Source: Acanthamoeba sp. SK_2022b (lineage: Eukaryota; Discosea; Longamoebia; Acanthamoebidae). From it: DNA of 64,000 nt. Location: positions 1 through 64,000 of the forward strand of contig JANDJZ010000077.1 of assembly GCA_027943245.1 (NCBI GenBank), read 5' to 3'. Under the pieces are notes generated by a model that saw only the letters and a program-made list of their open reading frames with translations, was not told the origin of the DNA and did not search any database. This document shows positions 1 through 64,000 of this stretch, one piece after another. Position 1 is the stretch's first letter. The number at the start of each line of letters is the position of its first letter. Both the position numbers and the translations under genes were made by a program.

Positions 1-2316
1 AAAGAAGGCCGTCTTCTTCCTCAGCGGCGCGCTGTGCGATCGCTTGATCCGAACCGTAGTCGCCTTGTGTGGCGTCCACTCCTCGGTCAATGGGTCCTTC
101 TCCACCTCTTTCTCCTCCTCGTTCGCTATCCTTTCGTCGTCGTCGTCGTCGTCTTGTTGAGCGAGGCCAGTGCCCAACAGCACGTCGTCCAACAACGGGG
201 CAACACCGTCGTCGTTGGTCACCTCGCTTTCGCCTTCGTCCTCGTCCTCGTCCGTGTGTATCACCGTCGTCCTGTTCAGCTCTTCCTCATCTTCGTTGTC
301 TTGGCCTACTTCATAGTCACCGTCACCGTCATCGAGCGTCTTGAGCGTCACCTGCTTCCTCCTCCCCTTCTTCTTCGTTGGCTCTTCAATGCCATCGCCG
401 CCGCCGCCGCCGTCGTCGTCCAGGTCCGGCGCGACGCCATCGCGGCGGCCCGGTCCCTCGCGCCGTCGCTGTTGCCGCTGCGTGGCCGACCCGCGTCGCA
501 GGAACTGGTAGACGAGGAAGAGGAGCAGCGCCTGCTTGATGTAGGCAAAGTCGATGTAGGTGCGCACCAGCCACTTGACCACCGAGAAGACCCAGCCCCA
601 GAACAGCAGCCACGGCACCCACTCCCTGTGTCGCGACGTTGAGAGGGGGGAGAGGAGGAGGGAGAGGTCAGCGAGGGGATTTGCTGTCGACAGACAGAAT
701 GCATACCAGAAGGTGACGGCGAGGCAGCTCACGAGCAGGAGCATGCAGATCTCGGCAGAGGTGACCTCCTCCCTCGCCCGGTCCTCGTCCTCCGCGGAGG
801 AGTCGAGCGCCGCTGCGGCCGGCGTGGTCACGCCCTCGTCGTCTCGGCTGCTCGCGCTCCGCGCGTTCTCGCCCGCGTTGCCCGCGTGGTTGCCGGCGTT
901 GGCGTTGCCCACGGCGGGAGCGTTGCCCAGGCCGGCCGGCGCGTCGTCGGCGTTCGGAGCGTCGTCGCTGTCGTCGTCGTTGTCCTTGGCGGTCTGCTCG
1001 TAGTCGCGCATGACCCCCTCCCAGCTGAGGCCGCCGCGGTCGGCGCAGCCCATGACAGCCACGGCGAAGGTGGCGGTGGCGCCGACGAGGAAGGGCCACA
1101 TGCCCAGGTACTCGACGAGGAAGGGCAGCAGGCCGGCGAGGCCCAGGCACCACACGACGATGTTGACGGCCCGCAGCACGCGCGGGAAGTGGTAGCGCCA
1201 GCAGAGGAACGCGAGCAGCGCGTAGGCGGCGACGAGCGGGTAGAGGCACGACCGAATGAAGGCGTAGTTGAGGAAGAAGTAGCGCACGGTGATCTCCACG
1301 AGCCACACGAAGAGGTAGAGCGCGCCGCGCAGGAAGAGGAAGGTGGAGATGACCACCTGCTGCACCGTGTCGAGCGCGAACAGGCAGAACAGCACGGCCG
1401 CGAACAGGAAGAAGCGGCCCCACCTGCGGCCCACCCATCACGTGCCCCTGTCTCAGCTTCGCGTCGCACGCGTGTGTGCATGTGGGCGTGGGCGTGGGCG
1501 TGGGCGTGGGCGTGGGCGTGGGCGTGGGCGTGGGCGTGGGCGTGGGCGTGGGCGTGGGCGTGGGCGTGGGCGTGGGCGTGTGATGAGTGTACCGCTGCTT
1601 GACCAGCTCTTCGGTGATGGTGAGTAGCTTGAAGGGCAAGGTGAGCAGGCCAAGCAGCAAAGGAGTGTCTGTCCGCATCAGCTGGCTGAGCCAGGCCCTG
1701 TCGCGCACAAGGAGAGATCGAGGAGTTGGCAAGGCCGCATCACCATCGCCACACAGCAGGGCAGTGCTGGCCATGTGCGACGCGTACCTGGTGCGCCGGA
1801 TGGCCTCCTGCTTGAGCGGATGCAGGAAGACGCCCACCGTCACGGCTACAATAAAACAAGTATTATTTCTCTATTTCTCTATTTTAAAAAATTAATTTAA
1901 AAGATAAAAATAAAAAAAGATTAATAATAGTAGTGAGATGAGAAGGTACCCCAGAGCAAGGGCCGCACGAACTGCTCAAAGACAAAATAGAGCACGAAGA
2001 AGGCCCATAAGGTGAGGATGAGGAACAGGTTCGCCACCGTGTTGTAAAAGGCCTGCTTGATGGCTGTCTGCTCCACGGCTACAACTTGCTGCACCACCCC
2101 GCTCGCAAGCTGCCAGTAGCTCCCCGTGGCGGGGCGCCGGTGGGTCTCGCTCCTGGTGCGCAGACGACGAAAATGAGCCTTGGCCGCAGACGCTGCCGAC
2201 GATCCTGATGAAGATGAGTGCGACTGAAAATTGTGGAGATTTGGAGGTCGGGATTGCGCGGTGGGAGAGCCATTCGTTGCTGGTGGCCCACCCCACCCAT
2301 CTGAGGTTGCTTCCAT
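1..2316 (-). CDS. Multi-pass membrane protein with acidic cytosolic tail (3' end outside window)
   Basis: I do not recognise this family. Reading on the minus strand from the ATG at 2316, a Ser-rich N-terminus leads into a first membrane span (core LFLILTLWAFFVLYFVFEQF). Introns lie near 1960-1845, 1790-1705 and 1610-1420. Several more hydrophobic spans follow at about 1420-1050, including one with VVISTFLFLRGALYLFVWLV. An acidic Asp/Asn/Ala-rich loop at about 1000-790 separates these from two further spans near 770-530. The remaining tail is rich in Asp/Glu with Lys/Arg patches and is still open at base 1, so the C-terminus is missing. An upstream in-frame GTG at 2415 was not used. One intron holds a GC-rich hexamer array. 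It shares a short divergent upstream region with the GT64 gene. Exon edges are approximate. Confidence 0.6.
1482..1580. repeat. (TGGGCG)n hexanucleotide array in an intron
   Basis: About sixteen uninterrupted copies of the hexamer TGGGCG lie inside an intron of the minus-strand membrane-protein gene. The plus strand has a GGG tract every six bases with three-base loops, which is the classical pattern for G-quadruplex formation. The transcript carries the C-rich complement. Confidence 0.95.
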
Positions 2317-2541
2317 TTGGCGTGCGTAACCCGAGAGAGTGGCCAGCTCCTCCCCTAAACCCTGCGGCTGACGTGGCGCCCGGTCTGCTGACGTGGCATT
2401 TGCTTGATAATTCACGTCTTATTTTTTGAACCGGAGTTCGCAAAAGGCAAAGCCAGGTACGGGTACTTAAAAGGCAAGCTTCGATACCGAACTTACGGAC
2501 AAGGCCTCCTCGGTGGCGGGAGCAACCATAGAGCTCAGAGG
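2317..2541. promoter_or_regulatory. Divergent intergenic region, probable shared promoter
   Basis: Only about 225 bp separate the minus-strand ATG at 2316 from the plus-strand ATG at 2542, so both genes must be driven from here or from inside each other. I see no clear TATA box or other named element. The assignment rests on the head-to-head layout. Confidence 0.4.
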
Positions 2542-3847
2542 ATGGCGAGGCGCTGCAGTCGGGTGTTCCCCGTCCTGTCCCTAGTTTTTCTTTCTGTTGT
2601 GTTCTCCGTCATCTTCACATCCTTGATCGCGCTGGACTTGCGGCCCCACTGCACGCTAATCCCAGGAGAGCAAGAGCAGGGGCGGTCACAATTCGAGGCC
2701 ATGCGACTGGCCGTTCGGGCGGCACAGCTGCCTCCAGAACCACCCGAGGGGACAACGCCTTGGTGCATTGTGGCCCAGAAGAGCGTGGACAAGAAGTGCG
2801 AGTCTGTCCAAATGCACTCGGTGTGGGCAACCGGCGAGGGGTGCGACGTCGAGAAGGCCAAGGCCAAGAACAGGGAGGTCCACTTCGTTAGCGAAGCCAG
2901 CAAAACCGAAAAGTTCACCGTGGCCTTTATCACCATGCCTTCCCGCCTCTACCTGCTCAAGCAGGTGCTCCAGGCCTACGACGGAAGGCCTTCCATTGCC
3001 GAGTTCATCATAGTACTTACCAAGGCATCGGAGGGTCCCGCGCCCACTGCCGAGGACATGGGCGTGAACCGCACCGCTATCTCTGTGATACTTGATCTGG
3101 GCCCCGTATCGCTCAACAAGAGGTAGAGCTCCTCACCTTTTTTGCTGGGGGCAAACCCCTGACCGTGCGAGTGGCGCCAGGTTCTCGAACCTTATCGCAG
3201 ACAAAGCTACAACGGAGGCGGTTCTAACACATGATGACGATCTTATCTACTCTGAAAAGGGAATGGAGCTCACCTTCCGAGTACGCTCCGACCCTACCAA
3301 GCCTATGGTCACACTTGCACTCAACCTCGGACCGTGGTGAACAACAGCTGTGGCAGATGCACCGCAAGTCTGTGGTGGGCTTCTCACCTCGATATGCGGC
3401 CCCTGGCTACTACGTCGGCCGGCGATGGTACCAGTGCCACAACATGATCCTCACCAATGCGGCGTTTGTCTCGGTCCAGCTCATCCGAGCCTACGCCGAG
3501 CCATGGGGTCCGGCCAAGGACATCCGAAAGCTCGTCGACAAGTTCCTTAACTGCGAGGACCTCGCCATGAATTTCATCGCTGCCGCTACCTTCGGCTCAC
3601 CGCCCGTGGCCATCAAGCTCTATAAGGGGAACATTGGTCGAGAGCTGCCTCACCCGTACCACTCACCCCCCTATCTTATGAAGGCGGTTGGTTGCTGTTG
3701 TTGTTTAATCGCTTATCCCGATTGGGCAGGGCGGGATTGAGCTCGGAGGGCGATCACTATGAGGAGCGAGCGAACTGCACCCTCAAGTTCCTGGAAATTT
3801 ATGAAGGGTGGTGGCCTCTTCTGACAGCAAAAGTTTATACCTTCTGA
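2542..3847 (+). CDS. Exostosin-like GT64 glycosyltransferase, type II membrane protein
   Basis: Proposed exons are 2542-3122, 3181-3280, 3348-3686 and 3749-3847, giving about 372 residues. An N-terminal signal anchor (residues about 8-30, VFPVLSLVFLSVVFSVIFTS) implies a Golgi type II protein. The C-terminal half has the GT64 signature of EXT/EXTL proteins: RFSNLIADKATTEAVL, then the metal-binding THDDD, then FR-LW, SVVGFSPR, MILTNAAF, NCEDLAMNF and finally ERANCTLKF. GT64 enzymes transfer alpha-linked GlcNAc from UDP-GlcNAc; the acceptor here is unknown. It is much shorter than full EXT proteins because it has no GT47 half, as in EXTL2. The last acceptor (GGAG before 3749) was chosen because it restores the conserved ERxxC frame. 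The nearer CAG at 3738 does not. Confidence 0.85.
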
Positions 3848-4106
3848 GGGCCTGCGGGCGGCTACACGAGCACGAGACAAGACGGGGCAAGCCTTGTTTG
3901 GAACAGGAAGTTTTGGCCAAGTGGCAAATGGTTGCGGCCGCTTTACTATAGCAGTACACAGAACGTCGACCATTAATGAGCAAACCACGAAATGGGGTTA
4001 TCCATGCAACAAGCATTTTTTTTATCAACGAATCCAGAACGAGTCGGAAGACAGCTGCCGGCAGTCCCGGCACTCCAGTTGTTTCTTTGTATTTACCAAC
4101 GCGCCT

Positions 4107-4685
4107 ATGCACTCCCCGCGCGCTCAACCGCCCGCTTTTCCTCTCCGCGACCTAAAGTCTGACGAGACAGACGATGGCGGCCTTTCGAAGACGGGTAGCC
4201 TCCACGAGTCATGGAACACCAAGTTCCAGCTCATTTTCAACTCATCGACGCTCATGTTCGGCTTCGAGAGTTTCATCCTGTCGTCCTACCTAAACAACTA
4301 CTCGACGTCGACCGACAGCTTCAGCGACGTGTTGTCATGGGCCATCCTGCTCATCATGCTCAGCCTCATACTTAACATGGGCATCAGCGTGTTTGCGGCG
4401 CACATGTCGGGGCTCATCCGCTACCAGCCCTGGCACCGTCTGGTCTTGTACACTACGCAGTGGACGTGCGGCATTTCCCTGGTGATGTTCGTGGTGGGTA
4501 TTAACCTCATCGTGGCCGACTCCGACCCGCTGAGCAACGGCTTCAAGGTCGCCATCTACGCTGCCACGGGCGCGTGCTTCCTAATGGTGGTCGTTTACTA
4601 CATCATGATATACACGGCCCTTGTCAGCACGCGGATGGAGTCTTTCTTCAACGCACTGGCCTGCTCTGGCCCTGTGTGTGGCTGA
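4107..4685 (+). CDS. Small four-helix integral membrane protein
   Basis: This is a single-exon gene of 192 residues starting at the first in-frame ATG, 4107. After a polar N-terminus of about 35 residues come four hydrophobic segments. The first is near STLMFGFESFILSSYL. The second and third contain VLSWAILLIMLSLILNMG and CGISLVMFVVGINLIV. The fourth contains GACFLMVVVYYIMIYTALV. The C-terminal tail is very short. The four-helix layout loosely recalls Orai-type channels, but I cannot see a diagnostic pore motif and give no function. It ends 128 bp from the convergent NAGLU gene. Confidence 0.6.
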   Translation: MHSPRAQPPAFPLRDLKSDETDDGGLSKTGSLHESWNTKFQLIFNSSTLMFGFESFILSSYLNNYSTSTDSFSDVLSWAILLIMLSLILNMGISVFAAHMSGLIRYQPWHRLVLYTTQWTCGISLVMFVVGINLIVADSDPLSNGFKVAIYAATGACFLMVVVYYIMIYTALVSTRMESFFNALACSGPVCG

Positions 4686-4813
4686 ACTGCCATTGTAATT
4701 TCACCCCTGTGCCAATCTCTCCTTTTCAAGGATAATAGAAATCTGGACCTTAGGACATGGCGTGGGCAAGAAGGTTTGCGTGTTGACGGCTCAACCAAAC
4801 AACACTCATTCAC

Positions 4814-7800
4814 TCAATCGATGCGAACGTAGAGATCGACGCCAGACACTGCCGTGGTGGAGTCCACCGAGGTCTTGAGGTGGCCGTGCGAATTGAACCC
4901 GCGGCACACCGGGTCAACGAAGCACAGGTACATCAGCTGGCCGGTCGCCGTGGTCTGGGGCTGTCCACAAAACGAGCGAATGAGCCACTCCCCCACTTTG
5001 TGCCCTCTTCTGCAGTCGAGTGGGGGCCAGCAAGTACCTGAGGGTGAATGTCGTTGCCGGGCGCATCGGTGTCAGAGAGGCGATGGAAGTGTTGTCTGAT
5101 ATCCGAAGCGTCAGCGTAGCGGTTGTACAGCGTTTGGGCCAACTCCACTACGTTCCCCGCAGGCTGCAGGCAAATATGGAATAATGATAAGAAAATTAGT
5201 AAGAGAGCAAAATGGAGAAAAATAAAATAAAATAAAATAAAATAAGAACAAGGCGTACCTGCGAGGGAAAGGCGTTGGTTTGATTGTTCCAACGCTGCTC
5301 CCAAAGTAGCAAATCGGCGGTGTACTTGGTGGTGTTGATCACCGTGCCCTTGGTGACTGAGTCGAAGAGGTAGGCGAGGAATATCTGCCACCGCGGCTTG
5401 TAGTAGGTGCCCACCAGGCCCGCCCACTCCTTGCTCGCATAGTCGTTGATCTCCCCTGCGCCAACCATCACGCAATTTATATTTATAATTTTTTGTTGTT
5501 TTTAATTTATTTATTTATTTGGCAAATAGATGCGTGCGTGTACGTACCGCTTGGACCCCAGAGCGTGACCTGGTTGCGTGCGTTGAACTCGTAGAGTCGC
5601 TTCTCCTCTGCATTTGTCGCCCACGACCTCGCTCTCTCCGTCCTTGGAGAAGACAGCAACGACCAAACATAACATGTCACCCAATCGCTTGGTTGGTGGC
5701 ACTGACGCTTCGAAAAGAGCATACCACACGCCGAGCAGGTAGTTTTGGTTGGTGGCCAGGATGGCGTCGAGATCGCTCAGGATCTGGACCAGCGCGGCCC
5801 CGATGGCGCTGATCTGGTTGTGGGGGTCCTTGCGCGACGCGACGTACTGGTCGTAGGCCCCGTCCAGCAGGCCGTACACGTCGTGGAACAGATTGTCGAG
5901 CACCTTCACCCACACAACCACCAATTGTTTTTAATTAATTAAATAAATAAATAGATAAAATAAAAACGGTTGCACTGCAATGGAGGACACGTGCCTGTCT
6001 GGTGACGTCGACGAGGTCGTACTGCCAGGGCCCGTTGGGCGTGTCGGGATTGGGCAGCTCGTGTCGGCTCTGGAGCAGCAGGCGCCAGGCCTCCACGAGC
6101 ACGTCGGGGCGGTAGTGGTGGGCCCTGCTCTCGTGGCGGTTGGGCACGAACGTGTAGATGCTCCTGCGCAGACAACCGATGAGCCGCCATGACAACACGC
6201 ACCCGCACTCGTTGGGTTGTCGAGCGCGCACCGCATGATCATCGGGTTCTGGTAGGCGGATTGGTGCAGCAGGCGCCAGGCTTGCTTCGCGCTCGGGCTG
6301 GGCGGCCGAGTCGAGCGAGAGAGACACGGTCAGCGGCAGTCGCAGCCACATAAAGAGCCAACGTTGTACCTGTCAGCGCCGTAGCGGAAGCTCACGTAGC
6401 GGTCCAGCCAATCGTCCACCTCCACTGCCTCAGACCGCCAGCCCATCTCTGCCACAATGTTTCGCTGCGTGGTAAGAAAGCGGTCACACACACGCACACG
6501 CACACACACGTGCACACATGACTCGTCGCGCACTTGACGCGCGCACGCACCAGACATCAATTCATAGATGACCGGGTTCTGCTCGATGGCCTCCATCGTC
6601 AGGCCGGTGCCCACCTGGACGCCACACCGGGGGCCGTGACGTCAGCCAAGTGTCGACACAAAAGCACGCCGCGTGCACGCTGTGAGACACGTGCCATGGT
6701 GCTGCCCGGCGCCGCGAGGGCGTGCACCGGAGCGGTGGCGATGTGCGTGAGGTTGCCGTAGAGGTCGCGGTTGCCTCCGAAATCGTGAAGCATGCACCAC
6801 ACGAACGGCTTGCTGCAAAGGCCAGCGCCCCCGCCCACATCGAGCGCAGAGATCAGCAGACAACAGATGGGCGAGAGGGGCGAGAGGGCACCCTACCCAA
6901 AGTAGGAGTCGGTCTTGCTCCAGATGGGGTCCACCTCGGCGTAGAGGTCCAGAATGAGCATGTTGTGGTTCTCGACGCCCGACAAGTAGGCCTGGAAAGA
7001 GAGGGGGGGTGAGCCATGGGCGTTGGTTGGGGAGAAGAGGAGAGGGAGCACCTTGATGTTGTCGTTGCTCCACCACCTGCTCCGGAAGAGCCAGCCCTGC
7101 ATGAGCCACAGGGCCTTGGGGTCGGCCGTCGCCATGCCCTGATGGGGTAGACAACACGCGCGCACGAGTCAGCCAGAGACAAGAGAGTGGTCAGGCGAGG
7201 CGAGCGAGTGGGCCAGACCTGATAGACGGCGTTACTCGCGGCGGCGAGGTAGGCGGGATCGGCCGAAGGAGGGTCGAGCTCGTTGAACGTGTCGGCGTTG
7301 TAGATGTGATCGGTACCATACGCACGCGTCTGCGCCTCAATAAAAGCAGCCCTACGTTACGCAAAAAAAAATAATAATAAATAAATAAAAAATTACCCTT
7401 AAATAATTGGTTTAATACAAAATAATTGTGGCAGGTACCCGATCTTCTGGAAGATGGGGTCGAAAGGGTCCAGCAGCCACACGCGGTAGGCATCGCCAAA
7501 GTGGGCCCACGTGGGCGACAGGGTGATGTTGGCTCGCGGATAGACGCGCTTCAGCCCTGCGGGCACGTGGCCAGCGAACGCCGACAGCACGTTTTTCATT
7601 CCGAACTCGCGTTGCCGCTGTCCACGTCACCCAGCCACGTGCACGAGAGGAGGGTGGCGCCCCGACGCCAAACAGAGAACGCGTTCGTCAGCGCATTTCC
7701 CTAGCGAAGCGGCAGGTAGGCACGGGCAGGCGGGCAAGGCGTTGCACCTGCACGATCTTCTTCTGGAGCTCCGCCTGGCCTTCACGCCAGCTCTTGGTGA

Positions 7801-8806
7801 GGGGGCCGCCCCAGGTCTGCACGTTGCCCATCCTGTCGACGATAGACGTGAGACGAAACAGTGTGGACCGCGTGTCCCCAACGGTGCGTGCGTGCGTGCG
7901 TGCTTGCGTGCGTGAAGCGAAGGCGAGGCGGAGCGCGTGCACACACCTGTTCCAGGCGAGGAACGCCGGTCCCGTGTAGAACTCCTCGATCTCGGCGTCG
8001 GTGAGCCCGAAGGCCTTCCACACTTGGGTCCACACGAGCTCCTGGCCGGTGAAGGACAGCGGCAGGTTGATGCCGTGCAGCGCCATCCTGCGTGCAATGC
8101 GTGCCGTGCGTGAGCGCACCGGGGGGGGGGGCGAGTGTGGGGAAACACACGCACGTACCAATCGATTTCGCGCTCCCAGCGGGTCCAGTTCCACCAAGCC
8201 GATGAGTAGGAGACCGTGCACACGTTGAGGTAGTACCGCCACTGCACAGGCGCGTTCATGACGAGCGCCTTCGATACGTGCGGCAGCGGGTCGGGCAGCT
8301 CCTGTCCACACGCCACACACGCGACGGTTTCGGTTCGTGCGTGACCCTGTGAGTGGGCTTTGAGGGAAGGGGGCGTACGAGGTTGTCGCCCGTGCCGCTC
8401 TCGCCCCAGGTCACGGAGGCATTGCAGTAGTACTTCAAGTACCAGTAGAAGCCCGACGCCAGCGCCACCCCACTGCTGCCGCGCACTGGCACGACTATGC
8501 GTCTGCGCAGCGATACTGATTAATTAATTTTTTATTTGGATTTATTATGATAAAAGATGGCAAGCCGGTGTACCCGTTGACAGTGTAGGAGGGAAGGAGC
8601 TGGAAGACGTCGTTGCCAGTGTGGGGCTGTGGTGCCACCAGCCCAAAATCGAACGACGCCACGTGTTGCTGACCTAAAAGCCTACCTACAAGCCCACGCA
8701 CTGCCTCCACCTGTGGGTCACCTCTTGGGTCCGTGGTAAAGGTGGCATCACTGACAACGGCTAACGCCACCACGACGAAAGCAAGTGCAACCCATCTACC
8801 CAACAT
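4814..8806 (-). CDS. NAGLU: Alpha-N-acetylglucosaminidase (GH89, NAGLU)
   Basis: This is a lysosomal/secreted glycosidase that removes terminal alpha-GlcNAc; in animals it degrades heparan sulfate. The gene has roughly a dozen exons. The ATG at 8806 opens a signal peptide ([17 protein letters not shown]), followed by the NAGLU N-terminal domain ([18 protein letters not shown]). The TIM-barrel shows [11 protein letters not shown] near 8050, NVQTWGGPL near 7810 and [10 protein letters not shown] near 6790. Both catalytic glutamates expected for GH89 appear: one in [19 protein letters not shown] near 7280, the other in [14 protein letters not shown] near 6595. The C-terminal helical domain runs on to DLYVRID before the TGA at 4814-4816. 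Introns are short; several are AT-rich, for example 5474-5530 and 5925-5975. Only 70 bp separate its ATG from the stop of the next upstream minus-strand gene. Confidence 0.9.
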
Positions 8807-8876
8807 TGTGACCCTGCTTCGTTATGTCTGACGCAAACTCCCCATAATAAAAGGGGTCGGCAAAAAAGCTGGCCAC

Positions 8877-11800
8877 TCAGTACACAGACCTCGGCCGGCT
8901 GGGCGAGGAGCTGGTGGCGGTGTTGCTGCGGCCTGGTCGTGTGACCACGTCGTCGAGGAGCGGCGTCTCATCGTACAGAGACTCCTGGTCCGAGTCCTCT
9001 TCGTCCTGCTCGTGCACCGCGGCAAACTCAGAGTCCTTCGAGCACGCCTTCTTCAGACCCAGGCCACCTTCTCATTCAACCGCCAAACCCACACTCTAGG
9101 CGTCAACGCGAGTCCATTCCTTGTGGAGAGCAGGATGGGGAGCTGGAAGCAGTGGGGAAAATGTTGCGAGTGACGTACTCTTGCCAGACTTGGTTGCTTG
9201 GGGTGACGAGAGAAATGCAAGGAGATCGGGGAAGCGGTGGACGTCCTTGCCCACCTGCACGTTGAACCCGTCGTCGATGCGCAGTATCCGCATGTGTCGC
9301 ACCTTTCCCTTGTCCTGCGTGCATGCGTGCGTGGATCAGTGTGGTGTTGGAGAGAAGGCTGTGGCGGCTGTGCTGTACCTCGCGACTGATGGTGATGCAG
9401 GAGGAATCCTTGGCGGACAGGCGCAGGAGGTAGCCCTTCTTCTGAGACGCCAGCCTTCGCTCGGCTTCCTTGGCCTCGATCATGCCATGGAAGCACCTGC
9501 AGGATACCCACCAATCAGATCACGCCGCCACGTCAGCAAAGTTGGGCAAACTGTTTGCGGCATGAAGGCCAGGCGATGTTAGGAAAGAGAGAAAAGAGGT
9601 CAGCTGAAGCGGGGAAGAAAGATCGTGGAGAAGGAGGGGGAGTCATGGCAACACGCACGTTGGAGAGGATAGCGGGACCGAACGGCCCGAAGAGGTGCGC
9701 GAAGCGCCCGAAGCTCTCCAAGAGAACCGTCGACTCCTGCTTGTCCCGACTCCTGGTCATGTCCTCATTCCTCACCGCTGTGCAGGACCAATCCAAACCG
9801 TTTCAGCCACGACGGCCATGGGTTCGTGGTTGGGGAAGGAAGTGCGGAGGTAGTGGACACGCTGCACGCACCGATGAGGAGCTGGGCGCATTTGACTTCG
9901 GGCGTCTGAGCGTAGAGTTTGAGAGGCAGCTTGGGCTTGGCGCAGGCGTGGAAGGCCTCCACGAACCGATCCCACGTCACCGCCCACGGGTAGTGCTGCC
10001 CGTCCTGCCCGAACAGACGCCCAGCAATGCGCGTGAGAGGGCACACCGCATTACCGCATTGGTGGAGGTCTGGAATGTGTGGCATTTGTGCGCGTGTGGA
10101 ATTGAGGCATGCGTGTACCTTTGGCCGAAGCCCCTTCCAGAAGGCGCGCGCCGAGGCGTGAGACAGGGAGAGGTCGACCACGATCGAGTCGAGCAGCCTC
10201 AGCACCTCGGTGAAGCATGGCCGCGCATCGCGCTCCTGGTGCCAGCACTCCGCTATGAGCTGGGCCACCGCCCCCGGTACGTCTTCGGTCAGCGCCGGCC
10301 TTTGCCGCTTTTCTGCGCTCCGCCCACGGCCAGGTCAGAGTATGTGAGGAACACAACCCTGACTTGCCGAGATAGAAAGTAAGAGAGCGCGCACCAACGA
10401 CCGCGTGGTGCAGCTTGCGAGTGCTGTCGACCTCCTTGAACGGCTTCACGCGAGTGAAAAGCTCCTGTTTTGTTTGATGACAACACATCGAGACCCCACA
10501 AACCTCCTCTTTCAACTCGTTGCGGTGCGGAGAGGCCCACGAAGCCGACCCCACACGCGGGCTCGTGGGGGGGAGGCATACCGCGAGGAGGATGGCGTAG
10601 GCGTAGACGTCAGACTTCTCGCTGGCCGGCATGCCCTCGAGCACTTCGGGCGCCTGCGCGACCGTGAAATGGCTTAAGTGACGAGGGGCCTTCGATGATG
10701 AGATGAGTGGGAGAGGAAGGGGGAATAGGCGTACGAGGTAAATGGCGGTGCCGGTGACGGTGTCCTTGGGCTGGGCTTTGGGATCGTACGGTTCCTTAAT
10801 GCACGACAGGCCAAAGTCGCAAACCTTCACGTTGCCCTCCGGGGTGACCTGCAACACCGCCAAGCGCGAATGATGTGAGCTCCTGGAATCAAGACGCGCA
10901 CAATACAACACACATGAAAGTGAAGCGGGCCACACCAAGACGTTGGCGGGCTTGAGATCGCGATGGATGATGGGGTCGGGCTGCAGACAATGCAGCCAAT
11001 TCATGCCTGGTGGATGAAATTGCGAGCGAATGACACGTCAGCGCACTCGCCGAGTCTCAGTCTCCGCATCCCGATACGTGACGCGGGGCAGTTACCTTGT
11101 GCGATGCCCTTGGCGATTGTGAGTTTTTGCCGTATGCTCATCTCGACGGACGAGTCGTGGATGATCGCGTTCAGATCACGACCGGCCACGAACTCAGTGA
11201 CGATCGCCAGGCGACCTTCCTCCGAACACACGCCCATAAGGAGAAGGATGCTGGGGTGTCGCAGCGCTCTGTGTATGTCGTTATTACTTGTATATAAGTA
11301 CTTCACACTATTTTTGTTGAAGCTAATTGAAGAACGTTGTTCCTACCGCATGATGTCGGCCTCGCGCTGTAGGGCCGCTAGCTGTTTTTTGTCCATGCTG
11401 GTGGTGCGCATCACCTTGATGGCCACCTGCGAGCCACGACACATCCCCTGCGCCACAGCGTGATAGGTAAGCAGCAACGGGTCTTAACGCCGTAAACTGG
11501 TGATACAAGTTCTCAACACAACAGGGTTGCCGATGCACCACCGCACACTACCTTGTACACGGTGCCGTGGTTGCCGCGAGCGATTATTTCGTCCTTGCCG
11601 AACTGAAGCTCCTCCGGCCTGATGGCTCCATTGTCCCATCCCTGCCATTGTATGGGATGGACGTTAGACAACTTCGACTACTGTGAAGATTTGCAACTTC
11701 CTTTTTCATCCGTAATAAGGAGTAAGCGGACCAAGCCAAAGAAATAAGAAGAACGAAACAGGGCGAGAGAACGAGGATTGAAACTGGTGGGACGTGCCAG

Positions 11801-11890
11801 AGGTTGCCCAGTGTTGTCCTCCAACGAGCGAAGCCGAGTCAAGGTGGACTTGACTCCACTGTCAAGAAAGAATTGTCTGCCCTCCGTCAT
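8877..11890 (-). CDS. Shk-type protein kinase with C-terminal SH2 domain (copy 1)
   Basis: The kinase domain comes first: glycine loop ARGNHGTVYK near 11590, VAIKVM near 11430, HRDLKPANVLV near 10950, VCDFGLSC near 10810, and an APE-type segment (APEVLEGMPASEKSDVYAYA) near 10640. All catalytic residues are present, but the first glycine of the loop is Ala, as in copies 2-4. A helical linker (SFGRFAHLFGPFG, near 9700) precedes the SH2 domain at about 9500-9130, where GYLLRLSAKD keeps the phosphotyrosine-binding Arg. The tail carries CSKDSEFAAVH and YDETPLL and stops at 8877. The family is dual-specificity in Dictyostelium; the substrate here is unknown. The first exon is uncertain: the kinase reading begins at about 11645, and 11890 is the best upstream ATG, but its splice donor is weak. 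Confidence 0.8.
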
Positions 11891-12162
11891 CCCTTGTGAG
11901 TTGTGCGAGTTGGTGTGGAAGCTCCCAGACAAGTTGGTTGTAGTTTGTTGGTGTTAAGTTGTTGGACAAAAGCTTGGGCAGTTTCGTTCGTGGGCCAGCT
12001 CCTTGCCACCGGGCAACTGGGAATTCCTCACATACTTTGTTCCATTTAATATTACATTAAGTCATTCCACAGCAACAGGACGGAATGGAGTTTCCTTTTT
12101 CAAGTGCGCTTAAGCTTCGTGGAACCTCGCGAAAGGACACAAGAATTACGAACGCCTCATGA

Positions 12163-15120
12163 TCAGGCGTCGATGTGGAAATTGTCCAGGCGGGACTGCG
12201 AGACCTGGAGCAGGGGCGAGGGCTCGTAGTTGGAGCGGTCGATCGGCACGTCGTAATGCACGGCCGCGAAGGGCGAGTCCTTGTTGCACACCTTGGTCAG
12301 GTGCAGGCCTCCTGGAACCCACCGCGGTGTCGGCGTCAGTGTCACACTCCCTTGGCACTTTCCAACAAGAAAGCATTTCGCTCTTGACGACATTTGCGCG
12401 TGTCGCATACCCTTCTTGGAACGCTCCTTGGCCTGAGGCGACATGAGGAAGTCGATGAGCGAGGGGAAGCTGTAGACCTCCTTCCCGATCTGGACGTGGT
12501 AGCCGTTGGGCTTCTTGGCGATCCGCTGGTGCTTGTAACCCTCGGCCGTCTTCCTGCTGATGGTCACGCACGTGTCGTTGTTGGCCGAGACACGCAGGAG
12601 GAAACCCTTCTTCATGCTCGCCAGCCTGCGCTCGGCCTCCTTGGAGTCGATCAGCCCGTGGAAGCACCCGGCCTTGCACAGCTCGTCAAACTGATAAAAA
12701 TGTGTCGACACACACGCACGATCGGGGTGAGTTGACGAACGATCGTTGATTGATGATGGGCTCGTAGCCATCGATGATGAAGAAGAAGCGCATACGTCGT
12801 TTAGGATGGTGGGTCGTAGCGGGCCGAAGATGTGGAGGAAGCGCGCGTAGCCCTCGAGGGTGACGGCGAATCTCTTGTTCGTGTCGCTCGTCGTGATGTC
12901 CTTGCTCGCCACCGCTGCACCGATGACGCACAAATCCATGCGCATTGTCAGCAGGCTCGTCTCACAGCAAGAAGGGTTGTGGAGGGAGCTTCGGCGTTGC
13001 TTTCTGTACCGAGAATGAGCTTGGCGCACTGGACCATGGTGGAGTCGGGCGACAGGGCGGTGGGCTTCATTTTCATTTGCTCGCCAAAGGCCTGAATGAA
13101 GCTGTCCCAGTCCACCATCCAGGGCAGGTGCTCGGCGTCCTGGACGTTCCAAAGCGGCGCAGTCGACACGTCAGCGTGCCACGCGTTGCGTCGGGAAAAG
13201 GGTTTTAAAAAAGAGAGAGAGAGAGAGAAGCGAGGCGCGGGGGGGGGGCAGTACGAGCGTGCGGAGCCGCTTCCAGAGCGCGCGCCCGGCCACGTCCCGG
13301 ATGGTGTTGTCGACGATGATGTCGTCCCAGCGGGTCAGGATCTCCGCGAAGCTCGGCCTGGCGTAGCGGTCCTTGAGCCAACAGTCGCGGATGAGCTTCA
13401 CCACGTCGTCCGGAACGCCTTCGGGAATGGGCGGTCGCTCGTCGCGATCTGGCGCATGCACGCACACGCGCGTGAGCCGTTCAGTGTTCTCGGGAGGGGG
13501 GGGAGGTCAAATGCGTAAATACCGACGACGGTCTCGCAGAAGAGCTGGAACGAGTTCATGTGCGCAAAGGGCTTGCCCTGGCGCGCAAAGAGCTCCTGCG
13601 AGTTTGATTGGTGACGAGAGGCCATGAGCAGCATGTATAAATTGAATTCATAAAATCATTATTTTAAAAATTAAAAACAAATAGAAAAAAATGCATGGCT
13701 TCGCTACGCATGGCAGACCTTTCGACGAAAGAGTGGAATGAGATACCCAGACTAGCATTCCATAGGCGTAGACGTCGCTCTTCTCGCTCGCGGGGATGCC
13801 ACACAGGATCTCCGGCGCCTGCACGACCGAACCGTTGAGGGATCGCCGAAATGGGGGGGGGCAAACAGAAGAGGGAGGAGGGCACCATGTAGACGGGCGT
13901 GCCGACGGCCTTGTCCTTGAGGGGACCCTTGGGGTCAAACTTCTCCTTGGCGCACGACAGACCAAAGTCGCACACCTTCACGTTGCCCTCCCGCGTGATC
14001 TGTACGTGCGTGACGGAGGGCAGGGTGTGGTTGGTGGGCCAAAACACATATTTAAAAATAACAATAATAATAATAATATTACTAAATAAGTAATAAAAAT
14101 GGTGAGGTATGTACCAAGACGTTGGGTGGTTTGAGATCGCGGTGGATGATGGGCTCGGGCTTTAGGCAGTGCAGCCAATTCATTCCTGGTTGGTCCACGT
14201 TTGGTTTTCTTAGTTTCCGATTCGGGCCACCGCGAATTTGGGCACACGCACACGCGGCGACAACTTGGGCGGGAGGGGAGAGGTGGTGGTGGCGGTGGTG
14301 GGTTACCTTGAGCGATGCCCTTGGCGATGTGGAAGCGTTGTCGGTTGGAGATGGGAATGGAGCGGTCGTGCACGATGGAACCGAGGTCGCGGCCCTCGAC
14401 GTACTCCATGACGACGGCGAGGTTGTCCTTCTCGGTGCACACGCCCATGAGCAGCAGGATGCACGGGTGCCGCAGCGCTCTGTGCGACGAAAGCGTGTGT
14501 GTGCATCAGCACAGTGTTTGCGTGCGCGTGTAGCGAGCTAGGAAACGGTTCGGACACAGACGTACTTCATGATCTCCACCTCGCGCTGCAGCTCGCCAAT
14601 CTTCTGCTGGGTGAGCTGCTGGTTGTGTAGCACCTTGATAGCCACAGGGTAGCCCCTACACCGCCCCTACGCTCAACGAGTCAATTATTTTCCATTATTA
14701 AAATATATATATTTATTATCCTTACTGATTTGCCCACAAAGGGAGGGGCCTGTACCTTGTAGACGGTGCCGTAGTTGCCCCGAGCTATTTCATCTTCTCG
14801 CCTGTACTCGAGCTCAGAGGCTCTGATCAACGTACTTCCCGTTTCCTTGGATTATTGCATGAGAGTCAGGCCCAAGTAGTACGATGCAATCACATCCCAG
14901 TTTTTTCAATGCATGAAAATCAAAAGAAATCAAGACAAAGCCAAAAATCACATCAAAAATCAATGGAGAAGCGATTCCGAGGCCGTACCCACTCCCTCTG
15001 CTTGCGGCGATCCTCCTCTTGGTGGCGTCGCTGTTTGTTGAGGCGAGTAACGGTGGCTCGCTCATCTTCGCTGTCGTCAAAGAAGGGCCCGGCCCCGGTT
15101 TGATTGGTCTTGCTGTCCAT
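12163..15120 (-). CDS. Shk-type protein kinase with C-terminal SH2 domain (copy 2)
   Basis: Exon 1 (ATG 15120) encodes an acidic then basic leader ending KQREW. Copy 3 has the same kind of ending (HREW) at the same splice point. Kinase landmarks are ARGNYGTVYK near 14760, VAIKVL near 14640, GVCTEKDNLAVVMEYVEGRD near 14410, HRDLKPPNVLV near 14120, VCDFGLSC near 13960, and EILCGIPASEKSDVYAYG near 13800. A linker (YARFLHIFGPLRPTIL, near 12830) is followed by SH2 at about 12670-12400, with GFLLRVSANND holding the key Arg. The tail reads KVCNKDSPFAAVH and ends SRLDNFHIDA. An in-frame TTG at 15273 was not used. A poly-G run and GA-rich stretch at 13215-13250 mark one intron. It is very close to copy 3, so the pair probably arose by tandem duplication. 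Confidence 0.85.
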
Positions 15121-15399
15121 GTGGAGCTCTGGTGCCGACGATGCCTTCCTCTTGCCTAACGGCGACGTCACTTGTTCCTTGTCCACGGGGGCCTCCAGCC
15201 TGCAACACTCCTCCCCTGCGGCGGTTGGTAACAAAGAAAGAGCTGTTGTGGGTGTCGTATGCACGCCGCGCAATTGGGGAAGGTTGCTGTCCTATGTTCC
15301 CGTCCGCCAGGGAATTGGCATTAATAATTCATTTCCATTAATTTTTATAAAAATTCCACGAACTCAGAGTCGACAACAAAGCTTTGGCCCAGGGTTTGC

Positions 15400-15854
15400 T
15401 CAGTAGGCGGGCGGGTGGTTCTTGGGCGCGCTCAGGAGCTTGGAGAGCTGATCCTCGAGGTCGGCCGCGTCGACATAGCTGGAGCTCTCCTCGGGCACCT
15501 CCATGTGCACTCGGGCGTACTCCGAGTCCTTGGAGCAGATCTTCTTGAGGTGGAGCCCGCCCTTCTTGGTGCGCTCGCGCGCCTGCGGCGAGTCAAGGAA
15601 GTCGAGGACCGTCGTGAAGCAGAAGATGTCCTTCCCGATCTGCACGTTGTAGCCGTCGTCCTTCCTGAGAACCCTCTGATGCTGGAAGATGCCGTTGACC
15701 TTCCTGCTGATGGTGATACAGGCGTCCTTGGACGACAGGCGCAGCAGGTAGCCCTTCTTCAGCGCCGCTAACCGCCTCTCCGCCTCCTTGGCCTCGATCA
15801 TTCCATGCCAGCACCTGTTTGTGTGTCGTTGATTGTGATGACCACGTTAGCTCG

Positions 15855-15917
<63 letters not shown>

Positions 15918-17980
15918 ACACGCACACACACGCACGAACCCTCGCTTGCAGATCTCGTCGAACTCGGCCAGGATGGTGGACCGCAGCGGCCCAAACACCT
16001 TGAGGAACCTCGCGAAGCTCTCGCACGTGACGACGTACTTCTTGTTGCTGTCGCCCGCGGTCTGATCCTTGTCCTCCTCCGCTGTTCCACCGCCGCTCTC
16101 GTCAGGATTGGTCGTGCGCGCGCGTGCGCGAGGAGTGCGCAAGCGGAGAGGAGCTATGTACCCAAAGCCAACTTGGCGCACTTGTAGGTGGTGGTCTCGG
16201 GCCCGAGGGTCGACGGGTTGAGGCTGTAGTACTGGCAGAACGCCAGCGCGAAGTTGTCCCAGTCCACGACCCACGGGTAGTGAGCCGTCGACTGCATGGC
16301 GCGTACACACACACACAGTTACGATCGTGAGCCTAGAGCCCAGAGCCCAGAGAAGCCGAGTAGAGAGGAGGAGGAGGAGGAGGAGGAACCTCCTTCCGCC
16401 TCAGACGCTTGTAGAGCGCGCGGCCCTCGAGGTCCTTGACGACGTTGTCCACGACGATGTCGTCCAGTCGGTCCAGGATCTCGGAGAAGCTGGGCCTGAA
16501 GTGTCTGTCCGGGTGCCAGCAGTCCTTGATCAGTTTCCGAATGTTGCTGGGGATGTCCTCGGTCATCGGTGGCCTCTCGTGTCTGCCGGTGCGACCCACG
16601 CACACGTCAGCATCGGTCGACAAATAATCAAGAGGGGGAGAGGGGGGCAGGCACACCTGTCGATGACGGCGTCACAGAACGCGTCGAACGTGGGGATCTC
16701 GCTGAACGGCCTGCCCTTGCGCATGAACAGCTCCCACAGCAGTACTGCATAGGCGTACACGTCCGACTTCTCGCTCGACGGCACACCGCACAGGATCTCG
16801 GGAGCCTGCGCCGAGCGACAACGCGTCAGCCACGGGAAAGGGAGGCCGATGGGGAGAGAAGAGAGGAGAGAGTGAAGAGTGGTGGGGGAGGGCACCATGT
16901 AGACGGGCGTGCCGACGGCCTTGTCCTTGGGTGGCGCCTTGGGGTCGAACCTCTCCTTGACGCACGACAGACCAAAGTCGCACACCTTCACGTTGCCCTC
17001 CTTCGTCACGAGGATGTTGGCCGGCTGGAGGTCACGCCACGTTGGCACCGCGGCGTTAGTCTACGACCAGCGTCGACGACACGCGACACTCGATCGAGAA
17101 AGGCGCGCGCATGTGCGCGACGAGCACCTTGAGATCGCGATGGATGATGGGCTCGGGCTTCAGGCAGTGCAGCCAGTTCATTCCTGTGAAAGAGAGAGGC
17201 CAAGTTGAGGAGGGGCAGGTGGTCGCTGCGATGTGGTGGCGGCGGTTACCCTGAGCGATGCCCTTGGCGATGTGAAGCTTCTGCTTGGTGGAGATGTCGA
17301 CGGAGCGGTCGTGTACGATGGTGCCGAGGTCGCGACCCTCGACGTACTCCATGACGACGGCGAGGTTGTCCTTCTCGGTGCACACGCCCATGAGCAGCAG
17401 GATGCACGGATGCCGCAGCGCCCTGCAGCAGATCAAATGGGGGAGGAAATGTGAGCAAATGATGAAGAGCTGGTGGCTCGTAGACTACAAAAATCAACAA
17501 ATTTGATAGACAAAACAAGAAGGCGTGCATCGCAATGCATTCAAAGGAGGAAACTAAAGGAGCTTCGTACTTCATGATTTCTACTTCTCGCTTGAGCTCC
17601 TCGATCTTTTGCTGGGTGAGCTGCTGGTTGTGCAGCACCTTGATCGCCACGGGGAAGCCTCTGCACCGTCCTTTGTAGACCGTACCGTAGTTGCCTCTCG
17701 CGATCTCGTCATCTCTTCTGTACTCGAGCTCTGATGCCCTGATGAGGGTGCTTCCGGTCTCCTGTTAATAATGCAAAGCGTCAGATTGAAAGCGCCAAAG
17801 ATTGCTCCCAAAATCGCTACCAACACCACATTTGGGCGCGTTGCCCCAGTGGCAAATGTGCGCCCAATGCGCAGTAAAAACAGCTAAAAAGCAGCGCACC
17901 CATTCTCTGTGGATCTTGGCGGCCTCTTGGTCTCCCTTCTTGAGGAGGTGAAGTCTCTCGAGCGAAGTTTTTCTTTCCAT
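15400..17980 (-). CDS. Shk-type protein kinase with C-terminal SH2 domain (copy 3)
   Basis: The ATG at 17980 opens a short leader (MERKTSLERLHLLKKG, ending HREW), then an intron. The kinase domain starts with ETGSTLIRASELEYR near 17740. The glycine loop, VAIKVLHNQQLTQQKI, a 'MGVCTEKDNL' hinge region and HRDLK (17140) follow. An intron separates HRDLK from PANILV (17030), then VCDFGLSC near 16970. The linker reads SFARFLKVFGPLRSTIL near 16000. SH2 spans about 15790-15590; GYLLRLSSKDACITISR retains the binding Arg. The tail has KICSKDSEYARVH and ends LSAPKNHPPAY. An (AC)n microsatellite (15861-15914) lies in the intron just upstream of the SH2 exon. A (GAG)n run at 16363-16388 sits at another intron edge. 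Its stop lies 280 bp from the start of copy 2. Confidence 0.88.
15861..15914. repeat. (AC)n microsatellite in an intron of kinase copy 3
   Basis: An uninterrupted CA/AC dinucleotide run of about 54 bp lies between the linker exon and the SH2 exon of the minus-strand kinase. It reads as (GT)n in the transcript. Confidence 0.95.
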
Positions 17981-18493
17981 GGTTCTTTACTTTTGTTTTA
18001 TATGTCCATGCAATTTGGGATTCACCCGTTTGTTGTCTAATCGCACCGATCTGGTTGTCACTCGCGGCCTGTCAAGATGAGAAAAGTGTCGTTTTCCTTC
18101 GCGGCCACCGGTAGTTCCCCTTCTGGTTTCTTCTTCTAGCTTTTGCCTCGGTCTTCGCGTGGCTTTGCTGGCGTCGTGCGCTCTAAATTAATTTGTAGTC
18201 GACACAAATGGATGCGGGCGTGACGGCCAGTGGGCGAATGTAGTTCTGCCTACGATCTCGGCCTTTGCCAAGATCATACTGTGCCCCACTTCCCACTAGA
18301 TTTTGTTGTCTTTCTCGCTTGGGCTCAAGGCAAGAACCAACCCCGCGACAATAACAAGTATCATACTTGTCAAGAGCCTTGTTGGTTCAGCATTACACGT
18401 CAACAGCCAGGCACCACCGAAGACGGATCCGGAACGTACACGGCAATGTACATTGCGCGCGCAAGGTGCGGGCAAGGTAAGGTGAAACGCTAT
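17981..18493. other. Intergenic region between kinase copy 3 and SDHAF2
   Basis: About 510 bp with no supportable coding exon. It should contain the promoter of the kinase gene that starts at 17980 and the 3' end of the SDHAF2 transcript. No RNA gene or repeat was recognised. Confidence 0.5.
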
Positions 18494-18955
18494 TTAGTTG
18501 AGCTTCCGGTTGGCGGTGGAGTCATAGTTGAGAGGGTTGTTGAACGTGTGTTGCTGTATCATGCGCATCACTTCGTTATCGAGCTCGGCTGGCGTCTCCA
18601 CCTTCTTGGTAAGGTACATGAAGAGATCGGGATCTATGCAGTCGAGGATTTCTTCGAACTGGGCCAGCTGAGTTTCGTTCATCGCTTCAAGATTTTTGAT
18701 GGCAAAGGAGCCAAGGATGAGATCGGTCTCGAGCATGCCCCTCTCCTTGCTCCTGAAGAGAAGGCGCTTTCGGCGCGAGTCCAGCTTGCTGTACTTGTCG
18801 TCATCGTAGGTCGGCAGCTGATTCGTGAAATTGGGCGAGGAAGTTTGATGCGATGCCGGCGTAGAGTACAGGAATCGCGCCGTGGAAAGAATTGGCCCTC
18901 GCGTGGCAATCTTATTGGAGCCAATGTGGCGCACAACGGCAGTGCTTCTTCTCAT
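18494..18955 (-). CDS. SDHAF2: Succinate dehydrogenase assembly factor 2 (SDHAF2/Sdh5/Emi5 family)
   Basis: This single-exon gene of 153 residues encodes a mitochondrial matrix protein that promotes FAD attachment to the flavoprotein subunit of complex II. The first 35 or so residues are rich in Arg, Ser and Thr with no acidic residues, a typical mitochondrial presequence (MRRSTAVVRHIGSNKIATRG). The core matches the YgfY/Sdh5 fold: KRLLFRSKERGMLETDLIL contains the family RSxxRGMxExD signature. It is followed by FEEILDCIDPDLFMYLTKKV and the NPLNYDS ending. The length fits the family. The lack of introns is unusual for this window. The ATG at 18955 is clear and is divergent from the RapGAP gene. 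Confidence 0.92.
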   Translation of the reverse strand: MRRSTAVVRHIGSNKIATRGPILSTARFLYSTPASHQTSSPNFTNQLPTYDDDKYSKLDSRRKRLLFRSKERGMLETDLILGSFAIKNLEAMNETQLAQFEEILDCIDPDLFMYLTKKVETPAELDNEVMRMIQQHTFNNPLNYDSTANRKLN

Positions 18956-19310
18956 CTTTTAGCGTGCTTAGATGCCAAATGCAACGATTTGGGTAAAGAA
19001 ATCTTGGCGATTGGTGACGTCATCGTGACCAGGCGTCGTGCTGACGTCAGCGGAGCGCATACCTCCGCGTGCTTTCGGTCGCGTGTCAGCGCGATGCCGA
19101 TTGGTCGATTTTTTGAACACGGAGCTTCATCCTCGGCAACCAACTCGTCCTCTCCAACGCCCTCCCCAACGACGAGCGAGGACACAACCCACCACTACCA
19201 TCTTTATTCGATCAGCTTCGAGGGAGACGACCACCTTACAAGAGAGGGCCCTTGGTAGGCCCCTTGCCTAAATTGTAAAGAAAAATAGAGAGAAGCCGGA
19301 GAGCATCGCA
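18956..19310. promoter_or_regulatory. Divergent promoter region, SDHAF2 / RapGAP
   Basis: A 355-bp head-to-head spacer. No coding exon is supported and no named promoter element stands out, so its role is inferred from layout. Confidence 0.4.
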
Positions 19311-22300
19311 ATGAACTCCTATGAAGAGCTGGCGGTGTCCCAGCCGGTGACCAAGATGAAGGTGGAGGTGGAGAAACACATCGGGCAGGCGAGCGCCCAG
19401 CACACCCCCACGCGAAGCCGCGCCCTCGAGCAGAAGGAAGAGATATTCTCCAAGGAGATCAAGGGCATCATCCAACGGCTCGAGGAGCAGGAACGCTTGA
19501 ACGCGGCGGAGGGGGGCTTGAACTCTTCTTCCTCTCCTTCTCTGGGCTCCTCGAAGAGCGGCCCTAGTGTGACGAGGGAGAAGCGGCTGGGAGATCAAAT
19601 CTCTTTCACCGACGTCTCCTTTCTCTGCACCGAGATGCCCAAGGGTTCCTGTTCCCGCCCCCCTGCCTGTCTTTCGTCTTCGTTCTTTTTGGCTTTCATT
19701 TTATTCATTAATTGATTGTTTTTTTTTAATTGGTCATTTTAGGGTCGGTCTTGTCGCTCGTAAAGGCGTGGAACAGCGGCTACATGTGGCAACAGGTAAC
19801 TTTGATCTTGATCGCTTTTTCTCATATATTTTTACCATTAAATATTTTGTATAATTAAAAAATGCACGAGCAGGGCAATTCGCGCAATTTGAAGGACCTG
19901 ACGATGGACGAGTGGAAGCAACTGGCCGAGGCTTCACAGCGCCACTTCCCGTCGGTCCCTGTCGCCAAGCCCTGCCCGAACAAGAACGACGCAGTCCCCA
20001 AGGTTTGTGTGTCCTGCCCGCGCGCATTTGTCGCATGTACGCTTTCGCTCAGTTCTGTGATTTCGTGATGGCCACGCGCAGGGCGAGCCGCAGCGAACGA
20101 CGAGCGGGCCCGATGCCGACGCGTTGCTGGCGGGCCACGCCAACGCAGCGCCCGAGGCCGAGCCCACGCACACGCCGAACGACCACCAATCGCCGCCGAG
20201 CGTCGGAGGAGCCCACACGGACGACAAGCCCGAGCCTGCCCGCGACGACCAAGTCGACGACGCTCCCGCTACAGCGCAACGGACAGTCGACACGAATGCG
20301 GCGAACGCTGACGTCACGGAGGCGCCTCTCGTCGATGATCAGGCGCAGGCTCCCGCGCCTCCCGAGCCGCAGTCGCCCCAGCAGCAGCCATCGGACGAGG
20401 CCGACCAGCCCGAGCAAGTCAACGACGCCAAAGCGGTGGATGTCACGCCAGCGACCGAGACCGAGGCCAAGCCGCCGGTCGAGGCCGCCGTTTCGGTCGA
20501 AGCCGTTGTGGAGGAGGCCCGAGACGACGCTGTCGACAACTCGCCGGCGAGCCGGCCGGAGTGCCACGTCGCGCCGGCCGAGCAGCCATCGGCCATCGAG
20601 ACCCCGCAGGCAGCCGGCGACAAGGACACGCTCAGGAGGAGCGGCCGCGTGGTCATCGCCGCCGTGGGTGACGCGGCAGGGCAGCTGGCCGTCGACGACG
20701 GCGAGCCGGCGCCGTCGCCGTCGCTCAAGAGCAAGGGCAGCCGTATCGACCAGAAGGAGGAGGCGCGCAAGCAGGGCCACGCGCGGCGGAAGGGCCACGT
20801 GCGCGCGGCGTCGATGAGCGAATCGCTCAAGTCGCTGGTCACCGGCGGCTCCAAGATCTTGGACGCCGCGAGCGACGCGACGGCCAAGCCTCACCCCAAG
20901 AAGGAGAAGGTGGCCGACGGTTCCCTGTCGACCTCGCCGCCCGTGTTGCTGTCGACGCCCTCGGCCGCCCCGTCGTCCTCGTCGCTGGCGTCGTCGTCGT
21001 CCGGCACGCTGTCCCGCAGCGACCTCAAGAAGGAAAAGAAAGAGAAAAAGAAGTCCAAGTGGGACAAGATGCGGGGCCTCAAGGACCGCGGCGCGGCCAA
21101 GGACAGGAGCGAGACGGTCGGCGAGGACGTCATCGCCGCGGCCAAGCGCGAGCGCGAGGCCGGCAATTCGGTCGGCGCGATGGTCGGCGTCGCTCCGGCC
21201 AAGCCCGTCGACAGCCTGCGGCCGCACCTGATGAAGCACAACTCGGAGAAGCTCGACCGCATGCTCGTGCGGCGGCCCAGCTACAAGGTGCTCGTGGAGC
21301 AGGGGTACATCAAGGAGTGGGGCGACGAGGCCGGCATCGACGGCCAGGCGGCCAAGGGCCCGTCGCCCCGTGGGCTCAAGCGCTCGCCGACGTTCAAGCT
21401 CGCCGACGAGGACGACGAGGCGTCGAAGGGCGGCGAGGTCGACGACGAGTCGGACGAGGAGCCCCCGCGCAAGTCGCTCATCCACAACGTGCAGCTGCTG
21501 CCCACCGACAGCCTGTGGCACGTCGAGCGCGGGTCCAAGCGGGTACGGCCACCAAGACCGCGCGCGCACCGACACGCGTTGCCCTGGGCATGACTGGTAT
21601 GCGCGCGCGTGCATGCATGCAGGACTTTGTGCCGGGCGCGTACATGGCCTTCGAGAACGACCACGAGCTGGTGCCCTACTACAAGAAATTCTTCTACCAG
21701 AGAGGTGTGTGAGCAAATTTATTTTTATTTTATTTTTATTTTATTTTGGTAAAATGCGACTTGGCCGCTCACTCTATGCGTGCCTACAGAACATGAGAAC
21801 TTCTGGGTCAGGCACGAGCGGCTCGGCCCTATACTCATTTCGATCGAAGGCAAATCCACTCGCGGCTCCGCCCGTCTCCTGCGCCGAGGTGCGTCGTTTC
21901 GATGGAAAATATTTGTCATTTATTTGATTTCCATCGAAACCGAGGCCTCACGCCAATCGTGGCTCAGAAACGCACGCCGGAGGGCTGGCCGAGTCGCCCA
22001 CGTCGAGCCCGGTGCTTTCGCGCGAGAACTCGCCCTCGTCGCTGAGCTTGTCCGCCGAAGCTGAGGCCCCGGCGGCCTCCGCGCCGGCCAACAGCAGCGG
22101 CCTCTCCAAGCAGGCCAAGCGGCGCTCGGCCATCCTCCTGTACGCCTTCGTGTCCTGTGCGCTCGCCACGTCAGCAGCGTGGCATGCCACTCACACTTCC
22201 CCTCCACGTGGACGACTCGCCGCAGGCCTCGCAAGTCGAGCAGCGCCAACATCAAGGCCGAGAGCTCCAAGGACGTCATCACCAAGGAGGAACCCACCAC

Positions 22301-23924
22301 CTCCTCCTCCTCCTCCTCTTCGTCGTCGTCGTCTTCATCATCGTCGGGGCTGTTGCATCATCTCGGCAAGGACGCCTTCAAGCTGGGCGGGTGGAAGACC
22401 AAATCGGAGATATTCTCCATTTCGGGCCATGGCAAGTCCCGACAGGCCAATGGCGGGGCTCCCCTGATCTGGCGCGTGCTACTGCAGACCAAGAAGGGCG
22501 CCCAGCAGTTCTTCATCCGCAGCGGCACGAGCAAGGCCGAGAAGCACCGGGCAATCCAGATCGCGTGCGGGTCGCAGGGCATATGCCCCGAGCTCCACGA
22601 CCTCAAACTCAAGCCCATCAAGTCGTCCACCTTCCCCGTACGCGCGCGCGCCCTCTCCTGTCCCCTCTTCGCGGTGACGTGCTGTGCGTGGATTGTGTGT
22701 TGTGCGTTTCGTGAGATGAGGGCGAGTGAGCTGACGATGGGCTTGGCCGGCGATGATGACAACAGGAGGACATGGTGAAGTTGGAGAAGGCGTTCTTGGA
22801 TCACGACGAATACAAATTCGGTGTACTCTACGGCAAGGAGGGCCAGAGCGAGAACGAGATGTTCGCCAACGGTAAGTCCACACACACGCGCGCACACACG
22901 ACACGTGTGCACGCGACGCTGACTTGTCGCAACCCCTTTGGGGATGCTCACTGCAGTGGACACGAGCCCCGAGTTCGAGCGATTTCTACACCTTCTTGGC
23001 GATCGGATCACACTCAAGGGCTGGAGCCAGTACGCGGGCGGACTCGATGTCAAACGTAATACACCTCCTCTTCTTTTGTTTTGTTTTGTTTTTGCTTGAT
23101 TAAATTGAATTCATTTATTATTTATTATTAAATCCAATTTTACGCTCACGCGCGTGTCCTTTGGCTGCGCAGGAGACTCAACGGGCACGCAGTCGGTGTT
23201 CCGAAAGTTCAGAGATCTCGAGATCATGTTCCACGTGGCCCCTCTGCTCCCCTTCTACCCCGACGACACCCAGCATGTACGCAGGCTGCCTCGAATTCCA
23301 CCCCCCCCCCCACCAACCCAACAAGCCACTCCTCGCTGATTGGTTCGCTGACGTTGTGCGTGTGGGGCCTGGCCGCATAGGTCGAGCGCAAGCGCCACTT
23401 GGGCAATGACATCGTAGTGATCATCTTTCTCGATGGTGGCACCTTCACCCCGTCCATGATCAAGACCAAGTTTAACCGTACGCGCACCGAAATACATACG
23501 AACAGTGATCATTTGCTCACCATCTCCAACATGATCACCTGTACGTAGACATCTATGCGGTCGTGTCGGTTGATCGTGACGATGTGACCGACGAGATCAT
23601 CTTCTCGGACGGGCCTGGCTCGCCTCCGCGCATGAGGGTCGAGTTTGCCTCTCGGGAGGGAGTGCGGCCATACGGCGCCACCATTCCCCGAGGCTACCAC
23701 TTTGCGCTCGACGACAAGTTCATCGATTTCCTGCTTACCAAACGTACGTCTGGGCGCTCTCTTCTCAGCGGGGGCTGGCGCCACGACTCACCACCTTCCC
23801 TTCCACGGGCGGCGCAGTGGTGAATGGCCAGCGGGCGGCCCTACACGCGCCGGTGTTCGCTCGTAAGCTCGAAATGACCCGATCCGCGCTGATGGAGGAC
23901 CTCATCAAGGATTGGCGTGAGTGA
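19311..23924 (+). CDS. RapGAP-domain protein
   Basis: This is a GTPase-activating protein for Rap-type small GTPases. The N-terminus (ATG 19311, SYEELAVSQPVTKMKVEVEK) is followed by a long Ala/Glu/Pro- and Ser-rich low-complexity exon, 20082-21540. The segment near 21620-21870 (FFYQREHENFWVRHERLGPI) resembles the dimerisation part of Rap1GAP. The RapGAP domain spans about 22770-23740: YKFGVLYGKEGQSENEMF, SPEFERFLHLLGDRITLKGW, GGLDVK, LEIMFHVAPLLPF, ERKRHLGNDIVVIIF and VRPYGATIPRGYHFALDDKF. The Asn in HLGNDIV is at the position of the catalytic 'asparagine thumb', so the protein should be active. The proposed stop TGA at 23922-23924 overlaps a good donor (GTGAGT). A further downstream exon is therefore possible, though none is evident before the kinase at 24262. 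Confidence 0.85.
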
Positions 23925-24261
23925 TGGCCGCGTGCTACGTTTTTGTGTTGTGATGGACGGAGTTGATGGATTCCACCAATCGCGAAAATCTGTCACGGAA
24001 TGAAGGAATTCGAGAGCCGGGAGGAATCCGGGACAAACCCCCACGGTCGCGCAGTACGACATCGCACTGGCGGTCGTTGAGGCAAAAGATTGGACCTCGC
24101 TTGAGAATCCCTGAGAAGAAGGAAAGAAGGCGACACGAGGCAAATCGATTCCAAGGATACGAGCTCGGGCACTGAATTGAATCACTTGGACTCGATTCCC
24201 AGACCACATCAACGGTTTATACAAGAAATCAAGAACCAACATTAATTGATTTCCTCGGAGA
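23925..24261. other. Intergenic region between RapGAP and kinase-SH2 copy 4
   Basis: 337 bp of mixed composition without a convincing exon. It probably holds the 3' UTR of the RapGAP transcript and the promoter of the kinase. Confidence 0.45.
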
Positions 24262-27200
24262 ATGTCATTCGACATCGACCCAAGAGACATCACACTCAGA
24301 CAGGAGCTTGGCTCCGGGAGGTATAGCTTCCTTGACATAATCAAATATGATTCCATTTTTTGCTGATTTTGGTTTGGTACCAAGTTTCGGTAAGGTATAC
24401 AGCGGCACTGTGTACGGCAGCGACGTCGCCATCAAGGTGCCGAAAAGACAGGACATCGATGATGACGACCTTGCCGCCCTCGTCGAGGAGGTGGAAATAT
24501 GGAGGTCCATTTCCCTTCCGGTTCTCGAGTCTGTTGCCTGAAATGAAAGGCTGACAGTAAACCCTCTCGTGTGTGCTTGCAGGACATGTCCCCACCCCAA
24601 CATCGTGCAGCTCTTGGGCGCTTGCATGCGCAAGGGCGACTTCAGAATTGTCACAGAGGTACGGGCCGTGTCCCTCTTCACTTCTGCCTGGTGGGCCTCC
24701 CCCCAATGGTCGTTAACGGCCACGTGGTGTCGCCCGTCTGCAGAAACTCGACGGTGATCTCGAGGGCTTGATACACGACACTGACAAACCGCTCAGCCTC
24801 TACACGTGCGTGTGGCGCCCGCCCGCTTGCCGCAGGCGTGTGTGTCCTGACCTCTCTTTCTCTTCTCTTCTCTACAGACGCATGTGCATGGTCAGGGACA
24901 TGGCCCTAGGCATGAACTGGCTGCACAACACGAAGCCGGCCATCATCCACAGGTGTGTTTGCGTGTCTTGGCCCCGTTCCATGTGCACAGCGTCGAACTG
25001 CGTTTTTCTCAAAACACCTCATTCCCGTGGCTCTCGCTCCAAACAGAGACTTGAAGCTCGGAAATGTGCTGTACCGGAAGAGGGGCAACTGGTACGAGAT
25101 CAAGGTGTCCGACTTTGGTACGTCGTACGCCCGCTCCTACAACGACGACGGCGACGCAGTCAGCGAGGCGTCCCGTGTCTCCCATTGCTCATTGCCGTTC
25201 TCCCTCGGGCTGGCCCCAGGTCTGGCGCAGCTCAAACCGCGACACGTGCATCACCTGCGAGACTCCAAGAAGGGTGCCGTGGGCACTCCGCTCTACATGG
25301 TACTCGATCCCCCGTTCGGCTCCGCAGAATCCGTGTATGTGTGTGCGTGTGCGGAGAGCACGCTAAGAGACCTCGTCCTGTCCAGGCTCCCGAGGTGATG
25401 CTGGGAAAGCCGTTCAACGAGAAAGCAGGTACAGTGGCCCCTCGCCTTCTTCGAGCTCGTGCGTGTTTAAGAAGACTCACCCGATCCGTGGGGTCTTGGC
25501 AGACGTCTATGCCTTTGGCATTTGCATGTGGGAGATCGTGATGCGGGAGGACCCCTTCCAGGAATACAAGTGCGTCCTCACCCCGGCTCGCATGATCGAC
25601 CCTGCACCGTGCTCACTCACGCCTCCACCTTCCGCATTGATCGGTCCATCGCGCAGGCACTACGACGAGTTTGTGAAGGCGGTCGCAGAGCAGGGCGCGC
25701 GCCCGCAGCTGCCCAAGGATTGCCCATCGAAGCTGCGCAAGGTCATGCAGGCCTGCTGGCATCAGGACCCGGCCAAGCGACCGAGCTTTGGCGAAGTGGC
25801 CGAGGTGACTTTCTCTCAATCCTCTCTCTCTCTCTCTCTCTTTCTGTCGACTCACCGGTGGCCATGACAAACGACGACAGAAAATGCTCGAGGTCATCAT
25901 CCAGTGCGCCATCGAGGACAAGCACGGCCGCAAGTTCTGGTCGACCAACTTCCTGGCCCAGTACCGCATCCCCTGGTGCGCTCCTCGCCCCGCTCCTCCT
26001 CCTCCTCCTCGCGCCCATCGCTTCTCCGGGCTGGCGCTGACCGTGTCTCGGGGCGGATGGGGACAGGGCGTCGTTTGTGAACGCATTCTATTCATTCCTC
26101 GGCCTCGCTCACCTGGCGAGCCGTTCGCCGTCGGGTTCGATCTACAAGCTGCTCAACACGCTCCACGTCAAGGCCACGGGCCGGGGCGCGGCGTCGCTGC
26201 ACGGCAGCCGCTCGGCCTCGATCAAGGTCAGGTCGCCCCGCGGGGAGGAGAAGTCATCCAAGGGCACGCGCTCGGGCAGCGCCATCGAGGAGGAGCTCAC
26301 CGACCCACTCACTGAGGAGGACGTCGACGCCGTCATCGCCTACCGATGCCTCAAGGCCGTCGCAGGTGCGCCTCTCCCTCTTTCCCTCGCGTGCCTCTCC
26401 TCTCGCTGTCCGCTCACTTGCCCGTGAACGATCTCCATCGATGGTCGGCCGGGCCGCGGTTGCGCAGCTCGACAGGAGGGCGACGAGTTCACGGTGGAGA
26501 TCAACTGGTTCGGCGACATGCTCAAGTGGTTCGGCCCGCTCAAGAGGGACGACTCCATACTCACCACCATACGCGCCATGCTGCGCTACCCGTACGATTA
26601 CCCCCCCCCCCTCTTCCTCTCTCGCCTTTGGGCTCGTACAGTGCGCGTCGGCCCCGGTGGCCTAACGCTCGCCTTTGGACTGTGTTTGGGGGCGGGGGGT
26701 GGCCAGGTGGTTCCACGGTCCCATCGACTCGGATGAAGCCAAGCGGCGATTGTCGAACATGCCCGCCGGCACGTTCCTTGTCCGCTTCAGCTTGACGACG
26801 CCCGGCTCCTACACCATCTCGCGAGTCCTCAAGCCTGGTAACCCTCTCCCCCATCACGACAACTGTAGTCTGCGCAGCTTTTGATTGATTGGTTGATTGG
26901 TTGGTTTTGGTTTGCAGGCAAGGTGCTGCATTCGCGCATGCAGTTCGTACCGGGCAAGGGCTTCACGCTCGAGAACAAGAAGTTCTTCCTCAACCTCTCC
27001 CTGCTCGTGAGCTCTCTTCGGGAACCGCTCGACCTCAAGGCCGCCTGCGGCGGCAGCCAGTACACGGAGCTCTTCAAGGTACCCCCCTCCACCGCCCACG
27101 GACCACGGACCACGGACCACCGGCACGACATGTCGTGTTTGCTGATCATTGTGTTTTGCGCTTGCGCGTGCAAAGGTGGTGCTGCCGGGAGGGACCAGCA

Positions 27201-27463
27201 AGGAGGAGGTCGAGGAGGAGGGCGAGGAATCGTACAAGGAGTTCTCGTCGACGATCCTGCGTCAGGTCAAGGACGAGCGCGTGGAGCCCGAGCTCTCCTC
27301 GACGGAGGACGTCCACGTGCGCGGGAAGGAGAAGGAGGTGTCGTCCGACGACGCCAAGACCAAGAAGAGGGACAAGAAGAACGAGAAGAAGGACAAGAAG
27401 GAGAAGAAGGAAAAGAAGGAGAAGCACAAGAACAAGGACGAGAAGCTGCTGCGCACTTACTAA
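24262..27463 (+). CDS. Shk-type protein kinase with C-terminal SH2 domain (copy 4, divergent)
   Basis: The ATG at 24262 gives MSFDIDPRDITLRQELGSG, then an intron, then SFGKVYSG. The glycine loop is canonical, unlike the ARGN loop of the other copies. Further marks are VAIKVPKRQ near 24430, MNWLHNTKPAIIHRDLKLGN near 24915-25055, VSDFGLAQL near 25105-25230, GTPLYMAPEVMLG near 25280-25400 and DVYAFGICMWEIVM near 25503. The helical linker (WFGDMLKWFGPLKRDD) precedes SH2 at about 26705-27075: WFHGPIDSDEAKRRL and FLVRFSLTTPGSYTISR, with the binding Arg intact. The C-terminal tail is very Lys/Glu-rich (KEKKEKKEKH) and ends LLRTY. It lacks the post-SH2 CxKDSxxAxVH motif of the other copies. Its SH2 is the nearest to Dictyostelium Shk and metazoan domains. 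Confidence 0.88.
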
Positions 27464-28134
27464 GCCAGCGCAGAAGCCAGTATTTATTAACTGCTATTTT
27501 GTACTTTAAATTGAATTGAAAAAGTCATTGGGAAAGGCCCTCACTCCACAAAGAGAAGGGGTATGTTGAAGAGTGTCATGTTTGCAAATCTGTGTGACAG
27601 GAGTGCTTATGTTGGCTGTTTCATGCTGAAATGTGAGGTACATCAGCTTATTGCCAAATTAGGATTGGCACCCCTTCTCACCTAAGCCAAAAGGGTACAC
27701 TTTGTCTCTTTTGATGAGCATTAGGTTTTATTACATTGGGGCAGCTAACATAATCATTGCTAACATCCCACCTTGAGAGTTTGGGGTGTCTGCCCTAGCT
27801 TACAGATCTTAGCATCCAAGGCACTCTGTGCAATAGGCCAGAATATCCTGGTGGGCAATCATGCTTGGCCTGCTTCCTTGCACCAAACAGGGTGTTGGCA
27901 GGGTATGCACATGCAGTTTTCATTCTTTTTAATTGCAAGCCCACAATAAGGGTGCGCCACATCCGTTTTGTAGAGCGATGACAATTAATTGAACAAAAAG
28001 GCGCGAAACGCACTCGCGTTCTGCTTTTGGCGCGCAAGTGCACAACCGTTGGCAAAAAAACGTTTTTTTGCAGTGTGCGATTGTGAGCATTAGCAGTCTC
28101 TACGGCAAGATTGAGCGGACGATCGGCTGAAAGA
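27464..28134. other. Lower-GC intergenic stretch
   Basis: About 670 bp between two plus-strand genes, clearly more AT-rich than its surroundings. No open exon, RNA gene or repeat was recognised. It should contain the 3' UTR of the kinase and the promoter of the MAP65 gene. Confidence 0.5.
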
Positions 28135-30981
28135 ATGGAGATCTACGACGTTATAGAGGGAGCGCTAAAGGACTTCCAAATGCTGTGGGCCGACATTGGC
28201 TATTCAGAGGAAGATCAGCGTACCGAGGTGAAGGGCTTTGTGGAATCCATAACACATTTGTGCACCAACAAGGTGAGTCAATTGAAAGACGAGAAGGCAC
28301 AGATGATGAGCGAGGTCAGCCACAGCATCGATCAGATAAAGAAGCTTGCAAATCAGCTCGATGACGGCGAAGTAGAGCTGGTACGGCCTGCACCTCGTGT
28401 CGTTTATTGGCTTCCTGCTCAGTTAAGGATCCGCCCATCAGGCTGCTGAGCTTGCTGAGCTTCCCCTGCGCACGCTGTTAGCCCAACTGCAGGGTCACAT
28501 CCGATCACTACGAGAGGCACGGAAGCTATCTCCATTCGAAATTTGCCAAATCGTGCGCGTTCGCTAATTGTTTTTGTATGTGCTCCGTTCACAGAAAGTG
28601 GAGGCTCGAGCTCACACGATCGAAGAGCTTCACGACGCATTGCACAGCATTTGGGAAGATCTCGGCGTGTCGCCCGACCAGGACCCGGAGCTGGCCGAGT
28701 TCGCCAAGCCCCGCAACGATGTCCTCACCCTGGAGCGTATCGCGGACTATGAGCGGCTCATCGCCGAAGCACAGGTGTTTAGGGTGCGTCAACGGCTACT
28801 CTCTTCTGTACTTGTTGCTTGTCGTGATTAACGTGCCTCATCTGTTGCTGCTCTCTCCCGCTTTTTTGTAAAACCAGAAAGAGAGAGTGGACAAGGTGAA
28901 CGCGCTGGTGATCAAGTTGATCGACCTCTGGAGCTTGCTTGAGGTGGCGCCCTCGGACGATTTTGACGAAGCCGTTCTCGCGGGGAACATCGGCCATTCG
29001 AATGAAGTGCTGATGACGCTGGACTCGCGGTACCTCTACCATCGTCTTCTCCAATTACTGTTGCCACTGCCCTGAATCGTCTCACGTCCGCTGTCGTGTC
29101 TTCCAGCCTCGAGAAGCTTCTCATAGAGAAGGAAAAGCGGGAAGCCAAGATCAGAGAATACGGCGCCAAGATCAACAAGCTGTGGGACAAGCTGATGGTC
29201 CCCATCGACGAGCGCGAGGAGTTCTTTGAGCGATCGGCCCAGACGCTGGGCCTCAGCGCCATCAAAAGCGTACGGATCATCCTACTCTCCTTTGAACAAG
29301 TCTAGGAGGATGGGCTCACCTTACCCGTGGCGCTCCTTGGCAGTGCGAGAAGGAGCTTGAGCGACTTGATTTGCTGTACAGGGACTCGCTCAAGATGCTC
29401 ATCGAAGAAGCTCGCGTCAAGCTTCTCCGTCAGTGGGACAAGCTGCATGTCTCTAAGGAAGAGCGGGTAATGCCCTGCGTGGCCCCCCGCCCGATAAAAT
29501 TTAAGCGTTCTCTTTGCCCACTTGGCCTTGAGTCTGACGACATCTCTCGAGCAGATCAACTTCACAGCCTACGCCTCCGATGCCTTCACCGAAGCGCTGC
29601 TGGTGGCCCACCAAGAGGAAATCGAAAAGAACGAACAACTACTGGCCACTCTCGGTACGTTGCTCGATCTTAGAAGTGACAGCTGCCTCCTCCGTCCAGT
29701 TCTTATGTTCATCATCGCCGTTTTGCCGTGTCGTGCCACATTGGCACAGATCCTATTCTGCGGCTCATTCAAGACCGGGAGAAGATTTTGAAGGAGAAGA
29801 CCAGCTTCGAGAAGGAGACCTCTGACCCGAAGCGATTGCTGTCCAAGGTGAGAGAGTCCCCCTGTGACCCTCACCACGCGCGGCTGTGCTGTCGTGTGTG
29901 GTTGGTGGTGGTGGTGTGTGTGTTATGGATCAGAGCAGAGGCATCTCGTTCTGCGACTTGCAGCTCACCCCTTCTCCCTCAGGATCGCGATCCGGGCCGG
30001 CTCCTCAGGGAGGAGAAGATGCGGAAGCTGCTTGACAAGAAGCTGCCGCAGATCGAAGCAGAGATCGTTCGTCGTCTGGGCGATTGGGAGAGCGAGTCGG
30101 GCAAGGTCTTCCTGTACGAGGGCAAGTCCTACCTGGAACTGCTGCAGCTGCAGCTCGAGACCAGCTCCAGCAAGATCAAGAAGAGGAAGCCTCTCGGCGA
30201 ACGCGACGCTCGAGGTGCGACGCCCCACTACACCTCTCGTCGTTGTTCCAACCTGCCGAGGCCTGACCTCTGCCTTCATCTCTGTCTCTGTCTCTGTCTC
30301 TGTCTCTGTCTCTGTCTCTGTCTCTGTCTCTGTCTCTGTCTCTGTCTCTGTCTCTGTCTCTGCCTTCATCTTTCTCTGTGTCTCTGTCTCTGTCTCGGCC
30401 CGTGTCCAGACCTGACCAGCAACCACTCGGCGGTCCAGCCCTCGACGCCCAGCAAGATCGCGCCTCCGCGCACCCCCAGAACCGCCACCAAGGCTGACCT
30501 GAATGGTACGCGAGCTCACGCACAAAGTCGCCCGTGTGAGACCTCTCTATCTCCCTCTCTGGCCTGCCAGCTAAGCCAGGCCTATACTCGCATCTCCGCA
30601 GCCACATTCAGCCAGGGAACCACGCCCGGTCGCGGCGTGCCGGTCATAAAGAAGCCGCTGCCGTCTGCCCGCTCTAGCCAAACGCCGGCGAAGACGGCCT
30701 TCACTCCACGGTAAGAGAGCTCTCCGCTCGCGAGATGGCAAGAGACAACGAGGGCTGACGATAATTTGGGGGGGGGGCAATGTTGGACGCGCGCGCGCAG
30801 GGTCGGGACGCCTTTTGCGGCGGGCAAGAAGGCCGTCGTGGCGGGCCAGAAGGCCTCCGGAGCGCAGACGGTGGCCGGCGCGAAGCAGTCGCGGCCCGCG
30901 CTCACAACGCTCCAGCTCAACGGAGCGCCGCCCAAGAGCTACGGATCGCCGCCCAAGCGGCCTCGCCTCTCCTTTGATTGA
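28135..30981 (+). CDS. Microtubule-bundling protein, MAP65/PRC1/Ase1 family
   Basis: This protein crosslinks antiparallel microtubules, mainly in the spindle midzone. The ATG at 28135 was used; the reading frame upstream has only a TTG at 28111. Exons encode a long coiled coil beginning [20 protein letters not shown]. It continues through [32 protein letters not shown] and [20 protein letters not shown]. The spectrin-like microtubule-binding region is diagnostic: [12 protein letters not shown], then [20 protein letters not shown], then [20 protein letters not shown]. The basic, Pro-rich C-terminus ([17 protein letters not shown]) is probably disordered, with a possible nuclear signal or CDK sites. 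An intron contains a CT-rich hexamer array. The family match is strong; exon edges are approximate. Confidence 0.9.
30281..30361. repeat. (TCTCTG)n hexanucleotide array in an intron of the MAP65 gene
   Basis: About thirteen near-perfect copies of TCTCTG lie upstream of a splice acceptor in the plus-strand gene. A second shorter, degenerate patch follows to about 30400. The pyrimidine-rich strand is the sense strand, so the array may act as an extended polypyrimidine tract. Confidence 0.92.
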
Positions 30982-31217
30982 AGCTGTAGAGGCCTCTCGC
31001 CGGCGACGCTTCACGCGAGCCGTGCCGTCGCTGCCAGGATCAGTTCGAGTAGTAGTAGCAAGCCAGCATCATCAACGTCGTTGGCTTCGTCTGCAGCACC
31101 ACCGTGGAGTGTACATACGCAACAACCCACGAAGTGCCCACAAGAAGAGGAAGAAATAAACCATTTTCTCTCACAAGTACAAGAAAAGCAAAAAGGAAAA
31201 TCAAGATAAAAGCCAAC

Positions 31218-33228
31218 ATGGACGGGCCTCACCTTGCGACACTCCCGGTGGAGCTGCTTTTCCACATCTGTCGCTTTCTTCCACTTGTCGACCTGTGCCG
31301 CGTGGGTGCCGTCGATTATCATGGTTGTTTATGACACGCCAGCTTGGCAAAGTTCTAATCTCTGCCCGCGCATCTCTCTCGGCAAGGCGGCGTGTGCCGG
31401 TCGCTGCGCACAGTGGCCAGCGCAGAGTCCATATGGCGCCAGCGATACGTGCAGCGCTACTACCACGACCCCCACGTGACCAGTTCGTCCCCCGCCCTAC
31501 GCTTGCCTCCGAGGCAGCGAGCACTCACGACGGGCGCCCGCCTGAAGGCGGCAGGGGTGGGCGGGCTACGCCATGGAAGCAACGGTTCAAGAGGAGCTGG
31601 ACGCTGGAGCGCCGGTGGCGCTACGGCAGCTACTCAGCTCACTCTGTCCAAGGTAGCGCAACACGCTGTCGACCACCATGGTCTCAGAGGCCGTCGTCAC
31701 CAACAAGCCCCTTTGTGCACAGGAAGTCACGACGACACCACATGGTGCATCAGCCTGGGCGACACGCTGGCCGCATCGGGTGCGCAGGTACGCTCGACGA
31801 CCGGACGCAATCGCTGGGCTCCCCGCCTCTCACCAAACGGCTGTCCTTACTCGCCGTCGTGCCCTGTGGCTCTCGTTTGGTGTGGTGGACCCACGGCAGA
31901 GCGGACAGATTTGTGTGTGGGACGTGCCGCGACGCAAGTGGCGCAAGACGTTGATGGGCCACTCGTCGTTCGTGCGGGGCGGTATGGCTGGCCTCTGAGA
32001 CTGGCCTCTCTCTCTCTGCAGGTGATTCCACTTCCGTCTCATCGCCTGACTCGCGCCCCTCTCGCTCCCTCTTCGTGGCGTGGTGCCTTCTCCCTTTCGA
32101 AACGCAGTGAAAATGTTGCAAGACCAAGGCCGCCTTCTCAGCGTCGGCGGCGATGGAGTCATCCAGGTGTGGGACCTCAAAGCCAAGCAGGCCAGCAAGC
32201 TTTCGATCGCGTCACTCCTCACCGGCCGAAGGTTTGATTTCACTCGCGCTCGCCTTTCTTCATTATTTTATTTTATTTTATTTATTTATTGTGTTTTGTT
32301 TTTGTTATGTCACAGTGGACTATGGAGCCTGGACTACGAGCAGACGACCAAACAGGTGGCGGTGGGCTTGATCGACCACAACATACAAGGTATCAGCACT
32401 GCTCAAGTGTAAGTGGGGGACAGTGGACTGTTGCATTTGCTGACACGGCCATCAGTGTGGGACTTGAGCGTGGGTCGGCGCACACACACGCTGGAGGGAC
32501 ACACGGGCGTCGTGTCCTGTGTTCAGTTCCAGAATGATTGCCTGATCTCTGCCTCTGATGATCGTCATTTGCGAGTGCGCTTGCACTCCCCCTCGCTTTC
32601 GGTGCTTGGTGACACGCACACTGTCGCTCACGATTTCTGCGCTGGGCGCTGTGCGTCAGATATGGGACCTGCGCTTGGGCCAGACCGTTCGATTGCTCAA
32701 AGGACACACCGGCCAGATACCCTGCTGCCAGAGTGACGGCAACAGGATTGTGAGGTGAGCACAGCGCCTTTGTCGGTGATGTTGACCGTTGGCGCTCACG
32801 CTTATGCATCTTTCAGTGGGTCAGTAGATGGGACAGTGCGCCATTGGGACTGGGGTGGACAACAGCAGGCCTGTGTTGCTGTTGGTGGTATGTGGTGCTG
32901 TAGTTGCACACTTTTTTTTAAAATAGGTTTGTATTACTGACTTCTTCTTGCAGGTGCTGTGCGCGATCTCAGATGGGATTGCACTAAAGTGGTGGTGGCC
33001 ACAGGATGCACTGATGGCATCCACATCTACAACACAGATATGACCACTCGGTGTGTCACATCCAAATTTGCCAGATTGTGGTGCTCATGGCTGATCAGGT
33101 GTCTCCGTATTGTATGCAGATGGCGATCAGTAACCGGGACAGGTGCTCACTCATGGGTGATAGACTTTAATGATAACTATCTGGTAGGTGTAGAGGAGGT
33201 CTTGTTAGTGTGGGGCTTTGACCCATAA
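31218..33228 (+). CDS. F-box/WD40 repeat protein (SCF substrate adaptor type)
   Basis: The N-terminal F-box (residues about 5-45: LATLPVELLFHICRFLPLVD, then CRSLRTVASAESIWRQRY after an intron) would bind Skp1. The rest forms WD40 blades. Recognisable ones are SGQICVWDVPRRKWRKTLMG near 31900, LLSVGGDGVIQVWDLKAKQA near 32140 and VWDLSVGRRTHTLEGHTGVV near 32457. They continue with IWDLRLGQTVRLLKGHTGQI near 32660 and SGSVDGTVRHWDW near 32815. The gene ends LLVWGFDP at 33228. The likely role is substrate recognition in an SCF ubiquitin ligase; the target cannot be told. Many short introns interrupt blades. The exon at 31490-31640 is low complexity and least certain. Confidence 0.85.
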
Positions 33229-33266
33229 AAATAATGATAGCTCAAGTATCACGTAAAACGGAGATC

Positions 33267-33347
33267 GACAACTGCAGGATTTGAACCTGCGCGGGGAGAC
33301 CCCAGTAGATTTCGAGTCTACCGCCTTAACCACTCGGCCAAGTTGTC
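33267..33347 (-). tRNA. tRNA-Ser (anticodon CGA)
   Basis: The minus strand folds as a class II tRNA. The acceptor stem is GACAACT with AGTTGTC, the D arm has GAGTGGTTAAGGC, and the anticodon loop is CTCGAAA within a GTAGA/TCTAC stem. A long variable arm (TGGGGTCTCCCCG) is followed by the T arm GCAGG-TTCAAAT-CCTGC. The CGA anticodon reads UCG Ser codons, and the long variable arm agrees with serine. There is no intron and CCA is not encoded. A TTTT run on the minus strand (33255-33258) follows as a Pol III terminator. Internal A and B boxes are intact. Confidence 0.96.
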
Positions 33348-33421
33348 TGATTGGGCCCATAGTGTACGTCAAATGTCTAAGCACGCATTGACACGCAGAC
33401 TGGGGGCGAACTGGAATGTCT

Positions 33422-34067
33422 TTATGAGGCCGTGACACACTTCACGATCAACATTTGGGTGGGACCCTGGGTCTCAGGGTCGATCGAAGCGAGATAGAGG
33501 CTCTCCACAAGGTGCGTCCGGGGTCCGCTAAAGAAAATCCACTCGAGGTTGGTCATGCGGCCAGTATCGCGTTCTACCCACCGGCGGCCGTTGATCAGCG
33601 GCCATGGTGTCTTAAAGCGCTCGCCGCTGATGGCCAGGTCTTCCTCCACCGTGCCATTGTTGTCGACTGTGTACTGCACAAGGCAAGTACGTGTCGTGTC
33701 CTCACTTCGGCCGTACTCCTCCTGAAGAGTCTGGGTGGCCTCAGCCAGGGTGGCGTAGCAGCCCTTGTCGTTGTCGTAGTATTCAGATACCTCAAACGGG
33801 GCCAATGAGAAGGTGTCGACCACTGCGTAAGTGACTGGGTCAAACACGATTCCTGAGCCCGTGCAAACGGCGGTGCGATTGTCGGCCAGGGCAAAGTACT
33901 TGCCGGCCCAGTTGGCATTGAGGCCTTCCAAGGTCCAGTACTGGCGGCTGCATATAGCGTCGGTGGGCTTCCTGTGATGGTTGTTGCTCTCAGCAGCTGC
34001 AATTTGGAGCACCGCGACCAGGACAACAAGAAGTGCCTTATGGCAGAGTGGTGAGACGGCAGCCATA
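33422..34067 (-). CDS. Secreted protein of unknown family
   Basis: This single-exon gene of 215 residues starts at ATG 34067 with a clear signal peptide (ALLVVLVAVLQIAAAES). The mature part has several Cys residues (ICSRQYW, AVCTGSG, KGCYATL, RTCLVQY, IVKCVTAS). Potential N-glycosylation sites occur at NRT and NGT. Alternating hydrophobic stretches such as FALADNRTAVCTGSGIVFD and CLVQYTVDNNGTVEE suggest a beta-rich, disulfide-stabilised fold. I do not recognise the family. It is convergent with the F-box gene, with the tRNA between them, and divergent from the first P450 gene. Confidence 0.65.
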
Positions 34068-34490
34068 GTGTGGAGAATCGTTTGGCCAGACAGAAGGGAG
34101 AGGGACAGGTGGAGAGTGACCACGGCCCATTCAGGCTAGTAAGGTTACCAATAGCTGGCAAGGTGTACTATTCACAGAGCAGGGTGATCTTCCAGAGGTA
34201 AAAATGCAGTTAAAGAATTTGAATCACACATACCAACAGGTTCTCCTGCAGCAAGCAATGCATTAAGCTTAGCAAACTCTGGTTTCTCCAGTGAGGGAGC
34301 CACATTCACATTCACAGAGAACAAACCAAAGCTCTGGCCAACGCCTGAGCTGACTGAGTTCTTCCATCATTTTATCCAATAGCAAATTTGACGGCTTGGC
34401 TCTGATTTTCGACCACTCCTTGAAAGGCAAGAAAGCTTTTTTTGCTGCTGCAGCGACTCTTTCGACCGTCAAACAGGTTTGAGCGGCAAC
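34068..34490. promoter_or_regulatory. Divergent spacer between secreted orphan and P450 copy 1
   Basis: About 420 bp without a convincing exon. By layout it holds the promoters of both flanking genes. No named element was recognised. Confidence 0.35.
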
Positions 34491-36919
34491 ATGGGCATAT
34501 CAGCTCTTGTACTAGTGGCGCTCGTGGTCGGCCTTTTCGTTCTAGTGCTCCTGCGGCGTCTCACTAATGCAGTACTTTCACCTTCTCTGTTGGTGGTACA
34601 AGTTGCTGACGTCTCCGGATTCCTTACGATTACATTTCTTTTCCATGTCAGACCCACCCGAAAGAGCCTCCCCTTGTGGCGTCAGGACTGCCCCTTATTG
34701 GACCTCTTCTTGAGTTCTCGGCTAACCCTCGTCTCCTGCTCCAGCGCCTCGAACGGCAGGTACTATCTCGTCCCTCCCATCCTGGCCACTCAATTACTTC
34801 CTCACAACGTGTTTGTGTGCTGCCAGTATGGCCAAGCGTTCACAGTTGACCTGCTGATCTTCAAGATGACTTTCATTCTCGGGCCTGAGGGCAACAGACT
34901 CTTCTTCGAATCCACCGATGATGTCCTCGACTTCAACAGGTACATGTACAACACCGTCCCGCCGCCTCGTACATGCACCGACATCCACGCGCAGTGCTTT
35001 TGCGGCGGTAATACAGATCGTGCTCGGCCCGACTCTTTTCACGCAAGACGTCTCTTTCACACCCAAGATCTCCGCCTACGTCACCAAGGTACCATGGCTG
35101 TCAGAGTGGAATTGCTGTCGTTTTATTAAAGATAGTTTTTGTGAACTGATTGCAGGGGTTCATGCGGCACGAACGTTTGGCTCTCTACAAGACCATCATC
35201 TACGACGAAGCCCAGAAGCACATCAAGAAGTGGTATCTCTCTCATATTTAAAATTTTGATTGTGTTGCGGTCTCTCAGAGAAGAAAGAGAAGAAGAAGAG
35301 GCCTCTGTCTCGCCTCTCACGTTAAAAGTTTTGAATAAATAATGATCGAGGCTTGCATGTTGTGTTAAAGGTGCGCGCAGGACAAGGTGGACCTCTTCAA
35401 GGCCATGTCGCAGCTCGTCACAAGCATCAACATCCGCTGCATGATGGGTGATGACGCGTACAACGCCCACGCCGACGAGATCGCCGCCATCTACATGCAG
35501 CTCGAACTCTCTGGTGCGCTTTTTCTTTTGCGTCACTGCCCAGGCCGTGTGTGCTCTCCGGTTTCTGTGCCTCACCGTTCACCACCCACTCCACTCGTCC
35601 ACCACCGCAGTGCTGGACAACGTGGCGATGCTGTTTCCCAATCTTCCTACAGCGACCAAGCGCGCGAACGACAAGGCGAGGCGTAGGCTCACCGAAATCA
35701 TCTCTGATGTGCTCCTTAGCCGCCCTGAGGACTCGGTACGTCTCAACCCTTGGTTTTTCTTTAAGTGGAGACTTATATTTATAATTTTATATCCGTAGGA
35801 CGACCCGTCCTACATCGGAATGGTGTACCAGGCCGAGAAGGAGAACCACCCCATCTCCACGTTTGCCCTGCACGTCCTGGCCCTTCTGTTTGCCGCGCAT
35901 ACCAACACCCGTACCGCCCGCGCCACAAGCTTGTGTGTTCTTGTCGAGCGCCACCCTTCTCACTGAGTCCCAATCTCAGTTGGCACTATGGCATGGACGC
36001 TCGCTGAGCTGGCCAAGAACAATTCGCTGGGGTATGGCTGTCTCACCTCCACCTTCGTTCGTGCGTGTTGCGGTCTCGAGTTTGGGTGTGACCGTTGTGT
36101 GTGCGTGTGTGCATGTGCGGTGTATGGTCCACAGCGAGAAGGCTCTGCGTGAGCAGACACAGCTGATTGAGGAAATGGGCGAGGATGCCGAGAAGTTTGC
36201 CCCCAACTTTATCAGCAGGCTCGAGTACATGGACAGCTGCATGAAGGAGACTCTGCGGCAGTACGGCCTGCTCACGCTGGTGCGTAAGGCCATGAAGGAC
36301 GTCGCCTTCACCTCCGCCGACGGTCGAGAGTTTATCATCCCCAAAGGTAATTCAGATCACCTATTTTAAAAATATAGAAATATCTCACCGCATCGTGGAA
36401 TAGGTCGCACGGTGATGTGTTCGCCGTTCCTGTCGCACCACAACAGCGAGGTGTTTCCCGAACCGGACCGCTACGATCCGGAAAGGTTCGCCGACCCCGA
36501 GCGCAGGCAGAGCCTCGCTACCAACAGGCACTACGTCCAGTTCGGCTTCGGCCGCCACAAGTGCATCGTACAGCCTCACCTCTCTCTCTCTCTCTCTCTC
36601 GCCCGTGTACGTGGCGTGTTACACAAGTTGAATGCATGGCGCGTCGCTCCTGCCCTTTCCCAATGCCAGGGAGAGCGCTTTGCCAACGTGGTCATCAAGA
36701 CGGTGCTGTCGATGGTGCTTCGGTCGTGCCAGTTTTCATTGGTGGGTGGCATGTCCGACTCTGACTACCGCAAGCAGATCGGCACACCCGGCCCTGGTAC
36801 TATCACCGTCTGTGTGTCTGTTGCTGCTGCTGCTATGGCAAGTTGGTGGCCTCACGCGTGACCGCGCATTAATGCACGCAGAGCATGTCATTTGGGTCAA
36901 GTTCAGCCCGAGGGAGTGA
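34491..36919 (+). CDS. Cytochrome P450, CYP51-like (copy 1)
   Basis: A microsomal haem monooxygenase. The ATG at 34491 gives an N-terminal anchor (MGISALVLVALVVGLFVLVL), then after an intron the Pro-rich hinge PPLVASGLPLIGPLLEF. Helix I comes from joining exons at 35917 and 35980: FAAHTNTLGTMAWTLAELAK. This resembles the CYP51 I helix, with the oxygen-activating Thr in the expected area. The K helix has CMKETLRQYG (ExxR). The haem loop reads FGFGRHKCI followed across an intron by GERFA, with the Cys ligand present. It ends VIWVKFSPRE at 36919. About ten short introns are inferred. CYP51 would be sterol 14-demethylase; the family placement is less sure than the superfamily. Confidence 0.85.
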
Positions 36920-38122
36920 GCACTCTGTCAAGGCGGGAGGATAGTCCTCTCACAAAAAAAAAAGCCATTTACAAACCAAACTAAAACAGATCAACAATTC
37001 CTGGTTGATTTCATTGGCCAATGCTCTCAGAGCTGATACATCCTTTCTGTGGTATCAGAGAATGGTATGGAATATGTGACATGGTTGATTGCCGAGGCAT
37101 GAAAAAGAGAAAAGATGCATATAAGTACTAAGAATCATCAGATGCTACCTTACTATCTTAACTGTGGACATGCAACCTCACTCTCTGCTCTACCATCACA
37201 TCTGTCAGCTCATCATTTAAGAAGCCAGACCAGAGCGTGGCTACAGCGCTGAGCTAGCTATGGCCTGATCCCTCATGGTCACTGACAGAGGACTTTTGAC
37301 ATTGCACCAATCTTGCTGATCACTACTGGCCTTCTTGCAGGGTGGGTTCATCAATACTTGAAAGTGTGACTGCAGTTATGGTGCACCCAGCAAGAGCCCA
37401 AGTCATCCACATCACTGTGGCGGCCCTTAAGCAGCTACAGCCACACACACGAAGTCCACCACAGAAGGCTTGCTGCAGGAGACAATGCCAATGTTGCTTG
37501 TAGCAATGTCACCTCCAGTCTTTGTGATGGCCATGGTGGGCACATCAGCAAGCTCCTCTTCACCACACAGAAAGACCTGCCATCTGATCATGTATGAGCA
37601 TGTGGTGTTGACGGCCTTCCTGGGGTTAATGCTTGCCATACCATTGCATATGTGTGTGCAATGCTTTTGCCCCCTTGCTTTACCATCACATATGCTTGCC
37701 ATCTGGTCCTATGAGCATGTGATGTTGATGGCTTCTTGGGGTAATACCATTGTTATTGCAAGGGGCTGACCAGACAATGAATCAAACTCAGTTCCCCAAG
37801 GCAGGTGCATTTTACCATTGATATCATTCCTGTCAGTTTCATTATGTGCCAGCTACTCCACACATCAGCAATGATAGAATTTTGCAGCCTGGAAGTTCAC
37901 AGATACAGGTGATGTATGGTCCATTTAGAGGATTCTCTCCTTCCTTTTGTGCCTTAGAATACAATTAAAATGCATCACATGTTTGCATGTATCTTTTGCA
38001 TTCTTAACGTGATTTTGTCCAGGAGAGGGCCAAAATGGTTGATCATTATAGCCAATGACCAAACACCAGACTAATTAGTTTTGCCCAGTGGGGGTGTCTG
38101 TTTCTCCCGCGCAGCGGCAAAC
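36920..38122. other. AT-richer intergenic island between the P450 copies
   Basis: 1.2 kb of much lower GC than its flanks, with no supportable exon. It contains a degenerate direct repeat (listed separately) and separates two copies of a duplicated P450 gene. Either it was part of the ancestral spacer or it was inserted after duplication. Confidence 0.5.
37577..37743. repeat. Degenerate direct repeat, about 118-bp period
   Basis: The segment 37577-37629 (TGCCATCTGATCATG, then GAGCATGTGGTGTTGA and CCTGGGGTTAAT) recurs at 37695-37743 (TGCCATCTGGTCC, then GAGCATGTGATGTTGATGG and CTTGGGGTAAT). The two copies differ by scattered substitutions and small gaps. No mobile-element coding capacity is visible. 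Confidence 0.65.
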
Positions 38123-40651
38123 ATGGGCGCACCAGCTCTTGTACTTGTGGCGCTCGTGGTCGGCCTTTTTGTTCTAGTGCTCCTGCGCCGTCTCACAAAC
38201 GCAGTACTTACACCTTCTCCTTCTCTGTTGGTAGTACAAATTGCTTTACACGATTCCTTACGATTACATTTCTTTTCCATGTCAGACCCACCCGAAAGAG
38301 CCTCCCCTTGTGGCGTCAGGACTGCCCCTTATAGGACCTCTGCTCGAGTTCTCGGCTAACCCTCGTCTCCTGCTCCAGCGCCTCGAACGCCAGGTACAGC
38401 CCTTCGAGTTGCGACCTCCCTCTCCTTGCCACTCATTCACAACGTGTTTGTGCTGCCAGTATGGCCAAGCGTTCACGCTTGACTTGCTGATCTTCAAGAT
38501 GACTTTCATTCTCGGGCCTGAGGGCAACAGACTCTTCTACGATTCCACCGACGATGTACTCGACTTCAACAGGTGCGTGTACTACACTGTCCCGCCGCCT
38601 CGCACATCGCACCGACGTCCACGTGCAGTGCTGTTGCGGCGGTGGCACAGAACGTGCTCGGGCCGGCTCTTTTCACGCAAGACCTGCCGTGGCTAGCCAA
38701 GAGCAACACCTACATCACCAAGGTACCTTGTATTCATTTTATTTTTTGTTCAAAAATTATTATTTATCATTATTATTATTTTTATTAACGATAGTTTTTG
38801 TGAACTGTTTGCAAAGGGGTTCATGCGGCACGAACGTTTGGCTCTCTACAGCACCATCATCTACGACGAAGCCCAGAAGCACATCAAGAACTGGTACCTC
38901 TCTCGCCTCTCACGCTAAAACTGTTGATCTACTAATACTTGAGGCTTGCATGTTGTGCTCAAGGTGCGCGCAGGACAAGGTGGACCTCTTCAAGGCCATG
39001 TCGCAGCTCGTCACAAGCATCAACATTCGCTGCGTGATGGGTGATGACGCGTACAACGCCCACGCCGACGAGATCGCCGCCATCTACTACCAGCTCGAAC
39101 TCTCTGGTGCACTTTCTCTTTTGCGTCACTGCCCGGGCCGTGTGTGCTCTCCGGTTTCTGTGCCTCACCGTTCACCACCCAACTCCCCACCCACCAACGC
39201 AGCGCTGGACAACGTGGCGGTGCTGTTTCCCAACCTCCCCACAGCGACCAAGCGCGCGAACGACAAGGCGAGGCATAGGCTCATCGAAATCATCTCTGGT
39301 GTGCTCCTTAGCCGCCCCGAGGACTCAGTACGTCTCCACCAGGGTTTTTTTAATTTAGAAATATATTTATTTATTTATTTATTTATTTTATTCTTCTTCT
39401 ATGAACGTAGGACGTTATATTTATTATTTTATACGGAGACTAATATTTATAATTTTACATCCGTAGGACGACCCGTCCTACATCGGAATGGTGTACCAGG
39501 CCGAGAAGGAGAACCACCCCATCTCCACGTTTGCCATGCATGCCCTGGCCATTATGTTTGCCGCGCATACCAACACCCGTACCGCCGCCACCACAAGCTC
39601 GTGTGTTCTTGTCGAGCGCCACCCTTCTCACTGTGTCGTCATGGGGGCTCAGTTGGCACTACGGCGTGGACGGTCGCTGAGATGGCCAAGGACAATTCGC
39701 TGAGGTATGGCTGTCTCACCTCCACCTTCGTTCGTGCGTGTGTTGCGGTCTCGAGTTCGGGCGCGTGACCGTGTGTGTGCGGTGTATGGGGTGTGTGGTC
39801 CACAGCGAGAAGGCTCTGCGTGAGCAGACGCAGCTGATTGAGAAAATGGGCGAGGACGCCGAGAAGTTCGCCCCCAACTTTATCGGCAGGCTCGAGTACC
39901 TGGACAGCTGCATGAAGGAGACTCTGCGGCAGTACGGCCTGCTCACGCTGGTGCGTAAGGCCATGAAGGACGTCGCCTTCACCTCCGCCGACGGTCGAGA
40001 GTTTATCATCCCCAAAGGTAATTAATTATTCATTAATAATTATAACCACACCCATTTTTATTTTTTGAGTTCTATTATTTTAGGATTATTCATTAATAAT
40101 GTTATTTATTTTTCTCCTGATTTTGTCGTGGAATAGGTCGCATGGTGGTGTCTTCGCCGTTCCTGTCGCACCACAACAGCGAGGTGTATCCTGAGCCGGA
40201 CCGCTACGACCCGGAGAGATTCGCCGACCCCGAGCGCAAGCAGAGCCTCGTCGCCAACAGGCACTACATCCAGTTCGGCTTCGGCCGCCACAAGTGCATC
40301 GTACGACCTCGCCTCTCTCTCTCTCCCTCTCGCCCGCGTACACGTGGCGTGTTACACAAGTTGAATGCATGGCGCGTCGCTCCTGCCCTTTCCCAATGCC
40401 AGGGAGAGCGCTTTGCCAACGTGGTCATCAAGACGGTGCTGTCGATGGTGCTTCGGTCGTGCCAGTTTTCATTGGTGGGCGGCATGTCCAACGCCGACTA
40501 CCGCAAGCAGACCGGCACACCCGGCCCTGGTACTATCACCGTCTGTGTGTCTGTTGCTGCTGCTATTATTGGCGAGTTGGTGGCCTCACGCGTGGCCTCG
40601 TCAATGTACGCAGAGCACGTTATTTGGGTCAAGTTCAGCCCGAGGGAGTGA
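38123..40651 (+). CDS. Cytochrome P450, CYP51-like (copy 2)
   Basis: This is a tandem paralogue of the gene at 34491, nearly identical through exons and most introns. ATG 38123 gives MGAPALVLVALVVGLFVLVL; then THPKEPPLVASGLPLIGPLL; helix I HTNTLGTTAWTVAEMAK; ExxR in CMKETLRQYG; haem loop FGFGRHKCI then GERFA; end VIWVKFSPRE. Amino-acid changes are few, for example TTAWTV for TMAWTL in helix I. Introns near 38725-38815, 39330-39465 and 40016-40138 have expanded with AT-rich sequence. The second contains an internal duplicate of its acceptor region (GTAGGACG occurs twice). Function is as for copy 1; both reading frames appear intact, so both may be active. Confidence 0.85.
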
Positions 40652-40756
40652 GCGCTCTGTCAAGGCGGGAGGGTGTCCTCGAAACAAAATAACCAAAACA
40701 AAAAAAAAACAATTTATAGTTATTAAATAAAACAAATCAACACCGCTTGGTCGAGG

Positions 40757-40987
40757 TCATCGGCGGATCCCGCTGTTGCCGTGGGCGGGGAATGGCTGCA
40801 CAACGTACTCGTCGTCGCCTCCTCCCGCCGCGCTGTCATGGTCCTCCAAGGCGGGTATCTCGTCGTAGTAGGGGTCCGTGTTCGCTCCCTCCTGATGTAC
40901 CGCGGCGTACTCCGAGTCCCGCGTACACACGCGCTTCAACCCCAACCCCTCTGTCGCACGCATAAGCACACGAGTGTATTGAGTGTT

Positions 40988-41047
<60 letters not shown>

Positions 41048-43930
41048 GGGGAGCAAACGCACTCTTGCCCGATTTTCGGGCGAGCGGTGAGTCAAGAAAT
41101 TCGTCGAGGCTGGCGAAGTAGATGGGCTCCTTGCCCACCGGCACGCTCCAGCCTCGCGTCGTTCTCTGCACCCGCACGTGCCTGAACCCATCCTTAGCCT
41201 GCACATTCCACAATGCGTTGAGACTTGAGAAAGATGCGGTTTCTCGAGAAGGGCGTGGGAGATGCATACGCGTCGGCTGATGGTGATGCAGGTCGGGTCG
41301 CGCGCGGACAGGCGCAGGAGGAATCGCTTCTTTTTCTTTTTGTTGCCCAGCCGACGCTCGGCCTCCTTGGCTTCGATCAGCCCATGGAAGCACCCACGTT
41401 TGCAGAACGCCTCAAACTGTCGGGCGCACACGCGACGACAAGAACGGTCAACCGCAAAGTACGAAAAAAGCGAAGAAAGAGCGAAGAGACGCGAGAAAGA
41501 AAGAGGAGCCGCACGTCGACGAGGATGGAGCGGCGGAATGGGCCAAAGAGATGCACGAATCGTCCAAAGCTTTCGAGCAGCACGTTGTACTCTTTGTCCC
41601 TCTTGCTTCTTGTCATATCCTCGGTGGCGGCCGCTGCAGGTCGACACGATTAGATTAACCACGCGCCCAGCAAATGACGATGACCGGCGTGAAGGAACGG
41701 AAGAGGGGGGGAGCTGCGCACCGAGAACGAGCCGCGCGCATCGGCTTTCGGTCGAGTGAAGGTAGAGTTGCAGGGGAAGATTGGACTTGGAGTACCGGTG
41801 GTAGGCCTCCATGAAGCGCCGCCACGACACCGACCACGGATACTGCATTCCGTCCTACAGGCACATTCCGTATTCCGCGTTCCACATACCACACACACGC
41901 ACACAGGATTTACTACCGGCCAATGGCGTGAGTGGACAGATAAAGTCATAAAGAGCGGTACCTGCGGCCGCAGCTCCTTCCAAAAGGCGCGGGCGGTCTG
42001 GTCGGGGATGGTGGTGTCGACGACAATATCGTCCAGTCGCAGCAGAATCTCGCCAAACGACGGCCTGTCCATCCAGCCGCTCGTTGGTTGGCTGTCTTGT
42101 CGCGAGAGAGAGAGAGAGAGAGAGAAAGCGGGCACGCACCGCTTGAGCCGATCCCCTTGCCAGCAGTCCTCCAGCAACGAGGCCACGGCGTCCGGTATGT
42201 CCGACGTGAGCGGCGGCCTCTTGTCCGCGCCTGCGTTCTCCCGTGGTCAGCCCACGGATGGGATCGTGCGTGCAATGCGCGCGTGCAATGCGCGCGTTGT
42301 GCGATTGGTAGGTTCGGGAGAGCGGTACCGACTACGGCCTCGTAGACTTGCATCGACGATTCATACTCCGAGAATGGCCTCGCGCGCGTGAATAGCTCCT
42401 TCACACACGAACGCGGCACACCACCATCAGTCGGGGGAGGTGAGCCTCCCAGCTTTCCGATGCGCACGCACACTGTCCCACTGTGGCCCGTCGTTGCCGC
42501 GAAACGGCAGAGTAGCGTACCCAGAGGAGGATCGCGAAGGCGTAGACATCCGACTTCTCGCTCGCGGGCACTCCCTCCATCACCTCGGGCGACTGAAGCG
42601 GAAAAGAGCGAAAAGCGAAGAGCGAAAAAGAGAACGTCAGACGCCGAAGAAGATGGTGTGGGCGTAAAGGGCAAGGGGAGGGGCAGGCGAGCGCGTGTAC
42701 GAGATAGAGGGCGGTGCCGGACACGGTCTCCTTGGGCGGAGCGGAGGGGTCGAACTTCTCGCGCACGCACGAGAGGCCAAAGTCGCAGACCTTAACGTTG
42801 CCGTCCTTGGTCACCTATGGAGCGACCCAAAGAGCCAAATAATAAAAAAATTAATATATGCTGAAAATGAAGATTTAAGATAAACCGTATGCATACCAAC
42901 ACGTTGGCGGGCTTCAGGGAGCGAGAGGCGAAGAATGAGGGACCGGGTTCAGCATTGACGAGGTCTCGGCGCACCAGGTGGGGAACGTCAAGTTGAGCGT
43001 GCGTACCTTAAGATCACGGTGGATGATGGGCTCGGGCTGCAGGCAATGTAGCCACGTCATGCCTACCGTGACAGCCACGTTAAAGTTGCTGCGTGTGGTT
43101 TGGGGGGGGGCACACGCGACACGATGGGCGCAGGTACCTTGGGCGATGCCCTTGGCGATGTTGAGCTTCTGACGCACGGTCATGTCGACATCGCGATCGC
43201 GGATGATGGCGCCGAGATCACGGCCCGCCACGAATTCGGTGACGATGGCCAGGTTGCGACGCTCCGTGCATACGCCCATCAACAGCAGGATGCTGGGGTG
43301 CCGCAACGACCTGCAGCCCACATGGCACGATACACGAGACACGATCAATGTCAAGAGTGAAAACACAACAACTGGTGACGATGGAGGGTGGGGTCGTCAC
43401 CGCATGATCTCGGCCTCGCGCTGGAGGGCCTCGAGCTCCTTGCGGTTGAGGTTTTGGTTGCGCAGCATCTTGATGGCCACGGGCGAGCCTCGACAGAACC
43501 CCTGCAGGCACCGTGTGCAGGTGTGAGGGAAAAGGCGGGGTTTCGTATGGGTGAGGAGGAGCGACCTTGTAGACGATACCGTGGTGGCCGCGAGCGATGA
43601 CATCCTCCCGGCTGAACTTCAGCTCCTTTGCTCGTATCCGCGCGCTGCCCAGCCCCTAGGGCCCAAAAAAGAGGAAAATATAAAATTAAGGTTATTGCTT
43701 CCAATACCATTTTAGTTCCATTATTTGCGTGAGCTAAGAATAAAAATAAATAGACCTAACCCTAATTATTTATCTGAATAAAGAACATGCAGTCAGAATC
43801 AGATTCTGTGGCATACCCAGTCGTTGGCGCGGTCACTGTCGGAGATGGCGTGAAGGTCCTCGAGGGTGGCCGCCCGCCTGTGCAGGGCTCCCCGGCTGCC
43901 GTACCCTCCCACACTGGGCTCGTGCATCAT
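40757..43930 (-). CDS. Shk-type protein kinase with C-terminal SH2 domain (copy 5)
   Basis: Exon 1 (ATG 43930) encodes HEPSVGGYGSRGALHRRAAT, ending NDW at the conserved first splice point. The kinase begins ARIRAKELKFSREDVIARG near 43650. It continues with VAIKMLRNQNLNRKELEALQ near 43480, GVCTERRNLAIVTEFVAGRD near 43270, HRDLK (43020) and PANVLV (42905), VCDFGLSC near 42780 and EVMEGVPASEKSDVYAFA near 42580. The linker is SFGRFVHLFGPFRRSIL near 41570. SH2 spans about 41390-41060: CFHGLIEAKEAERRL, then a basic KKKKK insertion before RFLLRLSARDPTCITISRR; the binding Arg is kept. The tail has RVCTRDSEYAAVH, YYDEIPAL and DDEYVVQPF. A (GT)n run at 40987-41045 interrupts the SH2-tail region as an intron. 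It is closest to copy 1. Confidence 0.86.
40987..41045. repeat. (GT)n microsatellite in an intron of kinase copy 5
   Basis: An uninterrupted GT dinucleotide run of about 58 bp between the last SH2 exon and the tail exon of the minus-strand kinase. It reads as (CA)n in the transcript. Confidence 0.95.
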
Positions 43931-44506
43931 CAGGCTTGGTGTTTGGTTCCGTGTTTTATGCTGCCGTTATTCTTTCTTGGTTCGCTCTCTGCTCCGTGCT
44001 TCGCAGTATGCTGAGGAGGGCACGGTGTCCGCTTGTGTTGGCAGTGAAGGAAGCTGGCAGCACAATTAGCGGTTGTCGTCCGGCCCGACGAGGAAACCGA
44101 GCTGAACGTTACGATACGGAGCACCACGAGGACACGCGGGCGGCTACATTGTAAAAATTCCACTCTCCTTTGAGGTTGGTTGCTTGCGCGCCGCGTGCTT
44201 GGCAACGCGGTGCCTCCTTTGCGCCAGCAAAGAACTGACCGTCTCCTTTCGGCGAGGGAGGTGACACTGGCTACCGGCCGCTGCGTACATGGCCACAGGG
44301 AGGTGGCAATACTCGCCTTTGAGCACGTGGTAAGGTAGAGAGCGTAGGATGGTCAGTTCTTTGAAGCGCCGCGTCGAGAAGAGGGGGGAAGGAGTAACAA
44401 AGTTCGATGCATTTGCCGAGACTCTCTTCTTGCTTGGTGCAATCCCTCCAAGGGATGGAACAGCCCTGCATGCTCCTCAGCTCGGAGCGGTGGATGTGGC
44501 GAGCAT
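43931..44506. other. Intergenic region, kinase copy 5 to SAP/SUKH gene
   Basis: About 575 bp between two minus-strand genes. No exon or RNA gene is supported. It should include the promoter of the kinase and the 3' UTR of the SAP/SUKH gene. Confidence 0.45.
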
Positions 44507-45647
44507 TTATCCGCGCAGGTGCTGAGACAGAAGCTCGTACACCGAGTCCGCCTCGTGGGACTCCATAGCCTCGGTAGCGGACTGGCGTAGGATCTGACCA
44601 AACTCGCTCGATTTGAGGTTGACGTCAACCAGAAAGCTCTCAGCGTCTGGGCCGCCCCACGATGCAAAGGGTAGCCACACCGGGAGGAAGATTGATATTC
44701 TGTTCTTGGGGTCGGGGCGCTCCAGTCCGTCGATCTGGATTTCGTTAAGCGGATCCACGACGAACTCGTCATTACCCCCACCATTGCAGAAACGGTACAG
44801 TTGCCGCAGTTCGTGCGGCAGGTGAACGCCCTTGCCCAACTGTAAACCATCGGTCAGGCTTAAAAAGCAGAGCAAGAAGAGATAAGATTTTAAAAAAAAC
44901 GTCTCTTGAGGAATGCACCTTAGCCTGTAGCCTGCGTTCGAACTGGTTGATTTGTGCCATTGACAGAGCCTTCTTGAGATCGCATCTGCTGGCAAGACGC
45001 CGCAGTAGCTTACGAAGAGCAGGATCTTCTTCGTACTCTTCGTACTCTTCTTCATCCTCGTCTTCCTCGTCTTCCTCTTCTTCTTCCTCATCATCTTCAT
45101 CTTCCTCATCTTCATCTTCCTCATCTTCCTCGTCATTCTCATCGTCCTCGTCGTGGGACTCTGGTGTCAGCACGAGGGGTCACAAATTGGTCAACACTTG
45201 CATGCGGGCGTGTTCTCAAGCGTACCTTCGCCGCAGTCGCTGTTTCCCTCCTCGCCTTTTCCCCCGTCACTGTCTTGGTCGCTCTCCTCGTCACTCTGCT
45301 GCTCCTTGGACCCTCCCTTCACATGGGCTTTTGTTACCTTGTGTTCTTTCTCTTCTTCATCACTCTCCGACGAGGAGTCGGGGTTTAGATGATCGATAAC
45401 TCGCTGCACCAGCTCGGCCTTCCTTCCAGAGGCCGAGAGACCGTGGTTGCGGAGGAATGTGCGCAGCTCCGTTACGATGTACCTGGTTCCAAAGAGCCCC
45501 GGTGAGACTCACATCCGCACAGCTGGATTAGCAAGAAGAAAGGGTGGGTGAGAACCACGTGAAGACTTGGTCAAAGGAAACGCCCTGCACGAGCTCGGGC
45601 TTGGCCTCGGCGGTATTCTTCTTCGAAACTCTGGTCACGGGAGGCAT
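44507..45647 (-). CDS. SAP-domain plus SMI1/KNR4 (SUKH)-domain acidic protein
   Basis: The ATG at 45647 gives PPVTRVSKKNTAEAKPELVQ. Splicing at about 45554 joins FTW to YIVTELRTFLRNHGLSASGR and KAELVQRVIDHL. This is a SAP motif, a helix-turn-helix that binds AT-rich scaffold DNA and is usual in nuclear proteins. A Ser/Glu/Asp-rich exon follows, then an almost pure Asp/Glu run of about 45 residues at 45150-45030. After a helical stretch (DPALRKLLRRLASRCDLKKA) the last exon encodes a SMI1/KNR4-type domain: HLPHELRQLYRFCNGGGND, PLNEIQ, FLPVWLPFASWGGPDAESFL and VDVN. It ends SQHLRG. Knr4 in yeast is a hub of cell-wall stress signalling; other SUKH proteins are immunity factors. The role of the fusion is unknown. 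Confidence 0.72.
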
Positions 45648-46168
45648 GCTGTGTTGACTGGTGTTGGTGTGGCTCCTCTCAGGCTTTGTGCGGCCTGCTC
45701 CGTCCCCTTGGCGCCAACTGATGTATTGGCGCGAACCAACGGCGCCTTCGCCTTTGGTGTCTCCTGGATAAGTGTTGGTGATTGGTTGACCGCTTGTGCA
45801 TTTCACAACAGCAGAACAGAACCGATGCTCTTGCAAGCGCGCCACTCGGTCGGAGGGTCCTGGTCTGTTTTGGTTTCTCAAACTGGCCAACCCTTGGGCA
45901 CGAGTCATGCCGGTCTGCTGCATGTGCGCCACTGCTCGGAGCACGCAGCGTAATGGGGTGGAAAAGCTTCCTGACTTTCGCCCGCAAAACGCGGCTGTTT
46001 CGGCAACAGCCCCAAAGCACACTGAACGGCTCACGACAACGCAAGCTGGGCGCACAAAGTGGATGACTGGTCAGTGTCGGACACGCCAAGACAAAGAGCG
46101 ATAATAACTTCGATCAGATTGAAAATCGGGAGTGACGAAACAAATCTCGATTTCCATCACAGCCAAAG
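45648..46168. promoter_or_regulatory. Divergent spacer, SAP/SUKH gene and SulP transporter
   Basis: About 520 bp head-to-head spacer. No supportable exon other than a possible 5' non-coding exon of the transporter. Promoter role inferred from layout. Confidence 0.35.
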
Positions 46169-48082
46169 ATGGAAGGGGCGCCGCCACTGCTCGAGGAAGC
46201 CATTTCTTCACTTGGTCCTCGCCTGCAACGCGGTATGGCCATCGCTCTGCATCCGCCACAATTCATCACATTTTTACTCAGTTTTCTAAAATCAATACCA
46301 CAAAATAAAAAAAGAAATAAATGAATTTAGGGGTCTGTTGCACCTGGCCGACCCCGACTTGACCGCACAAGAGGAGGAACTGTTCGACCACAACTTCAAC
46401 ACCTACAAGCGTTTCATCAAGGATGGCACGCACTACACACTGGAAGGTTCGTCCGTGCGTCCAACCAACGTTGCCCACAACGTACAATCGTCTGACATGC
46501 GCACGCACACGCCCAGGGGTGAGCGACACGGTGGAGATCCAGCTCAAGATCGAAAAGGCCAAGGCCGACCTGGTGTGCATGTGCTACGAGTTTGTGCGAA
46601 CCTACTACGAGCAGATCAAGCGGACCAAGGTGTTGCGGCTGCTCGATGGATTCAAGCGATTGCAGAGCCGACTGGCGATGCGACACGAGCTAGGCCGCCA
46701 GGAGCAGCTGCGTGAGTTCAAGCGCGAGGCGACCGCTGCAGTGGACACAAGCAGCAGCAGCAGCGAACGCGAGACCGAGAGCGAGACCGAAGGCGAAGGG
46801 CGGGGCGGCAGGGTTGCGACCACGCGCGGCAGAAGGAAGTCAAACAGCCAGGGCTCGATCGACGAGGCCGGCGAAGCGATCGCTCGCTCCGTACGACATC
46901 AGGACGCCATGCACATCAACGACGAGCCGCGCGCGCCCTCTCCGAAGAGGAAGCAGAAGGAGACGGAGAAGCCAAGCCCGATCGGGACCAAGTCTCCGCT
47001 CTTGCAGGGCAAAGACGATGGGCTGTACGTGCCCGCCACGCGCGAGAACACGTTCTACGACAGCGAGTATTTCCGCGCGGTGAGCGACAAGCAGGTCAAG
47101 GGCCGGGCCGCGCGCCTCTACGCCAAGTGCCGAGCCCAGTGCACGCTCTCGAACGCGTACGAGCGATTGACCCGCTTCCTGCCCATCCTGCACTGGTTCC
47201 CGCAGTTCTACTTGCCCTGGACGCTGTCCGCCGACAAGCAGCCCAAGTCGCACAAGCTGCGCGACGAAGCGGGCCACAAGGGCGACCTGTGGCACGTCTT
47301 CGCCAATCTGCGAAGCGACATGCTCGCCGCCATCACCGTCGGGTTCATGCTCATTCCTCAGGTACGCCATGTTCGCACGCACGCGTGCGCGCACATGCCC
47401 TCTGCTGAGTTGAGTGAGCATAGGGCATGTCCTACGCGTTGGTGGCCGATCTGCCTCCCATCTACGGACTATACTCTGCGCTCGTCCCACTGGCCCTTTA
47501 CACGGTAAGGCGCAGCGTCGCGTTGGTGGCGATGATGTGGTGGTGGCCGGTCTCTGGTAAGAGCTTACCGGTGCGCGTGTGGCAGTTTTTCGGTACTTCG
47601 GCTGAGCTCTCCGTAGGCCCCACGGCAATGGTGTCGCTACTCATACCCGAAGCGGCGGGCCTCATTGCTGATGTACCAACCGCTCACCTCACCGCAAATA
47701 ATTGTTATTTATTTGTTTTTATTTATAATTATAATTATAGTTTCACTGTGCTGACGTGGCATCTGGGTGCGCCTGTGTCGCTGCAGCGAGGGACCACCGA
47801 GTACATCGAAGCGGCGCTGCTGGTGTCTGCCATCAGCGGGGTCCTGATGATTTGCGGGTCGCTGCTCCACGTCGGCTTCATTCTGGAGAACCTCCTCTCC
47901 CATCCCGTACGTCTACGCACGCGCATGCACTGCGCGCAGGTCACCTGCCTGCGGTTTTGACGAGGGACCCGTCCGCTCCGTGGCCTCAGGTGCTGAGCGG
48001 GTTCACGTCGGGCGCAGCCGTCATCATCATGGGCTCTCAGCTCAAACACCTGTTCCGCATACAAATGTCCGGTAAATAGCTT

Positions 48083-48144
<62 letters not shown>

Positions 48145-50665
48145 TAGCTAAGGGACTGCACTCCAGGGAATACCCTTATCGAGTACATCGAGTCGTTCAG
48201 CCATTCGGCATCCAACATTCACGGGTGGACCACGGGTGCGAGCTCCGCCCCAAAAAATGCCCTCCCTTGGCTCGCAGCCCAGCTTGCCTCTCATATCAAT
48301 ACGCGTGCGCACGTCCACAGCTCTGGCGCTGGTGTGCATCGGGTTCATCTTCTGCGTGCGATTTATGCACCGACGGTAATCAAGACGTTGGGTTGTATTT
48401 TAATTACATTATTCGGGATTTATTAGTGTTCTATTTATTTATTTATCTATTTATGATTCATTGTTCTCACTTGCGCGCCTCTTATCAACCCAGGATACCG
48501 GCCTCGCTCCTGCTGTTGCTCCTTTCTACGTTCCTCAGCTGGATCTTCGACCTGTCCACCAACGTAGTCCATCAACCTCACATCGGCTACTTGAAAGCAT
48601 GATGACTTCTTAACTATGTTTATTCATTTGTTCCAGCTGGGCTTGAAAGAGGTGGGCGTGTTGCCTCAAGGTCTACCCACGCCCTCCTGGGTCAATGCAG
48701 TCTCCTGGTGCTCACCTCTCGCTCTTGCGCGGCACGTGATATGTATACGCGTGTGCGTGTTGCGTTCCAAACGCGTGTCATGTGTGCTCACCGTCGTGGC
48801 TCGCCCCCCCAATTCGCGACAGGTCCAATATCGAGAAGACGTTCCCCGCTGCCGCGACGGTCTCGCTGCTGGGCTTCATCGAGTCCATCTCCGTCGCCAA
48901 GCAATTCGCGGCCAAACGGCAGTACCACATCAGCGTCGGTCAAGAGCTGCTGGCGCTGGGCGCTTGCAACCTGGGCGGCGCCTTCTTTCAAAGCTGTGCG
49001 TCTACCTCGCCACCAAAACCTCTCCTCAGGCCTTGCTCCTGCCTTCTTTTATTTTTATTTCTCTTTTTTTTGTTTGTATTTATTAATTATTTGTAAACCT
49101 CTTTCCATGCTGTCCCCAGTCCCGGTGACCGGCAGCTTGTCACGCTCGGCGGTCAATTATCAGGCGGGCTCCCGCTCGCCGCTCTCCTCGCTCTTCGCCG
49201 CCGGGCTCGTCAGTCTCACGCTCCTGTTCTTGACTCCCGGTACCCTTACGTGTGTGCGTGTGTGCGTGTGCCACACGATCCGTGATGCTGACGCTTTGGC
49301 CGATGATGGTCAATGGACCGGCGCAGCGTTCCGTTACACGCCCCTATTCGTGCTGGCGTCGATCGTGGTGTCGGCGGCGGTCCTCCTGATCGACTACGAG
49401 GAGGCCATCTTCCTCTTCAAGGTCGGAGACAGGGTCGACCTCGCCCAAATGCTCATCGTCTTCCTCGGGACCCTCCTGCTTGGCCCAGGTTCATCATAAC
49501 ACACACGACACACGCGCGCGCATAGAGAGAGAGAGAGAGAGAGATGGAGAGCTCATGTGATGCTCACGTCGCGACAGAGCTGGGCGTGATCGTGGCAATC
49601 GCGGTGTCGCTGGTGCAACTCATCTTCAAGTCGGCCAAACCCAACTTTGCGCGTCTGGGCCGCTTGCCGGGCACCCTCGTCTACAAGGATCTCAAGCGGT
49701 ACGGCCGTAGGGAGAGCGGCCCAGGCCTCACTCCCTCTCGCCGCTCCCGCTTTTTGCCTATTTGCACGCATGTGTGGGCCCACACGCTCACCTCACCCGC
49801 TTGTCCGCGTGTGCGTGTGCGTGTGCGTGTGCGTATGCGTATGCGTGTGCGTGTGCGTGTGCGTGTGGTAGTTTCCCTACGGCGCTTAGGCACAAGGGCC
49901 TCCTGATCGTGCGATTCGATTCCGATCTGTTCTTTGCCAACGTCAACTGGTACAAGCGCCGTCGTTTGCTTAAAGTCAACTAATCGGCCAAGCTCAATGC
50001 GATTCATTGCATGGCCCACTCACCCGGCCGCCCACAGGTTCAGAGAGACGCTGACGAAATATGAACAGAAGGCCAAGCATAAGATCTACGCCATCATTCT
50101 CGACGCCACTGGTATGCGCACGCACACGCACACATATCACACATCACACGCACGTATGGGACCGATGATGATGTTTGTGGTGGGGGGGGGGGCTATGGCA
50201 AGGCGTGAATACGCTGGACTCGACTTCGATCCACCTGCTGGAAGACCTGGTGCAGGAGTACAAGTCCAAGCACATCCGCTTCCTGTGGGCCAACGTCAAG
50301 GGCAGCGTCCGCGACACCATGAACACCTCCGGTGACTTCATTTTACTCTACACCTCGCCATCTGGGCGCAGCCCTCCGTGGCTTACGCCCATATGTGCGC
50401 GCGCAAATGGTGGTGAACAGGACTGGCGCTGAAGCTGGGGAAGGACAACTTCTTCCTGACGACGCACGACGCGGTGGACTACATGCTGGCTGAGCTCGAA
50501 GACCACGGCTTCATCACGCCCGAACTGCCACAGCCCACAGAGGACGAGCCCACGAGGGACCGCGACGAGGGCACGGAGGATGGCCTCGGTCTGGACGGGT
50601 ACAAGCTGGCCAGAGCTGCTCTCCTGCCCTACGGCGACACGGACCTAGAGCGAGGGCCAGTGTAG
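46169..50665 (+). CDS. SulP/SLC26-family anion transporter with STAS domain
   Basis: A plasma-membrane or organellar anion (sulfate-type) transporter. An unusually long hydrophilic N-terminus, about 300 residues, has helical stretches (AKADLVCMCYEFVRTYYEQI, KVLRLLDGFKRLQSRLAM) and a Ser/Glu-rich exon. The membrane core starts near 47160: FANLRSDMLAAITVGFMLIP, QGMSYALVADLPPIYGLYSA (the SulP signature), ELSVGPTAMVSLLIPEA, and AAATVSLLGFIESISVAKQF near 48850. It continues with VTGSLSRSAVNYQAGSRSPL near 49125 and ELGVIVAIAVSLVQLIFKSA near 49579. The C-terminal STAS domain is at about 49880-50440: LLIVRFDSDLFFANVNW and IYAIILDATGVNTLDSTSIH. It stops at 50665. The ATG at 46169 is the best start seen, but its donor phase does not match the next exon (46331), so the 5' end is unresolved. 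Confidence 0.85.
48086..48142. repeat. (GT)n microsatellite in an intron of the SulP gene
   Basis: A GT dinucleotide run of about 56 bp starting a few bases after a splice donor in the plus-strand gene. Confidence 0.95.
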
Positions 50666-50941
50666 CTTCTCAAAACGAATTTTGCCTATTATTTATGAGA
50701 TTGAGAGAACTTTTATTCATCTCTCCAAGCCACTCCCATACCTTGATTTCTGATGAGACATGAACTGGGTACATTGGACCACATCTACATCTTCTGCAAA
50801 GCCACACTTCTTTAATATCCCTCTTTGGAACCATCGTTTACGATGATGATCAAGCAACTGAGGCCGTAGCACGCACTGCCCAGAAGTTTGGATATTGGCC
50901 AGCTGGCAGCATACACAGCGCAGGCGATGATGAGTGATGTT

Positions 50942-50976
50942 GGATACGGCCACACTGCGCAGAAAGCACCGCTTCC
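50942..50976 (+). rRNA. 5S rRNA 5' fragment, copy A (positions 1-35)
   Basis: It begins GGATACGGCCACACTGCGCA and continues GAAAGCACCGCTTCC. This is the first 35 nucleotides of a 5S rRNA gene, as judged by the matching remainder at 57065-57163. It is followed by one extra A and then by a second copy of the same segment. It is the genomic upstream half of a 5S gene split by a retrotransposon. Confidence 0.85.
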
Positions 50977-50977
50977 A

Positions 50978-51013
50978 GGATACGGCCATACTGCGCAGAG
51001 AGCACCGCTTCCC
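50978..51013 (+). rRNA. 5S rRNA 5' fragment, copy B (positions 1-36), abutting the retrotransposon
   Basis: It again starts exactly at the 5S first nucleotide (GGATACGGCCATACTGCGCA) and runs through GAGAGCACCGCTTCCC, where retrotransposon sequence begins with a run of A. It differs from copy A at three positions. Its last 16 nt repeat the start of the 3' fragment at 57065, with one mismatch. Confidence 0.85.
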
Positions 51014-51280
51014 AAAAAAAACTTCCCGCCGCGAACAAGGCCACAGCTCCTGCTCCCCCCCCTGAACTCGGGTACACCCAACTCAAGAGATGAAGTGCTA
51101 TTTTGTATGAAGCTTGGAACGGTCAATCCAAGGATAAAAAACAATGCCAGAAGACCTAGTCTTCCGCCAAAACCGCGCACAGACAGCATCATAATTAATC
51201 ATACAAAACACTCGCATCTTCTCTCAGAAAGATGGACAAGGACACACCCACACTCTCTACCCATAAGCGAAAGCACGGAG

Positions 51281-52537
51281 ATGAGCAGGAAGGCACCCGC
51301 ACCTCAAAAACCACCCGCCCCGAGTCCAAATGTAACCCCCCCCAAATCACCAAAAAATTACCTCTCCCCCCAATTAACAAGAAAAAACCCACCCCACCGC
51401 CCAGCCCAACGACCAAGCAAGAGACTCATTGCAACCGAAACCGATGAGGAGAACACCACCCCCAGACCCAGGCCAGGCCATGAAACGAACCCGATCCCAG
51501 TGCCCCAACCAACCCAAGATCCCAACTGTGGATGGGGCGCCAAATACGCACAAGGCTGGGGTCAGGACTCAACCCCCACTGGGACCAGCACCTACTCATC
51601 AATCGAAGCCATCATCAACAAAATTCATAACACTACCCCAAGCAAAGACATTGAACAGGAGATTGCCAACGTCCTCAACTCCTATGTAGAAGCCAAGAAC
51701 AAGTCCATGGAGAGGACAATGAAGGTATCGACGATCAAACTGGCAGTCCTCAGAGACGCAGTCATGAAGGCCAGAGGAGGCGGCACCCCCCAAGAAGAGG
51801 AAGACCCGACAGTCTCAGTTATAGTCGCTGAGAACGTCAAGGAGGACTGGAACGCAGTACGCGCCTTCTTCAACAACATCAGGGGACTCGACCTGGAGAA
51901 CACCGTCCTGTTCCCGCAGACGAACAAACGTGCAGCGATCATAGCCTTTGAATCAGAAGAACACTGCACCCGCGCCCTCGACAAGATCCACAATGCCAGG
52001 AAGGAATGGCACATCGTCTCCTCCATCCCCTCACTAAAACAATCTGACTGTGCCCTCGACACCCCCCACACGGCTTACATCTACGCCCCAGACCTCCCAC
52101 TAGAAGCTCTCAAGACAATTTCCCCCTCCCCCATCAAGTCGGCTAAAACAACCAACGGGTCCATCACAGTCTCGTTCTACAGGGCAGAAGACTCCGCCGC
52201 GTTCATCGCACTCCACTCCATTGAGACTCCCTTGGGACTGGTGAACATCTCCAACTCCTACATTGGAAAGACAGAATTCAAGCTGCGCCTGAAAGGCACC
52301 CCGAAGAAGTGGCGCTCCTCCAACCTCCACAACTTCCTCAAGTCCCAAGGAGTCATCTTCAAGGAGGCGGAAATCGCGAGAAGCCCATTGGATGGACAGA
52401 ACCTCTCCTACAGCTGGATCAAGTTCGACTCTGCCAAAGACATGGTCGAAGCCTCTAACAAGACCCTGATCACCATAACAGGAGAGAGACTAACGTGGGA
52501 AGAACCCAGAAAACGTGGAATTGGTCGTGGACATTAA
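51281..52537 (+). CDS. LINE ORF1 protein with RRM-like repeats
   Basis: The nucleic-acid-binding (chaperone) protein of the retrotransposon, about 418 residues from ATG 51281 (SRKAPAPQKPPAPSPNV). The same frame is open upstream through the 5S-derived leader, with earlier ATGs at 51107 and 50927. The N-terminal quarter is Pro/Lys-rich and disordered. Residues about 110-175 look helical (YSSIEAIINKIHN, IEQEIANVLNSYVEAKNKSM). The rest has three segments with RRM-like alternation: TVSVIVAENVKEDWNAVRAF, then AYIYAPDLPLEALKTI with SITVSFYRAEDSAAFIAL, and finally FKLRLKGTPKKWRSSNLHNF with YSWIKFDSAKDMVEAS. No CCHC knuckle is present, unlike many I/R1-type ORF1 proteins. Its stop (TAA 52535-52537) lies inside the start of ORF2. 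Confidence 0.75.
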   Translation: MSRKAPAPQKPPAPSPNVTPPKSPKNYLSPQLTRKNPPHRPAQRPSKRLIATETDEENTTPRPRPGHETNPIPVPQPTQDPNCGWGAKYAQGWGQDSTPTGTSTYSSIEAIINKIHNTTPSKDIEQEIANVLNSYVEAKNKSMERTMKVSTIKLAVLRDAVMKARGGGTPQEEEDPTVSVIVAENVKEDWNAVRAFFNNIRGLDLENTVLFPQTNKRAAIIAFESEEHCTRALDKIHNARKEWHIVSSIPSLKQSDCALDTPHTAYIYAPDLPLEALKTISPSPIKSAKTTNGSITVSFYRAEDSAAFIALHSIETPLGLVNISNSYIGKTEFKLRLKGTPKKWRSSNLHNFLKSQGVIFKEAEIARSPLDGQNLSYSWIKFDSAKDMVEASNKTLITITGERLTWEEPRKRGIGRGH

Positions 52538-55500
52538 TAACCCAACATCCACACTCCCACCAAACCCTCTCCTGACAGTCGGCACATTAAACATACGAGG
52601 GGGCCTCCCCCAAAAAATGGACCACATCATACACCACTTCAATAAAAAACAACTCGACATACTCATCCTCACAGAAACCAAGACCTTTCACGAAGAATGG
52701 AGCAGAATCACCCCATACGGCTTTACTGTCACTCACAACGCCCCCTCAATTACCCAAAAAACAAGACAAGGAGGGTTAGCAGCACTATACCGCAACAACA
52801 TCGCACACCTCATCACAACGGAACAGCTAAACCAAACCCACCACCAACACCTCCTCCACATCTCAATCAGGGCCAACAACACCCCTGCCATGCATATAAT
52901 AGGAGTCTACGCACCTCACAAAAACAGAAACTTCTTCAACAACACAGTCCTTCCTATCACAAAGAAGTTAACGGAGTCAAACCCAACTATACTTATAGGC
53001 GACTTCAACGCGTGTGCACACAAGATAGACAAGAAAAACCCAAAAGGCTACATAAGCCCACACTTAATAAACCTAATGGAAACATGCGCGCTAAAAGATG
53101 CCTTCCGAGCACTCCACCCAACAAAACAAACCTTCTCCTGGACCAGATCTGGAAAGAACGGCAGTATCCAAGCTACTAGGATAGACACTGCACTAATATC
53201 TCACCACATAACCCCGATCAACGCCTCATACTCACCCACGCTGGTCGACACAGACCACCTAGCCTTCACATGCAGCTGGAGAAGAAACAACTACAACCCC
53301 TTCACCCCAGTGACTTACCGCAGAGCATTCAAAAGCAGACTTACCCAAGAAGAGGCTATACTCTTCAATGAGCGGATCAGCAACTGCACCTACACTGACA
53401 TTAGAGACAGAATTGCAACAGCGGCGGCCGCCACCATCCCAACCCCCCCTCCTAACAAAGCACGTAAACTAAACAAAGAAACCGCTAAACTTGTCAAAAA
53501 GTATGGCAAGCTCACGCGAAGCATCCATAGACTTTTAGCCACAGGCTCCCTCAAGCCAAAAGAAAGAGCACTTTTCTCAAGTAACGACAACAACGAATGG
53601 CTCACCGAAGCAAAAACCTCACAGAAATCACTCCGAAGACAGATGCGCAAAGCAATCCGATCGCAAAATAAAATAAAAATAAACACAAACGTCATGAGAC
53701 AGCGCAGAGATGCCAACCTCACTAACCAACTCCACTTCAAGAGACTTAAATCACACCTACACCCAAGAACCAACTCCCTACCACTAAACGTGCTAAATGA
53801 GCACCACAAACTGGTCACAGACCCAAAGGTAATCAAAGACGTAACCCGCACCTTCTGGTGTAGCTTGTTCACCAAAGGCCCTGCCCCAACAACCCCTATC
53901 CCAAACTGTTACACTAAAGAACGCCCACGCCTAACCATTAAAGATAATGAACAGATAACCAGACCCATCACACTGCAAGAACTAAATGACACCCTCGCAA
54001 AGATAAAAACAGATTCAGCCCCAGGCCCAGATGAAATCAACAACGCAATGCTCAAAGCCCTCAATGACAGAAACCGAGCAGATCTCCTCTCTTTCCTCAA
54101 CTCAGCAATGACTGACCCTGCACTCCTGGACAACCTCAACAGCGCAAAAATCTGGACCATCCACAAGAGAAACGACAAAGCAAACCTAAACAACTACCGA
54201 CCCATAGCACTCTGCCAAACAATATACAAACTCCTAACACTAATAATCAATAAACGCCTCTACGAAGCAGTAGAACAGCACAACATCCTCTCCAAAGCCC
54301 AAGCAGCCTTTCGAAAAGGGAGGTCAACCCAACTACACATAATCACCCTCCGCAATCTGATTGAGGAAGCCCTCACACTGAACCGCCCACTCTTTGCACT
54401 CTTTGTCGACCTGGAAAAAGCATATGACTCCCTGCCACACAGAGCCATAACACTTACCCTTCGCTACTACGGCGCCTCCCCGACTCTCCAAGAACTAATA
54501 AACAAATTGTACGACAATGCAAACACCACGGTGTGCACCCGCTATGGTGACACAGCCCCCTTCCCAACGGACAAAGGAGTCAAACAAGGAGACCCTTTAT
54601 CCCCTCTCCTCTGGAACCTATTCATCAACCCAGTAGTAGAACAGCTCCTACACACCCGCTCTGCTCACTCAACATCGCAAGGGGAAAAAATAGGCAACAT
54701 GGCCTTCGCAGACGACCTCACCATACTCAGCAGCTCTGGTGCCGACCTAGCCGAATCGCTGGCACTCTTCCAAAACTTCTGCAACTACCACAGACTCCAA
54801 ATTAGCCCCAGTAAGTCCATCATTGCAACCACCTCACTAGAAACCCTGTCCCTAGCAGTAGACACCCCAACAGGACCCCAACTCATACCCAACCTAGAAA
54901 AGAACAAAAGCGTCAAATACCTAGGCGCCCACATCCGGTTTGACCGACGCAAACCCGATGAACACTCCCTCACAAAGGAGTTTATAAAGAAAGCAAACTT
55001 CATCTCATCAAAAAGGATGAGCGCAGAAGCCAAAGCACACTTCCTGAACACATATGCCTTCCCAACCATCCTCTACGACACCCCGTCTCGTCCCCTCACT
55101 AAAAAAGCAGCAAACAATATAGACTGCGCGGCACGCAGAGTTATAATAAATGAACTGCACATCCGCAGCTGGTATGACAAAAACATTATGTACAGCCCAG
55201 ATGGGACGGGCCTCTCGCTTACTGAATTGAGCACAGCCCAACGATGGACTGCCCTATCCACCCTAACTACCATCTTCAATGGACCGGACTCACTAGCGCA
55301 GACCACAACGGCAAACAACCTAGCACTCTACCAAGACAAATCGCCAGACTTCCCCTTCCATGGCAAACCAATCTTGCGCCGAAACCTCCCCACCATAGCC
55401 GCCTTTATAGCAGCAGCTATAGAATGCGAGGTCCAAGTAATTTTCCCACACTTAGCACACCCAAACAACACCCACATGCAACCAACCCAACCCCCGCCGA

Positions 55501-56144
55501 TCCCACCCACGGCCCACACGTTAGACGTCTTCACCGATGGGTCTTTGAAAAATAGAGCAGCGGGTAGTGGTGTGGTCTTTCACTCCCACCCAAAGCCAAT
55601 CATACTAACCCACAGAACCCCTAGGGAACAATCAAATAACAACGCCGAGCTACACAGCATAGAAATTGCCCTGAAACACACGCCACTCGGCACCCCAGAA
55701 ATCAGGATCTTTATGGACAGCCAATACGCCATAAAAACGGCACAAAACTGCCTAAAAGACTCCCCAGACATACACCACCTCACCCCAAATAGAGAGACCA
55801 TCCTCAACATACGCAACCTAGCTAGCAAACACAACAAAATCACCTTCCACCACATCTACAGCCACGTCACCAAGAAGCTCAGCACTGATCCCAATAAATG
55901 GCAACCAAAGATCGAGGCGCAAAAAACAAACCTCCCCCTACACTACCCCACCGCCTGCAAACTTAACAACCTAGCTGATGAGGCGGCAAGAAAAGGCGCA
56001 GACCTCCCGCCACCCCCCTCAGCCTACGCCCGAGAAAGGGTGATCGTCCAAGACGGCTTCTCCTCCTCCCCAATCCCCAGACGGATCCTCCTACACAAAT
56101 GGAAGGACCAATGGGACAGACCCCCCCCAGGAACCCCCAAGTGA
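52494..56144 (+). CDS. LINE ORF2: AP-endonuclease, reverse transcriptase, RNase H
   Basis: The open frame runs from just after a TAA at 52491 to a TGA at 56142. No ATG precedes the endonuclease; the first in-frame ATG is about 52617, already inside that domain. Counting from 52515, the endonuclease has Asn in LNIRGG (about 26), Glu in LTETKT (55), GDFNA (160), RIDTAL (221) and DTDHLAF (245). The reverse transcriptase has YRPIAL (560), AFRKGRSTQ, FVDLEKAYDS (631), GVKQGDPLSPLLW (688), FADD (730) and KYLGAHIRF. RNase H has FTDGS (1005), NNAELHS (1042), MDSQYAI (1066) and LADEAAR (1153), so all acidic catalytic positions are kept. The frame continues past the TGA into a zinc-finger segment. ORF2 is +1 relative to ORF1 and overlaps it by 44 nt. 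Confidence 0.88.
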   Translation, partial: RGKNPENVELVVDINNPTSTLPPNPLLTVGTLNIRGGLPQKMDHIIHHFNKKQLDILILTETKTFHEEWSRITPYGFTVTHNAPSITQKTRQGGLAALYRNNIAHLITTEQLNQTHHQHLLHISIRANNTPAMHIIGVYAPHKNRNFFNNTVLPITKKLTESNPTILIGDFNACAHKIDKKNPKGYISPHLINLMETCALKDAFRALHPTKQTFSWTRSGKNGSIQATRIDTALISHHITPINASYSPTLVDTDHLAFTCSWRRNNYNPFTPVTYRRAFKSRLTQEEAILFNERISNCTYTDIRDRIATAAAATIPTPPPNKARKLNKETAKLVKKYGKLTRSIHRLLATGSLKPKERALFSSNDNNEWLTEAKTSQKSLRRQMRKAIRSQNKIKINTNVMRQRRDANLTNQLHFKRLKSHLHPRTNSLPLNVLNEHHKLVTDPKVIKDVTRTFWCSLFTKGPAPTTPIPNCYTKERPRLTIKDNEQITRPITLQELNDTLAKIKTDSAPGPDEINNAMLKALNDRNRADLLSFLNSAMTDPALLDNLNSAKIWTIHKRNDKANLNNYRPIALCQTIYKLLTLIINKRLYEAVEQHNILSKAQAAFRKGRSTQLHIITLRNLIEEALTLNRPLFALFVDLEKAYDSLPHRAITLTLRYYGASPTLQELINKLYDNANTTVCTRYGDTAPFPTDKGVKQGDPLSPLLWNLFINPVVEQLLHTRSAHSTSQGEKIGNMAFADDLTILSSSGADLAESLALFQNFCNYHRLQISPSKSIIATTSLETLSLAVDTPTGPQLIPNLEKNKSVKYLGAHIRFDRRKPDEHSLTKEFIKKANFISSKRMSAEAKAHFLNTYAFPTILYDTPSRPLTKKAANNIDCAARRVIINELHIRSWYDKNIMYSPDGTGLSLTELSTAQRWTALSTLTTIFNGPDSLAQTTTANNLALYQDKSPDFPFHGKPILRRNLPTIAAFIAAAIECEVQVIFPHLAHPNNTHMQPTQPPPIPPTAHTLDVFTDGSLKNRAAGSGVVFHSHPKPIILTHRTPREQSNNNAELHSIEIALKHTPLGTPEIRIFMDSQYAIKTAQNCLKDSPDIHHLTPNRETILNIRNLASKHNKITFHHIYSHVTKKLSTDPNKWQPKIEAQKTNLPLHYPTACKLNNLADEAARKGADLPPPPSAYARERVIVQDGFSSSPIPRRILLHKWKDQWDRPPPGTPK

Positions 56145-56738
56145 AAAGCCCTAGCCAGCCACCCTGACATGGCCCTTTATGGCTTCTTACTTAGAGCCAC
56201 TAAAAATCTCCTCCCCCTTCGAGCCAACCTTCACCAAACCTCCTCCAACCCAGCGCACGCAACCCCCACCTGCATCTGGTGCGAACACAACAACCAGGGA
56301 CACAAACTGGAAGACCTGGACCATGTCCTAGCCTCCTGCCCAGCACACGAGACTACACGACGTGAAGCACAAACGTCTCTAAACACCATCACAAAAAAAC
56401 TGGACACTATCCCCCTTATCCCCACCGCCTCAGCTACAGACTGGCTGGGCATACAACATACCCCAAAAGGACACTCCGACAGCCACTACAAGACCTTCCA
56501 CGCCATCCAGGCCACACTCCTCGCCACAAGCCACCGCATCTGGATCGATCGGTGCCTCTACCTGAACGCCTTGGGCCTCACATGCTCTGCGCAGCGCAAG
56601 ACAGCCCCTCCCGCCCCAGCAACAGCTGGGGTCGGAAAGGCTAGCGCATCGACAGGTGCAGGGACCCATGACGCAGACCAGGACCACCGCCGACCGAACC
56701 CAGCCCGACCAACCGATGACGTGACACCTGATGACTGA
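56145..56738 (+). pseudogene. C-terminal zinc-finger part of LINE ORF2, cut off by an in-frame TGA
   Basis: The same reading frame as ORF2 resumes directly after TGA 56142-56144: KALASHPDMALYGFLLRATK, then a C-x2-C...H...C...H pattern (CIWCEHNNQGHKLEDLDHVL, ASCPAH). This is the usual C-terminal finger of APE-type LINEs with RNase H. It continues TSHRIWIDRCLYLN and ends in a Pro/Ala/Asp-rich tail at 56738. There is an in-frame ATG at 56169, but as a separate small protein it makes little sense. It is more likely the detached end of ORF2, lost by a single nonsense mutation (CGA or similar to TGA) or reached by readthrough. Confidence 0.75.
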
Positions 56739-56837
56739 CCACGACAAGCCAACACAGCCAACACACCAACCCCGACCTTCACTGAGACTGCAGACCCGAC
56801 CGACCAACCCAACCACCCTTCCTGGGCGCACTCTTTT

Positions 56838-56863
56838 CCCCTCTCAAGCTGAGAGGGGTTTTT
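56838..56863 (+). other. Perfect 9-bp hairpin plus T-run in LINE 3' UTR
   Basis: CCCCTCTCA-AGC-TGAGAGGGG is followed directly by TTTTT. In shape it resembles a bacterial intrinsic terminator, but here it lies 100 bp downstream of the last LINE codon. It may be a 3' structure recognised by the element's reverse transcriptase, or a Pol III stop. Confidence 0.8.
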
Positions 56864-56915
56864 AACGAGGCGCCCCACCGACGCAGACACCACACAAGCA
56901 GAGACGAAAACTTTC

Positions 56916-56931
56916 CCCTCCTGCAGGAGGG
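56916..56931. other. 16-bp perfect palindrome in LINE 3' UTR
   Basis: CCCTCCTGCAGGAGGG is self-complementary and lies 53 bp after the T-run hairpin. Together they give the 3' UTR two stable stems, a common feature of LINE RNAs that are recognised by structure rather than by a poly(A) tail. Confidence 0.8.
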
Positions 56932-57064
56932 ACGGTGACCAGCTCCCAGCCGAATCCAAGGACCAGAGTGAGAGACTGCCATCACCACAGTGGGGGCTAC
57001 CGGGCTAACGCTAGAGGCCGCACAGGCACACGGTTAACCACTTTAACGACCATTACATGAACAT

Positions 57065-57163
57065 GAAAGCACCGCTTCCCATCCGAACAGCGAAGTTAAG
57101 CTGCGCCAGGCGGTGTTAGTACTGGGGTGGGCGACCACCCGGGAATCCACCGTGCCGTATCCT
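57065..57163 (+). rRNA. 5S rRNA 3' fragment (positions 21 to end), downstream of the insertion
   Basis: It starts GAAAGCACCGCTTCCCATCC and ends CACCGTGCCGTATCCT. It contains the whole internal control region and the 3' strand of the terminal helix (GTATCC pairs with GGATAC at the 5' fragments). Positions 1-20 plus these 99 nt give 119 nt, a normal 5S length. A TTTT run (57169-57172) follows as a Pol III terminator. The gene cannot yield normal 5S RNA because of the 6-kb interruption. Confidence 0.92.
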
Positions 57164-57714
57164 CCTCCTTTTGTTTGATCTGCTTGTAGTTTAGCGTGGA
57201 GTGTCCTTTTGCTTCTTTTGCCTTTCGCTCTTTGTGCCTAGTGATGGATCTTGGAGTCAAAAAGCAACTGCCGTCGTGTGCCACGGAAGGCACCCGAGCC
57301 GGTGATAAAAATAAATAAGTAGTTTATTTGTTGTTTTTGATTTTTCATGTTTTGGTCGTCGTGTGTCCGCTCTCTCTCCCTGATATGAATGTCGCGTTGT
57401 GTGTTCGCAGCGGCGTGGTGACGACTACCACGGCCGCAGCGTAGGCGTACAGTTCGTTACCCGCTCTCCTCGTCTTGCGCTTCTTTCTCCATCCCTCGAC
57501 CTTTCTCTTCGATCGTTCGTCTTCTCACGCCTCCTCCTCCTCCTCCTCATCCTGATCTTTCCTTCGTTCTTTCAAATCGCCGCCGCCGCCAAGCCATCGC
57601 CGCCACATCCTCGCTGCCCACACCACAACACGCGCGCCAGGCTCATTCCTCCATCTTCCTCGCACCGGCAGTGGCGCCTGCGTTGGAAAGAGATTCTGCC
57701 CCGTGTCAGTGCAG
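57164..57714. other. Intergenic region between split 5S gene and CK2-beta
   Basis: About 550 bp. It includes the 5S terminator and a CT/TCC-rich stretch at 57480-57560 that would be purine-rich in the 3' UTR of the minus-strand CK2-beta gene. Nothing else was recognised. Confidence 0.5.
57169..57172 (+). terminator. Pol III terminator of the split 5S gene
   Basis: A TTTT run six bases after the last 5S nucleotide, at the position expected for a 5S transcription terminator. Confidence 0.7.
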
Positions 57715-59042
57715 TCAAACGTCGGCTAAGCGCAGAGCTTGGTTGTCGACAAACAAGGGTCTCTCCCACAAATGACGCGTTGCGCGTGCGTGTATGCGTG
57801 TATGTGTGCGTGCGCGCGCGGAGAGAGAGAGGAGAAGGAATGAAGGGAGGGCGAGAAGCGGGGCGAGAGCGTACCGATCCTCGACCTGGCGCTCTTGTGG
57901 ATCTTGAAGCCGTAGATCCTGGGCACGTAGGAGACGGTGGGCTTGGGCGGGATGAACTCGGGGTACATCTGCAACAGGAGGTGCGGGAACGTGCTGCCAA
58001 AGTAGGCGCCGTCGATCTCTGCGCCACGCGAGAGAGCGAGATGGGTGAGTCCAACAATGCGAGTGTGCGCACGCAGAGAGAGAGAGAGAGAGCGTACGGT
58101 TATGGCGGGAGAGCTTGGGGTAGTAGATGTCTTCACAGCGCGGGCAGAAGAGCTTGACGGTGTTCATGCGAGGAATGTCGGACTGGCCGACGGGGAGGAC
58201 GGCCTGGCCCTGGCAGTAGACTCGCGGGCAGCGGCCAAACTCCATCGCGTTGTACTTGTCCACCATGGAGGCCAGGCCGCGGTTGGTGAGGATGTACCGC
58301 GCGTGGATGAGGCCGTACAGCATCTCCGCTGCCGATTCTATGCTGTCCTGCTGCTCCTCGGTGAGGGCCTCGTCTGGACGATCAAACAACATGTGCAGGT
58401 TAATTAGTTGAACAATAATTTAATTTTGTTGATTTTCGATCTAAATCGGGCAAGTTACAAAGAAAGCAGCGTAGTAGAGGAAAAGCGAATGGCGAAGATT
58501 GGCAAGCGATGCGTAGTGCGCGAAAATGCAAAGAAAAATGCATAACGGCACTATCAAACAGAAATAATGGGCGACGTTAAAGTAGAGGCAGAAGAGATGC
58601 GCACCAGATTCAGCATCAAGAATCATGTCCAAAGCGTAGTCGTAGTTGGAGACAATACTCCGCAGGCCCGTGAGGTTGAAGTCGTCCTGAATGTAGTCCT
58701 CATCCACCTCTACAAAAAATTCGTTGCCCTTGAGACTGCAAAACCACTGAATCCAGGTCTGATCCTCCGACGACAACTCATCAGAGTCCGATTCGGAGTC
58801 CACCTCGACATCCTTTTTGTTTCCCTTCTCGTTGGCGGCAGCTCTGCTTTTGCTCCTCTGTAGATTGAGAGCACAAAAAAAATGAGTAAATGAATTGAGA
58901 GTTGCGTGGTCCAGGCCAGAATGCAGTGACTTGCAGACAAATCGCCCCCTCCACAAGTTCTTCGCCCGTAAAGTTGATGGTTTGGTATGGGGGGGGGGAT
59001 AATGGGAAAAGCGGTGACGGTGGGAAAACCACGTACATTCAT
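57715..59042 (-). CDS. Casein kinase II regulatory (beta) subunit
   Basis: This subunit dimerises and docks CK2 catalytic subunits. A tiny first exon, ATGAAT (59037-59042), joins [20 protein letters not shown] and a short acidic run. The core is diagnostic: [40 protein letters not shown] and ALDMILDAE. Then [20 protein letters not shown] and YILTNRGL follow. The Zn-binding pairs are CPRVYC and FCPRCED. Last come [20 protein letters not shown] and RIYGFKIHK. Splicing the last intron (57875 to 57725) gives the ending RSRIADV and a stop at 57715. Without that splice the frame would run on into low-complexity sequence. Introns lie at about 58855-59036, 58400-58610, 58018-58095 and 57725-57875. 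Confidence 0.9.
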
Positions 59043-59457
59043 GCTGGCGTGTTTGTGCGGCGAACTTAATCGCGGAGGAGAGAGAAGAAGAGAGGGCAGA
59101 AAGATCTGCTCAAGAAGATGGAAAAGAAGAACGAGGAGGAAGAATCAAGATTGAATCGTGGAACAGCCCCTTGTCGATCCCTCCGTTTGCCGGCGCCAAC
59201 AAATAAGCGAAAAAGAAAAGACCGCCTCACTCGGCTGGAAAATGGACAAAAAATCATCTTCAGCAGTCGGCTGCTGTGCAGCACGCGACACAGACAATGA
59301 AGTTGGGATAACACACACCGCACACACACAAAGAGAGAGAGAGAGACGAACATTGGGTTGTTGTGATGCTAGCTATTTAAATATGTTGTTTTAACTATGA
59401 TGTTGCAAAAAACTGACTGAACAAACTGAGAAGGAGTAGCCTCGGCGGCGAGGACCC
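59043..59457. other. Intergenic region between CK2-beta and TKL kinase
   Basis: About 415 bp between two minus-strand genes. It should hold the CK2-beta promoter and the 3' UTR of the kinase. A GA-rich run at 59331-59346 is the only repeat seen. Confidence 0.45.
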
Positions 59458-60335
59458 TTAACCAAAGGGGTGAGCTTCCTCGTTGATGGAGAGTGCGGGC
59501 ATGCCCAGCGAGCCCGGTCCCATCTTGCTCTTCTCGGCCACGACGGCCATGCTGCCGCTGCGGGTTCGGGAGTGCCTCTTCTCGTTGTCCTTCTCGACCT
59601 TCTTCTCCTCTTTCTCGATCTTCTTCTCGACCTTTCTCTTCTTCTTCTCCTCCTTTTTCTTCAGCCTCTCCTCCTCCTCTTTCTTCTTCTTCTCCTCCTT
59701 GGCCTTCTTCTTCTTCTCCTTCTCCTCGAGCAGCCGCATGGGCGCCCACGACCGCCTCCTCGCGTCCTTCTTCTCCTTGTCTCTTTGCCTGGCCTCGTCC
59801 TTTTCGCTCTTTCCCTCCACTATGGCCTCGGAGCTCTGCGTCGACGACGCCCTGGCCCCCTCCTCCTTCAGGGCCTGCTTGAGCTGCGACTTGCGCGCAC
59901 CGCGCAGCGCCCAACTCCGAGCGCGCTCCTTCTTGGGCTCCTTGGCGTCGTCGTCTTCGTTCTTGTTGCCATTGCTCTCCTTCTCCTTCTCCTTCTTGGC
60001 GGCCTTGGCCGCCGACGAGCCGGAGCCGAGCTTGCGCGAGCGGGGAGAGGTCAGCGTCAGCACGGCCTCGTCCCGCGCGCGGCGTTCGATCTCCTGACGC
60101 TCCTGCAGCTCGCGCTCCTCGCGCTCGGCCTTCTCCTTCTTCTCGCGCTCCTCGCGCTCCTTCTCCTTCTGCGCGTACTCCTGCTCCAGCTGCTCGCGGA
60201 TGGCCTTCTTCTCCTGCTCGAGCTTCTCCATCACCTCCTTCTCCAACTGGGCCCTGATCTGGCTTTCCCGCTCCTTGGCTCGCTGCTCGTCATCCTAACA
60301 CACACACACACACCATGGGCGTTAGCTAAAAATCA

Positions 60336-60368
<33 letters not shown>

Positions 60369-61356
60369 ATTAATATTTGTATGGGCAATAACTTTATTTT
60401 ATAAAATGAATATAAATATTAATTTAATATAGAAAACGACTTGGTACCTCGAGCTTCTTGGCCTGCTCTGCGCCCTTGTCCTGCTTCTTCTTGAGCTCCC
60501 TGAGTTCCTTCTCGCGCTTCTCCTTGACCATGCGGGCCTTGCGGTCCTTCTCCTCCTGTTCGCGGCGGTCCTTCTCCTCCTGCTCCCTCCTGTCCCGCTC
60601 CTCCTGCTCCCTCGCCAGACGCGCCTGCCTCTCCTCCTCCACTCTCGCCCGCTCCTGCGCACGCAGCCGGCGATCGCCTCCGCCGTTTAACTCCGTGTCC
60701 ATCACGCCGTCGCGCGCACGCGGCGGGGCACACGCACCTGGCTGTTGTTGACGAAGGCGGCGGCCTCCTCGGCCTCGAGCTCGTCGTAGAGCTCCTTGAG
60801 CGAGCGGAAGATCTCCTCGAACGACGGCCGGCCCTCCCTCTCGAACTGCGTGCAGTCCATCACGAGCAGCGCCAGATCGGGCGGGCCTGAGCAAGCAACC
60901 AGCGACGCCGCCACCGATTACGATGAGCGCCAAAATCCAACTCGCTTGGCTGGGCAACCCTATAGCAGCAAATCGCGGGGAGGGGGGGGGGTGGCATGCG
61001 AGGAATGAATGCGCTGACGTACAGTCGGGCGGCATGTACTGCGTGAGTAGACCCGAAGGAAACGAGTACCGCGTCTCCAGGCTCCTCTTCGGGGGCGGGT
61101 GCCTGCAAACCATCTCTGCACAGCGCGGCACAGTCGCACACACACGCGCGCGCACGGACAAGAACGTGAGCGCCGCGCGCGGCCAATGAAAACTTGGGGC
61201 GAAATGCACGCGCGCATACCGAAGATGACGATTCCGAAGCTGTAGACATCACACTTCTCGTCGTAGTCCTCGCCCAGGATGACCTCGGGCTGGTTTAGGC
61301 AACGCAAGAGATTAATGATGAAGAACATGCCGATCGCTAGAGTGCAGCTGCGCGCT

Positions 61357-61424
<68 letters not shown>

Positions 61425-62312
61425 ATGCGTGCGGCAACGTACCGCCATGTACAGTTCGGTACCGGCGACCGACATGCTGCGAGTCAATTTCTTTGTCGTG
61501 CGGGCAAAGCCCAAGTCGCACACTTTGACGCGGCCGTTCTCGGTCAGCAGCAGGTTCTCGGACTTGAGATCTCTGCGTGCGTGCGATAACGTCGGTTAAG
61601 GTGGCGGTGAGCAAGACGCGGCAGCCACGCGCTGGATAAAGGGACGACGAACCTGTGGATGATGCTGTGGGCGTGGAGATAGCGCATGGCGACGGCGGCG
61701 TCGATGAGCATCTGCGTGCGCTCCTTCCACGAGATCTCCACGCTAGTGTTCTTGAGCAGGTGCGTGAGATCGCCGTTGGGAATCCACTCCGTGACGATGT
61801 ACACGCCCGACGAGTGCACGCACACGCCCATGAAGTTGACAATGCACGGATGCCGAATTCCCCTGTTCGCCAAAAATGAAGGCAAAAAAAGGAGAGAAAG
61901 TGTAAAAATAAAATAAAAGTCAATAATAATTATAAACACTTTGCGGAAGTAAAAGGCCGTACTTGAGCGTGGAGACCTCCCTCGCGATGTACTTTTGGTC
62001 ATCTTCTGCGTAGCCGCTTTCTATGAACCTGGTGCACAACCACGGAGTTCATCAATAAATAAAACACCCCAAATAATAAATTCGTCGCACATGAACTCTG
62101 GAAGTACAATAAATATTAAAAATAATAAAATTAAATTGTTGGGGAGGGAAGGAGTACTTTTTGATGGCGACGGGGGTGCCAAAATAGTCACCTTTGTAAA
62201 TCTTGCCAAAGGCGCCCTCGGCTACCTCACCCTCAAAGTTGAGGTCCTTGTAGGCGATCTGAAAATCTGTCTCCCAGATGCCCTCGTGGTCCCCTTTGCT
62301 ACTTGTGTCCAT
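59458..62312 (-). CDS. TKL-type protein kinase with long Lys/Glu-rich coiled-coil tail
   Basis: ATG 62312 gives DTSSKGDHEGIWETDFQIAY. The kinase has EVAEGAFGKIYKG with VAIKKY near 62180, GIRHPCIVNFMGVCVHSSGV near 61830, HRDLKSENLLL near 61650-61570, VCDFGFART near 61510 and AGTELYMAPEVILG near 61440-61280. It continues with KCDVYSFGIVIFEMV near 61230 and RPSFEEIFRSLKEL near 60815. All catalytic residues are intact. The sequence resembles tyrosine-kinase-like (Raf/MLK/ARK-like) Ser/Thr kinases. After residue 300 or so the protein changes to a continuous charged helix (REQEEKDRREQEEKDRK repeats, then QLEQEYAQKEKEREEREKKE). Ser-rich basic patches (RSWALRGARK, RRRSWAPMRLLEE) follow, and the gene ends EEAHPFG. 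No SH2 domain is present. A (GT)n run at 61359-61423 lies in an intron. Confidence 0.87.
61359..61423. repeat. (GT)n microsatellite in an intron of the TKL kinase gene
   Basis: An uninterrupted GT dinucleotide run of about 64 bp between the DFG exon and the APE exon of the minus-strand gene. Confidence 0.95.
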
Positions 62313-62609
62313 GCTGACCCTCTCTTCTCAACTTCTTAAGCTAGGAGAACGAACTCGGCGCGCACAGTGGTTGGTCGTTTGTTTTGGGTGGCGGTCTCCT
62401 TCCCGTTCGACGACAACGGCTGTTTTTGTGTCCGGCCAACGAAAGAATGAAGCCGTCCACGAAAAGAAAGAACGAAGACGACAAAAAGAAAGCGCCCAGC
62501 AACCAGGCGCACTCCATTTCCTGTGACGCGCCACCTGGGAACGCGACCAACCCGCAAGCGGTGCCAAGGGCCTTTGGCACACGCTCCTCTTGCAAGCACG
62601 CTGTGTCTG

Positions 62610-64000
62610 TCAGTCCTTCTGTGGTGCAGCGGGCCGCGACTCAGAGGGGCTGAGCCTGCGGGCCTCCATGACCCGAAATTGGTGGATGGTTTGCTTGGCG
62701 TGTTTGTCCTTTGGCACCTTCTGGTCCTTGATCATCTGGATGACCCGCCTTCCCCGCTTCAAATCCGCCTGGCCACAGCAAGCAGCCACCACGTGGTTGT
62801 TGGGCGTGAGCGAAAGAATACGGTAAGCGCGCTGGCCAACTATGAGCGAGCAAGGGAGGAGGAGGAGGGCCGCACCGCCGGAAGGCAGAACGAAAGGAGG
62901 GTGGTGAAGCTCTTGATGTCGGGTTTCGTGGCGTAGTCGGCGCTCATCCTGTGCAGCCACTCTTCGGCCTTGTCCAGATTCCCATTCCTTGCCCATGCCT
63001 TGTCGCCCCCACACACGACCCGTCAGAGCCCAGTCCTGCGTGTGTGTGTGCGCGCGCGCGTTGTGTGTGTGTGTGTGTGTGTGTGCTATGTGCGCACGTA
63101 TCTACATACCTCGATGACCGAAGTGAAATTGTTGGTATCGGGCGTGATGCCGTACTCCTTCATCGAGCCGCACAGGACCTTCTCGGCCTCCTCGGGCTTG
63201 CCCATCCGTCCGTAGGTGTCGATGAGGAGGTTGAAGACGACCATGTCCGGTGCCCTTCCCTCTTTCTTCATCTTCGAGATTAATCGGAGCACCTTATCGA
63301 ATTGATCCGCTCGCGTGTACGCGTCCATGAGGCTCGCTATCGTGTGCATGGTTGGCTGCAGCCCCTCCCTGTTCACGTCAATTCATAAATAAAACAACAA
63401 ATCGACAAATAAATAGTGTTAGCCAGTGCTTGCGCGAGTGTCTCTTGTGTGTGTGTGTGTGTGGTGTGTTGACCTTTTCATGACCACGTAGAATTTCTCG
63501 GCCTCGATGGCCTTGCCGGTCTTGGCCCAGGCGTCTATCAGCATGTTGTAGGTCATCACGTCTGCCCGCACTCCGTCCCTGTTCTCGCCCAATGAGAGAG
63601 AAAGAAAGAAAAAGAAAAGGAAATGTGAGCGTCTCGCTCGCCGGTCGGGCAATCGAGGGGGCGTGGTACCGTCGCATGGCCTTGAAGGCGTCCATCATGC
63701 TGTGGACCTGTTTGGCCTTGCCAAAGGCGTTGATGATGGTGTTGTAGGTCGCCGTCGAGGGTCGCACGCTGTGCTGCCGCATCTTGTCCAGCGTGCGCAG
63801 CATCTCTTCGCTCCGCCCCGCAACGCCGAGCGCGTGCAGGACTGCGCTCCACGCGCCCAGGCTCGGCTGCACCGAGCCGTCGGTCGGCAGGAGCGAGTCG
63901 AAGGCCTGCAGTGCCTTGTCGACATTGCCGGCGCGCGACCAGGCCGAGATCACCGCCGAGTGGGTGAAGCTGTCGATGCCCAGGCGCGGGTTCGCGCGCA
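62610..64000 (-). CDS. Pentatricopeptide repeat (PPR) protein, 5' part outside window
   Basis: PPR proteins bind single-stranded RNA, usually in mitochondria. Tandem 35-residue repeats are clear: AVISAWSRAGNVDKALQAFD, GAWSAVLHALGVAGRSEEML, ATYNTIINAFGKAKQVHSMM, MTYNMLIDAWAKTGKAIEAE, ASLMDAYTRADQFDKVLRLI, VVFNLLIDTYGRMGKPEEAE, FTSVIEAWARNGNLDKAEEW. They are of the canonical P type, with VxP endings such as SVRPSTA, GLQPTMH and GITPDTN. The last exon (ADLKRGRRVIQMIKDQ, ending PAAPQKD) is basic and non-repeat. Introns cut between repeats near 63590-63670, 63430-63475, 63375, 63110-63000 and 62840-62900. The reading is open at 64000, so the N-terminus and any targeting peptide are outside the window. 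Confidence 0.9.

Follow-up and report, generated by a model that had tools for sequence, protein, structure and literature searches.

A stretch of 64,000 nucleotides from Acanthamoeba sp. SK_2022b (assembly GCA_027943245.1, contig JANDJZ010000077.1, positions 1 to 64,000; hereafter the window) was found to contain a LINE of about 6.05 kb lying within a 5S rRNA gene in sense orientation. This element very probably belongs to a LINE family of Acanthamoeba that inserts in sense orientation at a single site of the 5S rRNA gene, a specificity that rests on one assembly (44.9 Mb in 1129 contigs, searched whole), in which the window lies in contig C913. An ADF/cofilin exon in this assembly matched actophorin (PDB 1ahq), a protein of Acanthamoeba, at 72 of 76 residues as counted by eye, which makes an Acanthamoeba host most likely.

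Structure of the element and its two junctions

The preliminary description of this locus had placed a sense-oriented LINE inside a 5S rRNA gene, and both junctions bore this out when they were read. On the right, an Rfam 5S rRNA match covered 57042-57163 with 66.6 bits (cut-off 38); the genuine 5S sequence within it was 57065-57162 only, corresponding to 5S bases 21-118 and identical to an intact 5S gene at 98 of 98 positions. On the left, two tandem 5S leaders were present, separated by a single A at 50977. The outer block (50942-50976) corresponded to 5S bases 1-35 with one substitution, carrying a CCACAC variant that is also found in several uninterrupted 5S sites, and the inner block (50978-51013) corresponded to bases 1-36 with GAGAGC replacing GAAAGC. 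The target-site duplication was 5S 21-35, GAAAGCACCGCTTCC, with 50962-50976 matching 57065-57079 at 15/15 positions, although the G that opens the right copy could also be the last base of the element, which makes the duplication 14 or 15 bp. Since the inner block matched the right copy at 14/15 positions only, the target is represented by the outer block, and the inner one was most likely brought in by the element. Of the flanks described earlier, 5S 21 to the end on the right therefore stands, while 5S 1-36 on the left is replaced by two leaders, the outer of which, bases 1-35, is the target. Likewise, the interval 51014-57064 given for the element holds for the LINE body, whereas the inserted segment that contains it is most simply read from the letters as 50977-57064. 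The features of the locus are as follows.

50942..50976, + strand: 5' part of the target 5S gene, bases 1-35 (97% over 35 nt)
50962..50976, + strand: left target-site duplication GAAAGCACCGCTTCC, 5S 21-35 (15/15 with 57065-57079)
50977..51013, + strand: single A and second 5S leader (bases 1-36, GAGAGC), probably from the donor site (14/15 to the duplication)
51014..57064, + strand: LINE body (12 family loci in the assembly)
51014..51106, + strand: short 5' untranslated region with an A run at its start
51107..52537, + strand: ORF1, 476 aa, with a weak RRM-like stretch
52494..56738, + strand: ORF2 frame, with a TGA at 56142-56144 in the window copy
52581..53258, + strand: apurinic-like endonuclease domain (Pfam PF03372, E=1.3e-13)
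54165..54935, + strand: reverse transcriptase domain (Pfam PF00078, E=6.7e-36)
55524..55874, + strand: RNase H domain (Pfam PF00075, E=4.6e-13)
56271..56339, + strand: C-terminal CCHC-like motif, found by eye in the translation
56739..57064, + strand: 3' untranslated region without poly(A), with the fixed end ...CATTACATGAACAT (terminal bases identical in 9 copies)
57065..57162, + strand: 3' part of the target 5S gene, bases 21-118, the first 15 of which are the right duplication (98/98)

The element is an APE-type non-LTR retrotransposon (LINE) with RNase H, as indicated by its endonuclease, reverse transcriptase and RNase H domains, the lack of long terminal repeats, the 15-bp duplication and the existence of a 5'-truncated copy (C351a). 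Of 40 direct-repeat families, the 20 largest included no long terminal repeat, the only repeats concerned being the 5S pieces. Among the copies checked, four, including that of the window, had ORF1 open over its 476 aa; the RRM_1 match of ORF1 (E=0.0017) was below the curated cut-off, and structure prediction gave a low-confidence model of it (mean pLDDT 35.9). The reading frame of ORF2 begins at 52494, where it overlaps the end of ORF1, and ORF2 itself runs from about 52515. No ATG precedes the endonuclease motif in this frame, and ORF2 may be translated by reinitiation or frameshifting. In the window copy, the TGA at 56142 truncates ORF2 ahead of the CCHC-like motif, which had no Pfam match, whereas other copies are open at this point. 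In sequence comparisons with the PDB, the reverse transcriptase matched R2 chains best, and L1 ORF2 structures were matched as well. The 3' untranslated region showed an unremarkable fold (z -1.55) and contained a 36-nt stretch (56855-56888) that was 83% shared with a sister family described below.

Recurrence of the insertion within 5S genes

Protein and end-sequence searches of the assembly revealed at least 12 family loci (C913, C647, C80, C924, C878, C660, C539, C351b, C419, C721, C385 and C351a). In the protein search, 38 of 105 candidates were scored, and fragments elsewhere may be missed; in the end-sequence searches, all candidates were scored (11/11 and 10/10). The other 11 loci were 94-97% identical to the window copy at the nucleotide level in long aligned pieces. 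The 3' end was missing at a contig edge in C721 and C385, and the 5' end was missing in C419 and C351b. All ten assessable 3' ends ran into 5S sequence, nine of them at base 21 with the common junction ...CATGAACAT/GAAAGCACC; the tenth, C924, has a deletion reaching from the 3' untranslated region into the 5S gene, and resumes at base 54. Similarly, nine of the ten assessable 5' ends adjoined 5S sequence, with base 35 at the junction in eight and base 34 in C660, while the neighbor of the 5'-truncated C351a is not 5S sequence but an older copy in inverted orientation. Apart from this 5' side of C351a, the end-sequence searches placed no family end at another type of locus. Most copies are thus found at one base position of one gene, which is the mark of a target-specific LINE and agrees with the expectation of the preliminary description that a specific element would have most of its copies between 5S positions 20 and 36. 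Given 117 sites in 45 Mb, simple arithmetic predicts that about 2.6 of every million random insertions would fall on a 5S target base.

The outer flanks of these copies were largely unrelated. Eight of nine left flanks were distinct, C80 and C924 being identical over 200/200 bases, and all ten right flanks were distinct, with short or weak pairwise similarity at most (the longest being C660/C924, 78% over 100 nt). Since the right flanks of C80 and C924 differ despite their identical left flanks, either these two are not two independent insertions or one of them has been rearranged; the distinct outer flanks otherwise indicate that the insertion events were mostly independent. The recurrence of the same two junctions in copies with unrelated outer flanks also makes it unlikely that the window junctions are an assembly artefact. 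When the assembly was searched for an empty-site paralogue of the window copy, the left flank had one other match (35 bases) and the right flank had none.

The target side was examined with patterns taken from the 5S gene itself. A pattern of 5S bases 24-57 (up to 3 mismatches) had 117 matches in the assembly and its reversed control had none, and a pattern of bases 9-48 that spans the target (up to 3 mismatches) detected 100 uninterrupted sites. The 5S sites were dispersed over many contigs, and about one-tenth of them were occupied (12 occupied, 100 uninterrupted). A scan for interrupted 5S genes, which had also been proposed earlier for long reads, was run across the assembly: nine exact 3' halves were preceded by a base other than A and seven exact 5' halves were followed by a base other than C, and all were family copies. 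C660 and C539 were absent from the exact 5' halves because of differing junction or 5S letters. No other insertions were present among the exact interrupted halves visible to these two patterns, which are blind to inserts that end in A or start with C. As for the difference between the counts of 117 and 100, two cases among the matches listed were examined, C346 and C436; these exact 3' halves outside both lists were 5S genes without about 15 of their starting bases, not insertions.

Two other explanations for the 5S location were weighed against target specificity. The 5S pieces might be the element's own, as in Cassandra and 5S-derived SINEs, and be carried to random sites; the extra 5S leader of the window copy would fit on the element side of such a junction, but we regard this as scarcely credible. 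The downstream piece reaches the normal 5S 3' end and is followed by T-rich flanks that differ in each copy, a layout matching that of the intact 5S genes read, and the target 5' piece varies among copies (CCATAC or CCACAC) as it does in uninterrupted genes. In addition, the duplication falls inside the 5S gene (21-35), and a randomly inserting, 5S-carrying element is ruled out on this ground. The family might instead lack sequence specificity and be guided by transcription factors to genes that Pol III transcribes, like TRE5-A of Dictyostelium, which belongs to the Amoebozoa as Acanthamoeba does. TRE5-A is described as an amoebozoan LINE that can also use the 5S gene, but it does so 37-41 bp upstream and targets mainly tRNA genes (PMC5391098), and according to another report no TRE-like elements were identified in A. 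castellanii (PMC5006619). In contrast, the site observed here falls within the gene at a constant base (3' at 21 in 9/10, 5' at 34/35 in 9/10), which is the pattern of direct DNA recognition, and no family end was seen at other kinds of loci in the end-sequence searches, the 5' side of C351a apart. Such steering therefore appears very unlikely.

The family has a measurable depth. Eleven copies formed two subfamilies that were about 95-97% identical to each other at the nucleotide level, with C351a about 94-95% from both. With stop codons skipped and indels ignored, the dN/dS of ORF2 between the subfamilies was 0.13-0.23 for all pairs sharing more than 2500 columns, showing selection on ORF2, whereas close pairs gave values of 0.74-0.80 in some cases and near 0.3 in others. 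The low values between subfamilies and the higher values in some close pairs would fit functional master lineages that are kept under selection while their inserted copies decay. A premature TGA was present in the compared ORF2 columns of nine of the 12 loci, including the window copy, frameshifts being left out of this scoring. An older copy, C351c (68-73% nucleotide identity, 75% at the 3' end), also joins the 5S gene at base 21, and its 5S half has decayed to 86%. Since so diverged a copy also lies in a 5S gene, the specificity is not recent.

The second 5S leader and a putative insertion route

Of the nine 5' junctions that could be read, four contained extra bases: 37 nt (A plus 5S 1-36) in the window copy, GGCTTCC in C385, GTTTCC in C647 and ATCC in C878. 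None of the eight other copies with a readable 5' junction carried a full-length 5S leader. The GAGAGC variant of the inner leader occurs in another 5S site, C829. The letters of this junction suggest that the inner leader probably came in with the element, which would imply that the RNA of this copy had begun at the start site of a donor 5S gene.

With site, orientation, duplication, recurrence, domain content and ORF2 selection as observed, a route of insertion can be proposed in which target-primed reverse transcription is taken from LINE biology by analogy. The element endonuclease would nick the bottom strand at the boundary of 5S bases 20 and 21, and the freed 3' end (...GTGCTTTC-3') would prime reverse transcription at the fixed, non-polyadenylated 3' end of the RNA. 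A cut of the top strand after base 35 would then yield the 15-bp duplication of bases 21-35. The insertion parts the 5S start site from the remainder of the gene and should inactivate that 5S copy, which the host may tolerate owing to the approximately 100 uninterrupted, dispersed 5S sites that are left. Some element RNAs at least would start inside the upstream 5S piece, that of the parent of the window copy apparently at +1.

From these elements we put forward a broader proposal tentatively, as one that may well be correct but falls somewhat short of probable: RNase H-bearing LINEs of Acanthamoeba gained strict 5S specificity independently of Mutsu and kept it to about 70% divergence, and their full-length RNAs start at 5S +1, so that the target would double as promoter and landing site, and the leader could travel to the next target. 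A competing explanation of the inner leader does without an RNA start at 5S +1 and derives it from a template jump onto a fragment of 5S rRNA, or from rearrangement or gene conversion at a later stage. The presence of the full leader at only one of nine readable 5' junctions is consistent with this explanation, as are the 4-7 extra bases at three other junctions (ATCC, GTTTCC and GGCTTCC), which could represent template-jump microhomology. However, the inner block starts exactly at 5S base 1 and stops at the normal junction, and its GAGAGC is absent from the target's own duplication and present in C829; moreover, after a jump onto mature 5S rRNA, copying would start from the 3' end of that RNA instead of from base 36. 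We consider this competing origin a real possibility, though less likely than not. The hint that element RNA starts at the 5S gene, as given by the leader, is the most novel part of the finding.

Relatives and comparison with known target-specific elements

To our knowledge, base-exact 5S-specific LINEs are known only from fish. Mutsu belongs to the Tx1 group within the L1 clade and is not known to carry an RNase H domain, by which the Acanthamoeba element would be set apart from it. The endonuclease of R2 is restriction-like, as against the apurinic-like domain of the Acanthamoeba element, and NeSL-1_ACa/Utopia is also of the restriction-like endonuclease type. The preliminary description had likened the window element to R1, R2 and Mutsu; the likeness holds for behavior, namely an exact target in a multicopy RNA gene, and does not extend to membership of these groups.

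The zebrafish LINE Mutsu, about 5.5 kb long and equipped with two ORFs, is described as targeting 5S rRNA genes (PMC11202950, PMC3706591); it thus shares with the Acanthamoeba element both the two-ORF organization and the target gene. 5S-targeting LINEs are therefore already known, and what is new here is the lineage and the host. R1 and R2 are described as inserting at one fixed point in the multicopy 28S rRNA gene (PMC3706591), and R2 as the model for target-primed reverse transcription (PMC3747384). The Acanthamoeba element shares the fixed-point habit of R1 and R2, but its gene is the 5S rather than the 28S. NeSL-1_ACa/Utopia, described as a target-specific LINE of Acanthamoeba castellanii, is likewise target-specific in Acanthamoeba, but its target is the U2 snRNA gene rather than the 5S gene (PMC4640811). 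Jockey-like LINEs of Tribolium freemani are reported to interrupt 5S/satellite arrays, with some copies elsewhere, and are thus 5S-associated, although the Results section of that report gives no base-exact site (PMC11202950). Dada-5S elements are inserted in 5S rRNA genes, yet they are described as DNA transposons (PMC8869645). Among the papers listed by the literature searches, none was recognizable by its title or the start of its abstract as reporting a 5S-specific LINE of Acanthamoeba, the 2009 Repbase report on Acanthamoeba LINEs lying outside this scope.

A second, RNase H-bearing lineage in amoebae would show that the safe-haven strategy has evolved more than once. Since the 5S sites lie on many contigs, insertions can be distinguished by their flanks, and insertion history, donor-target tracing and post-insertion decay become directly readable from them. 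For work on targeted insertion, an APE-type enzyme whose footprint spans 15 bp of a multicopy gene could be of interest as well.

The closest family within this genome was a sister family, C932/C427 (L013, L021). The ORF2 of C932 was 34% identical to that of the window element at the amino acid level, with 43-45% identity in the reverse transcriptase region, and the two families have a 3' untranslated stretch in common. Unlike the 5S family, however, two copies of the sister family end at unrelated DNA, with no 5S sequence in the pieces fetched, and a 16-bp duplication, TTGCACATCAAAAGAA, was read from the letters on both sides of C932. The position of these copies at unrelated DNA indicates that site preference differs between the sister families, and a sister family without a 5S target in the same genome provides a built-in reference for studying how an endonuclease acquires its target.

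A search for relatives of the ORF2 protein yielded 21 among the best 7991 candidates by shared words. The best match, P0001 (37%), came from a contig that carries a bacterial MAG label but is probably misbinned eukaryote DNA. In a reverse transcriptase tree of 39 rows, built without curated clade references and with one row (L015) that mixes pieces of two copies, the element grouped with the sister family and P0001 with a support of 0.824. No relatives of the element were present in viral_contigs, and two distant matches, L081 and L082, were detected in genome_contigs.

CpG changes and premature stops in ORF2

Columns of ORF2, the frame encoding the endonuclease, RT, and RNase H, were aligned over window positions 52515–56738 using 13 sequences from 12 loci, with C539 represented by two pieces and counted twice. 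At CpG sites, with the C and the G counted as one class, single-copy changes from C to T and from G to A amounted to 0.123 and 0.099 per position, respectively; outside CpG, the corresponding values in these 13-sequence columns, again with C539 entered twice, were 0.012 and 0.037 per position. The premature stops in the column alignment were all TGA, whereas the ORF2 protein search of the assembly detected one TAA in a C419 piece. Together, the CpG-biased single-copy transitions and the exclusive use of TGA among the aligned stops suggest that copies of this LINE family carry CpG methylation. In Acanthamoeba castellanii Neff, methylation falls mainly on CpG and is concentrated on young transposable elements (PMC12344493).

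Changes in interrupted 5S genes and unusual 5S pieces

Among the ten interrupted 5S 3′ halves compared (L061–L070; the window half lies at 57065–57162), seven differed from the intact gene. Six halves carried 12 substitutions, including 7 CpG transitions, and the C351a half differed solely by an insertion. Intact 5S genes gave 35 identical readings out of 36 from 30 partly overlapping loci, although these readings were the best Rfam hits, a biased choice, and some were counted twice because of the overlaps.

In C660 (L006, near 4979–5020), an inverted 5S fragment comprising bases 2–43 lay just upstream of the interrupted gene. Two 5S genes, at C346:26677 and C436:12892 (L086 and L087), lacked about 15 starting bases with an intact-looking remainder, and are possibly scars of failed insertions.

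ORF2 start and nearest database protein

Within window positions 52494–52617, the ORF2 frame overlapped ORF1 in the +1 frame and had no ATG upstream of the endonuclease motif, suggesting that ORF2 may be produced by coupled translation or frameshifting. Its closest database protein among the candidates scored was P0001 (37%), derived from a 3151-base contig that was filed in a bacterial metagenome bin and is probably misbinned eukaryotic DNA.

Deleted and rearranged copies

C878 (L005) and C385 (L010), whose left flanks differ, shared an internal deletion of about 470 bases spanning the ORF1/ORF2 junction, a pattern that would fit onward copying of one deleted element with the enzyme supplied in trans. 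C80 (L003, L073) and C924 (L004, L074) had identical left flanks but different right flanks, and C924 lacked the 3′ junction; either copies have recombined ectopically or the contigs were misassembled. Finally, C351:28647–31716 (L015, L069, L071) contained two 5′-truncated copies of unequal age, arranged head to head with a 5S 3′ half on the outer side of each.
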